Assembly: GCA_018127085.1 (NCBI GenBank)
Contig: CM030722.1
Span: 310,001-374,000 of the forward strand
Source: Pneumocystis sp. 'macacae'
Lineage: Eukaryota > Ascomycota > Pneumocystomycetes > Pneumocystales > Pneumocystaceae
Length of the DNA: 64,000 nucleotides
Direction of reading: 5' to 3'
A model generated the notes under the pieces. That model was not told where the DNA came from. It did no database searches and worked only from the letters and a program-made list of their open reading frames with translations. The position numbers were made by a program, and so were the translations under genes. Every line of letters starts with the position of its first letter. Position 1 is the first letter of the stretch. Positions 1 through 64,000 of this stretch are shown here, in pieces.

Positions 1-226
1 CAAGTCGGAGTGGGTGAGAAAGGGATGCAGTGGATGGAGTCAGGGGCTTGGGCAGCAGGGCAGGGGCATGCAGTGCGGGCAGGAGGCGGGAATGCAGAGG
101 GCAGGCGCGGCAACGGTATGCAGCAGGGTAGGGTTCGGGGGCAGGGCTAGGGCTGGGGCGAGGTGGATTACGTAATCATAGCAGGCGGGGGCTGTTGGGT
201 GAGCGAGTGGGCGGAGTGGGAGGGGG
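1..226. other. GC-rich, G-skewed flank downstream of DUS3
   Basis: This stretch is strikingly G-rich on the plus strand and poor in A/T, unlike nearly everything else in the window. Around positions 125-160 it has several G-tracts of 3-5 separated by 2-3 bases, including TAGGG-like units, so it could fold as a G-quadruplex and resembles degenerate telomere-type sequence. No coding region was recognised in it. It lies immediately downstream of the DUS3 stop codon. Whether it is subtelomeric or a local GC island cannot be decided from the window. Confidence 0.6.
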
Positions 227-2393
227 CTAGCCCTCAGCTTCTATTTCATAGGAGCTGCTTCTGTGTTTTGGGACAAACCTGAATGTGCAGTCTTTTACTT
301 TGCCCAGAAACATTTCACTGTGTGTGTTATCTCTAGAGAGACAGCGGGGCAGTCACCTTATTTTGACCCAGTCGTTGGAGTTTGCGCTGGCTAGGAGTGT
401 CTCTAGTTCGTTGCGGCCCTGCCAGGCAGGGGGGCGGTCCTGGATATTTGGAGGAAGCACTTCGAGCATGGGCACCGGCACGTATCTTTGGAGTCAATAG
501 GCAAGACGGGGCAGAGGGCAGTGGCATACCTGTGGAAGAATGAAAGGAATTCACAGAGGAAGCGTCGGGTGGTATTAATGCCAAAATCATCGGATCCCTG
601 GACACTGGTTAGATGGGCATCGTTGAAGATGAAGAAACATGCCCAGTAATCAAGGCCGTATTCGCAAAACTGCCTAATTATGTCTAGTCTCTGGCTGGAA
701 GTCTTGTCTATGTATTTTCTGGATTCGATTTCCTCAAATATCCAGCTTTGAAAATGTTAAACAAAACAAAATCAAGGTAGACATACGGTTTTATTAATGC
801 GCCTCTGGCAACCATGGCTGCGTCTACGCCTGAAGCCATAGCTGTTTCCCAGTCTTCCCAGCTATATATGTCACCGTTACTTTAAAGAGTCAAATATAGT
901 GTAAAAAATGACAAAAATACCCTATAAAAGCCATATAAGATAAATTTCCAGTCTCTGCATTTTCCTTGCGGTCTTCGTTGTATGCATCATACTCTTTTAC
1001 TGCGTTTATCATAGAGGCACATTGACGAATATATTCCCAGTTTGCTTTTTTAGTATATCTCTGTTCCCTAGATCGTGCATGCAATACAACGGCACTCAGA
1101 TCAAGCTCATTTCTCAATTTGGCAATGAGTTTAATCGCAGTTGGTTTATTATCTTTGGTCCCCATACGGATTTTTGTAGTGATAGGTACGAAATTAGATA
1201 CATAAGTCATACCTCCAAGCATTTTAATCATTTTTGTTTGAGAATCTAGTAAAGCAGAGCCAGCCCCCTTTTTGCTTGCTTAGCTTTAACAAATATAGAA
1301 AACTGTATTTTACTTGTTTATAAATCAAATCAATTGGACATCCGCAATTTAAGTCAATAAAATCAATCTCATTGCAAACATTGGTCAAAACTTCTGTTGC
1401 TCTAATAGATTGCCAAAGCTTACTTCCACATATCTGAACACCAAAAAGTCCTCTTCTTCCATTTCCTAGCTCCGACCGTTCTGAAATGTGTGCTCGTGGT
1501 AAAGCCCATTCAGATTTTGAGCCTTGTAATAATGAAAGCGAAACAATCATTTCAGAATAAGTTACATCAGCACCAAAGGAGTGACAAATACGTCTAAAAG
1601 GAATATTCCCAACTGTTGTTAAGGGCGCAAGAATCTTTCGATCTTTCCAATAAATCTATTATTGTTAAATATATTGTAAAACAAAATAACTAAAAACTCT
1701 TTTTTTTTCCATAGTATTAACAGGAATATCTTTAAGCATACCAATGGCAGTATTTTCAGATTTGTGATCATCAAAATTATTTAGATGCATTTTCTCATCC
1801 AAAAAAGCCAAATAACTGCTCGATTTAGGAGTTAAATACATTTTGCGAGAAAGCTGCTTCCGAACTTCAACAGAAATTCTATTGAGATCATCTCCTTTAT
1901 GCATTTCTGCTTTCTATATCCATATAAGTGATGAACCATATCATTACACAATAACACACATTATCATCTACAATTAAACGCCATGTTTTGATATCTAGAC
2001 TGGGTTTCAATACATGTCCAGCCAGCCATCGGCACCTCCAGCCAGAAGCACACCATCCTTTTGCATCAAAAACACTACAGAGTTCACCAATATCATTAGG
2101 TTTTCGACTTAAATAATCTTCAATAGAATGTATAAATTTACAACTATAATAAATAAATAAATAGAATGAAAAAACGAAAAAACATACTCATCACCATATT
2201 TACATTGCTTGCCTGAAGAAATATACGAACATAATTGATCAATTTCTTTTTTCAACACAATTTTTCTATTCTTATTTTGACCTCTTTGTCTTTTACGCTT
2301 TTTAGAAGATACATCCGAAGAATTACTAAAAGTATTTACAAAAGAAGAACCATTTTTAAATAATTCCTCGTACTCATCAATTGATTCATTCAT
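227..2393 (-). CDS. DUS3: tRNA-dihydrouridine(47) synthase Dus3
   Basis: Flavin-dependent reductase that makes dihydrouridine in tRNA. The N-terminal exon is Lys/Arg-rich and holds the beginning of a CCCH zinc finger ([15 protein letters not shown]) that continues into the next exon ([13 protein letters not shown]). The TIM-barrel core follows with [32 protein letters not shown], then [12 protein letters not shown] with the catalytic-loop cysteine, [17 protein letters not shown], and [11 protein letters not shown]. At least seven exons are needed. The last exons, read by splicing at about 526-484 and 365-342, give [12 protein letters not shown] and the terminal [18 protein letters not shown], ending at TAG 229-227. 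The 5' exons are AT-rich while the 3' exons are strongly GC-rich at third positions, an abrupt change inside one gene. The start at 2393 opens the zinc-finger exon; no better ATG lies upstream. Confidence 0.9.
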
Positions 2394-2772
2394 CTTTTTT
2401 CATAACTAGTTATACACTTCAAGTATCTGACGAAAACATATTAGTTAAAAAATGCAAAAAACAGAATAAAAGGTATAAAATAAATACTCTTGTTTAATCG
2501 TAATTGTCACTGATCTTATTATACTATTCTGTTCATTTTCTAATTTTAACATATCAAGAAAATCACTTGACTAAATTTCACGCATAGCGATTTTTTATTA
2601 CGATCATTTTATATAAATCAGCATATAAGAATTTAAAATTTAAATAAAAATAACATGACAAAGAACCTTGAAAAGGCAAATTTGTCAAAGAGTGTTATTG
2701 GCTGAGCTTAATTAACTAATTATAGTTCTTTATTATTAAAATAAGCTCTATATTTCTATTTTTACTTTCAAT
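2394..2772. promoter_or_regulatory. Divergent intergenic region, DUS3 / MSP gene
   Basis: AT-rich 379-base gap between two divergently transcribed genes, so it should hold both promoters. I see only T/A-rich tracts and no recognisable conserved element or RNA gene. Confidence 0.4.
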
Positions 2773-4284
2773 ATGACATTAAAGCTTTCTAAAGATACAC
2801 TTTGTTTTGAAGAATATGAGAACAAAATCTCAACTGCGTCTATATTAGTTAAAAATCCGTCACTCAAACATAGGGTTGCTTTCAATCTTCAAATCAATCC
2901 AATATCTGATTATTATACTGCTCATCCATCAATTGCTATGCTTGATCCTGATTCAGAATGTCAAATTTCATTCGAAAGATATCCTAAAGATAAGTTTTAT
3001 GAACATGACCAAGTGCATGATTCAATAGATATATTTGTTATTCAGTCTATAGAGATTAACAATAAAATGAATAAAAAATTAGATAAGATGGAAAAGAATG
3101 ATAAAATGCTCTGGAATTATCTTGAGAATGAAGTTCAAAAGAATTACAAGAAGATTAGAATGAAAGAAATTATGTTATCAGTACATGTTAACGATAAATT
3201 TAATCTTCATAAATTCGACAAACCTATCACTCAAGAATTAACTATAACAAAAAAAGAAAGTTTTAATGACACTTTAATAACAATAAATGACTTTTCTATA
3301 ATTCCTACGAAACTTCCTGAAAATTCTATGCTTATGAAAAATTGTACTGAATATGTTTGTCAAAAAAAAGAATTTTTAAATTCACCAAAAACATCTGAAA
3401 CATTAATATCAATCTCGAAAGAATACAGTACACAAAGTGAAAGCTCAAAATATACGAATTTGTCTAAAGATAATTATGATTTAGTCCTTAAACACAAAGA
3501 CTTATCACAAGGTTTACAAAATGCTTTTCTTTGTTCTACAGAAACAATTAGCACTCAGATATCCGATAATACAGCAATAACTGTTGTAGATTTAAGTAAT
3601 GCGCATAAAGGTTTTAGTGAAAAAGAAAATGATGATGATTCTTCTGAATTTTGGAGCGATAATGATTCAGTTGATAATGAAATTAGTTTAGAATATTTAG
3701 AAACTAATTTTAATATTGTAGACCCAGAAAAATATGAAAAGAACTTTAACAAAGGTATTGAACATCTTCAAGTATGGAAATTAATACGGGAACAAAATCA
3801 AGATAAATTTGCAAATAAATCTATAATCAAAGATGATTTTTCTAACGAAGATTTAGTTCTTTCATCAGTTGTTTTAAAACAACCATTTTTAACTTCAACG
3901 ATTCCTGATGATTTGAGCCCATCTTTACTAAGTTTATCTCACAAATCATCAGAAACTGTTTTATCTCAAAATATGGACTACGCCTATATTCAATCGTTTT
4001 CTTATAAAGAATTTAATGACAGTATTGGAAGAACGCTTTTTGGTGTGGAGTCTACACCCTGTAGCTTCATCCAGTCTGATACGAATATTTCTCTAACACC
4101 AATATGGATACAAAGTATATTAGATCTTCAAAAAGAACTTCAAGCTATAATTGATGAATTTGATCGAAAAATCAGTTTTCGCATTGAAGATTTTGACTTC
4201 ATAGGATATAATGCTTTACAAAAAAATACACTTGAAGGGCACCAAGAATCAATCTTGGACAATCATTGCACCCTACCTGTTTAA
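2773..4284 (+). CDS. MSP (VAP-like) domain protein, function unknown
   Basis: The first 140 or so residues resemble a major sperm protein fold: a beta-strand start (LKLSKDTLCFEEYENK), then TASILVKNPSLKHRVAFNL, and SIAMLDPDSECQISF. VAP/Scs2 proteins use this fold to bind FFAT peptides at the ER. The rest (residues 150-503) is Ser/Asn/Asp-rich and looks disordered, with an acidic patch near residue 285 (EFWSDNDSVD). No C-terminal membrane anchor is visible, so it is not a standard VAP. It is a single open frame of 503 codons with no introns, unusual beside its neighbours. It converges on the BAP31-like gene about 100 bases downstream. Function is not assigned. Confidence 0.7.
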   Translation: MTLKLSKDTLCFEEYENKISTASILVKNPSLKHRVAFNLQINPISDYYTAHPSIAMLDPDSECQISFERYPKDKFYEHDQVHDSIDIFVIQSIEINNKMNKKLDKMEKNDKMLWNYLENEVQKNYKKIRMKEIMLSVHVNDKFNLHKFDKPITQELTITKKESFNDTLITINDFSIIPTKLPENSMLMKNCTEYVCQKKEFLNSPKTSETLISISKEYSTQSESSKYTNLSKDNYDLVLKHKDLSQGLQNAFLCSTETISTQISDNTAITVVDLSNAHKGFSEKENDDDSSEFWSDNDSVDNEISLEYLETNFNIVDPEKYEKNFNKGIEHLQVWKLIREQNQDKFANKSIIKDDFSNEDLVLSSVVLKQPFLTSTIPDDLSPSLLSLSHKSSETVLSQNMDYAYIQSFSYKEFNDSIGRTLFGVESTPCSFIQSDTNISLTPIWIQSILDLQKELQAIIDEFDRKISFRIEDFDFIGYNALQKNTLEGHQESILDNHCTLPV

Positions 4285-4387
4285 AGTCTATTTTTACATT
4301 CGATTACAGTGTTTTTACATACTTAGCAACAAATAAAAACAGAAAAATCATAAAAGATAAAAAAACATTCATTTGTATAATAGTATG

Positions 4388-5162
4388 TTACATATTCTTT
4401 TTATTCTCACCTGTCCGTGTTTCTCTACTATATCGTTCTGAAAGTTCGCTATATTCTCTATCTTTGTCTACAATCCGCTGCTTTAGTTCCGTGATTTCAT
4501 CTACCAATGCTTTTGACTTTGTATCATCATTCTTCATTTCCTTCATTGCATTCACCATATCTTCATATTTAAAGACTTGTAATGTTAACCCATATACACG
4601 GTCAATAATCCTGTATAAAACATATTATAAATCACACAAAAATACATATTTCAATGTTTTAACGCCCTTACAAACTAAGAAAAAGCGTAAATCCACAGAG
4701 ATACATATTTCTTTGAGAATAAAACTTCCGTGCTTGTATATCACTGCGATATACATCTCGTAAAGTTCCTCCTGAACGCAGTTTTGCATCATCTGCTGCA
4801 CGAAATACACGATTTACTGAGTCAAAAAACAAAACAAGAATAAAAATAAATGTAATCTTAACCAGAATATCAGTCAATCTGATGTTTCAAATATTAAGCA
4901 AACTATCGCCAAATAGAATACAGAAAAGGCTTTAAAATGCACAATTGCTTCTGAGAATACAAACACACCTTTGAGACATAGCGAATTTTTGCAATAATAG
5001 CTGATGTTGAGATAAAACTAAACATACGCCGCCGCAACCGCTTAGGCAGTGGCATGACAAGAAGACAAAAGAGAGCCATTTGAACCACAAGAATACTAAA
5101 AACTGATGCTGTTAGCATTTCTATAGCAGAAAAAACATACCAAGTGAATAATACAATGTCAT
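4388..5162 (-). CDS. BAP31/Yet-family ER membrane protein
   Basis: ER multi-spanning membrane protein of the BAP31/Yet1-Yet3 family, which act in quality control and export of membrane proteins. Spliced reading starts MTLYYSL at 5162, then FSILVVQMALFCLLVMPLP (first membrane segment), RRRMFSFISTS, KITFIFILVLFFDSVNRVFR (second segment), SDIQARKFYSQRNMYLCG and FTLFLSL (third segment). A cytosolic coiled coil (MVNAMKEMKNDD to LSERYSRE) follows. The chain ends KKNM, a canonical KKXX dilysine COPI-retrieval signal. Introns interrupt codons after MTLYYSL, after YVSK (about 105 nt, longer than most here), and after LFLSL. The short coiled-coil tail suggests a Yet-like rather than animal-like length. 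Confidence 0.85.
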
Positions 5163-5533
5163 TGTCGTACAAGTCGTTTGCTATACAAAAGTGCACGGAG
5201 GAGGGTGAGCGCCCAAGTCGAGAGAGTGCAAAGATGGAAAAAAACAGACAAAAGAAAGATAAGAGGTATCAGTAGACTATATATCTTGATTTTGAGCTGT
5301 GTATAATGCAAAATAGTAGGAGTATATAGTAAATTCAGTATAACACACATCACATCACATATATACAGGGTGGATATACTGAAATTTTGAGGATACATAG
5401 AGTTCTAAAGAAGTTTTAGGCATATATACTTGATCTCTAGATAATGTCTTTTTGTTTTTATATGTTTAGATTCTGAAAATACATCTTTATATATACTTGT
5501 TATATGAGGAATAAGAAAATTAAAAAATACAAA
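5163..5533. promoter_or_regulatory. Divergent intergenic region, BAP31-like / YVH1
   Basis: About 370 bases between two divergent genes. It has TATA-like runs (TATATA near 5345-5365 and 5490) and a short region (5190-5240) with higher GC content. No RNA gene or conserved operator was recognised. Confidence 0.35.
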
Positions 5534-6713
5534 ATGGCAACAACAGACATACATTTTGAAATAGAAAAGCAGGAAAGACACCTAATGGATATTCCGTATG
5601 GAGAAGATTATATATTTCATGAGGTTTTTCAGAATCTGTACATTGGAAGGTCGTTTTATACAAAAGACCATAATTTGCAGCTAATTTAGTAGTTTCAGAG
5701 GATTTAAACAAGAAATTAAGGAAAAGAAACATCATATTACACATATCATAAAAACAGTGGTGTTTTCATATGTAAAACAACATCTGAATAAAATATTTGA
5801 TTGATGATTCATAGGTTATAGATTTATCGGATTACAAAGTTCTATCTCTGGATATTCTTGACAAAGAGCAAGAAAATATAATAGACCACTTCGAGCAATG
5901 CATAAAATTTATTCAGGATTGCTTTAATGCAGATCCGAGAAACAAAATTTTAATTTTTTGGTATTTTTCATTCTTACTGCATAATATTATTCCAATATCT
6001 TTGGAGTCAAGCAGGCATATCACGATCAGCAACAATTGCAGCGGCATATTTGATGCAGACATTGAAAATATCAAAAGAAGATGCTATTGCATTGATAAAA
6101 AAAACACATCCAAGTGCTCAGCCTAATTCAGGTTTTATAGAACAATTACAGCTATTTGAAGAATGTAACTATATACCAAATCAAGAAAAAAAGCAATATA
6201 GACAATGGCTACTTAAACATAAGGTTGATGTGTCTTTAAGTATCTAATATGTATTCTTTATAATAACTAAAACAAATAGATGATAAAATAATACCATCTA
6301 ATTCGTTATATATAGAGCACGAATTAGTAGAAGACCAAATAAACATTAGATGTAAAAAATGCAGGTATATACAAAACTTTTTATACAACACTACTTAAAA
6401 TAAATTATCCAGATTTTTGCTAGCTAATTCGAACTATATTATTGATCATGAGCCACTAACTAACCAAACAAGTAAAGTATCTATTTATTCTTCTAAATGT
6501 ACACATCTTTTCTTAGAACCACTTATATGGATGAAAAAAGAATTAGATAATGGGAATATAGAAGGAAAATTTACCTGTCCTAAATGCAATTCACGGATAG
6601 GAAAATATGCATGGCAGGGTATGACATGTAGTTGCAAAAAATGGATAACACCTGCTTTAAGTGTACAAAAAGGAAAAATTGATATAGTAAAAAGTAATAA
6701 AGCAACTTTATAA
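5534..6713 (+). CDS. YVH1: Yvh1-type dual-specificity phosphatase
   Basis: Yvh1 releases Mrt4 from pre-60S ribosomes. The N-terminal half is a dual-specificity phosphatase domain: VFQNLYIG, then HHITHIIKTVVFSY, VIDLSDYKVLSLDI, and the active-site loop. Splicing the intron at about 5960-6004 gives ILIFCQAGISRSATIAAAYLM. The nucleophilic Cys and the Arg of CxxGxxR are present but the usual His before the Cys is Phe. The C-terminal half is the family's zinc-binding domain: IRCKKCR, then CTHLFLEPLIWMKKEL, GKFTCPKCNSRIGKYAWQG and CSCKKWITPA, with seven or more cysteines. There are at least five exons. The start at 5534 (AAAATGGC, MATTD) has a better context than the in-frame ATG at 5504, which cannot be excluded. 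Confidence 0.88.
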
Positions 6714-6904
6714 CATATTTAAGACTTATATGTATCTTTTCAATATAATAAACATATTATACTAACACATTATTTCATTGATTAAATACATTTATAAACT
6801 TTAGGATCAAAGTAAAATCAAATAAACCAGATAAACGTCCAAATGAAAATATTTAAACAGAAACATTCATAAGGTCTTTACAAATTCTATCCTAGAAAAT
6901 CTAC

Positions 6905-8086
6905 TCAAATGTTTAAAGTTTCCTTGGTCATCATTGCCTCTTCTAACATGCCCATTTGAGCTGTAATTTGTTTATTCTTCATCTGTTCCATACCTAACTG
7001 TTTTTCTCTTCTTTTAACACGCTCTTTTTCCAATTCCCACATTCTTAATAAATCAGAATTGCGTTCTTTTAATTTTTCATTTTCAAATTTCATGTTTTCG
7101 AAATCTTTTTGTAATTTACCCAGTTCCAAATTCTTAGCTTCTAAATAAACAGTTAATTCTATTTGAACAAAATCTACAAGTTCTTTTAATTTTTTAATAG
7201 TATTATTACTTGGATCATGATTGGTATCATTTCCATCACCATTTTGTTGACTTTCTTCAAGTTTTTCTTTCAACTCAGTAATATATTTTTTAAGAGACTC
7301 GTTTTCTTGCTGCAAAATAATTCTTTGTGGTGTCCATGGTTTTTTTGGGGAAGTTTCACGTTCAGTGAATATTTTTTTTGGAGACGATATTTTAATATCA
7401 AGAATTCCATCAGATGCAGTATTTTTGAGGCTTTCAAGTCCTCTTGAAATATTAAAAAGGTTATGCTGGTTCATGTTTTCTTTTAATTTAAGAGGTTTTC
7501 TTAAAGAGCTAGATTTTGATCTTCTAAAGTCATTTTTTATATTAGATGATTGAGGAGTTTTTGAAAATGTAAGATAATCATTACACTAATAAAAATTAGC
7601 TTTTAAAGTATTCTTTAAAACAAAGGTTTAACAATGTATTCTGATATTTTAGTTGAAGTAATTTCAGTATTATGAGGAGCTAAATAAATCAAAAATTAAA
7701 ATAAAAAGTTAAATATAAACATAAACATTACTGTCTTTTTCAGTTTTGTGTTCTGTTAAATTCTGAAAATCACATAAAGCATTTGTACAAAATAATTTTC
7801 CTTCTAAATCATGAAAAATACAATCTATATTCTTACGATTTTCCAACGGCACAGGATTATTCACTTTTTCTGGACAAGGAGATTTTAAATTATCTGTTTT
7901 ATAGATCAAAATATTATTATAATATTCATTATCAATCTTTCCTTGATTTAACAAAATTGTAGATTTCTTTTCAAAATCGTCAATTAAAGGAAAATTATCA
8001 GATTTATTTTTAAGTATGTCTAATGATGATTCCATAAATCCAATTTCTTTAGCATCACTTTCATCTAATTTTAAGGAAAATCTCAT
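6905..8086 (-). CDS. Coiled-coil protein of unknown function
   Basis: A three-exon gene by my reading. Exon 1 starts MRFSLKLDESDAKEIGF at 8086. A small middle exon gives about 15 residues (HNTEITSTKISEYI). The last exon (to stop 6905) begins CNDYLTFSKTPQSSN. The N-terminal half is polar and probably disordered, with SP/TP sites (SSPKKIF, TSPKKPWTPQRI) that look like proline-directed kinase targets. From about residue 200 there is a long heptad-like coiled coil (ENESLKKYITELKEKLEES; then LGKLQKDFENMKFENEKLK). The architecture would suit a spindle-pole or cytoskeletal protein, but that is only inference; no family was recognised. It converges on YVH1. Confidence 0.6.
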
Positions 8087-9370
8087 AATTTTTTTAAAAA
8101 AAGATAGCTTTTTTAAAAAATATTCATGCTACAATATAAACAGAAAAACGTTACTACAGCAACAAAATTAAAATAGACTAAATGATGAAATCTTAGGAAA
8201 ATATAAGAAATGATAAAAATATAAATTCATTTATAAGGATAGTTTATATATTGTAATCAGCAATTTTCAATATTTAAAGATTGATTTATAAATTGGTATA
8301 CGAATATTCATCAAACTTTAATAATTTAATTTAAACAATAATATATATGGCAAAATCATTCTAATTTCTTCAATATTTTCTCCACTAGAGAAGCCAATTA
8401 AAAGCTTTTATTTATATGAATATTAAAAAATTATAAAAAGCTATTTTATAAATAAAATAAAATTAAGTTTATCCGAAAATCAGTTATTACTAAAAAAATA
8501 AATAATCTATTTATACTAATATGTTGATTTAAGTACATAATTATGACTTGTTAATGTTTTAAAGATCTTAAAATATCATGCGTTATATCTTTTTTAATTA
8601 ATAAATATTTTTAATGTTAATTATTATATTTTAAGTATACTAAAAATATTTTATCTTCTAATATATTAAATTTTATAATTGAAATAAATTTATTTATATT
8701 AAATTTACCTAATCCAAAAAATAAATTATAAAAATATAATCTCAAAATATAAAATCAAATTTAACTTGGATTAAGTACAAGACAAAAAATTCTAATAAAT
8801 TTTTACATATATCAGTTAAAAAAACTATATTAGACAAAATAAATTCAAAACAATTAAAAAAAATGATTTTAATGATCTAATATCAAACAATAAAAAACGT
8901 AAGTATTATAAATAAAAAATAAAATATAAAAATAACCAAAAAATCAATTTTCAAATATAGAAGGAATTATAATTTATTCTTTTTTTTTTTTAAAAAACAT
9001 TCTTCATGAAAATATCATTTTATTAAAAAAATATAATTGGCTAAAAACAAAAACGCTAAATAATTTAAATCTACCAACACTATCATAATTATATATATAC
9101 AATTTCAATAAAAATGATAGACTTCTAAATAAACTAGAATACATCAAAAAATCTATTTCATCTATATACATTAAATAAAACAATTTAATCGATTTTTGGT
9201 TTTTCTTAATTCAAATTTTAATCTATTAATATCCATGTCTTATTAAAATATAAAAATATCAACAGATTAAATATTTTAGTCAATACAGTTCCATTAAAAT
9301 TTTTATCAATATTAAAAACTCATAATTTTATATCTTTTAAAATAATTCATACTTAATACTCATTTTTATT
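8087..9370. other. Very AT-rich gene-free stretch
   Basis: About 1.28 kb made almost entirely of A and T runs with few G or C bases. No ORF, tRNA, snoRNA box pair or tandem repeat was recognised. It separates two minus-strand genes (coiled-coil protein and LEA1). AT-rich islands of this kind in fungi can act as replication origins, but nothing here proves that. Confidence 0.5.
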
Positions 9371-10228
9371 CTATTTGGATGGTATCCAACCTTCATTAAG
9401 CATGGCTTCTAATTTTGCAACTTCATTCATTGACGTTGCATTTCGAATCGCATCCTGAATACGTTTTTTTTCATCGTCAGTTAACCTAAAATGATTCCCT
9501 TTATCCTCATTCATTGACTCATTAACATCAAAAGTATGAGATTTAACCCCTAAAATAGATGCAGCTAGTGCAGTAGGTTCATCTATGGATACACCAAAAA
9601 GCGTTTTTGCAGCATCATGCTCCTAAACAAGATTAAAAAAACTAATTTTCACATTTAAATAAAAAATATATCCTACAGACTGACGGACTTTACAAAAATC
9701 AAGAACACGAAGAGAAGGACATTGCCATATTACCCATAGCCGATAATGTTCTTTTCGAGATACAGGATTGTCCATAAGACTTAGAATTGTAAGCTTTTTA
9801 AGACCAGAAAGACAATTGACATCCGAAAACTCAGATATAGCATTTGAAGTCAAGATAAGTGTTCTAAGATTTGGAAGACTTGACGCCAGTTGTGAAGAAA
9901 TAGAAGAAATTCTATTACGAGATAAAAGGAGCGTCCGAACTCTAAGGAGCTTAGGAAAATTACCAAGGTGTCTTATGTCATTGTCAGTAAAGTCAATAGC
10001 ATCATTCTGATCCTAATTCATCTTATAAATCCAAACAATAAATTAACTTCATAGATACCTTTGTAACACCCAAATTCTCAATTACTGGAATTTTATGACC
10101 TAAAACAATCTAATAAACCTAAAACAGAAAAAAATATAGTCCAAAATACCTCGTAAATCCAATTCTCTTTCTTTTGCAGGATTAATATAAGACAATGCAT
10201 TATTTAAAAGATCAATATTTAACCGCAT
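9371..10228 (-). CDS. LEA1: U2 snRNP protein A' (Lea1)
   Basis: Leucine-rich-repeat protein that, with U2B'', binds stem-loop IV of U2 snRNA. Spliced reading: MRLNIDLLNNALSYINP, ERELDLRG, HKIPVIENLGVTKDQNDAID, NDIRHLGNFPKL, RTLLLSRNRISSIS, LPNLRTLILTSNAISEFSD, LKKLTILSLMDNPVSRKEHY, WQCPSLRVLDFCKV. This is the expected series of LRRs with the capping NPVSRKEHYR motif. The C-terminal tail has RLTDDEKKRIQDAI and ends NEGWIPSK, close to the family's usual length. Introns split the gene after LRG and after several LRRs. It lies downstream of VPS15 on the same strand, about 250 bases away. Confidence 0.9.
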
Positions 10229-10475
10229 CTTAAAAAACAAAAACAAAGTCCTTAAAGAGTACCCTATAAAAACCGTTTAATACAAAATATCCGGAAAAAC
10301 AATAAAACAAAAACCAACTTAATCAAATGTTTTTTTCATGAACTGATTTTTCGAATTCTTTAGTAAGGGCTTTCACCCTAAATATAAACTAAATAAAAAG
10401 TATAACATTTTTAATAATAAATTATTGTCTAATAATTGTTATGTAGCAATTTTTAACTATACAAAACCATAAACA

Positions 10476-13400
10476 TTATGCATAAACATTAATAACACCG
10501 GAACGATCAACAGAAACAATCATTTCATATGGATTTTGAATAAATGCAATATCCTGGATTAAATCTATATGATTTTTGAAGACATATTTTTGTTGTTGAA
10601 AAATAAATGTAGAACGAGGCGTTTTTGAAAAAGATTTCAATGAAGCATTTTCATCTGTTGAAAATGATAAAGTAGGTTGCTCAACATTAAGAACCAAAGT
10701 TGAAGTAAGATGAGATGTTGTATAAATTGGCATTTCTTCTTCAGGTTCTAATCCACTTATAACAAAACCTTTCTTTGGATTATTAGAATCGAAATTCCAA
10801 AATCTTATTTTTTGATCTGTTCCAGAAAATACAATAAAACCATGATTTTTAATATCAGAAGTAATTTCATTAAATAAACCACATGTGCTAACCGCCATTG
10901 CACATACACCTCTATTATATCCAGACATTTCATCATCAAGATTAAATCTGTTGGTATCCCCAATATATTTTCCAAAAATTCCTTCAGGACTTTCATCATC
11001 GATTTCCCATGGCTCATAACCTTTTCCATTATCCTTCCCCTTTACAACTCTATATATTTCACGACACTGTGTCTTCTCTATATCCCAAACAGTAACTTCA
11101 TTTTGACTACATCCACCAGCTACACATACCCATCTTCCACGACCTCTTGTAGGATGCAATGATACTCGATGAATTTTAGAGACACCGGGTAAGCCCCATG
11201 ACTTCAATTTGATTTGAAACCTTAAATCCCACAGGTCCAAAATACCATGGGTACCTGCAAGCAATAGCCACGTTTTTTGTTGATCTATACAAAAACATGT
11301 AGGAATTCCGTGACAAGGAGGATTTAATAAATTATAGAGCTCTTTCATAGTATAAATATCCAATGCAATTATCCTTGATAAACTTGTAGCTACCATTAAA
11401 ATAGATTCATGATCTTATATTAGCATAAAAAAGTATATCAAAAATTATATTACCAGTTTCAAAATGTTCCATCCAGACAGCATATTCATCTTTCCCTATT
11501 TCATATTTTCGAAGAATTTTAACGGATTTATATTTAGGAAGGAAGTCAGTACCAACTATACATTCGACTTTTATAATATGAAGACTTCCATCATTAGCAC
11601 CACTGGCTATACAATATGTATTAGATATAAAGCAAGCAGATATGACCTTTGCAATTGTTGAATGTCGATACGTCAATCGAGATCTGTTACTAACGTTTTT
11701 TCGAAGACGATTAGTATCCCATATTTTTATAGTACCATCATCTGATGCTGTAGCAAAAAACAAATTATCTGGAGAAACAATTACACGATTAATCCCTTTA
11801 GAATGTTCAGAAAAACGAGCAACCAAAATTCCCACAGGATACCATGGCTTTTCTAATGATACTTTTTCAGAATTTCTATTAATACTAATTCTTTGTGAAG
11901 AAAAAATGGATGAATAAGACTTTTTCATTTCTTCTAAAAATAATCAACATATATACTATTTAAAATTCTTAAAATATCCTTATTACCATCATCTAAAAAT
12001 TTACTTAATGATTAATTTCTTATTAAATAACAACATACCAAATATGTTAACATTTTTAGAAATTGAAGATAAATTTAAATCAATATCATTATCTAGGACA
12101 TTTTTTATAATATCCAACGTTAAACCCGGGCTTAAAGAAGTATTAAGAGTTCCCATTACACTTTCAGTACTAGTCGAGGTTTCAGGCACAGTTTTATTTA
12201 AAAAAAAAGTTTCTGATCGATATATTAAACTCAAACTATTTTGTTTATCATTTAAAGAAAAACTATCATTCTGTGCCGATTCAAAAAACTCTGAATCTGC
12301 AGAATGTTTTATATTAATCAAATCAGTAGAAACTTCCTGATTATTTGAAATACTTTCGCAAAAACCATCATCTAATCGATTATTAATACCAAAATTTATA
12401 CGTTTATCATGATCCATAGTCATTACTGAAGCAGAATTTAAATTTGCATCTAAAACTGTATACGAAATTGAATCATATTGATTCGATAAAACAAATGACG
12501 TGGATTTATCAAAAGAAGGTAATAATTCCGCATTTTCAAACTGCTTACCAACCGACTTATTAAAATCTTTTAATCTATTTCTAAAAGATGAATTATTCAA
12601 TTGTGAAGCAGTAGCTTTTAATTCTGAAAATTGACCATCAAAAAAAACAGTTTTAGGATTAATGTTCAACGTTTTAAGGGAAATAAAACCATTTTGATCT
12701 TTAACTGAAAAAGTATCATATTGTTTCCGAGAGCTTCAAATAATTATTATACAAAATATTAATTATTATGTTTTTTCTACCTCAAAGATGATTGAGCTAT
12801 TTTCCATATATAATCTTTAAATAAATTTAATTTCCATTCATCAGAAACAGTCATCCCTAAACTTTTTAACTGCATTATCCATTGTTCATCACTAACATTG
12901 TTAGTGTTTAAAATGTAACACAAGCATACTCTTCTGATAAATATATATTTTCATGAAAAGTAACTTTTCTAATTTCATCTTCAGATAAAAAGATAGAGCT
13001 TGTCGGAAAAAACAAAAACTGAGAATTACTTTCATTAACATATCTTACTGACATAAACGATTCTTTGGATTCTCTAGATTTCCAAAATAAACTTTTTTCA
13101 CTTTGCATAGCCCATGAAATAGCAAGATCAAATACAGATCTAGGTATCTTGTATAATTAGAAAACAAATAACTCATAACAACAATCCAACCTGAGTATGA
13201 AGATTTTCTAATAACGTTTCCTCAGTAATATCAATGATATCACAACGTAAAAATGGCCTTATCAAAGAATATAATATATAATGAATATCCGCTTTTCTTA
13301 ACCACTTTATATTCGCTACAATAAATTTTATACTTTCTACTCAATTTTAAAAACCTATATCAAAACCCAATAAACTTACCTATTCGAATCCAAGTATTAG

Positions 13401-15705
13401 GATGAAGAGTAAACCTTAACAAAGTTGCAAGAAGATTCCATACCATAGACTTCTGAAACAAACCCAGTTCAGCCATACTAGTAAGAGAAGATATGACCTT
13501 TGCTACTACAAATTCTTCAGTATCTAATTTAATTAGAAATCAAATATATCAAAGTTCTTAATACCTGTTAAAGCCTGCATCATTAACGGCATTATATATT
13601 CTTCTAAACCTTGTCTCCCAACAAATGCTACAATTCCAACAATATGCTCAAAAAAAGAATACCTTAACATCCAGTCTTTATCATTTAAATAAGTTATTAA
13701 GTGACTCAAAATTATATCATCCATTTTTTGTTTGCAAAAAAACATACAAAGAGATTCAATTGAACCCATTAAAGCACGTCTAACATTAGAATTTGTATCA
13801 GTAAGCAAAGATATAACATGTTCTCTAAATGCATTTTGCAAATAATCTAAACTGTTATCATACGTCATTTCTATACTAGAACTACTCTCATCAAGTTCTA
13901 TTCCATTACCTGTAAATTCTAAAATACCATCTAAACGAAATGCTTCAGCCATATTTAAAAATCGCTGAGCTGTATTTACAATACTAGATATACACGATGC
14001 ATACAATGTCCTAACACAAGGGTTAGGATCAGAAACTAAAGGATTCAACTTTGGCAGTATATATTCCGAAAATAGATGTATATCAATAGGAGTTATTATT
14101 GTTACAGATGCAAGCTAAGTGGTATTAAAAACCAAAGATATTGAAAAAAACTTACTAATTGTGTTATTGTATATAAAGCAGCCATCCTAACAGATGGTAC
14201 ATCATCATTAAGAAGAGAAGCAAGATATGGTAAACAAAGATCATGTTTAGTTTCATCAGTTGTCCTATAGCTAAAAATCAAAAGTATATCACAAGCAACT
14301 ATACGTGAGTTTGGTTTAACAGTATTCCTTATCGATGATATAATCAAAGACAAAAAAACCAAAATACCATCATTAAGAACAACAGGTTTAACTATAGGAA
14401 CAGACTGTTCATAAATTTCAAAGCATGTAATAGAATTTCCATATAAAAACTTAGATAAAGATATTCTCCTAAAAATATTTTCATAATCATCAAAACCAAG
14501 AGAATATGCAATTTTACTAAGATCTTGATAAATACGATCAATATAATCATCTATATATAATAATTTTCTATCAAATCCTTTGTACCATTTTTGGGAATGT
14601 CCCATAATTGAGTTAATATATTGATAAAGGAATGTAAAAAAATAATCGGGGAAAACTTTGTTTTTCCATTTTTCAAGATATTCTTCAGCAGATAATCGTT
14701 TCTCAGGGTCTAAATTAATCATATGACATATAAGGGATTTAACTTCCGGATCCTCTATCTTATTTAAAAGTGTAGATACTGGATCATATTCTCCTTGTCG
14801 ATATTTTAGTAATTGAGAAAAAGTAAATAAAGGCATCCCCTCAAGAAAAAGTTCAGCAATCACACAACCAAGACTAAAAATATCCATTTTATCAGTTAAT
14901 TTACAAATAGACTCCTCATCTGAACGAAGAAACCGCTCTGGAGCAATATAACATACACGTCTTGAAGAACTATCATAGAAATATGAAAAATCAGCAGGAT
15001 TGTCTTCAGGCAAAAATTTAGGTTTAAAACAGGAAAAATCGACTAAATAAACCCAATTCCATGAAGTCATCATAATATTTTCAATTTTAATATCTCCATG
15101 GTAAACCTAAAAGTTTAAGCAATAAATTTATTTATATTATCATACCTGTTTAGAATGACAATCCCTTAATCCACACAAAAGCTGAAATACAATCCATTTC
15201 TTTTCTATAATTTGAAGAAAAGGTCTAGTACTTTTCCTAATATGAAATATATTTTATATATAAAAAATATGAATACCTAATCCTATCATAAAGACTAATA
15301 AAAAAGAATTCTCTTAAAAGATATCCCGCCTTTTCAGTTTCAAAAAAGCGCCTAAATGGAATAACATTTGGAACATCTGATAATTTTTGTCGAATAACTG
15401 AATCTTAATAAAAAATAATTAATATACACGAATACATACACTCCAACTGTTCAATATATTCCTTAAAGACATACGTATGAGATGGTTTTACAAAAAATTT
15501 TACTATAATAGACCCTTCAAAGTATTGACAACGAACAGTTTTCATGAATCGGGAGGAACATAAACTTATAATAATAAGATATTGATAACATTTTCAAAAA
15601 TTTTAAACACCTCTTTCTATACTCAACATTTGGAATCTCTGATATATACGAATCAATACTTAATGGTGCACTAAAAGGCAAAATTGTTGAAATATGCGCG
15701 CCCAT
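10476..15705 (-). CDS. VPS15: Vps15, regulatory protein kinase of the Vps34 PI3-kinase complex
   Basis: Membrane-anchored pseudokinase-like scaffold of PI3-kinase complexes I and II (autophagy, endosome sorting). The start MGAHISTILPF has Gly2 for N-myristoylation. The kinase domain follows, with YHGDIKIENIMMTS (catalytic Asp) and LVDFS in place of DFG, as is usual in this family, then YIAPERF and DIFSLGCVIAEL. A HEAT-repeat region lies in the middle (DVPSVRMAALYTITQL; NPCVRTLYASC; SNVRRALMGS). A Ser/Asn-rich linker (12.0-12.7 kb) precedes C-terminal WD40 repeats (DDGTIKIWD, GILDLWDL, NEVTVWDIE, DQKIRFWNF, RSGVINVYA). The gene has many introns and is the longest in the window. The upstream neighbour is GUA1 on the same strand. 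Confidence 0.93.
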
Positions 15706-16079
15706 TTCATCTTACTGATTTTTTAATTTTCATCTATCAAAAAAGCCTTTTATTCCATAAAAATATATAAAAAGAACCTCAAAAATTATTAAAAACACTA
15801 AACAATTCAATATCAAATTCACCATAAAATTTTACAAATATTTTCAAAAAATAAAATATTTATATTATTCTTATATCGAAGACATTTTATAGATTTTATT
15901 CTAAAAAAATAAATAAAAAATTAAAATTACTTTACATGATATATAAATACAATTTTTCCTTCATAAATATTTACAATAATGTAAATAAAACATTTTTTAA
16001 AAATACATTCTATATAAAATGTCATCAATATATCATCAAAAATATTTCGAAAAATGATAATTTTTTTTCATTTTTTATT
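15706..16079. other. AT-rich intergenic region
   Basis: About 370 bases between the VPS15 start and the GUA1 stop. It must include the VPS15 promoter and GUA1 3' end signals. Poly-A/T tracts only; no other feature recognised. Confidence 0.4.
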
Positions 16080-17915
16080 TTACTCCCATTCAATTGTAGC
16101 AGGTGGCTATATTTACTCATAAGAACATAAACTAAAAAAGGTAAATAATACCTTTGTGGATATATCATAAACAACACGATTTACACCTCTAACTTCATTA
16201 GTTATTCTTACACTAACTTTCTTAAGAAATTCCATATCAAAATTATAAATGTCAGCTGTCATAAAGTCAGTAGTAGTTATAGCTCTTAGAGCTATAACTT
16301 GCTCATAAGTTCTAAAAATATCAAAAAACATATATTTTTTAAAATTCTATAACCTTTGATCCCCCATTACTCCTACTGTTCTGGAAGGCAGCAAAACTAC
16401 AAATGCTTGAGCAATTTCTTTATATATCCCCGCTTTTTTAATTTCATCAATAAAAATAAAATCCGCTTGACGTACAATATTTATTTGCTCAGGTGTAACT
16501 TCACCAAGAACTCGTATAGCAAGTCCAGGACCAGGAAAAGGATGTCTCCAAATAAGATCATCAGGCATTCCAAAAAGTTTACCTAATATTCTAACCTCAT
16601 CTTACAATAAATTAAAAAAATCCAATAACCTTATCAAACCTACCTTTAAAAAGTTCCCGCAAAGGTTCAATTAATTTAAAATGCATATTTTTTAACAAAC
16701 CACCAACATTCTATCATTTATTAAAGACAAAAAATACTAAAATTTAAAATCCTACATGATGAGTTTTAATAACTTGACTTGGTCCTTTAAAACTAACACT
16801 TTCAATAACATCAGGATATAAGGTTCCTTGAACCAAGAATTTTATTTTATTTTCAACTTTAGCATCAATCTTTTTAGCTTCACGCTCAAATATATGAATA
16901 AATGTGTTTCCAATTATCTTTCTCTTATCTTCTGGATCCTTTATATCCAAAAGTTTACCAAAAAATTCCTGAGATGCATTTACTATAGTTAAGTTAACTC
17001 CTAAACAAATACTTAACATTTCAACAATTTGGGAACATTCATTTAACCGCATCATCCCATTATCAACCAAAATTCCATGAAACCGATCACCAATAGCCTC
17101 CTTCATAATCTTAGAAGCGACTGATGAATCTACTCCACCACTAACTGCACCAATTACATGATCTTTATCACCTACAAGTTGTCTAATCCTGGCAATTTCA
17201 TTATCTAAAAAGGATTCCATAGTCCAATCTTGAGAACATTTGCATATATTAAGTGCAAAATTCTTAAATATTTTAATACCACATCTTGTATGTGTAACTT
17301 CAGGATGAAATTGTAACCCAAAAATATTCATATTTTCATGTGCAATTGCAGCATAGGGAGCATTGCTTGTCTCCGCTATAACACAAAATTCATCCGGAAG
17401 CGTAGAAAGTGCATCTGCGTGAGACATCCAAACTTGTTGAATCTTATCTATTCCATCAAAAAGCAAACTTCGCGGTGTTTCTAGTATCTTCAAAGTTGCA
17501 TGACCATATTCACGTTTTTCAGAAGAAAAAACACATTTCTTATAATACCAAGCTATTTCTTGAAGTCCATAACAAATACCAAGAATAGGAATGCCAAGAT
17601 CAAAAATATACGATTCAACATGTGGTGCTTCTTTTGCATAAACTGAATACGGTGATCCTGATAAAACGATACCCTTAGGCTTCCAACCCAAATCTTGAAT
17701 CCTAGTTGTACATGAAATTAATACTGAACGAATATTAAATTCCCTAAACTTTCTAACAATCAAATGGCTATATTGAGACCTAAACATTAAAAAAATCATG
17801 TTCTTTTAACAATTAATCAATATTACCCAAAATCTATAACAAGTATTGTATTAAAACAAAAAGAAGCAACTTCCCCTAACAGTAGAGGCCCCTTTTCATG
17901 TTTTTCATATATCAT
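16080..17915 (-). CDS. GUA1: GMP synthase (glutamine-hydrolysing)
   Basis: Converts XMP to GMP using glutamine and ATP, the last step of guanine nucleotide synthesis. The N-terminal class I amidotransferase domain shows ILVIDFGSQYSHL (split by an intron in the Gly codon), [12 protein letters not shown], the nucleophile loop GICYGLQE and the His/Glu pair in [10 protein letters not shown]. The PP-loop ATP pyrophosphatase signature is [11 protein letters not shown]. The C-terminal dimerisation domain has [33 protein letters not shown] and the invariant ending PPATIEWE, stop at 16082-16080. Start: ATG at 17915 gives [10 protein letters not shown] before the conserved core; an intron follows at about 17827-17780. 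Five or more exons. Confidence 0.94.
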
Positions 17916-18198
17916 CTCATTTAATCTTTTTTCAATTTTTGACGTTAAAATGCATGAACGTTATAATTTTACAAAAGATTTTTTCAAAAAAGAAGAAAAA
18001 TAAAAAGTATATTTTATATACTTATACAATTAAGTCTAAAAGGGAATTGTTTTTGAAAAGAAATCCATTTTTTTTTAAAAAACGAGTATTTAATGCAAAT
18101 ATAAGTATATGACATTAAACAAAAATTCCTTTAAAACAATTCTTACACTATTTATAAAAATTTAATAAAAAGTTTAGAATTAAGGAAAGACTAAGAAA

Positions 18199-20367
18199 AT
18201 GTCCTTAACAAAACAAAATTTTATATCATATAATAAAAATGCAGTAACAAATACTACACAAGCAATAAGAAATACAATATTGCTCTTAAAAAAACAAGAC
18301 ATTTACCAGTATATTATTCCATATACATTTATAAAAAGGTACTTAAAGAATGCATTCTTTCAAAAAGAATCAACTTTTTGTATTTTTACTTTTCTTCCAG
18401 ATGAACTTCTTTATGATATCCCAGAGTCAAAACAGGTTCTATATTCTCTTTTCCAAGGGTTTTTAGTTAGTTTTGGTGAAAGAAACAGTATCAAAAAACC
18501 TAAAATATGCGATTATACTGATAAGAAAAAGATAATAAGAAATGAATTAAAAAATCCAAGTATTAAATATAATATTTCCATAATAGATAACCTAAGTTAA
18601 ATTAGAAAACCAAGAAAAGGATTTTGATTTGTTGGATCTTAAAAAAAAAAAAGACGATATTTTAAATGATATTAACATTATAAATATTCAAAAAGTATAC
18701 AGTTTTTTTTTTTTTTAAAAACAAAATTAATTTTATAAGACTCTTATGTCATGTGAGATAAAAGAAATCAATAAAAAATTAAATGTATTGAGTAAAATGA
18801 AATTAGAATTATTTGAAAAACTTCAAAAACTAAAACATAAAGAAAAAAAAATAACAACCACATGTAAGTTTTTTCTAGTGTTTTAAAGTAATTAATTATA
18901 AATAGTATGGGATATAGAGACTAAAATTATGAGCGGAATTGAATTGAAATGTCCAAAAAGTAAAGAGAACATAATTAATATACAATCATACGAAACAAGT
19001 GATTTCAAAAAAAACGAATTTATATCAAAAAACATTTATGATAGATTAAATAGTTCAAAACCAGATTCTGAATATACCCGTACACTACTATTTTTCTTTT
19101 TTTCTATATTTAATTCTTTTTAGAAAAAGATTCCATATATATATTTAACGAGCATTTTAAACCAGGATCAAATATTAAGGTTATCTTATTTGACTATTCT
19201 TGTTATCTCATAATAAATGCTTTAGAGTTGGAAGTCACATACAGAAACTATTACGGCAATTGATTTTGATATGCCTTTTGGGACCATGGTTACCGCTTCT
19301 TTAGATGATAAGGTAAAAATTTGGAATCTTTTAAATGGAGAATGCCTTGGTTTACTAGAAGGGCACAATGGTATACAAATGGCTGAAAAATATTTCTAAT
19401 AATCTGATAGCTTCTGTAAAATGTTTACAACTAAAAAATAATATAGTCGCTACTGGTTCCATGGACGCATCAATAAAATTATGGGATTTACAACATACTG
19501 AATCCTACAAAGCAACTCGACATTTAAAAACATCTAACTATATAAACAAACAAATAAAGTCGAATGACATAACAGTTTTTTCTGCAAAAGAATCTAAAAA
19601 TACAGATATATCTCCTTTTAATACAAGTAAAAATGCAAACAGTTTTTACATAACTACTTTAGAATCGCATATAGATGAAGTTACTGCATTACACTTTGTC
19701 AAGGATATTCTTATTTCTGGTTCTAGTGACAAAACATTGAGACAATGGGATCTAGAAACGGGGAAATGTGTACAAACCATAGACGTCCTCTGGGCAACTG
19801 CTCAATGTAACACTTTTCCATCATCATCAAGTAACTTTAAATCAAAAACATTTTTCAAAGAGCATGGATATGATTTTGTTGGCGCTATTCAATGTTTCGA
19901 TACAACTTTAGCAAGCGGTACTGCAGATGGAATAGTACGATTATGGGACCTTCGTAGCGGACTAATTATAAAAACTCTTTTTGGTCATACAGCTCCTATT
20001 ACATGTCTTCAGTTTGATAAATACCATCTTATTACTGGTAGCATAGATCGAAGCATTAGGGTATAAAAATATCATAAAATGAAGTCTTTGACTTTTGTAG
20101 TTATGGGATTTAAGAATTGGTACATTATATGACGCATTCGCATACAATAATGCAGTAACATCGTTACATTTTGATACTAAAAAGATTGCAGTTTCTGCAA
20201 GTGAATCTATTATCCGAATATACGATCGAATTGAAGAAAAGCATTGGGATTGTGGTAAAGTGCCGGATCCTAATGACTATGGAAATATCGTAAAAAGAAT
20301 TCGTCACAAAAATGGCTATTTAATTTCAGGTCGGCAAAATGGAATTATTAATATTTATGCCTGTTAA
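18199..20367 (+). CDS. MDV1: WD40 mitochondrial division adaptor, Mdv1/Caf4 type
   Basis: Adaptor linking Fis1 to the dynamin Dnm1 in mitochondrial fission. The N-terminal region ([14 protein letters not shown], ending around 18.6 kb) is helical. A coiled coil follows ([11 protein letters not shown], then [26 protein letters not shown] read in two pieces). The WD40 propeller has [71 protein letters not shown] and a closing NGIINIYAC. The order helical region, coiled coil, WD40 is diagnostic for Mdv1/Caf4. At least seven introns, for example a 46-nt one removing GTATTAAA...AATTAG after KNP at about 18.56 kb. Divergent from GUA1. Confidence 0.88.
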
Positions 20368-20478
20368 TAAAAATATTTTGTAAGAAAAACATTTAAATAG
20401 GGAAGTACAATTATATTGCAGCAAAAGTCGTTGTATATAACTATAGAATCTTATGTCTACACGTTAATAATCACATAA

Positions 20479-21408
20479 TTATCCAGTAAAAATTGATTTC
20501 AAGTCAGTAATAGCTTCTTCCAATTTATTTTTTGAAATTAAAATTACTTCGCCTTGAAGTTGTATTCCAGAATTTTGAAAAAGCTGTTTAAAATTATGTT
20601 CTCTATCAGATTTGGTATATTTATATGTCATTGAATATAATGATTTTTTCTTAAATAACTCATCTTCTAAATGAAAATATATATTTTCTGTATTCTTCTA
20701 ATCAAAGTTTAGTCATCTATTTTATAAAAAAGCTTAGATTAGAAACCTTTTGTTTTTTTTTAAAAAAACCTCTTTCTACTTGTCGTTCTTGATAACTTCT
20801 AGATAAAATAATATAATGACCAAAATTATATGGTTCTTTCTATAACAACGTCAACTACGCAAACAATTAAATACAGAAAGTCAAACATCTTCCAAAGCCC
20901 AATCTATTTCTTCAAAAAGTAACTCATACATTGAAGGAACAATTTGTGTTGGCATATTAATAATACGCTCTGATAGTATTAAGCCCATGTCTGAATCTGA
21001 TTTTTCCAAAAGCGTATTGAAGGCCTCGGAAAATTCATTATTAGAGCCTATTATAGAAACAATATATGATAAAATCTGCTTTATACATGTTTTTTCTTTA
21101 TGATAATTCAAATTCAAAACCGTCAGAAAAGCAAATGGATCACTTTGTATCCCATCAACTTTTACCACAGATCCAACGAGATTTTGGCTTAAAATCAAAT
21201 CTAATAACCCAGAAATGTCAAAATATTCAAACTCAGGACCAAATAACTGTCTTAATAAATTTCTTAACGTAGAAGCATCCGTCGAACGCAAGTTAAAAAA
21301 CTCAAAATCAACATTCAAAAGCTCTTCGTCTGCTAATTCTAAAGAAGAATTGTCATTTTCAGGGGATTCTAAAATCCCTTTTTTGTATTCCCCTTTTCTT
21401 TTTTTCAT
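20479..21408 (-). CDS. BCP1: Bcp1/BCCIP-family protein
   Basis: Nuclear protein that in yeast acts as chaperone for ribosomal protein Rpl23 and in export of Mss4. Starts MKKRKGEYKKG, then an acidic stretch (LELADEELLNVDFEFF) typical of the family. The core has DASTLRNLLRQLFG, SQNLVGSVVKVDG, FAFLTVLNLNYH, ERIINMPTQIVPSMYELL, and EEIDWALED. Splicing (intron at about 20890-20840) continues into KEPYNFGHYIILSRSYQER, then NTENIYFHLEDELF and FTG at stop 20481-20479. It converges on MDV1 with about 110 bases between stops. Confidence 0.88.
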
Positions 21409-21572
21409 TATTTTTGAAGATTCTTAAATTTATCGATATCTTCACTTATCTGAACAAAAACATTATTTTTACAACAAAACATGTGAAATATAAGTTTTTT
21501 TAACATAGTGGGAAAATAACTATTAAGAAATATAGACCTTCTTCTCTAACTTAAATCAACTTTAAAACTCAA

Positions 21573-22491
21573 ATGAAATCGAAAGAATGCAGTATTTGTT
21601 TAACATCTATTGCAAAATACCGCTGCCCACAATGTCATGCAGAAACATGCTCTGTACAATGCTCTGCTGAACATAAAAAACGTAATGCATGTCGTGGACT
21701 ACCAAACCCAACTTCATTTTTGAGTAAGAAAGATTTATTAAGCATTCAAAGTCTGGATAGAGATTACAACTTTCTCTCTAATATTGAGTCATCTCTGGAC
21801 TTTTTTGTTAAAAATAGGATGGTATTTTCATCAAAGAATAATGCATTAAAGCTTAAAAAGTTGATTGAAAAGTATGGTATTAAATATCTTATCATCCCTC
21901 GTGAGATGAGTCGAGCATGTCAAAATAAAACATTTTGGAGTAAAAAGTAGAATGGAAGATATTTCGAGAGAGAGTAACTTTTCTTAGAAAAAAAAAGATT
22001 TTTTGGACTATAGAATGGGTTTACATGAAAGACGAAACAAAGATATCAAATATCGAACACAAGTTATTCATACCTGATTTTAATTAATAATTATTAATCT
22101 ATTAATAGAATTCCATCTGATATAAATATCATGGATGCATATCAGAATTTTATTCAAAAAAGAAAAATCAACGAACTATTAAATCTTAATCACCAAGATA
22201 TTCAGTTTATGATAAAAAAAGTCAATTCTCCTGTAATTTTTTCATAGTTATTAATATAAATAACATTCATAGGCAAATAATTCTATTTATGAAACTTTAA
22301 GCAAAAACACAACGTTATTAGACAATCTTAAAGGAATGACTATTCTTGAATTTCCTACTATTCATGTTGTAGTTAATGAAGAAAATAAATATATATCAAT
22401 ACCAAAAGAAATAACACAAATTAAAAATGAAATAGAAATTAAGACAGAGATTAAGCGAAATGGAATTGTTGACTATGATAGTGAAGATTAA
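21573..22491 (+). CDS. BCD1: HIT zinc-finger box C/D snoRNP assembly protein Bcd1
   Basis: Factor needed for box C/D snoRNA accumulation. The N-terminal zf-HIT domain is clear: CSICLTSIAKYRCPQCHAET, CSVQCSAEHKKRNACRG, with the full Cys/His set in residues 5-42. Then LDRDYNFLSNIESSLD and IKYLIIPREMSRACQNKT. Introns at about 21946-21989 and 22050-22110 lead into IFWTIEWVYMKDETKIS (typical of the family) and IPSDINIMDAYQNFIQKR. The last exon ends ILEFPTIHVVV...DYDSED. The upstream neighbour BCP1 is divergent, separated by about 165 bases. Confidence 0.9.
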
Positions 22492-23161
22492 AAACAAAAC
22501 ATTATAAATCACAAAACACAGAAGAAATCTCTTTTGAAAACAATTCATTATAAGAAAAATATAATAATCATCTATTTAAAGACATTTTACATATATCTTT
22601 GATCATTAGTGGTGATTGCATACATTTAATCAAAATTTAAAAAAAATAAAATAATCAAATAATTATTTCTATTTTATTTTCAAAAGTTATTATCATTTAG
22701 TTATATATAATTAAAGAAAGTAATTAAAATACAAAATACTCATAATATTTAAAATGAAACCATATTCCCAATAAATTTATTGAATAATCATATATGTTTC
22801 TATATTAGAAAAAAGGTAATCTATAATATAAACCTTTAGTTTATTATTCATCACTTTTAGTTAAATTATACTAAATACTATATAAAACCCATATGCTATA
22901 ACAAATCAAAAAAAGATATTGTACTTATAAAATCTGTTATGAGTATTTTATAATAAGAAATAAACCATAAAAATAAAAACTACATAAAAAAGCTAAAGAT
23001 ATTGCAAACAAAATATTAAAAAATCCTATGCTTAAATAAATGCATTCTTGTTCAATGCATAGTACAAATATTAAAGTATATTAAAAATATAATTAAAATA
23101 AATCCAAAAGGGCATTAAAATAGAATATAAAACAAAAACATTTGTCAAGAATACCTTAAAA
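22492..23161. other. AT-rich intergenic region
   Basis: About 670 bases between two convergent genes (BCD1 and the FPK1-type kinase). It is A/T-rich with no ORF, RNA gene or repeat that I could support. Confidence 0.45.
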
Positions 23162-25327
23162 TCAAATTTCTTTTTTAGTTATATTTTCATTCTCATAATC
23201 AAAAATCGAATCATGACATTCTCCATCATGAATAATAGTCACTAAAGATTAGAGTCTATAAAAATCCAATAAAAATACATACTTGAGCTAAAGGAACCAA
23301 AAGGGTCAACAGAAACTCCTGAATTAGAAGATAACCATCCCCCTAAAGACCGTTCAATAGCCGGAATCGTTGTTTTGGCATTTTGAGAGGGTTCTATATC
23401 AATGCTTAAACTTTCTTTTATATCGCGAAGATTATGAATTTCAGAATTCCCAGAAAGCACTGGTATTATAGGAGGACGTGTATGACGCAATAATGCCCAT
23501 TGAGTATTTCGGAAAAAAGGGTGGGATTTTACATCAGAAGCACCTGCTTTAGATCCAAGACGACGATTTTCATCTTTAGTTAAGAGTTTCCGAATAAAAG
23601 ACTTAGATGAACTACAAATTAGACTTTAAAAAGATTTATTCTATAAATACCTCGTGACTTGCTGATGACTAAGTTCAGGAAATACAACGTCATTTTTCAA
23701 AATATTTGTAAAAGTACTGTTTCTATTTTTTCCTTTAAATGGCGTAATTCCAAACTAATTATCACATATTAAATTAAAATAAAAAATTCTAAAAAACATA
23801 CAAGCATTTCAAACGTTAAAATACCCAAAGTCCACCAATCTACTGCACTTGTATGTCCACATCCTTTAATAACTTCAGGCGCAATATATTCCTCTGTACC
23901 AACAAATGAATTGGTCCGAAAATCAGCAATACATGACTTTGTATCTATTGCAGGGAATGAACCAGATACACTTTTTGATACAACCATAGCAGGAGCACCA
24001 CCAGGTGCAGATTGTTTGGAAAGATCAAAATCAGACAACATAATATGACCAGAATGATGCAAAAGAATATCTATTTTAACAATTAAAAGAAACAAACAAC
24101 AAAAAAACACTATACTCTCTGGTTTTAGATCACGATAGATAAACCCCATTAAATGCAAATACTCTAAAGCTGCTGTTACTTCCGCAGCATAAAAACGAGA
24201 TGCATCCTCAGATAGACATTTACCAGGACGCATTTGTAATGCTAAAAATATTAAAACCCAGCTTTCAAAAAAAGGAAAATAGAAAACTATTCTAACCTCG
24301 AAAAAATTCACCACCCATACAATATTCCATACAAAAATACAAATTCTTATCAGATTGAAAAGAATGATAAAGAGTAACAATAAAAGGATGATTACTTGTT
24401 GCTAAAATCTCCTGTTCAGCAAGCACACGTTTAATCTTATTTCTTTTAATCATTTCCTTCTTATTTAAGACTTTAAGTAATAAGAAATAACTCTTTATCA
24501 TAAAATACAATCATACCCTTCATTGCATATAACTTTTTTGTTTTCTTTTCCCGAACAAGATACACTTTTCCAACATCCCCTTTTCCAAGTAACTTAATTT
24601 TATCAAAACTAGATGGACCCACTTCAACATTACACACTTTAATGGAACTACTCGAATACGTTCTTGCAAAACTGTTCAACTTTTTAAGTTTTCCAGAACG
24701 ATTATTATCCGAAGAACTTGGAATATTCAAAGAATTTATTGTATTCTTATTATCAGAATCCATATTATTTAAATATTCAAGAACTTGATTCTTCCCAGAG
24801 CAAGAAGAAACTTCTGAACAACTCTTCTCTAATGTCATAGCTAGTTCCGATGGTAAAGTCTGAGGCTTATGGATTTTTAACTTACGGAAAGTAGATCTCC
24901 CATATGACAAAGAATTCATTCTCCTAAAAGATTGCACTAGATTTTCATCCTTAGAAGGAGAATGAGGAAACGTTGTGCTTTTAAGTATGCTTTCATGTTT
25001 CACTGAAAAATGTAAAATTTGGTTATCACTTGTATAAGTATTTTTATGCTCAGAAAGATATGAATATTCGCTGTATTTCGAATCCTTAGTATGACTACCG
25101 CCAATAAACATCATATTGCACTCTATATTCTTATCACACAAAGACGAGTTTGATTTACGAGTATTATGATTAAATTTAAAAAAGCATTTTAATTTTTGTG
25201 AAAATTTAGGTTGTGTTATGTTATTTACCAAAGCATCCCCACTATCAAAAAACCTCTTTTGAACAAATATAGACCGCAAGACGCTCCTCCGGCATTTATG
25301 CTCAGTTGTAGTTTTCTGCATTTCCAT
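23162..25327 (-). CDS. FPK1: AGC protein kinase of the Fpk1/Kin82/NRC-2 type
   Basis: Family members phosphorylate and activate plasma-membrane lipid flippases. The N-terminal 200 or so residues are Ser/Lys-rich and disordered. The kinase domain starts [20 protein letters not shown]; the [11 protein letters not shown] loop is characteristic of this family. Further on are [33 protein letters not shown], and MLSDFDLSK, where DFD replaces DFG as in this AGC subgroup. The activation-segment insert ends [15 protein letters not shown], followed by [19 protein letters not shown] and [14 protein letters not shown]. By splicing, the tail ends [12 protein letters not shown] at stop 23164-23162. At least six introns. 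Confidence 0.88.
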
Positions 25328-25939
25328 ACTTTTATCTTTAAAAAAGTAGAGTTTTTAAACAAAAAGAAAAAACCACTATATCTAACTCTCCTGTATTATT
25401 TAATGTACTTTTTTAGCCTTATTCAAGTACTATTTTATGTTATTCAAGTGAATTCTATTTCCCTCGATTTTCATGTCTTGTAATTAGTCTTAACGGTTTC
25501 AGAAGACTCATAATAAACATGTTAAAAAAAGTGATAAATAATACATAAAAACACAGTATTAGAAACGAAAGTAGAAAAGAATAGCAAAACACATTTATTG
25601 TGAAACCTTTATATACATTTCTCTAAAATACATAACTTTCCGATAAATCTAAGTATGTTCGACAGATAAAAGAACAAAGCTCAGCCAAAAAAACAAACGA
25701 ATCGTAAAAAATACAAAAAAATGTTAATATGTATACTACTAAAAACATATATATACATTTATATATATGTTATATGACCTATTGATTAAAACTGTATTCA
25801 TAAGATCCTATAGAATGTAAAATAAAAAACAATGCCATAAAAATAACCCGTAACATATAAAGCAATCCAATGTATTTTATGAAGGCAATATTATGACAAA
25901 ACTATTAATGATTATAAGAACAATAGAAAAATCAAGTAT
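25328..25939. other. AT-rich intergenic region
   Basis: About 610 bases between the kinase start and the TBC gene stop. It contains the kinase promoter and TATA-like alternating TA runs around 25745-25775. No RNA gene or repeat was recognised. Confidence 0.4.
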
Positions 25940-28900
25940 TTATCTAGACTCAAAAGACTCATCAGCAATCTCTTGTAATATAGAAGCGTCCATTTCTGCC
26001 TTAAGCTTCCGAATTTCAATTTCCCTGTAACGCATAACATCTTTAACTCGAATACGTTTCTTATTTTCACAAGTTGCACGAATGAAAGGGTCAATATTAA
26101 ATGACTCTAGAGATAAATTTTTAAGAAGCGAATAAATTGAAGCCGGAGATGCACATGCTAGTATTTGTTTTTCTTTGCTTTTAATAATTGCAATTGAAAC
26201 TCGGAACAAATAAACATTTCCTTCAATAAACAAAAGATCGAAGACACGAAAAAGAACCTCTGGTGGAAGACAATCAGTAAACACACTCAAAAACCAATTA
26301 AACGTAACAGCCTCCAAATCTACAGACAGTTTTTTAAAATGATCATATATTCGTGGGCATAATTCTGCAACATATCGTATTAAAACTCTCTGATCTGCAC
26401 GTGATGCAAGTAAACCAGGTGTAAAATAGTGCAATGGTAAAATATTTTCAACAATACTAACCAAAACATAAAAAGCCTCTTCTTCTGTTGCATGTGTTAA
26501 GAGTAATGTAGCTGCTATAACATTCACTAAACAACCTCAACATATACGATTAAAAGATATCCACTTACTTCCTTGACAATAACCTATTTGGGTATTATGC
26601 CTACTAAATGCAAGTAAAACATTTCTGAGTTTATGTACACCAGGTCCTTTTCCTCCAAAAAAGACATTATTTGGCATAGTTCTATAAATATCCATATCAA
26701 TTTGTACTACAACCATTGGATCAATATCTTTCCCCATTGTTAATAAATCATTATAATATCCTGGCTGTTGAAGTTGATATGCCCCACTACATTCTCTCCA
26801 AACCTAACTATTTAAACAACTTTGCATTTCTTTTGAAAACTAACCTTAGAACGATAAACTATTGGTATACCACCAATTACCAAATTTCTAAATTCCTTCC
26901 AACGCTGTTTTCCAACTTTTCCAGCTATTCCTAAACCCGATATCCCAATCAATTCAGAACCTTCATAACCATAAAAACTAGAATTTACAGTGCGCTTTTT
27001 TTCATTTTGAATTTTTCGTAAAAAAGAATCCCATAATTCTTGTTTCACTTTATCATCACTATATGTATCTAACTGCGAACGTAACAAAATTTTCGCAGCA
27101 AAACCTTTGGATTTTTCATCCATATTTATTGTTATAAATCCTTGTGCAACAGAACTATCACTACTAAGAGAAGTCAAAGTTGGTGAGATTCCATTATAAT
27201 TTAATAACTTGTTTTCTATACCCATAAATTTATGTAAACTATTCATAGAAGTTGAGGGTCCTTTTTTTGAATAGGAATTATCTAATCCACTGTTTTTTTG
27301 AGTTTCATTTTTATCATGACCTAAATCTTTAAAATAGCTCGAATCTTCAGAACAGCTACTGCTACTTTTGTTATTTGTTTCAGTAGACTAAATAAGAGTT
27401 AAACATATAATCATAAAAAAAACAATAATTACTTCAATCAGTCCAGGACTAGAAGTGTTATTTTTAGAACGAAAACCATATATAAAACCAAATCTGTCAG
27501 CTATCGGTTTTTCATCAACTCTATAATATTCATTCCATGATGGAAGTAATGTAGGAGGTTGACGTTCTGGAGGAACAATAGTATCCATTTCAAGAGACCT
27601 AGGAGTAGAATAAAAAGACAAAGAAGGCTTAGATCCAGGAGTAAGCACTGAAGTAACAGTTTCTTTAATTACCGAAGGAAATCGAGTATCGGTCTGAGTA
27701 GACTGAGATACGTTTTGATCTTGCGGATAAGTATCATGCACTGAACTATTTGGTAAAAGACTCATGTGTAAATTTCCATTTTTTAATTTCAATTTAATTA
27801 TTTTCTCGTACAAACGATTAATAGAAAATGCTCTAGAGCTAATATCATCAACAGATAATCCCTTAAGATATTTCGACAATATTTTGTCCAAATTCAAATT
27901 AGGCGTCTTCAATATTGATTTAGATAAGCTATCTTGAATCAAAACTTGGTGATAATCAAGAACTATCGGCAGAACAAGGCGCCATGTAAAATCTATTATC
28001 ATTGAAGATTTTCTTTTTTGATATATCAAATTTGTATAAAAGTTTTCAGATAATAATACATGACATGCAGCAAAACCTATAGCTTTAAAATGAGTTGTAC
28101 AAAAATATTGTAAATCAGAAACATTTTCTTTAAAATAAGAACCAAATCCTGACATTTTTGAAAAAGCATCAAAAGAAGTAAATGTGTCAAGCGACGCCAT
28201 TCTAGGGATTATTTTGTTAAACCTACGAGAATAAAACTGAAGCTTAGAATGTATATTTGATGTTTTAGAATTTGAAACAGGATCTTTTTTAAAAGAAAAC
28301 TCATGCTCAGTTGAAGTCAAAACATTAGTATGGTTCTCTCCATTCACAAACTTCAGAGTTTCACCGCTAGAATTATTTTGACAAGCAGAATAAGTTCTTC
28401 TTTGATCTCCTATATTCATATTTTTTTGTAAATCTTCAGATCCCATTATTTTAGAAATAAAACCAGATATTTTTCCATCTGTATGAAAACCTGTCTTGCA
28501 GTATTTGTCCATGTTATCATCCGTAATTACTTCCATTAAACGCTCATCAAGAGATTCAACACAACTTACATCAGAAGCTGTGTTATTTAGATTATCTGTA
28601 AATAAAGACTCTTGTGATTTTTCACAAGAGTCATGGAGATATCGTTCTATATCCAAATAAGTTACACCTACACTTAAAAGCATTTTCTTCAAAACAATTT
28701 CACGATCTTTTGACTGTCTTTGACTTTCAATCACTTGGACATCTCTTAATGCTAAATCTCTAGCAAGTTGACGTATAAAATTGATTGCACCATAACGGTC
28801 AATCAATCTCTGAATAGAACTATCGCATTCAAGATGTATATTCCCAGGAATTTGGTCATAACATTCATCAAATAGTGGAATATGATTAAACACATGATTC

Positions 28901-29189
28901 GATGAAATCTTTGTAGAATAAGCTTTGTTCACTGTTTTAACCTCATTTTTTCCAGAAAAAAAAGACGAAGATGATCTAAATCTAGAAAAAAGAGGCTTCG
29001 ATGACTTATTTTCTTCTGTTTTAACCACATAATTCACCTTATTTTGTTCCTCCAAATTTATCCTAAAAAGTCAAATATTCAATAATTTAAAAAATTTTAA
29101 TACATAAAACCTAAAGATTCATTAAGTGCAGGTGACAAAGGATGTTCATCTTGATGAACAGGAAATACTTCATGTTTATTTGTTCTCAT
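25940..29189 (-). CDS. TBC-domain Rab GTPase-activating protein
   Basis: Rab-GAP. The C-terminal TBC domain has RWKEFRNLVIGGIPIVYRSKVW, the arginine-finger motif (QIDMDIYRT), the glutamine-finger motif IGYCQGMNVIAATLLL, FNWFLSVFTDCLPPEVLFRVFDL and EGNVYLFRVSIAIIK. The large N-terminal half is Ser-rich, with one conserved-looking patch (YGAINFIRQLARDLALRD). Start: the long open frame begins with a non-ATG codon at 29055, but splicing a 45-nt intron (donor GTATTAAA at about 29112) adds MRTNKHEVFPVHQDEHPLSP, giving ATG at 29189. Codon AT|G for the residue before INLEEQ is split by this intron. The exact Rab target is unknown; it resembles the fission-yeast TBC proteins with a long N-terminus. 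Confidence 0.85.
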
Positions 29190-29384
29190 TTCAGATACAT
29201 CTCCGGTTATACGCAGATCTTATCGCCTAAAGATGTACTAAATATATTATATATAAAAATAAAAAATAAGCAAAAATCTATGAAGCAAAACAAAACAAAA
29301 AGAAATAAATCTATTGAGTTCAAAAAAGACGTAAAGAAAGATTTTGTATTTTTAAAAGTATATTAATTCATTAGAGTATTTCTT

Positions 29385-30860
29385 TTAAAATAAATGGAAT
29401 ACTGTAACTATACAAATAATCACAATGAAAAAAGGCAAAAAATTAACTGACTGTAGTCTATTTGTTTCAAGAATGTAACTTTCTAGAGTTTTTGCCATAT
29501 TTTCTCTAGAAAAAAAATTTATAACTTTCTGTCTACCCCTTTCACCCATCGCTGCACGCTCATCATCTGTTAATTTAAAAAGAGCATTTTCTAACGTGCA
29601 GGCCCACTCATTATCGTCAGGTTTCTTTAGCCAACCACTAACACCATCATCTATTGTCTCTAAAGGACCTCCATTATTTTGAGCTAAAACAATAGTCCTA
29701 TGAAGCATAGCTTCAAGAGGCACAATTCCGAAATGCTCATATGGTGGCGTATACAGAAGTATGGATGCTTCACGAAGAAGATGATTTTTGAATGTTGTAG
29801 ATATAGAAAGTAAAAAAATAACCTCATATCCAGAAAAGTCTAAAGGAAATAAATATGGATGTTGAAAAGTTTTTGACTTTAATGAAAGACGATTACACAA
29901 ATCAACAAGTTCATTATGATATTGAACATTTTCCTCAACCCTTGATTCATATCCCCCTTATCAAAATTTTTTAGAAAAAAAACATAAATACCTTGCATAC
30001 CTGCAATAACCAAACAACATTTAGAAGTAGAAGAAATCCCCTTAAGAGAATAATAAGACCGTATTGCCAAACCAATATTCTTTTTTCGTTCAAATCTATT
30101 TATAGACAAAATCAAATGAAGATAGCTATATTATTTTACATAATTCATTCAAAGAAAAATAATTTTACCTCTGACGTACTAAAAGCAACTCGTTAAATAC
30201 TACTTCTTGATTTGTATTAATACTAGGGTATAATATAGTAAGGTCTTTGATATTTGGGAAAGCTTCTCGAACAATTGATGCAGTAAAACGACTATTTACA
30301 AATATTCTATCAGCTGCCAATAACGTCCGCTCCTCAATCCAATCAAAAGGAAACCGATAAACTTTTCTTAAAAAACTATCCCGTCTTGCCAACAACTTAT
30401 CAGGAAAATGGCAATAAAACAAAAGCTTCAAACACTTTTTCTGCAACAAAGGTGCACTAAACGGCAACAAATCCATAATAATGACATCATAAACACCTCT
30501 TTCTAGAAACAAGCAAATAGAAAGATAGAATTGGCGAAAAATTGCACACAAAATAGAAAATTTCCCAAAAATTTTCATTGGAATTCCATTACCACGTACC
30601 TTTACTTGTACAATTCCTTTTCCAATTAATATAAGACAAAAAACTCTTATATACCCTTTTTAATTTCCTCAAAACAGTGATCTAGATCACAATGACTTGT
30701 ATAAATTACAATATCATGACCTAGTGTTTGAAGTCCAACTGCAGCATCAACAGTAAACCTCTCAGCTCCTCCTAGATAGCTATAAAATCATATTCTAAGC
30801 TTATCCTTATCACATTAACGAACCTATCCCAAGATCTGGATGAACAAAAGCAATTTTCAT
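29385..30860 (-). CDS. ALG2: Alpha-1,3/1,6-mannosyltransferase Alg2
   Basis: GT4-family enzyme adding the second and third mannoses to the dolichol-linked oligosaccharide on the cytosolic face of the ER. Starts MKIAFVHPDLGIGGAERF (an intron splits GIG), then LQTLGHDIVIYTSHCDLDHC, VKVRGNGIPMKIFGKF, DVIIMDLLPFSAPLL, LFYCHFPDKLLARR, IFVNSRFTASIVREAFP, LSINRFERKKNIGLAI, and the GT4 C-terminal EHFGIVPLEAML and NNGGPLETIDDG. The C-terminus is a hydrophobic segment (FLPFFIVIICIVTVFHLF), matching the membrane anchor of Alg2. Five or six exons. Divergent from ZPR1, with starts only 76 bases apart. Confidence 0.92.
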
Positions 30861-30936
30861 ATTTCATATTTCATATCGTTAAATATACAGTGAACACCCA
30901 AACGAAGGACATTATCAAATTATAAAATTTAAAAAA

Positions 30937-32479
30937 ATGAAATTAGAAGAAAAAAAAAGTGATTTTAAAATATTTAAAGATATAAAGAACAAAGTAGATG
31001 ATATATGTAATGCACATTGCGAAAAAAGTTGTGAAAACGGACCAGTGGTTGAGGAGATAGAGAGTTTATGTATGCAATGTGAAAATAAGGTAAAATAGCA
31101 CAGCATAACTTGTAATTTTCAAGAAATAATGGCTGATATTCAGTGAAAAGGGAATAACAAAGCTGTTTTTTACAGTTATTCCTTTTTTTCGGGAGGTGAT
31201 TCTTATGTAGGATGTCTTTTAAAAGATTTTTTAAATATCTAAAATTTAGTAAAGGTCTTTTGAATGCTTGGACTGTGGGTTTAAGAATTCAGAAGTACAA
31301 TCAGCGGGAACAATTCAAGAAAAAGGAACGTTATATACTTTTTTAGTTGACTCAAAAAATGACTTCAACCGTCAAATTATTAAATCGGAAACATCATCTA
31401 TATTTATAAAAGAACTTGATCTTGAAATACCCCCTGGAAAAGGAAAAATAAGTAATATCGAGGGAATTATAATAAAAATTCTTGAAGATTTAGAATTAAA
31501 TCAGCCCCTTCGTAAATATCAAGATCCAGATACGTATGAAAAAATAAATCAATTCATGATACATATTCGTGATTTGTTAGACGGAAAATGCTTTCCTTTT
31601 GAAATAACTATAGACGATCCTGCAGGAAATAGTTGGATTGAAATGCTGCCAGAAGATCCACAAAAAAAATGGAAGAAAATAGAATATGAAAGAACACTTG
31701 AACAAAATGCAAAATTAGGCTTATATCATCCTAAAGAAGAAAATGAAAAAAATACTATAAGTCCAGAAGAAGTCCATAAATTCCCGGCAACATGCTCTAG
31801 TTGTACAAAACCATGTAATACAAATATGAAATTAGTCAACATTCCATATTTTAAAGAAGTAATTATCATGAGCACGGTTTGTGATTACTGTGGATATAAA
31901 AGCAATGAAGTAAAAACAGGAGGCGAAATACCAGAAAAAGCGAAGAAAATTACTTTAAAAGTAGAAAATATGGATGATTTATCTCGAGATCTTTTAAAGG
32001 TAAATTAAACAAATAGTATATTTTTTATGCTAAAATAATTTAGAGTGAAACATGTTCTATAACAATTCCAGAATTAAATTTAGATTTAAACCCAGGAACC
32101 TTAGGAAGTAAGTTTACTACACTAGAAGGTTAATCATTGTATTATTGAAAAAAAGCTGACAATTTTAAAAGGACTACTTGCTCAAACTTATGATGAACTT
32201 TACAGTAGAGTATATTCTAGAACAAGTGATTCAATGGAACCTGAAAAAAATAGACGATGGAATAATTTTCTTCAACGTCTTCAAGATGCAAGAAATGGAA
32301 AAATAAAATTTACCATAATTTTAGATGATCCTATGTCTAGTTCTTATCTTCAAAACTTGTATGCGCCCGATCCAGATCCGAACATGAAAATAGAAGAATA
32401 TGAACGAACATATGAACAAAACGAAGATTTAGGCATCAATGATATGATTTTGAATCCAGAAAACCAAAAAAATAATTAA
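30937..32479 (+). CDS. ZPR1: Zinc finger protein Zpr1
   Basis: Conserved eukaryotic chaperone-like protein that folds eEF1A. It has the duplicated ZPR1 architecture. Repeat 1: ESLCMQCENK, GITKLFFTVIPFFREVIL and, across an intron in the Met codon, MSFECLDCGFKNSEV (a C4 zinc finger), then the A domain (GTIQEKGTLYTF; RQIIKSETSSIFI). Repeat 2: CSSCTKPCNTNMKLVNIPYF, CDYCGYKSNEVKTGG, SETCSITIPELNLDL and ILDDPMSSSYL. It ends QKNN. Introns at about 31089-31150, 31199-31248 and 32002-32041. The length fits the family. Confidence 0.92.
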
Positions 32480-32886
32480 AACTATTAAAAATCATAAAAA
32501 TTGAATACATTGGAAATACTATAATATTTAACTGTAATATACAATTAACATAATATTTCATTCAATCCTAAATTATAAAAATCAGTATCAATATCTGTAA
32601 ACTATAGATTCAGCTAACTACAAATATATACTAACTACTTAAGATCATATTTGTGTATTATAAAAACGATTTCTTAATATATACTATAACATTAAAAAAA
32701 TATTATATATTTAAATATACAAGCTCATCCATTTTATATATTAAAATAAGCACCCCTAAATAAACTATGTAGTAGAAGATCCAATAATATAATAGAATTT
32801 CTGATTCTATAATTTTTAAATAACCTGCAAAACGATATACTTTAAAACTTCACAGCGATCGCATTTAAAACCAATTCAATAATAAA
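32480..32886. other. AT-rich intergenic region
   Basis: About 400 bases between two genes transcribed in the same direction. Only A/T-rich sequence with TATATA runs near 32700; no feature recognised. Confidence 0.4.
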
Positions 32887-33518
32887 ATGGTTGTTCTAGG
32901 GCTTTTTATTTCAGCAACGCTTGATAATGTTACATCATTGGCCCCATCAGACCCTCCTAATTACTATTATACGTTTAAAATTCAATGTACTTCGTGTAGA
33001 GAAATAGTTAATTTTATTTTTTTTTTATTATCATAGATTAATATCTTTAATAGCACTCCAATCCAGTCAAAATATCTCGCAACGAAGCCGTTGGAATTCC
33101 ACACAGTCGTGGAAAAGCATCATTTGTATGGAAATGTCGACATTGCCAAGTATTTTATTTAAATTATCCATTTCTTCCATTTTAACCTTTTTACTTAGAG
33201 AGAAAATTCTGCCAGTCGGTTTATCCATAAAAAAAGACATTGTTATAAAAGATTTAGACATTGAAGGAGAGATGTCTGAATACACACTTGAAATATCGCC
33301 TTCTATGTCTCATATTATTTCATTTGAATGTAGAGGCTGTGAATTTATAGAATTTTATCCAGATGTTGGTATTAAATTTTAGATTATCTTCATTTCATAC
33401 TGATTAGGGTGAATGGTCTTGCAAAGGCTTCGAATCAGGTACTCCATTCCATGAAATAAACCTAAACGAAGGTGAATGGTATGATTATGATGAAAAAGTT
33501 AGTAAAAAAAACTATTAA
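32887..33518 (+). CDS. CZIB/DUF866 zinc-binding protein
   Basis: Member of the small CXXC-motif zinc-binding family (human CZIB, C1orf123). Spliced reading: MVVLGLFISATLDNVTSLAP, FKIQCTSCREI (first CxxC), HSNPVKISRNEAVG, SRGKASFVWKCRHCQ (second CxxC), RENSA, then SFECRGCEFIEFYPD and GEWSCKGFESGTPFHEINL and GEWYDYDEKVSKKNY. These blocks match the family in order and spacing. Introns include a short one of about 38 nt inside the RENSA exon (about 33216-33253) needed to keep the frame. Molecular function of the family is poorly known. Confidence 0.87.
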
Positions 33519-33658
33519 GATCAATTAACAATTAACATGTTTAGAATCAGACTGAAGTATCTATTACAAATATTAAATGGGAAATAAAAAGAGTATAAAT
33601 ACATATATGTATCCTCAATTTAAAATACACATTCTCGCTAAATTTACAAGTATAACAT

Positions 33659-35114
33659 TTATTTTTTAAGATAAGAATGCAAAGGTTCTACTTTTGCTTT
33701 TTTTGAAAGCCCAACACGATAATACGGTTTTGTTATAATAGATCTTCGCACAGATTCTTTTGATATAGACGATGTTGCAGTTGGTGTAAGTTGAGTATTT
33801 ACTGTATTAAATATTTCCATAGGTGGTGTTAATTGCTGATCTTTGGATTTTGAAGTATTCTTCTTGTCATCTATTAATTGCAATGTATTAACATCTACAT
33901 TATCTAGAACTTTTTCTACTATTTCTACTGTGTTAGATACTGAAAAATATGTTCCTATCTTTAAAGTTTCAGAATCATCTCTGCAAGATTCAGGTGTCTT
34001 TAAGCCTTTATCCGTGTCTGATTGACTGTTTCCTTGATGTTCTGTTAATTGTGATTTACATTCATGCATTTTAGAATCATTATGAATAGTTCTTGAACAA
34101 TCACCATCTAGTAAAGCATTATGATTAGTAGAATAATGATCATTTATGTCACATGAGTCTAAAAGGCGATGATCAGAGTCTTTAGAAAATAAATATTTAT
34201 TAGACTTTATAATATCTTTAGAAAAAACCGTCTCAGAGAAATCATTTCTAAGCTCATAATGCTGTATAGAAGTATTGCTCAGAGTATCCACATGATCATG
34301 ATAGGATCCAAGAGAGGAATATCTTTTCATTCTTCCCTCTTTTCTCAAATCGTCTTTTGCAGTTTTGCTTCTTCTCATTTTCTTTCCTTTTTTTCGAGAT
34401 ACATCATTTCTTAAGCCAGTAGTGGATTCAATATCATTCGAAGAAAGAGAAGCATTCACGTTACTCTCAAAGCTGCATCCATTTGTTCGCAAAGGATTTA
34501 TATCACACGCAGCAAGAGAAAATAACTGAGTTTCTGATTTTTCTTGTTGACATAATCGAAATATTTCTGTGTTTTGATCTAGACACGTTTCTTCCCTACA
34601 ATTGACAGTAGATCTGTTTTCCATTGTCTCGAATTCATCAATTTTGCTCTGATTAAACGACGGAGACAACTGTATCTCATCATCCCTACCATCTATGTTC
34701 ATGATAGGAATTGAATCACGCTGAACATTCATATGCGAAGCATAGTTCCCATTAGACAAGAAAAACGTCTCTTCAGAGTTATCATTTTTTGTACTTTCTT
34801 CCTCCGAAAAAATATAATTTTTATTTTTCATATCATTTTTTGATTCCTGCAACATTGAAACAGGAGTTTCATAATTGATAATAGAATTATCCAAAGATAC
34901 TGGAGTAGTTGCATTGTTTATAATATTTTCTCTCTCGCAATGCATTTTTTTTTGGAATATATGCATGTCAACTAAATCATTAAATCTAAAATTATTCAAA
35001 AAAAAAACGAAAAATGATACCATTATTATGTAAAACTGTTTCTGAAGGAAAAGAATCATCTTCACCTTCTGAATCTGCAATACATGATCCTTTTTTACAC
35101 GAAAAGATATTCAT
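33659..35114 (-). CDS. Ser-rich protein with RAD51AP1-like C-terminal motif
   Basis: About 470 residues. The first exon is MNIFSCKKGSCIADSEGEDD...HNN, joined by a roughly 60-nt intron (35029-34970) to VDMHIFQKKMHCERE. The body is Ser/Asn/Asp-rich, probably disordered, with a basic cluster (SRKKGKKMRRSKTAKDDLR) in the middle and TP sites (QLTPPME, QLTPTAT). The last 20 residues, YRVGLSKKAKVEPLHSYLKK, strongly resemble the C-terminal RAD51-interaction motif of human RAD51AP1, whose pattern as I recall it is GLSRLARVKPLHP. That gives a possible role as a recombination accessory factor. The start lies 230 bases from PRMT5's stop. The remaining sequence was not recognised, so the call rests on one short motif. 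Confidence 0.6.
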
Positions 35115-35344
35115 AATTAATCAGTTAATATCACTATAAAAGCGATTAATATCATGAAAATACACATAAAATTCAAAAAATACAATAAAAATAGAAATAC
35201 TCATATCATCACCAAACATTCGCGTTAAGTTAAGCTTTCTTTCTATTGAATTAACAAATACTCTTAAAACATGTTAACGTTTTAAATTATCGAAATCAGA
35301 TCGATTTCGATATTAGAAAGATATTAAATATCAATGTCTTATTA

Positions 35345-37714
35345 TTAAGATAAACTAATACTAAAAAAAGAAGCATTATAATTGTGAAGATCGCTTACTG
35401 CAATCTTAATACGTTCTGAATTATACATAATTTCATTATTTTTTATCTCTGAAGGAACCAAATATATTTCAGTTAACCATTCATACCAAACCTTTTTTGA
35501 ATCTGTTTGACGCCAAAAATAGAGATCTATTTGCGAATTCGAAGGAACATAAAGTGGAGTCTAAAAAGTTAATTATATTTCATAATTCTTCTATATTATA
35601 CCTTTAAAGGAAAAAAAGCAGGAAACCTGATAACATTATTTAAGAAACAAACAAAAGATAGGAACGAACCATGAAACCATATCTTTCGACTTAACATCAA
35701 TCATGTCAGGCCGAGTAGATAATTCGATATCATCATAAAGAACTGCTTCAAAATACCCAGCAAATCCATGCAACATACCCTTAGAGGATATGTTAAATGT
35801 ATTATTAGATTGTCTTTTATTATGAAAATTAGAGTTTCTTTCATAACTAGAATAATTTGAATTAGGATGACTAAACTTCCATAATTCCTGGAACCTATTT
35901 TCACTATCTTGAACCAAATAATGCATAGAATATAGCCATATAACATAAAACGACTCAAATGCAGAACACTCTTTCATTCGTAATATATTCCCATACAACT
36001 TCGGGGTCATGAGAGGAGTAACATATGAAGTATAGGAAGAAGGGATAAAAATTCCACCATTTGCTTTTTTAACGTTAGTGATATCTTTATAATAAGAAAT
36101 AAAACATACGATTTAAAAATTTTTGAACACTATCAAGACATTCTGGGCAAAGCTCATTATCTCCAAAACTACCGAGTAATTCACTAATAATAATATCGAT
36201 TAAAACAGGCGATTCCCATAATCGCATATCTAGATTAACTAGATGTATAGCATTATTCCATTCATATCGATTTCGGTGTTGCAATCTTTTAAAAGTTAAA
36301 ATATTAAAAAATGAATACGTAGAAAATATACGTCACAAATGCATTTGGATTTTTTTCAATCGCATAAAGAACAATCTTATGATTAGCACGATCAGCTGCC
36401 TTTAAAGATACTGATATAAGTGGACCTCTTCCTGCGCCAACAACAGCAAGATATCTATTGCAAATATTAGTTTATATACAAACTACCCAAAAAATAAACA
36501 TTGGTTGGTCTGATTTAGGACGATTCATAAGGGCACGATAAATAGCAGATTCATATAAATTATATTTCACAAAATCTTTTTCAAAAACACTATAAGTTAA
36601 ACTTTCGAGATTGTCAGCTAAAGGCTAAAACAAGTTTTCAATAAAAAACAAAAACAAACAAACACGAATAATTTACCTGAAGAGGAACCTGTAAATAATC
36701 CTGATAGCCATCAGCAAACCTTTCAATTGCAGTAATTGGTTCCATATTTTGTTCTAAATATTTCAAATATTCAAGATATACCAAAGAACCATTCACTGTA
36801 TATATCTCATCAGACATACGCAGAAGAATACTAGGTTTTAACTAAATAAAATTAATATAAAATTAATATCGATGAATTATGTACTTTGGCAAACATAGTA
36901 TAAAAATCTCGATGAACTTTAGAAAGAACAGGATAACCCTTAGAATTAGAAACAAAAATATCAGAACTAAGAATCAAAAGACCGACAGGCTCAGAGAACC
37001 AACGTGAAATAGCAATTGGTTCAGGAAGTTTGCGTTGGATTTTAAAAGCTATAGATAAATATTAAATATATATGGGTTAAGATCTAAACCTCTAAACATA
37101 CCCAGAAACAATCTATTACTATAATTACAAGATATACGAATAACATTCCAAATGTCCCATAATACTGATGAATCAGTTAAATCATCTTCTATGGAAAAAA
37201 AAACATAGAAACGTATGTATGTAGAAAGCAAAAGTAAGTGATTAACAATTCGAGCATAGTAAGGAACCTTTATTTTTTGTGTTAGTGGAGGTAAAATGAA
37301 ATCCGAAATCCCAATATAAGAAACGTATTGAACTTCGTCATACAAAATCTAATAAAGGGTAAATGCTATCAATAGTTTTTCACGCCTTTCATCCATACTT
37401 GAATAAATCTATCTGCTACTTGTTGGTCTTGCGAATCTATCTCAATCCAAGGAGAAGCAAATGCAAATACACATGAAACATCTTTCCAATCATAAGTAAG
37501 CACTTCTTTTTCACTAAAAGAAGAAACAAAACATACCCTCTACTTGAATACACACATCTTCATTCGTAAGACAAGAATATTCCTCAAAGCACCGTTCTTT
37601 CAGTCTCCTGTTTAAAACATCAACAGCAATAAAATCATATCCATCCTGAAATGCTTGGAATCTCTGAGAAATCGAATCACATTCTAGCCCTATTGACAGT
37701 CGTTTTTTCGACAT
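35345..37714 (-). CDS. skb1: Type II protein arginine methyltransferase PRMT5/Skb1
   Basis: Makes symmetric dimethylarginine, for example on Sm proteins and histones. The N-terminal TIM-barrel domain has [37 protein letters not shown], and [18 protein letters not shown]. The methyltransferase domain has [20 protein letters not shown] (the Phe in VFEKD is the residue linked to symmetric methylation), the SAM-binding motif [14 protein letters not shown], and the double-E loop [18 protein letters not shown]. Then FIPSSYTSY, a variable loop, [20 protein letters not shown] and the beta-barrel end. The stop lies at 35347-35345. Many introns. Confidence 0.93.
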
Positions 37715-38479
37715 CTTAACAGAAAAATAACATCTATATAAATACTTTCAAGTATTTTTGCGTTTTTATTAAAAATATAAAATCCCTAAAATAGAAAAAC
37801 AGAAACTACAGTATTTGTTCCAGTTCCACAATACAAAACACAAGAAAACAAACACTAATTGTCTCTTATTTGTCCTTAAAAAATATCAAGAAATAAATAA
37901 AACACGCGGAAAATAAAGCGGCATTCGTTCATTTATCGTGCTAAACCTACCATTTCACCACCACAGATTATTACAGATCCAAGCAAAAAAACAGAAAATT
38001 TTACAAAAACCATGATCATCCATAATGAAAAAACACACCATTGTTTCATTCTGAATGCCTCAAAAAGCCTTCAAAAGCTCCAAAACATTACCATTTCACA
38101 AAATGCCCTTTTATCTACATAATATGCATTTCATACACCATATACAGGGGAAAACACTATTTTATACCATTTGCAATGTCTCACTGATTGACTACAAATA
38201 AATGGAACAGTGCATTGCACATATATTGCAACACCATGGCAACACCATGACAACGTCAGTAGCGCACACAATATACATATGATGCACAGAATACGCGCAT
38301 ATACATGCATATATTATCATTTAAGCACAGAATGTGTCATATTTCGACTTATGGAATCCATCTACCATTACTTAACGGTACTTCACTATACCAAGCATTC
38401 GACTCGAATAATGATATTATGTGGGTTTAACCCTTATATCGACAACCACTGATACACAGCAGACACATCAATAAATAGA
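37715..38479. other. Gene-free interval upstream of the telomerase RNA candidate
   Basis: About 760 bases with more mixed base composition than other intergenic DNA here. It contains a short direct repeat CAACACCATG at about 38229-38250. It holds no coding gene I can support and probably carries the promoter and 5' part of the RNA gene that follows, plus the PRMT5 promoter. Confidence 0.5.
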
Positions 38480-38531
38480 GAGTAGATTTCCTGCAGTTTC
38501 TCGGCAATTGCGTCAAATATTTGCCAGAACT

Positions 38532-38540
38532 TAACCCTAA
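38532..38540 (+). other. Putative telomerase template
   Basis: TAACCCTAA read as RNA is complementary to one and a half TTAGGG repeats, the telomere repeat known for Pneumocystis and most filamentous fungi. The flanks are CT before and A after, so the match does not extend. The position, 5' of the pseudoknot, is as in other telomerase RNAs. Confidence 0.72.
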
Positions 38541-38639
38541 ATGTTCAGTCGTGCAAAATGTCATCAATAAACCGAGGTATTAAAGCCCTGCTTCATAGTA
38601 TGCACCGAAGCCGATAGACCAGTGGCAAAGACCATGAGT

Positions 38640-38785
38640 TATGCGGATTGTGTATACATTATGGACATTGTATGCATTTTTCAGTGTATATGCATTGTAT
38701 ATGCACTGTGTATGCATTATATCTGTGTATATGCATGCTATATGCGCACTATATGCACAATATATGCACAATATATACAGGATAT
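38640..38785 (+). repeat. TATGCA-rich degenerate repeat
   Basis: TATGCA, TATGCATT and TATATGCAC units recur about ten times with irregular spacing. Many are palindromic and could form stacked hairpins in RNA. It lies between template and pseudoknot of the candidate telomerase RNA, where other fungal telomerase RNAs vary in length. Open frames across it give Tyr/Cys/His/Met-rich low-complexity peptides and are not genes. Confidence 0.7.
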
Positions 38786-39024
38786 GGAGCTGATGGGACA
38801 ACATACGACACGGTATTTTCTAAAGGCTGTTTTCAGTACTGTTTCAGCCAGCTTTACGTGGTTAATACGCCTTTCAAAGTATACACCCGGAAACAGACAT
38901 AACAGCAGTTGTGATGTGTTATCAGACGCATATACAACCGATTTTTCTTGGCATTGAATGTAAAACATTCCACGATAGGCTCAACTTTACAACAGTAAAG
39001 AAGCCACTAAAAGCCACATGTTGG

Positions 39025-39088
39025 CAGCGGTTTTTTTGTGAAGTCCGTTTGTCCGCTGGATGAAATATCATCTTAAACAAAGGTTCAC
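39025..39088 (+). other. H-type pseudoknot (telomerase RNA core)
   Basis: Stem 1 is CAGCGG (39025-39030) with CCGCTG (39053-39058), 6 bp. Loop 1 is seven T (39031-39037). Stem 2 is 39038-39052 with 39077-39088: GTGAA with TTCAC, CC with GG, TTTGT with ACAAA, 12 bp with bulges GT and G. The two stems abut with no spacer at 39052/39053. The U7 loop faces the U-A pairs of stem 2 next to the junction, as in the U-A.U triple helix of vertebrate, yeast and fungal telomerase RNAs. Confidence 0.8.
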
Positions 39089-39182
39089 TTGAAATCTGCT
39101 AACACATACGGATGTGTCTGAATAACGGGTGGCTTATTATTAAAAAAGGCTTTTCTTGAGCAAAAGATATATTAGCGGGCAA

Positions 39183-39275
39183 GTGCTGTATCACCCGTTT
39201 CTCTAGCCAGGACCACCTTTTTGGTGCGATCAAAGCTTCGTGCTTGTCTGTCTACGGGTTAAGCGGAATACACAC
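39183..39275 (+). other. CR4/5-like three-way junction
   Basis: Closing stem ACCCG (39193-39197) with CGGGT (39255-39259), extended outward by GTAT with ATAC (39188-39191, 39268-39271) and GTG with CAC (39183-39185, 39273-39275). Inside are two hairpins: CACC-T5-GGTG (39214-39226) and AAGC-TTCGT-GCTT (39233-39245), in the positions of P6 and P6.1. The small second hairpin with a five-base loop matches the P6.1 size. Confidence 0.65.
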
Positions 39276-39322
39276 TACTGCACTATGATATATACTCTTT
39301 TTGTTATGAAAGATGAGCAAAT

Positions 39323-39360
39323 ATTTTTGGAACAATGTTAAGATACAAAATCAGTATCTT
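39323..39360 (+). other. Sm-binding site and 3' stem-loop
   Basis: ATTTTTGG (39323-39330) fits the canonical Sm site A-U(4-6)-G-R. After nine bases comes the hairpin AAGATAC (39340-39346) with GTATCTT (39354-39360) and then a T run. In fission yeast and filamentous fungi the telomerase RNA ends just after an Sm site, formed by the first splicing step. Possible 5' splice-like sites here are GTTAAG (39337) and GTATCT (39354). Confidence 0.65.
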
Positions 39361-39535
39361 TTTTCATTTATTTATTTAAGTTAAGTTGCCATTTGTTGTA
39401 TCTTTTATTACACAAAATACTATACTAATTTTGGACGAAAATATTTTTAGGTTCGAGTGTATCAATCGATATTCTGTGTATATTTTTAAATTTTCGTATT
39501 TCGTTAAACACCAAATACTTTATCGAAATTCTCAA

Positions 39536-40108
39536 ATGGCGAATCAAGTGGATGTCAATTATTCAGCAGAGCTTTCTCATTTTTGGCGTTTGTCTCATGC
39601 AGCATTACTTTCGTCATTTGAATTGTCAGCATATTTTATGTCAATTTTCCATGAACGGACTCATCGTTACGGAGTAACGATAAAGAATATTCCAGTAACA
39701 TCAGCATGCCCATCATGTGGCACAATCTGGATTCCAGGATGGACTTGTTCAGTACGTTTACAACGCAGCTCTGCAAAACGGTATTGGCGTCAAAAAAAAG
39801 CTATTCGAGCAAAACAGGTTCCTCCTCAGTTGAATTATTGGGTACAGTATCGCTGTCAAAGATGTCATCGAATCTTTCGATTTCAACGCCCAAAACATGT
39901 TATATCTGGACCGAAATGTTCAGATAAGTCATTTCCATCTTTCTCAAATACCTCGAAAAATCCTAAAACGCAAACAGAACAAAACATAGCCAGTCGAAGA
40001 AGAAGGAAACTACGTTTAGGTGGGCTACAGGGTATGCTAGATAGAATGATGCAAGAAGAAGCTTCCAAAAAGGAAAAAGAGTTATCTTTAGACGATTTTA
40101 TGCTTTAA
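39536..40108 (+). CDS. Rpr2/Rpp21/Snm1-family RNase P/MRP protein
   Basis: Zinc-ribbon protein subunit of RNase P (Rpr2) or RNase MRP (Snm1). It starts MANQVDVNYSAELSHFWRLS, a helical region of the family, followed by the zinc ribbon SACPSCGTIWIPGWTCSVRL and YRCQRCHRIFRF, giving two Cys pairs. The C-terminus is basic then acidic (RRRRKLRLGGL to ELSLDDFML). ATG 39536 was chosen because upstream in-frame codons do not resemble the family and fall close to the RNA candidate. It is a single exon. Assignment between Rpr2 and Snm1 is not safe from sequence alone. Confidence 0.8.
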   Translation: MANQVDVNYSAELSHFWRLSHAALLSSFELSAYFMSIFHERTHRYGVTIKNIPVTSACPSCGTIWIPGWTCSVRLQRSSAKRYWRQKKAIRAKQVPPQLNYWVQYRCQRCHRIFRFQRPKHVISGPKCSDKSFPSFSNTSKNPKTQTEQNIASRRRRKLRLGGLQGMLDRMMQEEASKKEKELSLDDFML

Positions 40109-40181
40109 TGCAAATATATTTTATTATTAATGCCCAACATATTACAAAAGGCTTGTGTCTGAGGGTTATTGTACAATGACG

Positions 40182-41704
40182 CTATATACGTAAATTTATG
40201 CCAACTAAAAAACAGATTTTCATACGCAAATGTTGTCTTGGATGATCAGATCCTTCAATAGGAGCAGTATGTTTAAACTGCAAAGGTATTTCCAATCCAT
40301 ATAGTTGGACAATATGCTCCTGAACCCATTTCTTTTCTTTTTCTATTTCTCTACTTACAGTCAAAGAGAAAATACATAAAAAGCAAACAAGCAAACTATC
40401 TCACTTGTGGTCAAACTCACCTTGTCAAAGATGCTTTGTCTCGAGGAAGAGGAGTCTGGTAATACTCAACTGAAAAATATGGGTGAAATACTCTACAAAG
40501 TGCCAACCAATCTACATCGTACGAAAGTTTCAACTTTTCATGTGTGTTGTCAAGTGGCGCTGGGATATCAAAAATTTCTAAAAAACGACGACCCGGTAAA
40601 CATTTATCGAGTGCTAAAAACTGAGTCGTTTTAATCGGGTCTTTTTTATCATCTGAAGTATTCGATGCATCTACAGAATCACAAACAGTTTCACTCATAC
40701 TATCATCGCTTAGATCTATTTCATCCGGGTTCTTTGCAATATCTTCTGTCTCTCTTTCCTTACAGTCTTTGCCTTCCATGTCATGTATTTTCACTGCCTC
40801 AAACCTTACATGCAAATGTGCTGCAAACCAATACCTTGGCTGCAATTGGTTCATTAGACGCTCATTAGGCTCGGACCCTAAGCAGTTTTTTTGTATGTCG
40901 TTGAAAAAAAAAGGCTTCTTCAGTAATAATTTTTTGTAATCCCCATATTTCTCAATTCCTCGAGGCCAATCATGTGACAAAAAAATATCAATAGGCTTTG
41001 TTCGTGGTATATTCAATAGTTTCGAAACTTCAAACTCGCGAACATGGTAAACACTTCTCAGTGTTGTTGCATCATACGGCACTCTTTCGAAATGTCCTAT
41101 ATAACACGATCATTTAATTTTTTCTCAAATATACTGTTCCTCCAACCCTTTCCATAATCCTTTTCCTTATAGATCCCTGATAGCCCAGCAATCCTCAATC
41201 CACCTATACTAATAACGTTTGCGGCACCCATATAATATATATTCGGGCAGACCCATCCACCATAATATCTTTGTTTCTACTGTTAAAAGGCAAACAGAAG
41301 ACGAATCATAAAAAACCGCTTACAATTCCCACATATAATTGCTTGCTTCGTGATTTCCACCGACAAAAACGGTCAAAATAGGAGCTTTCTTTGCACCAGA
41401 ATAATATGATGAAAAATCACCCAATTTTCTGTATTTTTCAGGAACAGACAAGCATTTCAGGTCTGTCAAATTACGGACAGCCTCTTTGCACTCAGAAAAC
41501 TCGCTTTCTCTGTAAAAATTACCTGAAAATCTCCAGCAATAAGCAACAAATCAACCTGCTCAGATGTCTCTTCTTCTATACGTTGAATTGCAGCGTAAAT
41601 TGCGTCAAGCTCACTATGACAACATCCTTCAATTGCAATCTTAGCAATCGTTAAAAATAATCAAGAATTATATCAATAATTGAGAAATCAGACTTTACCT
41701 TCAT
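40182..41704 (-). CDS. DBR1: Lariat debranching enzyme Dbr1
   Basis: Metallophosphoesterase that opens intron lariats, in a genome with very many introns. Spliced reading starts [20 protein letters not shown] with an intron after codon 2 (41698-41640). Metal-binding motifs follow: [72 protein letters not shown] block and the [11 protein letters not shown] loop match the family. The first motif is GCCHS rather than the usual GCCHG. The C-terminal domain ends with [15 protein letters not shown]. The last stop is at 40184-40182; a final 21-nt segment near 40235-40215 has intron-like ends but keeps frame either way. Confidence 0.92.
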
Positions 41705-41910
41705 TTGCAGTTATTCATTATAACGGTAAGCGATACACTCAGAACGAATATTAAGAGCAGCGAGCGCAACGGGAGACGTTGCACGACAAAAAAAGTCATT
41801 TAGAAGAAATTAGAAGAGATTTCTCAGGAGAATACGGGAGAATAGTAGAAAAAAAGCACAAACAAGTGCTGTTTCTAAAAGGCGTTTTTTTCAAAAAAAA
41901 ACGAACAAAA

Positions 41911-42738
41911 ATGGATGAATTTCATGAGACAAAGCTCCATCCAAGACCAGACTTTATCAAGAAACTAGTAGCTGTTGGAGACGGAGGGTGCGGAAAAACA
42001 TGTTTGCTGATTGTATATAGTCAGGGATCATTTCCAGAGGTTTTTTTCCGCTTTGATTGGGAAAAAAATAACCAAGTAATAATAGAAATATGTTCCGACA
42101 GGTGAGGAGTGATTATTTTGAAAAAAGGGAATCAGATTGACGCAATTGCAAGTTTTTGAAAATTATATTGCAAATGTATATTATGGATCAAGTAATAAGA
42201 TTGTAGAGCTAGCTTTATGGGACACAGCGGGACAAGAAGAATATGATAGACTTCGACCACTAAGTTACCCAGAAAGCGATGTTATTTTGATTTGTTTTGC
42301 AATTGACTATCCACCAAGCTTGGAAAATGTCACAGATAAGGTAATCTGCCTGTTTGTTCATGGGGAGACTCTAGAATTAATATAAATTGCTAGTGGTATC
42401 CTGAAGTCACACATTTTTGCCCAGATATACCTATCGTCTTAGTTGGATTGAAATCTGATTTGAGGAAAAACCAGAATGCAATCCGACTCTTAAGGGCACA
42501 AGGCCTCTTTCCTGTTACATATCAGCAGGTTGTTTCTTTCCATTCTATTTATTAGCATGTATGTGCCATTGACACATAGCAGGCCGTTGCTGTCGCCGAT
42601 GAAATCAAAGCACAGTATATGGAGTGTTCTTCAAAGGAAAATGTCGGTGTCAAAGAAGTTTTTAATCTTGCAATCTCTTTAGCTATAGGTCGAAAGCGAT
42701 TTCGGAAACTACGTAAAAATACTTGCCAAATCTTATGA
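41911..42738 (+). CDS. RHO4: Rho-family GTPase, Rho4-like
   Basis: Small GTPase acting in septum and cell-wall control. P-loop [21 protein letters not shown]; switch [16 protein letters not shown]; switch [22 protein letters not shown]; NKxD-like [14 protein letters not shown]-like [14 protein letters not shown]. The C-terminus is polybasic ([11 protein letters not shown]) and ends CQIL, a CaaX box predicted geranylgeranylated because of the final Leu. Start: ATG 41911 ([15 protein letters not shown]). The switch I codons KYVPT come from a 16-nt exon (about 42088-42103) between introns of 46 and 57 nt or so. Five or six exons in all. Rho4 rather than Rho3 or Cdc42 is inferred from the N-terminal extension and the SYPESDV and FAIDYP blocks. 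Confidence 0.88.
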
Positions 42739-42865
42739 GTTGTGGAGTACATGGGTCATATTGGAAGTTTCAGTTTATATTAAAATTACAATTTATATTG
42801 AAATTTTTACAGAATTTATTATTGGATAGAACTACTATAGAAAACAATTTAACCAGCTTGTTCCA

Positions 42866-43204
42866 TTATGTTTGTGTTTCCTCATTTTGTCCTGCTTCCT
42901 GAGTCTCTTCTGACAAAAAATATGGCTCTTCTTTTGACAATACATCGTGGAACATTTTCCATAATGTAGAGACACTTTCAAACTCTTTTCCAACCTATTT
43001 CCATTAATTCTAAGGAAAAAAGGTCCAAAAAGAAACGGCTACAGCAATAAAACTCTCCATATTTCTATTTAAAATATTCAAATTCGTTATTATTTGTTCC
43101 ATACTCTGTATTCATTAGTTTTTTTCAACAGAAAAAAGTTTTACCTGTGCCACCTGAGAAATTAAAGCTTCCCTCTGCTTCTCAAATATAAGGCGTCCGC
43201 TCAT
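42866..43204 (-). CDS. DAD1: DASH/Dam1 complex subunit Dad1
   Basis: Fungal kinetochore ring component that couples kinetochores to microtubules. Spliced reading: MSGRLIFEKQREALISQVAQ, SMEQIITNLNILNRNMESFI, AVGKEFESVSTLWKMFHDVL, then an acidic tail ending EAGQNEETQT. These blocks match Dad1 throughout and the length of about 85 residues is normal. Two introns: about 43144-43106 and 43039-42993. Confidence 0.88.
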
Positions 43205-43325
43205 TCTGAAACTATGTATTTTTGTACTCCTTAAAAACACTCAATTATCAAGATATATGTCGAAATTTACTGATAGCCGTATATTGACAGCAAAAAAAGA
43301 TAAATAAGCAAAAAATACAGATAAT

Positions 43326-44085
43326 ATGGTATTTCATTATTCTTTACTTTAGATGAGAAATGGAACATAATTATTTATTATATCTTTTTCGATTGACATC
43401 TTTTAGAGTGTTACACTACATACAGATGTAGGTGATATCAAAATCGAAGTATTTTGTGAATTAGTGCCTCAGACAGCATATGTAATCAAGAATTATATTT
43501 AAAATTTAGTCAACATATTAACAAGAAATAGAATTTTTTGGCACTTTGTGCAAGTGGATATTACAATAACTGTTTAATTCATAGAAATGTCAAAGGATTT
43601 ATTGTTCAGGTGAATTGGATAAGAAAAAATATATAAAGACTAGTATTTCTGATAGAATTAGATGGGTGATCCTACAGGAACAGGGAAAAATGGAATGTCA
43701 ATCTATGGAAAACATTTTCCAGATGAATTTGATTCCTCCTTAAAGGTAAAGTATTGAAGTATTCAAACAGACTGCTGATTGTTTTAGCATGATAGCAGAG
43801 GTGTAGTGTCAATGGCAAATTCCGGTCCAAATACGAATGGAAGTCAATTTTTTATAACATATTTTAAACATGAACATCTAGATGGAAAATATACAGTATT
43901 CGGCAGGTAAAAGACCGCTATTTTTATGTACATGTCCTTATATTAGCAGAGTAATTGACGGTGTAAATACTACACTTGATGTATTAGAAAAATTGGAAGT
44001 TGATTCGAAATACAGACCTTTAAAAGAAACACGAATAAAAAGTATTACAATTCATGCAAATCCACTTGCTAAAGAAAAAGACTGA
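43326..44085 (+). CDS. PPIL3-type cyclophilin (peptidyl-prolyl isomerase)
   Basis: Single-domain cyclophilin found in spliceosomes in other organisms. Spliced reading: [107 protein letters not shown]. The catalytic Arg (HRNV) and the GSQFFIT segment are present. The first exon is only the ATG (43326-43328), followed by a 78-nt intron; five more introns interrupt the rest. No nuclear signal is visible. Confidence 0.9.
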
Positions 44086-44124
44086 TTCTATATGGTATTC
44101 TAACATATGCTTCATAGAAAATAA

Positions 44125-45118
44125 TTAGGAGTAATATGTATGTATAACATCAACCACTTTTTTTCCTCGAGCTCTTGCAATATCGTCTGGTAGAACTTGG
44201 GCTTTCAATGCCTCGAAAGTAGCCTTAACTACGTTCATTCCAGTACGTGAACCCCTCACTTTCGCAGAAATGTCCTTTATACCCACATAGCGACATATTT
44301 CATGAACATAGTGATTTGCACGCAAACCAAAACCTATGCACTTCAATAAAACTTTTTTCATAATACTAAAATTCACCATATGGACGAGATCTCAATTCTA
44401 GTCGTACCGCATGAAACTTGTGTGTTACATTTCCATAAATTGTTCGATTTTCATAACGAGGTATATACTGCATGTTTTTAATAGCTCTTGAATATGCTTT
44501 TTTCGCTGCTATACGCAATATACGACCTTTTCCTTCTCCCATACCTATCATTCCATTTTCATTACCTACTATTACTAGTGCATACATAGAAGGGATTTTT
44601 CCTTTTCTTGTTTGATTAACAACTCTTCGTACTATAAGAGTCCTTTGCTTAAATTTTCCAATTTCCACAGGAGAAATTCCTGTAATCATAGATAAATACT
44701 CAATATCATTTTCATTTAGCCTTGGAGCTTCAGCTCTAATAGCTTCTGGAATATACAAAGAGACATCAGTACCATAATATTTTTCTAATGGATCGAGTGA
44801 ATCTATATTATCTTTTGTTTTTGACAGTTCGGGTCTTTGCTCATCAAAAAGTGGATGCTTATAAAGAAAATCCGTTGGATATGAGATATTCAACTGTGTT
44901 CTTCGAGGTTTTTGTCCCCTTAAATTTGAAAATTCAAAAGCCTTAATTTCAGAAAACACTTTTTTATCTATATTAGAAAAAGGTTCTTCCAAATATTTAT
45001 TTTTTTCTTTATTTAAACTGAGAAATGAACAAAAAAAACAAGATTTAAACAGAAAAATTCTTCTTGAAGTCTGTTTTAAGAAATATAATCTAGGAATACC
45101 AGTATTGACAAGGAACAT
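44125..45118 (-). CDS. MRPS5: Mitochondrial ribosomal protein uS5m
   Basis: Small-subunit mitochondrial ribosomal protein. The N-terminus MFLVNTGIPRLYFLKQTSRR looks like a mitochondrial presequence. The uS5 domain has QRTLIVRRVVNQTRKGKIPS, ALVIVGNENGMIGMGEGKG, RAIKNMQYIPRYENRTIYG and, across a 44-nt intron (about 44385-44342), RSRPYG-FGLRANHYVHEICR, then VGIKDISAKVRGSRTGMNVV and KATFEALKAQ. The two apparent ORFs are joined by that intron; there is no frameshift. Stop at 44125. Confidence 0.92.
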
Positions 45119-45730
45119 TTTTTAATAAGTTTTTTGATGAATTATCAAATCATAAATCTCCAAGAAATAGAAATAAAAACCAATTAAAAATAAAAACACA
45201 TAAATAAAAGAAAAATAAGAAAATTAAAGAACTATATTCACAAAATATTCCGAAAAATTACCCTTAAAGATAAGAAATGTCTTTTCAACAATCTTAATAT
45301 CGAAGATTAACATTTCGAAAAAACATCAGAAAACATAAAAAAACATGAAAACATAATATTTTCAGGGAAAATAAAACGTTAAAATATTTTTCAAATAATA
45401 TAAAGAGTTTTCTTGTTGATTATTGTTATTTTTTCTTTTTTTTCTATTTTTTATTAACAAATATAGTATATTGATATCATTTTAATTTTATAGAATTAAA
45501 TGATTTAATAACGAATATTTTAGCTTGTTTAAATCCTAAACTATTTCAAGAAACAAATTTAATTCAATAAAATCCATTTAAGCTCATATCTTGACAAAAC
45601 CTCGAATTTTTTTTATTTTCTAGAATATCTAATCAATATATTTTTGTATATTATATTTAATATAGATCAATTAAAAAAGGAAAAATTATTAAAACTTCTA
45701 TTTTGAAACTCTTAATTTCATTTATATTAG
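45119..45730. other. Divergent intergenic region, MRPS5 / RNG3
   Basis: About 610 bases of A/T-rich DNA between divergent genes. It should hold both promoters. No RNA gene or repeat was recognised. Confidence 0.4.
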
Positions 45731-48306
45731 ATGTCTGAACAACTATTATTAGAAGAAATTAACCAAGGTAAAATCTAATAATGATTAATGTAATAATTGA
45801 TTTTCGTTTAGATATAAAGAATAGTATAAATTCAAAGGAAAAAGTAGATCTTTTTATTAAAAAATCCAGATTATGCATTAAATTAAAAAAGATCGATATA
45901 GCATTAGACACACTTTTTGAAGCTTTTCATATATCTCCTCAAAACGAAGACATTAGATCTTTATTAAATACAATAAAAACACAATTTCAAGAAATAGGGA
46001 TATTTCCTACTGATTATATTAAAACTATTTTATTAGATAACTCGATAAAAAGTAATAAACAAGAAGTGTTTAGTTGTTTTTTAGGACCTAATCAAGATAT
46101 AAGAATTAAAAATTTCATTAACGAAAACGGAATACACGAATTAATGGAAGGGTTTTCAAAGTCTTTATATGACTTACATTTTTCTCTTACTGGACATCTT
46201 ATTTTTATGCTCTGCTCTTTATCAGATTTAGCATCTAAATCAATGATTAGTTATCTAAATACCAACACATTTGATGCAAAGTTTTTCTTAAAAGTTCCTA
46301 ATACTATTATTGAAACATTATTTTTAATTTTTCATAAAAAAAACTTATGGTCATCTACAAAAACATGGGAACTTTCTTTAATAAAATTTTTTAATGACAT
46401 TAGCAATGAAATAAAAGAATCAGGGAAAGAAAGACAAATACTATTATTAAGAAATATTTCTAATATTTTTTCTCTAGAAAATATCATTTTTCAATTTTTT
46501 TGTAATTCTTATTCTTTACATAGTATACTTGGTCTATTTGATCTAAGGAATGATAAAGAAACTAGAAAACTATCTTCGTTAATACTTTCGAAACTAATTA
46601 AAAAAAAAAACATTATTACAGAAGAATTTTTACAAGATCGTATCTTTAATTATATTGTTGAGTGTTTAAAAGAAAATACAAACAAAAAGTTAATTGAAAT
46701 ATACTCGATTTTTATTCACATTTTCATACTTGATTCATCAATTGGAGCGTCTCTTTTTTTAAAAAATGGGTTTTTAGAAGAATTATGTGCAGATATTCAA
46801 AATGATGACGAAGCAAATCTTTTTTTTTTACAAATGATTTCATCTTCTTGTATCAATTCTAGTTGCCGTGAAAAACTGTTAAAAATGTTTATTCCGATTT
46901 TAGATAATTTAAGAAAAAAGAAAAATATCAAAATTAATTCTTTATCTGAAATTATTATGATAAAATTAACATATCAAATTAATAAAGAAGAAAATACTAG
47001 CAATTTATCTAAGGAGGATATATTAAATCTAACAAAAAACCTTGTTTCTATTATTTCTCAAGATTATATTAATATAAACATTTCATTCATTGAAGGTTTA
47101 GCCTACGTTTCTATGTTCTCTTATATAAAAGAATACTTAGTTTCAGAAAAAAATCTATTTACAGCTATTTTTAAAAGAATTAAAGAAGAATCAGATGATG
47201 TCAATTTTGTTTTTCCAATTCTTGTATGTATTAAAAATATCGTAAGTTACAAACCTAAATTAACTGAAGAACAAGAACAAATAGCCAAACTCAAAACTAT
47301 ATTACAAGAGTCTTTAGTGATCTATGAAGATAATCTAGAATCAGATGAAAAAGTTTCAGAACGTTGTTTAAAAATAATAAATTACCAAATATTAGTAATT
47401 CTTAATTCAGCCTTATCATGTAAATTGGATAGTATAAAAACATTGTGCTCAAAAATTATATTGTCACTTGCAACAAAGCCTAAACATCGCTTTCTTCTTG
47501 CAGAACAAGGTGCTATTCGACTCCTTTATAATATAATAAAAGATTCTCAAATAAAAACATTAACTATTGAAGACTCAGAAAATAATTTCCAATATCCTGC
47601 AATAATTTCACTTACAAAGATGCTAATCACTATCAATCCAAATTCAATATTTGACCGGTCAAGACTTCAGGTTGATGATATTGTGATATATATATATGAA
47701 TGTTTAAAAATATCTGAAAATGACAACCTGTTAGTTCAATTTGAATGTCTTCTTGCACTCACTAACTTAACTTCTATGAACATGGAAGTCAGAGAGAAGT
47801 TTATTTCTATTCTTTGGCCTATAATTGAATTATTATGGCTTTCAGATAATCAATTGATTCAGAGATCAGCTGTTGAATTATTATGTAATCTAGTTGCATG
47901 TCCATCTGGTATAACATTATTTAACAAAAAGAGAAAACAAAGAATTCATATTTTATTAGCATTAGCAGATTCACCTGATAAAAAAACCCGTATAGCAGCG
48001 GGAGGAACTTTAGCAATTTTGTCTAACAATATATCTATTTGCGAGACAATATTAGAAAAAAAGAAAGGAATTAGAATTATACTAAACATGATAAATGAAG
48101 AAACAGATGATTTAATACATCGTGGATTAGTCTGTATAGCAAATATAATATATTCAACGAATTTTAAAAACGTGCTTATATTTAAAGAAGTGAGTATTAT
48201 TAAAAGTTTATCCGAAATTATAAAAAAAACCAAAAATAAAGAAATCATTAATTTGTCTTGTCAAATCATTCAAGAATTACAAAAGCTGAATTATATTAAT
48301 GAATAA
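45731..48306 (+). CDS. rng3: UCS-domain myosin chaperone Rng3/She4 (UNC-45)
   Basis: Myosin-specific chaperone needed for actomyosin contractility and cytokinesis. Exon 1 encodes MSEQLLLEEINQ and is joined by a 42-nt intron to one very long exon (the rest, about 840 residues). The N-terminal part has a short helical repeat (IKLKKIDIALDTLFEAFH). It is followed by armadillo-like helical repeats throughout, with the C-terminal UCS signature blocks KHRFLLAEQGAIRLLYNI, FECLLALTNLTSMN, IQRSAVELLCNLVACPSG and RIAAGGTLAILSNN. The length fits fungal UCS proteins, which lack the TPR domain of animal UNC-45. Confidence 0.88.
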
Positions 48307-48375
48307 AAGAATAGATATGTATATATAACGATATATAATATGTATGATTTCAACAAATATTTAAAAAATCAAAAT

Positions 48376-49131
48376 TCATTCTAGTAGATCAAAATCTTCA
48401 TCTTCTATAATATCAATTGTCATATTACATTTTTTTTGGTTATCTTTTTCAAATATTGTCAGCTTATAGGTGTTAATATTAGCAACAAATAGAAGCTATA
48501 ACTCTTCAACTTTTGTTGTATCTAATTCTTCAATTTCTTCAAAAAAAGATTCTAAATCATTTGATATTATAGGAAGTTGTATATTTCCAAGTTCTTCTTT
48601 CAAGTCTTTAGAGATTTTTTTTTTTTCTCTTAAAAATAAAGGCCCTAATTCCATATTTTTAAATTGTATTCTTTCTTGAAGAAAATTTCTTAGCTGTATA
48701 TCATAATCCAGCTTCTTTTTTTCTAATTCATCACTATCTAATGTAAGAACATGAAAAATATTTCAAAGGGAGGTACAGCTTCGCTTTTTTGTATAGATCA
48801 AAATCGTTTTGAATATCGGATTTCCATTTCTCATATTCACATATACTTTTTTCTTTTAATGATTGTGAAACTAGATTATCTAGATCCCTTAGACGCTGCC
48901 ACAATATTTCTATTAACATTAAAGAATATAATATTAGTTTATTTTGGTTACCTGCTTGAGAAAAAGAATTATTTATGTTTTTTTGTAATTCATGTAATTG
49001 ATTTATTTCATTAAAAAACCTTTTTATAATACAATTTAAAGAAGATATTGATTTTCTCATTATATTTAATTTCTCGTATATTTCCTATACTTTTAAATAA
49101 AGAGTTATATTTTTCAGTATTTTACATCCAT
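48376..49131 (-). CDS. Coiled-coil protein of unknown function
   Basis: Spliced reading: MD-EIYEKLNIMRKSISSLNC, RFFNEINQLHELQKNI, EILWQRLRDLDNLVSQSLK, YEKWKSDIQNDFDLYKK, LDELEKKKLDYDIQLRNFLQ, then an acidic end FFEEIEELD and IIEDEDFDLLE. Four introns restore one frame. The first exon would have only two codons (49131-49126). It looks entirely helical, about 190 residues, in the range of small kinetochore, BLOC or dynactin subunits, but I do not recognise the family. The tail-to-tail neighbour RNG3 ends 70 bases away. Confidence 0.6.
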
Positions 49132-49142
49132 TTTTTCAACTT

Positions 49143-49449
49143 CTAATACTTTTTGCAAAAAAAAACACATACTAATTTTATATCAATTGAGTCTAATATG
49201 TAAATTCTAATATACGTCCTAAAGAGATTTTGTGTATGTGGTAAATTTTCTAATTTTCTATGTATTTTAATTATTTTTTCGTCATTAATAAAAACTTACT
49301 TTTCATATATAGCCATTTCTTCAAAAAATCTATTAAAAATATATATTTTTAAAGAAAAGAACAACAAAAATAATAAAGACTTACGATTTTTCTTTTCTTA
49401 TTCTTTCAAAGTTAGTTATTCTTTGAATCAGGTTTAAAATTGTATTCAT
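49143..49449 (-). CDS. Small helical protein, unknown
   Basis: A possible two-exon gene. Exon 1 is MNTILNLIQRITNFERIRKE; a GTAAGT intron (about 49388-49335) leads to FFEEMAIYEKK, and another GTAAGT intron (about 49309-49268) to LENLPHTQNLFRTYIRIYIL. The ending is uncertain: read-through gives a stop at 49145-49143. Two consensus introns that join in frame argue for a real gene, perhaps a small mitochondrial or complex subunit, but no family is recognised. It is divergent from TYW2, with starts 30 bases apart. The 3' end nearly touches the start of the next minus-strand gene, so it may instead be a 5' part of it; I could not join the frames. Confidence 0.4.
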
Positions 49450-49478
49450 TTTATTTTTTCAAAAATTCAACAAACGTT

Positions 49479-50880
49479 ATGCATTATGCAATTGTTGTCC
49501 CAGAGAAAAAAATACAAGAAATAAAAGATATCTTGAGTAAAAACAACCTATATGATAAATCCAAAGGAATTTGTAAAATCAAAAAGAATGAGTCTCAAAA
49601 AAACAACGTTGGAAAACGAATAATTCATACTTTAAGAAAAAAGTCCATAAAGTTACAAGATACAAACACAAAAATACATGATATATTCCCAGAACTAAAA
49701 TGTGATATTACTGATCTTGAAATTTTAATCATTGAAGACGAATTAGAAAAAAAAAACAAACATTATCAATTAGAAACATTTGTGCACGATTTTATAAAAA
49801 GAATATGTATAAAATATAATTTAGATAAAGAAAAATGCTTTATTAATACACCTTCACGGTGGACAATCTATGGGAATATGGCATTGTTTCGAAAAAATGT
49901 ATTTTCATCTTCTCAATGGACATTTCTCTCAACTCTCCATTCATCAGATAAATCTGCATTTTATGAAGGTATTGCAAAATATCTTGGAGTTACACATATT
50001 GCAATGAATGCTCCAATCCCTTCAGATAATCTAATGAGGATTCCTATATCGTTCGTACCTCTATATGGAGATTTTGGGCCTAAAGTATCAAAAAACCCAA
50101 CAGAAAATGATTTTAAAGAGGCATTTTGGGTAACTATAAAACAAAATAATATTTACCAAGTCTGGTCCCCAATGTATACAATGTATAATACTCATATTCT
50201 TTCTTTAATATTAATTATCTAAAGGTTTTCGCGTGGAAATAGTATAAATTTATAAATATTTTTACAAATTACGTACTAAAATATAAATAGTAAAAGAAAA
50301 AGCTAGAATACTTACATTTAAAAATGTAGAAAATACAATAGTTGCTGATTTATATGCAGGTATAGGATATTTTGCGTTTTCTTATCTTAAAGCAAAAGCA
50401 AAAAGAGTGTTCTGCTGGGAAATAAACCCATGGAGCATAGAAGGTTTGTATAGAGGTGCATATCTTAATAAATTTATCTTCAAAAAAAGCAGTGACCTAA
50501 ATAACAGTTATACTGATCCATTAATTGTGTTTGAAAATACTAATACACTGGCAAATAAACAATTAGCAGGAAAAACCAAAAACATAAGACATATTAATCT
50601 TGGCTTACTTCCAAGTAGTGAAGATTCTTGGCCAGTTGCTACAAAAATACTCGATCCTAAAATGGGAGGATGGATTCATGTTCATGCAGCAGTTTGTGAT
50701 AAAGAAATATACAATTGGACAAACAAATCTAAAGATAAATTCACTGAATTATTTGAAAATCAATGGGAAATCACAATAGAACACATAGAAAAAATTAAAC
50801 GATTTTCCCCAAAATTATTACATATTGTAGTTGATTTATCATGCGTTCCAAAAACAAAAAAAAAAAACATAATTTATTAG
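49479..50880 (+). CDS. TYW2: tRNA wybutosine-synthesizing protein 2 (Tyw2/Trm12)
   Basis: Transfers the aminocarboxypropyl group from SAM to make wybutosine at G37 of tRNA-Phe. The start MHYAIVVPEKKIQEIK at 49479 was chosen as the first ATG in frame; upstream codons are non-coding-like. Then WTIYGNMALFRKNVFS, PLYGDFGPK, WSPMYTM-FSRGN (across an intron), EKARILTF, the SAM motif VADLYAGIGYFAFSYLKA, WEINPWSIEGLYRGAYLN, INLGLLPSSEDSWPVA and GGWIHVHAAVCD. It ends VVDLSCVPKTKKKN. Introns at about 50193-50222 and 50241-50289. Confidence 0.9.
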
Positions 50881-50938
50881 ACCAAAAATCATATAATACA
50901 AAATGATCCAATTTTATAAATGCCTTTATCCAAAATCA

Positions 50939-51711
50939 TTATCTTCTTAAATATTTTTTAGGTATTATAATAATGTTTATATCATTCATTGCCTATATTT
51001 ATTATCAAAAAAATATAAATATTCATATATACGTTAAGAGTCCTTTTCCTTTGATCTAATAACAAACTTTCTTTATAAATCATTTCACGATGTTTTTTGA
51101 AATGTTCAATACATTGAGAGTAATTCCAATCTGATTGACCATCTTTAAACTCATTATAATACACTTCAATATAATGAATATCAAACTACTGTATTAAAGC
51201 ATTTCTAGTAAATATATAAAGCTTACTTCTGTTTCAAAATCTTCATGATGTCCTTGAAAACCTAAATCTAACCACATTATTTAAATCACAATAATTATGT
51301 ATTTATGTACCAGGCAACACATTTCCTTCATTTATAAACGTTTTAAACTCATTTAGTGTAACGATTCCATCGTTATTTTTATCAAGATAATATAAAAGTT
51401 TTGTTTCTACTTGCTGTTTATAATCTTCTGATAAATTTTCATTATCTAATCCATAAATTCGCCTAAAATCCTTTGCAACCCAATAACCATTAAAACTGAA
51501 GCCATGAATATAAAAAAAATCGTCTATAACTATATTTAAAAATATTTCCTAAACGTTTTTAAATATATTTACCACAATTATAAGATTCTATATGATGTTC
51601 ATTTTTCATATGTTGATCCATCCAATTTTTATCACTTTTTACTACTGAAAAATAAAGAGAAATTAAAATTAAAAAAAAACATGTATTAATAATTCTTTTA
51701 TAAAAATTCAT
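50939..51711 (-). CDS. Secreted/ER-lumen EF-hand protein, Ssp120/nucleobindin-like
   Basis: The N-terminus MNFYKRIINTCFFLILISLY has a hydrophobic core and looks like a signal peptide. Then WMDQHMKNEHHIESYN, the first EF-hand-like region FFYIHGFSFNGYWVAKDF, and the canonical loop LYYLDKNNDGIVTLNEFKTF with D-N-N-D-G acidic ligands. Next come NVLPG, GFQGHHEDFE, FDIHYIEVYYNEFKDGQ and a helical C-terminus. The order matches fungal Ssp120 proteins, which act in the early secretory pathway with lectin-like receptors. A GTATAT...ATAG intron at about 51033-50991 moves the end to 50939; unspliced, the frame stops at 50982. Confidence 0.75.
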
Positions 51712-51812
51712 TACTTTATAAGTTTTTCTTAATGTTTTTTATTTACTTTTGTTAACATTTCAAAAACGTACTTAGATATTTCGATTTTTTAAAAAAATCA
51801 GAATGCAAAAAT

Positions 51813-52969
51813 ATGGATAAATTCAAAACATTAAGTACTAACAAACAACAAAATAACATTGAAGAAGGTAAGATTATGCTAATTTCCTTTTTTTGTCTTT
51901 TTTGTCTATTTTTCAGAAATATTCATTAATTTAGATGATATTTCGAATCTTTTAGTAGTAATTCTTGATACAAATCCATTTGGATGGGATACACTGTCAG
52001 AATACATATCATTTGACTCAGCAATAAAGGAAATTCTTGTATTTTTAAACGCACATCTTTCTTCAAATCAAAGCAACGATCTTGCTGTTCTCGCGTCTCA
52101 TACAAATTTTGTACAATATTTATATCCTTCTGTCCAAGCATCATCAGAAGACAATGAAAAGATATTAGAGAAAAACAAAGAAGATCAAAGTTTTCAAAAG
52201 TCTAATATGTATAGACCCTTCTATCTTATGAATAAACAAATTAAAGATAATCTTAAAAAATTAATTGATGAAGCAAATCAACAAGATGAAGATACACCAT
52301 CAACAATGATTGGGGGATCCCTATGCATGGCATTGGCATATGTCAATCGTGCCATGCGAAACGCTAATAAAAATAGGCAGAAAGCAAGAATTCTTATTAT
52401 ATCGGTATCCAGCGATATTACATTTCAATATGTACCTATTATGAACTGTATTTTTGGTGCACAAAAAAAAGTATCTATTAGTATTTATAAACATTTGTGT
52501 AATTTTTATAGAAAATTCCAATTGATGTGTGTAAGATTGGAGGAGATACTATATTTTTGCAACAAGCATCAGATGCTACCAAAGGCATTTATTTACACCT
52601 TGATAAACCTAAAAGCCTTTTACAGTATTTACTGGTTTTAAAGCAATTCTATTTTTAAAAAATATCTTAATTCGTTATTTAGATGATTTTTCTTCCAGAT
52701 CAAAGAGTTCGTCAGCATCTTGCTTTACCACTTCAACTCAATGTAGACTTTAGAGCGGCTTGTTTTTGCCATAAAAAAATATTAGACATAGGATTTGTAT
52801 GCTCTGTATGTTTGTCAAGTCAGTTTCTTAAATATTATCTATAATTTTATTAACGTTTATAGTTTTTTGTGTAATATATCCAAAGTGTTTAACATGTGAT
52901 ACCATATTTGATAAAAATATATTAGAAAAAAATTCAAGCAATTCATCTTCTGATGCTTTAAAAATATAA
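51813..52969 (+). CDS. TFB4: TFIIH subunit Tfb4 (p34)
   Basis: Core TFIIH subunit for transcription and nucleotide excision repair. Exon 1 is [18 protein letters not shown]. Then the vWA-like fold [107 protein letters not shown]. The C-terminal zinc-binding domain has [20 protein letters not shown] and, after an intron, [15 protein letters not shown], with the family's C4 motif. Five introns. The stop at 52967-52969 precedes the convergent TASP1 stop by about 140 bases. Confidence 0.91.
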
Positions 52970-53110
52970 TCTAAAACATTATGTAAATGATCTTGAATTT
53001 CCAGAATAAACAAATGAGCCAGGTGATTTTTTATTTTCAGAGATTTCAGCTTTTGATCTAGTATCATTGGAAAACATATAGCCAATTCCCTTTTAATAAT
53101 GAGCACTTTC

Positions 53111-54339
53111 CTAATAATAATGTACAAAATATACCATTGATGGTGTACAATGCGCAAAAAGGAAGTGTATTATATAATGAGTATTTTCTAATAACTCTGT
53201 TTTTACAACAACTAATCCAGCAGAAGGAATACGTTCTTGAATTACTCGTGATGCTTTGTCTTGTTAGAAACAAAACCATAATATAATAATTTTTTACAAA
53301 GAAAATCTTTTTCAATACATTTTTTTGTAGATCTTAATAAATCTTTACCTAAAAGAATTCTTTCGCAGCATTTTTTAGCAAGACCAGTAGCAATAATTTG
53401 TTCCCCAGAACCTTATTTTGACATTTAGAAATTATATAATATGTTGATTTTTATACCTGAACATATTACTGCCACGCCTGTTCCATCTTTATTCATTTCA
53501 ACCCACGTTCCAGCTATTGGAATAGCAGCCAGCCCAAGTCTTCCAGGATACTTCATAGCAATGCCTCCAGAACTTGATCCAGCAGCCAAAATACCATTAT
53601 TATCAACAACAATAGCACCCACTGTGTCCGAGACAGATTCCATATTTAACATCTTTACAGTATTCAATTCTTTCCTCCATTTTTCCCATAATGCACGAGA
53701 TTTTGGAGAAATGAGTATTTCTGGATCAACCTCTGTTATTCCATTTTGAATTGCCCATGACGTAGCCCCTTCACCAACAAGAATTCTATATTTTCCTTCA
53801 AAATCACAAATAAATAGAAACTTAAAACACTAACACAGGCTGGTTCCTGTTCAAAGATAAAAAATCATTTTGTGTATCGAGAAGTGCTTTTGCTACTGAA
53901 ATCGGATGCTCCATTTCTACATCATTAACATTACATCTTAGATATAAATCATACTTTTAAGAGCACCAACTGCACTTAATTTTCCAGAAAAACCGTCCAT
54001 TACTGAGGCATCACACTCCACTTCACCACTCAATGTCAAATTTGAACCATAGCCTGCATTTGTATATTCATTTGTTTCTAATAGTCGTATTGCTTTTTCT
54101 ACTGCTTCTACTGCTTTTCCTCCACTCTGAACCCATTCCATAGCTTCTTTGCAAGCCCTTTATACAAAATTACAAGATATAAAAAAAATAAATGACTAAA
54201 AACCGTTTACAAAGCTTTTTATATTGATTTTCATATGTTTTAGTATGACTTCCTGCTCCAATATGAACAACTACAAAACCTGTATTTTTTTTCCTAAAGA
54301 AACAGTTAATAAAGTCATTTTAAAAATATATTTATACAT
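53111..54339 (-). CDS. Taspase-1-type threonine aspartase
   Basis: Ntn hydrolase of the asparaginase-2 family that cleaves itself before the catalytic Thr and, in animals, cleaves MLL and TFIIA. Blocks: TGFVVVHIGAGSHTK, YKKLCKRACKEAMEWVQSGG, AVEKAIRLLETNEYTNAGYG, NLTLSGEVECDASVMDGFSG, AVGALK, LVGEGATSWAIQNGI, and SVSDTVGAIVVDNNGILA, in which Thr after SVSD is the predicted nucleophile. Then SSGGIAMKYPGRLG, WVEMNKDGTGVAVICSGSGE and a C-terminal VVVKTELLENTHYIIHF. The start codon appears split AT|G by an intron (54337 to about 54292). The stop at 53113-53111 truncates the tail relative to the human protein. Confidence 0.85.
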
Positions 54340-54493
54340 TTTCTATGCAAAGGTTTCAAAAATACGCCCAATTCAAACTTTTTTTAAATATATTTTTTGG
54401 AGATTTAAAATTAATAATTAATATCGAGACATCTAACTTTCTATATTCTCTATTTCATATAAAAAGAGTCGAAAAAAATATTTTCTAGAGAAA

Positions 54494-56073
54494 ATGGTGT
54501 CAAATCTTCCTGTAGTTATTATGGACAAGTATATTTTTTTTTCTTATAGAAATCTCTTTTTTTCAATTTAACCATTTTTAGTGGAACAGGATTGACAAAA
54601 ATTGGGTATCTTTTTACCCTATAATAAGTTAATTTTTTGTTTTTTAATATAGAAACACAGATTTTCAGGAAATGACACCCCTTCTTATGTTTTTCCTACT
54701 GTTATTACAACTTTACATACACCTGGAGTAGGATCTGGACGATCTGTTTCTTCATCAAAATCAGCCTTCTTAGGTACAAGTTCATCACTAACAAGTCTCT
54801 CAAATAGACGTGGAATAGAGGATCTTGATTTCTATATCGGCAATGAAGCACTAGAACATGCAAATGGATTGGGATATAGTTTGTGTTATCCTATTCGTCA
54901 TGGACTAATTGAAGCTTGGGATCATATGGAACGATTTTGGCAGCAAAGTATTTTTAAGTATTTAAAATGTGAACCAGAAGATCACTATTTTCTTTTGGTA
55001 TAAACAATTGATCTTTTTATTTTATCTTATTTTCATAGACAGAACCTCCACTCAATCCACCTGAAAATAGAGAACACACTGCGGAAATAATGTTTGAATC
55101 ATTTAACTGTTCCGGTCTCTACATTGGAGTCCAAGCTGTTCTTGCACTTGCTGCTTCATGGACGTCTTCTAAAATTCATAACCGATCTCTTACAGGAACT
55201 GTAATTGATTCGGGAGACGGCGTAACACATGTAACACCCGTCGTATGTACCACTTAACTTATTTGTTTCTTTTTTTTACAATTTAAAGGCGGATGGATAT
55301 GTTATTGGGTCAGCACTCAAACACATTCCTATTGCAGGAAGAGATATTACATATTTTATCCAATCTCTTCTACGTGATCGTAATGAGCCTGATACCTCTT
55401 TAAAAACAGCAGAAAAAATCAAAGAAGAATATTCATATGTATGCCCAGATATGATTAAGGAGTTTAATAGATATGATAAAGAACCAGATAGGTTCCAAAA
55501 ATATGTTGTAGAATTATCAGATAAGAAAGTGGTAGTAGATGTTGGATACGAAAGATTTCTTGGACCAGAGATTTTTTTTCATCCAGAGATTGCATCATCT
55601 GATTTTCTAACACCTTTACCTGAAGTTGTAGATAATGTAATTCAAGGGTCTCCTATTGATGTTCGACGTGGTTTATATAAGGTAGATATTAGTTAAAGAT
55701 GTAAAATATTATTTGATATTTATTAGAATATTGTTCTTTCTGGGGGATCAACAATGTTTAAAGATTTTAGTAAACGATTGCAAAGAGACATAAAACATAT
55801 TGTTGATGCTCGTATTAAAAAAAGTGAAGAGCACTCGCGTACTAAAAGTGGAGGACTTGAAGTAAATGTTATTTCACATAAAAAACAAAAATATGCTGTT
55901 TTTGTCGGTGCAAGCTTAATATCACAAGCGGTAAGCTTCTTCTTATGCAGTTAATAATTTTAATATATTTATAAAGCCTGAATTTTTATCGCATTGTTAT
56001 ACAAAAAAAGATTATGAAGAATATGGTCCTGGAATTGTAAGAAGATTTTCGATCTTTGAATCTTTTTTGTAAA
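54494..56073 (+). CDS. ARP3: Actin-related protein 3 (Arp2/3 complex)
   Basis: Nucleates branched actin filaments. Starts [11 protein letters not shown], then [13 protein letters not shown] across introns, [18 protein letters not shown] (the insert with Ser-rich segment as in fungal Arp3), [105 protein letters not shown] and [20 protein letters not shown]. Ends [16 protein letters not shown]. Six or so introns. The nucleotide-binding loops are intact. Confidence 0.94.
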
Positions 56074-56106
56074 TTTAACAAAAATTCATTTGGTGATATA
56101 TTTAAA

Positions 56107-57058
56107 CTATTGCTCATCTATTTGATTTTCTGACTTCTTTAGCAATACTTTTTCTAAAATATTTTTCTTCCACTTCAAATATTCTGAATAGTGTTTCTCC
56201 CCATAAAAATCAATCTGAGAATAAATCTTTTTCGAGAATTAGCATCTTAATCGCATGAAAAGGATTGTACCATCATTCCTACACCACTAATTGCCAAAGA
56301 TTGTGGTTCAATTTCAGATACAGATTCTATTCCTATTGATTGGTCGTTTTTTTCCTGAAAAATAGCATCCATCCATCCATATTCAATATTATCTTGTTTT
56401 ATTAAATCATTCCATCTTCTCCATTCTGCTTGTTTCATGTCGCGTATGCCAAGAACTGATAAAATTCGTTCTTTTTCTTCTCGATTTATCATATGTTCCC
56501 CCCGTAAACGCAGTAAAACTAATATAAATATAACAGCTACAAGCCCTTTCCTCTGATGTGCTTCAGGATATCTACTATGACATGCTCTTAAGGCATATAT
56601 AAAATATTTCATTTGTGATTGAACTTTCATTTTATCACACAGCTCATGAATCATTTCTATACATAAAGATAAACCTTTATCATTTCCCTCAGTCTCAACA
56701 AATACAGTTCCTTTTAACTTTTCTGGTAATTCATGACGAAACCGGTCTAAAAGAATCTGATATCTTTTTATTGGTAACGGCAATTTTTCCATAGATAAAG
56801 GTGGAAGTGACAATTTTTTCGACAATCTGACATCTTCAACAACCCATGCACATCAACAAAGTACTTTGAATCTCCTTACCTCTCACAGGCAACATGTGCA
56901 CATAGTCGGAGCCGTGCAGATTCTTCTTTAGGTTTTAGTATCATCTCTTTCCGATATGACCATTGAACCAACTGATCTACTGCGTTCAAAAGCACATTAG
57001 GATAAGGTTGTTCAAGTGTTGGAAGTATCTGATATAATATTTCCTCAAGATTAAACAT
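56107..57058 (-). CDS. ORC6: Origin recognition complex subunit 6
   Basis: Replication origin licensing factor. Spliced reading: MFNLEEILYQILPTLEQPY, VLLNAVDQLVQWSYRK, ESARLRLCAHVACER-LSKKL (a TFIIB-like cyclin fold start), LPLPIKRYQILLDRFRHELP, KYFIYALRACHSRYPEAHQR, VAVIFILVLLRLRGEHM. The apparent stop at 56247 is avoided by an intron from GTACAA (56273) to TCAG (56222). It adds a last exon: IDFYGEKHYSEYLKWKK, ILEKVLLKKSENQIDEQ, with the conserved W near the C-terminus that binds Orc3. Stop at 56109-56107. Converges with ARP3 only 33 bases apart. Confidence 0.85.
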
Positions 57059-57187
57059 TTTTACTTATAACTTTTTTATAGACGTCATTCAACGCTTGTC
57101 GGTGAAACAGTGACAAAAATTTAAAAATAAAATTTAAGAAATTTAAAAGATCAACCCATATAAAATCTATAAAAGTAAAACGCAACC

Positions 57188-57552
57188 ATGACAGGAGTAT
57201 GTGTTCGGAGAATTCTGTATATTTCTTCCTAATTAAAACCTTTTAGTTTATGCCTATTAATCCAAAACCATTTTTACAAGGGTTAACAGGACAAACTATA
57301 GTTGTCAAACTTAAATGGGGACAAGAATATATGGGATTCCTACAAAGTGTTGATTCCTATATGAATATTCAGTTAGCAAATACAGAAGAGTTTGTAGATG
57401 GGAAAAATACAGGTCAATTAGGCGAAGTTTTGATTCGGTAAATGACGATAAAAAAGTAAATTTTGACAAATTTTGACAGTTTTGGATATAGGTGCAATAA
57501 TGTTCTTTGGATTTCAGGAAATACCGATTGTATTAAGGCAAATAAAAATTAA
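57188..57552 (+). CDS. SMF: Spliceosomal Sm protein F
   Basis: Core snRNP protein of the Sm ring. Exon 1 is MTG, then a GTATGT intron (57197-57246) and [39 protein letters not shown] (Sm1), [32 protein letters not shown] (Sm2 across a second intron) and the end [10 protein letters not shown]. The Sm1 and Sm2 motifs and the length of about 88 residues are standard. It also serves telomerase RNA Sm rings in yeasts. Confidence 0.93.
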
Positions 57553-57603
57553 ATTCTTTTTCCCTTAAAACTAATATCGACTGTATGTGTAATATAATCA
57601 GGT

Positions 57604-60380
57604 TTAGACAAGAACATTTAATATAGTATTTGGAGAATATATGCATATTTTTTGTTCTAACTTCTCTCTCATAACATCTAAGAGTCCAGTTGCTTGACGC
57701 CGTATTAAAATATCTTGATCCGTTACCTGAATATAACGAATTGTTTTTAAAATGGTTCGTAGCAAATGGCCTGGAATAAATGAGATTTCGTCTGTTGCTT
57801 GTAAAATGTTTGCGATTGTCACAATAGCCGCTTTATCATTAGTATATTGTTAAAAATAAATAAATTCTGAACCTCTTCTAATCATAACATGTTCTTCTTT
57901 CTTCTCAAAATTTAAAATATCAATAGATGATTCAAGTGCCCTAAAACACCATTGTCCCATACCATAAAAACTATAATTACATGCTGCTCCTAATAAATTA
58001 AGTGCTGATGAGCGTAATCGTATATCATTTGTAGAACATGTTAATATATCAAACATTGTTGTTGCAATAGAATCTGAAATTTTATTATTGATCATTTTTC
58101 CGAGATATTGTATTATTTTATAAAGAACATCGCCTATTCGTATGCGTTCATCTAGTTTATATTTTGAAATATTTGCATATTCATTTAATAATTGTTTTAC
58201 TATATAATTTCCATGATTATTTGCTAAAGAAGAAAGACAACTTATTGCATTTAGATAAACATAACTATCATCATCTTTTAATAATCCAATTAATATATTT
58301 AATACTTCATTAACATCTATTATTGGATCTTTTGTTTCTATTATTTCTTTCAAAAGCAAAATCCCCTGAGCACGAATAGGAACAAGCTGATCATAAATAT
58401 ATCTTATAGCCTTGTTATATTTTTCTCTTAAGTCTTCAATCAAAGGATTTTTATTCTGGTCTGATATAACAGGAAAAGCAAGATATGATTTAACCAAAAT
58501 ATTTAAATCTTTAGCACAACCTTTTAAAGGTTCTACAGAATTTTCTGCCATATATATCAGCTCATTATGAATTGTATCCAATATAGAAACATCTTTTTTC
58601 GATAATTTAGGGCTGTCAATTAAAATTACATTTAAAATATTTAAAGAAATCATAACAATATTAACATCTTCATCTATAATCTCTGAATTTAGATTATTTT
58701 TTATTAATTTTTGAATGTTATTAATAGATGGTAAATTAGAATTAGCAAAATTGTCCTTCTGAGATAACCTGTAATTTTCATTAAAATTACATATAACATT
58801 CATTAGAATCTGAAAAATCTTTTCAGTATTTTTTTTTATTTCTTGTAAATAATTATTTTGAATAAACATCAAAATTTTAAGATAAGATAGTTCGTTTAAT
58901 GGATCTTGAATTTGTTTTAAGTTTTTGTTTTTATCAAGCCAATAATTTAATAATTTTAAAAAAATATTTTCAATCAATTTATAATCATCTCGAAGTTTTT
59001 CAATTAAAAAATTGAAATTCTCAATACGAGAATCAATGTCTTCTATTGATAAAACAATATCTAAATTATTAATTTCAATTGAAATTCCACCATATTCTCC
59101 ATTAGTAAAAGAAAAGTTATTACCAATATATAAAAAATTCTCAATTATCTTAAATACCGATTCAAATTGATCAGAAACAATAATATAACTTAAAATCAAA
59201 GAATTTATTCTATCTCTCCATATATATTTATGAGTTTTATGTGAAAAACAAGATGCTGCCCAAAGAATAGTAAATATAGGTGAAATAATAGTAACAATTA
59301 TATTTGAATCTGGCTGAATAACAATTCTTTCAATTCGTTTAATAGAGATATCTATCGTTTCTTCGTTTTGATTTTGTCTAGGAATATGTAATGGATCGAT
59401 AATTTTAGAAATTATATAGTTATAAACTACTTCGGAATAATTTAACAATAAAATAGATATAATCCGCCCAGAAGCCTGAAATAAATACGATTTTTCAAAT
59501 GAATGATCAAGCATTGACAGAAGTTCAGGAGCAATTGTTTTTATATATGTCTTATAATCCAGTAAGTTTTAATCCTTAATTATACATATGCAGAAACCTC
59601 TTTGTCAATATCCTTAGGAATCAATGTGACTATGGATACTACTTTATCAAGATTGTTAACCGTAATTTTATTTTCATCAGGTAACATTTTCATAAATTCA
59701 ACAATTGCAGTAATACCGTCTTTTTTTGTTGGTATTTTTGCTAATTCTTTACAAATTACACATCTCATTCTTTCAGGAGATTTAGAGTTATTTAATCCAA
59801 TTAAAGTAGATAACAAAAGGTCTAATGGCAAACTAGCTTTTCTAAATATTTAAAGAATAAATTGTTTTTATTACCTTTCCAAAAGATCATAAAACTTTTT
59901 AGACCATGTTTTGTTTCCATTAATAGAACCAAAGCTAAGTTCTCCATAAATATTTAATATATATAAAACGCATTTTTCTTTTATATTAAACGTATTCATA
60001 AATACATCATTTTTTAAAATATTATCAAAAACACAAACCATTTGTTCCAGTATTTCACCATCATTAATTATAAGTTCCTCATTACTTAATATCATATTAT
60101 TTTTGATTGAATCATGATTTAATGTTTTATTAAACATATTAGCATGTGTCTGTTGATCTAAAATCAGATTGTATCGCCGAGAAATTTTTATAAAAAGTGA
60201 CATAACATACTCAAAAAGGCGTAAAACTATCTTACGATCTTTCATACCATATGAAATATCTTCAATTTCTTCTTGATTTGTTTGTCTCAAAAAATCATTA
60301 ATATAAGCAAGAAATTTTAAAGACTGATCAGAAATAGATATTATCTCTTTTGTAAATGCAAATTCTTTTTCAGATTTCAT
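57604..60380 (-). CDS. RTP1: Rtp1/TANGO6-family HEAT-repeat protein
   Basis: Cytosolic HEAT-repeat protein implicated in nuclear import and assembly of RNA polymerase II. The N-terminal exon (60380) is MKSEKEFAFTKEIISIS. The conserved family block is SLPLDLLLSTLIGLNNSKSP, ERMRCVICKELAKIPTKKDG. A long helical centre follows. The C-terminal conserved region has AIRYIYDQLVPIRAQGILLL, YVYLNAISCLSSLANNHG, RIRIGDVLYKIIQYLG, DIRLRSSALNLLGAACNY, and ATDEISFIPGHLLRTILKTI. Introns include a 33-nt one at about 59871-59839. The product has about 860 residues. Confidence 0.82.
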
Positions 60381-60611
60381 ATCTACTTAGATTAAATATT
60401 TCTTGTCAAAGACTTACATTTTACAGTTTGGTCCAAAAACAATGTTATTTCAACCCGTTTTTTTCGAAAATCTTGGATCATATCTTATAAGAAACTCAGA
60501 AATAATTCTATAAATATTTTTCTGTTCTCTTTTGTTCTAAATTTAAATTATCTTAGAATTTAATATTATAAAGATGTTAAATATCGATCAATCTTGATTT
60601 AATATTAAGAA

Positions 60612-63172
<2,561 letters not shown>

Positions 63173-63355
63173 TAAACTATAATTGTTTTATATCTATCCT
63201 ATGTAACATTTTCGAATATAATTAGATGATCTTATGCATTTTTGTTTAATCTCATTTTACTAAATATCATTGATCGTTAAATCCCAACTATTTAAACCTC
63301 AAATTAAAAATTCACAATACAAATAAACTATAGTTCATTTTTTTATAAAGAATTT

Positions 63356-64000
63356 ATGAACATATCTTCTGTATATTTTTAATTTAAGACAATTTTATTC
63401 TGCTAATTTGCTTTAGTGGCGTCAATTTAATTTTTTTAAAATCAATGAAATTTCTAGTGTATCTAATGAAGATATAAGTAATACATTAAAAGTATGTTTT
63501 ATAGATTCTATTCATCCCCTTTATAAAAATAGTTCATATCTTCATCCATTGTTGCATCTGGTATGGGATTTATTTATATAGCAGATGATACCGGATGCAT
63601 CCAAATTATCTCATCTTCATTTTCCACTGTACAGGAGTTTTTGGCATACAAAAATGGACGTGTTTCTTTAATACATTGTGTTCATGATGGGAATTTTTTA
63701 ATAACAATAGGCGTAAATTTTGTCGAAAATTAAATAACTATTTTAACTATTTTAAGGAAGAAGAAAATATTCCAACTTCATTGCTAAAGATATGGTCTTT
63801 TGAGTCTTTCGAAAAAGAGGTGAAAAAACCAAAATGCAAGACCATAATTAACATTAATAATTCCAACCCTTATCCTGTATGTATTAAATTTATATTTATT
63901 CATTAATAAAAAATGGTAGATTTCATGCTTTGCAGCATTATACAATCTTAGTCATCTTGCTATAGGCTTTACAGATGGTAGTGTGTTACTCATTAAGGGA
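63356..64000 (+). CDS. VPS11: Vps11/Pep5, 5' part (cut by window end)
   Basis: CORVET/HOPS core subunit and RING protein for endolysosomal tethering. Exon 1 reads MNIS S from ATG 63356, joined by a 45-nt intron to WRQFNFFKINEISSVSNEDI. Then FISSSIVASGMGFIYIADD and GCIQIISSSFSTVQEF (start of the beta-propeller), RVSLIHCVHDGNFLITIG, EEENIPTSLLKIWSFESFEK, and ALYNLSHLAIGFTDGSVLLI at the window edge. These are the expected N-terminal blocks of Vps11. The C-terminal clathrin-repeat and RING regions lie outside the window. Confidence 0.86.

Follow-up and report, generated by a model that had tools for sequence, protein, structure and literature searches.

We propose that the plus strand from about position 38480 to about 39335-39365 of the window very likely holds the telomerase RNA gene of Pneumocystis macacae. 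The window is the whole 64,000-nt stretch of DNA analyzed here, which lies within contig C3 of assembly GCA_018127085.1 (8.27 Mb, 19 contigs); the genome is given as 8.2 Mb in 16 scaffolds in the accessible part of PMC7940399. A template motif, the strands of a pseudoknot, those of a three-way junction and an Sm site follow one another there in this order, and by its sequence, the candidate would function as an ascomycete telomerase RNA and very probably belongs to that family.

Some locus of this genome must encode a telomerase RNA, since the genome has both TTAGGG telomeres and TERT. Contig C10 opens with a (TAACCC)n array, starting at C10:1, and the telomere repeat is therefore TTAGGG, as also given for P. 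jirovecii in the available excerpt of PMC8305976. The RNA-binding domain of TERT was found at C14:220229-220699, where two of three matches exceed the cutoff (E 5.8e-25 and 5.8e-5). The features of the locus, in window positions, are as follows.

36090..37714, minus strand: PRMT5 (Skb1), divergent upstream neighbor (Pfam on exon pieces)
38332..39060, plus strand: PMAC_002036, hypothetical protein of 167 aa, judged spurious (exact mapping, four introns)
38498..38529, plus strand: possible template boundary helix (free MFE of 38480-39335 and of 38495-38560)
38532..38540, plus strand: putative template UAACCCUAA, 9 nt, 1.5 TTAGGG repeats, UAA at each end (sequence)
38645..38780, plus strand: TGTATATGCAT-type quasi-repeats folding into long hairpins (sequence, fold)
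38825..38896, plus strand: potential H-type pseudoknot (sequence descriptor; folding capacity only)
39194..39258, plus strand: predicted three-way junction (sequence descriptor; free MFE of 39190-39262)
39233..39245, plus strand: P6.1-like hairpin AAGC-UUCGU-GCUU, then GU; 4 bp, loop U-U-N-G-N (sequence)
39323..39330, plus strand: Sm site AUUUUUGG (DNA ATTTTTGG) (sequence match)
39340..39364, plus strand: terminal hairpin, AAGAUAC 39340-46 / GUAUCUU 39354-60, and U-run (read from sequence)
39423..39450, plus strand: TACTAAT, resembling a branch point, and TTTTTAG, resembling a 3′ splice site, both 5′ of the RPR2 ATG (sequence)
39536..40108, plus strand: RPR2/Rpp21/SNM1 gene, downstream neighbor, 190 aa (Pfam Rpr2, E 6.8e-15)

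The interval between PRMT5 and RPR2

The candidate lies in a 1.8-kb interval that separates the start of PRMT5 (minus strand) from that of RPR2 (plus strand). The PRMT5 ATG was placed at 37712-37714 (minus strand) from the reading frame; among its six exon pieces, Pfam recognized PRMT5 on three and PRMT5_TIM on one, with no match on two, the first piece included. The RPR2-like gene that the initial annotation had placed downstream is confirmed by its Pfam match. Its open frame of 190 aa has a homologue of the same length in P. jirovecii (190 aa, 78% identical), relative to which frame the deposited model at 39536-40108, PMAC_002037 (152 aa), seems to be mis-spliced at its C terminus. The next gene after RPR2, on the opposite strand, is that of the lariat debranching enzyme DBR1 (40417-41082), and an UNC45-like open reading frame at 45781-48306 shows 83% identity to a P. 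jirovecii protein.

The interval had also been called compositionally distinct, and the GC content agrees: 39% at 38480-39340 versus 29% in the whole window, with 32% at 37714-38479 and 24% at 39341-39535. By similarity search, the candidate stretch is single copy in the genome; 57 nt of the TGTATATGCAT repeats are 83% alike to one other place, C15:256578-256635. The quasi-repeat region is probably a fast-evolving spacer arm, and it produced low-complexity Rfam miRNA matches below the gathering score. At that score, Rfam gave no match anywhere in the 64-kb window, snRNA families included, and an snRNA identity for the candidate was rejected on this ground. A telomere-like motif that is partly palindromic, GGGTTTAACCCTTA at 38423-38436, precedes the putative template by about 100 nt.

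The initial annotation further described the interval as free of genes. As a statement about the public record this does not stand, given the deposited model PMAC_002036, which looks spurious. We give almost no credence to the view that the interval is the protein-coding gene as deposited. The model does fit the interval exactly, all 167 residues mapping with GT-AG introns, and the annotation pipeline of its submitters used RNA-seq hints (PMC7940399, in the excerpt available), so that PMAC_002036 may reflect real transcription, which is a weak hint. The fit, however, needs introns of 54, 41, 111 and 22 nt. Moreover, an overlapping 111-aa open reading frame, compared with a set of 5.8 billion proteins at E values up to 10, retrieved a single candidate, PMAC_002036 itself, whereas for proteins encoded nearby, P. 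jirovecii has homologues of 78 and 83% identity; with the deposited sequence, neither Pfam nor PDB gave a match up to E = 1. We judge PMAC_002036 to be a misreading of a noncoding locus, and the putative template lies within its codons.

Putative template, pseudoknot and three-way junction

The putative template spans 1.5 telomeric repeats, in the range expected of an ascomycete telomerase RNA (above one repeat, two at most), and its UAA...UAA frame is likewise present in the template of Aspergillus carbonarius (PMC3603654, accessible part). The DNA motif TAACCCTAA occurs once in the window, against an expectation of 0.63 copies, and it turns up in 48 of 100 shuffles; at this chance frequency, the template alone proves nothing. 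We accordingly rejected the motif by itself as evidence, TAACCCTAAD being present in 92 copies genome-wide versus 85 for its reverse.

Upstream, a possible boundary helix of 9 bp with one bulge (UUCU 38498-501, a bulged C, and GGCAA 38503-507, with UUGCC 38521-525 and AGAA 38526-529) leaves a gap of 2 nt to the template. In the available text of PMC3603654, the boundary helices of Aspergilli are mostly two nucleotides from the template. As evidence for a boundary, the modeled helix is weak: three of the 69 template-like sites surveyed below score higher and two tie, 286 of 3,000 random positions are as good, and the pair probability is 0.06-0.20 in a 161-nt local fold. The template bases themselves have unpaired probabilities of 0.44-0.93. 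In the free MFE, positions 38530-38537 (CUUAACCC, over the template) pair with GGGUUAAG at 39256-39263, just 3′ of the three-way junction; this perfect 8-nt complementarity may be due to chance or may represent a folding switch.

The sequence 3′ of the template can form an H-type pseudoknot with the layout GGCUG-UUUUCAGUA-CUGUUU-CAGCC-41 nt-AAACAG. Stem 1 would join GGCTG (38825-29) and CAGCC (38845-49), with a U-rich loop 1 (TTTTCAGTA in DNA), stem 2 would join CTGTTT (38839-44) and AAACAG (38891-96), and the sequence allows three U-A.U triples. When pseudoknots are disallowed, the MFE of 38818-38898 contains stem 2, and a GCUG/CAGU hairpin replaces stem 1. Such an arrangement is rare: control sequence amounting to 648 kb of strand gave five matches to the loose pseudoknot descriptor (0.0077/kb) and one to its strict form, while in shuffles of 38541-39400, the loose form appeared in 19 of 3,000 and the strict form in 2 of 3,000.

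Farther 3′, the capacity for a three-way junction with a P6.1-like stem is provided by P5 (UAGcCAG 39204-210 / CUGuCUA 39248-254, extended by CCCG 39194-197 / CGGG 39255-258), a P6 hairpin (CACC-UUUUU-GGUG, 39214-226) and the P6.1-like hairpin, for which the vertebrate P6.1 sequence, AAGAGTTGGGCTCTG, serves as reference (PMC10035886, accessible part). Folded freely, 39190-39262 has an MFE structure in which the same arms form a three-way junction (z -1.22; 29 of 200 shuffles as stable). CACC-UUUUU-GGUG was also considered as P6.1 and rejected, its loop being without a G and AAGC-UUCGU-GCUU fitting the vertebrate pattern better. A first junction scan, in which the P6 helix had to be uninterrupted, did not pick up the candidate; its one hit was another locus, L049. 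Because the descriptor was altered after that scan, it is partly post hoc, and its rate with the loop UUNGN, four matches in 616 kb of control sequence (0.0065/kb), is to be read in this light.

The genome contains 175 copies of TAACCCTAA. In 92 of them the next base is A, G or T, and in 10 it is a C with a non-C after it (102 together); the other 73 are followed by CC and include the telomere arrays and, on C1-C9, at least 22 interstitial TAACCCTAACC sites. We surveyed 69 sites (in loci L012-L071), namely 67 of the 102 non-CC copies and two of the CC kind; this count leaves out the sites in L002, L006 and L007. Up to 2.5 kb downstream of each site was searched for a loose pseudoknot, a loose junction (loop UNNGN) and an Sm site. 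A pseudoknot was found at 4 of 69 sites, a junction at 4, and both in order at one, the candidate, which also holds the sole ordered template-pseudoknot-junction-Sm set of the survey.

The claim of the initial annotation that the hallmarks stand in the right order on one strand, here the plus strand, is borne out. The elements that it listed were likewise recovered at 38532-38540 (1.5-repeat template, as TAACCCTAA), 38825-38896 (H-type pseudoknot with U-rich loop, as a potential fold), 39194-39258 with 39233-45 (predicted three-way junction with P6.1-like hairpin) and 39323-30 followed by 39340-46/39354-60 (Sm site before a 3′ stem-loop). The covariance-model search that it had named as a check came out negative, with no Rfam telomerase family matching the interval up to E = 10; we take RF02462 to be the ascomycete telomerase RNA family. 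A search for other Pneumocystis DNA, through RPR2 in viral contigs, gave 15 pattern matches, of which none was confirmed.

The true telomerase RNA might instead lie elsewhere, in which case the present locus would encode a structured noncoding RNA of another kind, or its motifs would have come together by chance. We regard this as unlikely, considering that the ordered set is absent from all 68 other surveyed sites, that the 60 loci holding the surveyed sites yield only five tRNAs in Rfam at the gathering score, and that no known RNA family in Rfam fits the PRMT5-RPR2 interval. What speaks for it is the slight excess of TAACCCTAAD over its reverse, the fact that 28 of the 69 sites match the telomere repeat over a greater length, so that match length does not favor the candidate, a survey that covered 67 of 102 non-CC sites, few TAACCCTAACC sites and one template register, and single domains (boundary helix, junction and pseudoknot segments) that are each not unusually stable on their own.

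From the background rates, about 0.0002 ordered sets are expected at 102 sites (0.012 if any 5-nt P6.1 loop is allowed) and 0.0004 at all 175 copies, telomere arrays included (0.02 with any 5-nt loop), figures that assume independence and search spaces of 1 kb, 1 kb and 0.3 kb and that flatter the case because the descriptors were shaped partly after the site was seen. The control sets omit L032, which holds the candidate. The pseudoknot control also omits L001-L005, L007, L008, L010 and L011, the majority of them overlapping with other loci; the junction and Sm controls comprise L012-L071 plus the window flanks. L031, overlapping the window by ~1 kb, is counted twice.

As a whole, the telomerase RNA candidate is more stably folded on the plus strand than shuffled sequence. 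The plus strand of 38480-39335 has a z score of -3.94, with none of 20 shuffles as stable, versus -1.41 and 1 of 20 for the minus strand. A fold constrained to leave the template free and to contain the junction as well as stem 1 is 6.5 kcal/mol less stable (stem 2 uncredited); in it, the boundary helix is lost and the Sm site is paired.

The Sm site and the 3′ end

The Sm site AUUUUUGG, near the 3′ end of the candidate, fits the consensus AU5-6GR as given in the available part of PMC3603654 and is close to the Sm site AUUUUUUGG of U5 RNA from the same genome. AU5-6GG has a background rate of 0.15/kb in control sequence, and the free MFE pairs most of the site (39322-39328 and 39330). Beside it, neither AUAAGU nor GUAUGU was found at the candidate locus. 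GUAUCU, within the terminal hairpin, could serve as a 5′ splice site; at 39354, it is not adjacent to the Sm site, and its frequency is 1.21-fold relative to background, not clearly above it. Splice-site statistics from branch-point heuristics gave no clear consensus.

The downstream TACTAAT/TTTTTAG pair might function in telomerase RNA processing or belong to an intron of the RPR2 5′ UTR. In the latter case, the elements of the interval could be read as the promoter or 5′ leader of RPR2, with TAACCCTAA as a telomere-repeat-factor site. That U2 of the same genome carries AACCCTAACCCT upstream and that the pair ends 86 nt before the RPR2 ATG would suit such a reading, which we nonetheless find very improbable: the TAACCCTAA motif lies 1 kb from that ATG, and a promoter would require no pseudoknot, junction or Sm site.

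The telomere-like AACCCTAACCCT is located just upstream of the TATA-like box of U2 (L073), and a telomere-repeat-factor site in an snRNA promoter is possible. U2, U4 and U5 (L073, L074 and L072, respectively) are each preceded, at a distance of 51-114 nt, by a TCGGAG-type motif, with TATA-like boxes; it is in forward orientation at U2 and U4 and inverted at U5. This motif may be a promoter element of Pneumocystis snRNA genes, although the U4 match itself is below its gathering score. The motif common to the U2, U4 and U5 upstream regions is absent upstream of the telomerase RNA candidate, and an snRNA-type promoter motif (TCGGAGTTTAA-like, by eye) was therefore rejected for it.

Should the locus be the telomerase RNA gene, as we propose, the plus strand would be transcribed from about 38480-38500, and the transcript would bind TERT via the pseudoknot and the P6/P6.1 junction. 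TERT would then add TTAGGG repeats by copying UAACCCUAA, the 3-nt overlap UAA serving for realignment, and the helix 2 nt upstream of the template would halt copying. Sm proteins on AUUUUUGG would shield the 3′ end. This end may be formed at the terminal hairpin with its U-run or, as other ascomycetes do it, through spliceosomal cleavage a short way downstream; the spliceosomal option would have its first-step cut at GUAUCU 39354 and its branch point at 39423.

Relation to known telomerase RNAs

Vertebrate telomerase RNA shares with the candidate a TTAGGG template and a P6.1 with a 4-bp stem and a UUNGN loop followed by GU. The human pseudoknot is built on GGCUG-UUUU...UUU-CAGCC, and that of the candidate resembles the human minimal pseudoknot. 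In contrast, the 3′ end of vertebrate telomerase RNA is of the H/ACA type, whereas the candidate has an Sm site. An Sm site followed by a 3′ hairpin is also found in spliceosomal snRNAs, such as U5 of the same genome, but the candidate is without the upstream motif that U2, U4 and U5 share.

TER1 of Schizosaccharomyces pombe templates degenerate repeats and has GUAUGU at its Sm site. This RNA, from the same subphylum (Taphrinomycotina), is like the candidate in its template, pseudoknot, three-way junction and AU5-6GG Sm site, and at 1212 nt it compares with ~0.85 kb for the candidate (PMC13058752 and PMC13303942, excerpts). The telomerase RNAs of Aspergillus (Pezizomycotina), as far as described in the accessible part of PMC3603654, have a TTAGGG-type template in a UAA...UAA frame and an Sm site, as does the candidate; they also share with it the U-A.U pseudoknot and the compact, vertebrate-like three-way junction, and their boundary helix, 2 nt 5′ of the template, has a possible counterpart in the candidate. 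On the other hand, the Aspergillus RNAs in this source are 1.6-2.1 kb long, versus ~0.85 kb, their Sm site is C/U rich, whereas that of the candidate has the yeast form AU5GG, and they carry the AUAAGU 5′ splice site, which the candidate does not have next to its Sm site (PMC3603654). Unlike them, the candidate has no match to the telomerase families of Rfam. Tentatively, then, Pneumocystis may possess a compact (~0.85-kb) telomerase RNA that combines a vertebrate-like pseudoknot and P6.1 with an snRNA-like 3′ end (Sm site, terminal hairpin and U-run) in place of the spliceosomal cut known from related fungi, or whose terminal hairpin encloses a 5′ splice site; this more specific proposal is the doubtful part of our reading.

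Among the matches listed, judged by titles and the starts of abstracts, we found no published description of a Pneumocystis telomerase RNA. The abstract of Qi et al. 2015 reportedly mentions early-branching Taphrinomycotina, and a Pneumocystis sequence could therefore already be listed there.

To our knowledge, members of the genus Pneumocystis cannot be cultured, and their surface-antigen genes are kept next to telomeres; their telomerase, with the RNA as part of its core, is therefore of interest. If our reading is true, the locus would correct the doubtful gene model PMAC_002036. Moreover, a Taphrinomycotina telomerase RNA with a plain TTAGGG template would help to show whether ascomycetes inherited the vertebrate-like pseudoknot and P6.1 from their common ancestor, and whether it is fission yeast that departs from the rule.
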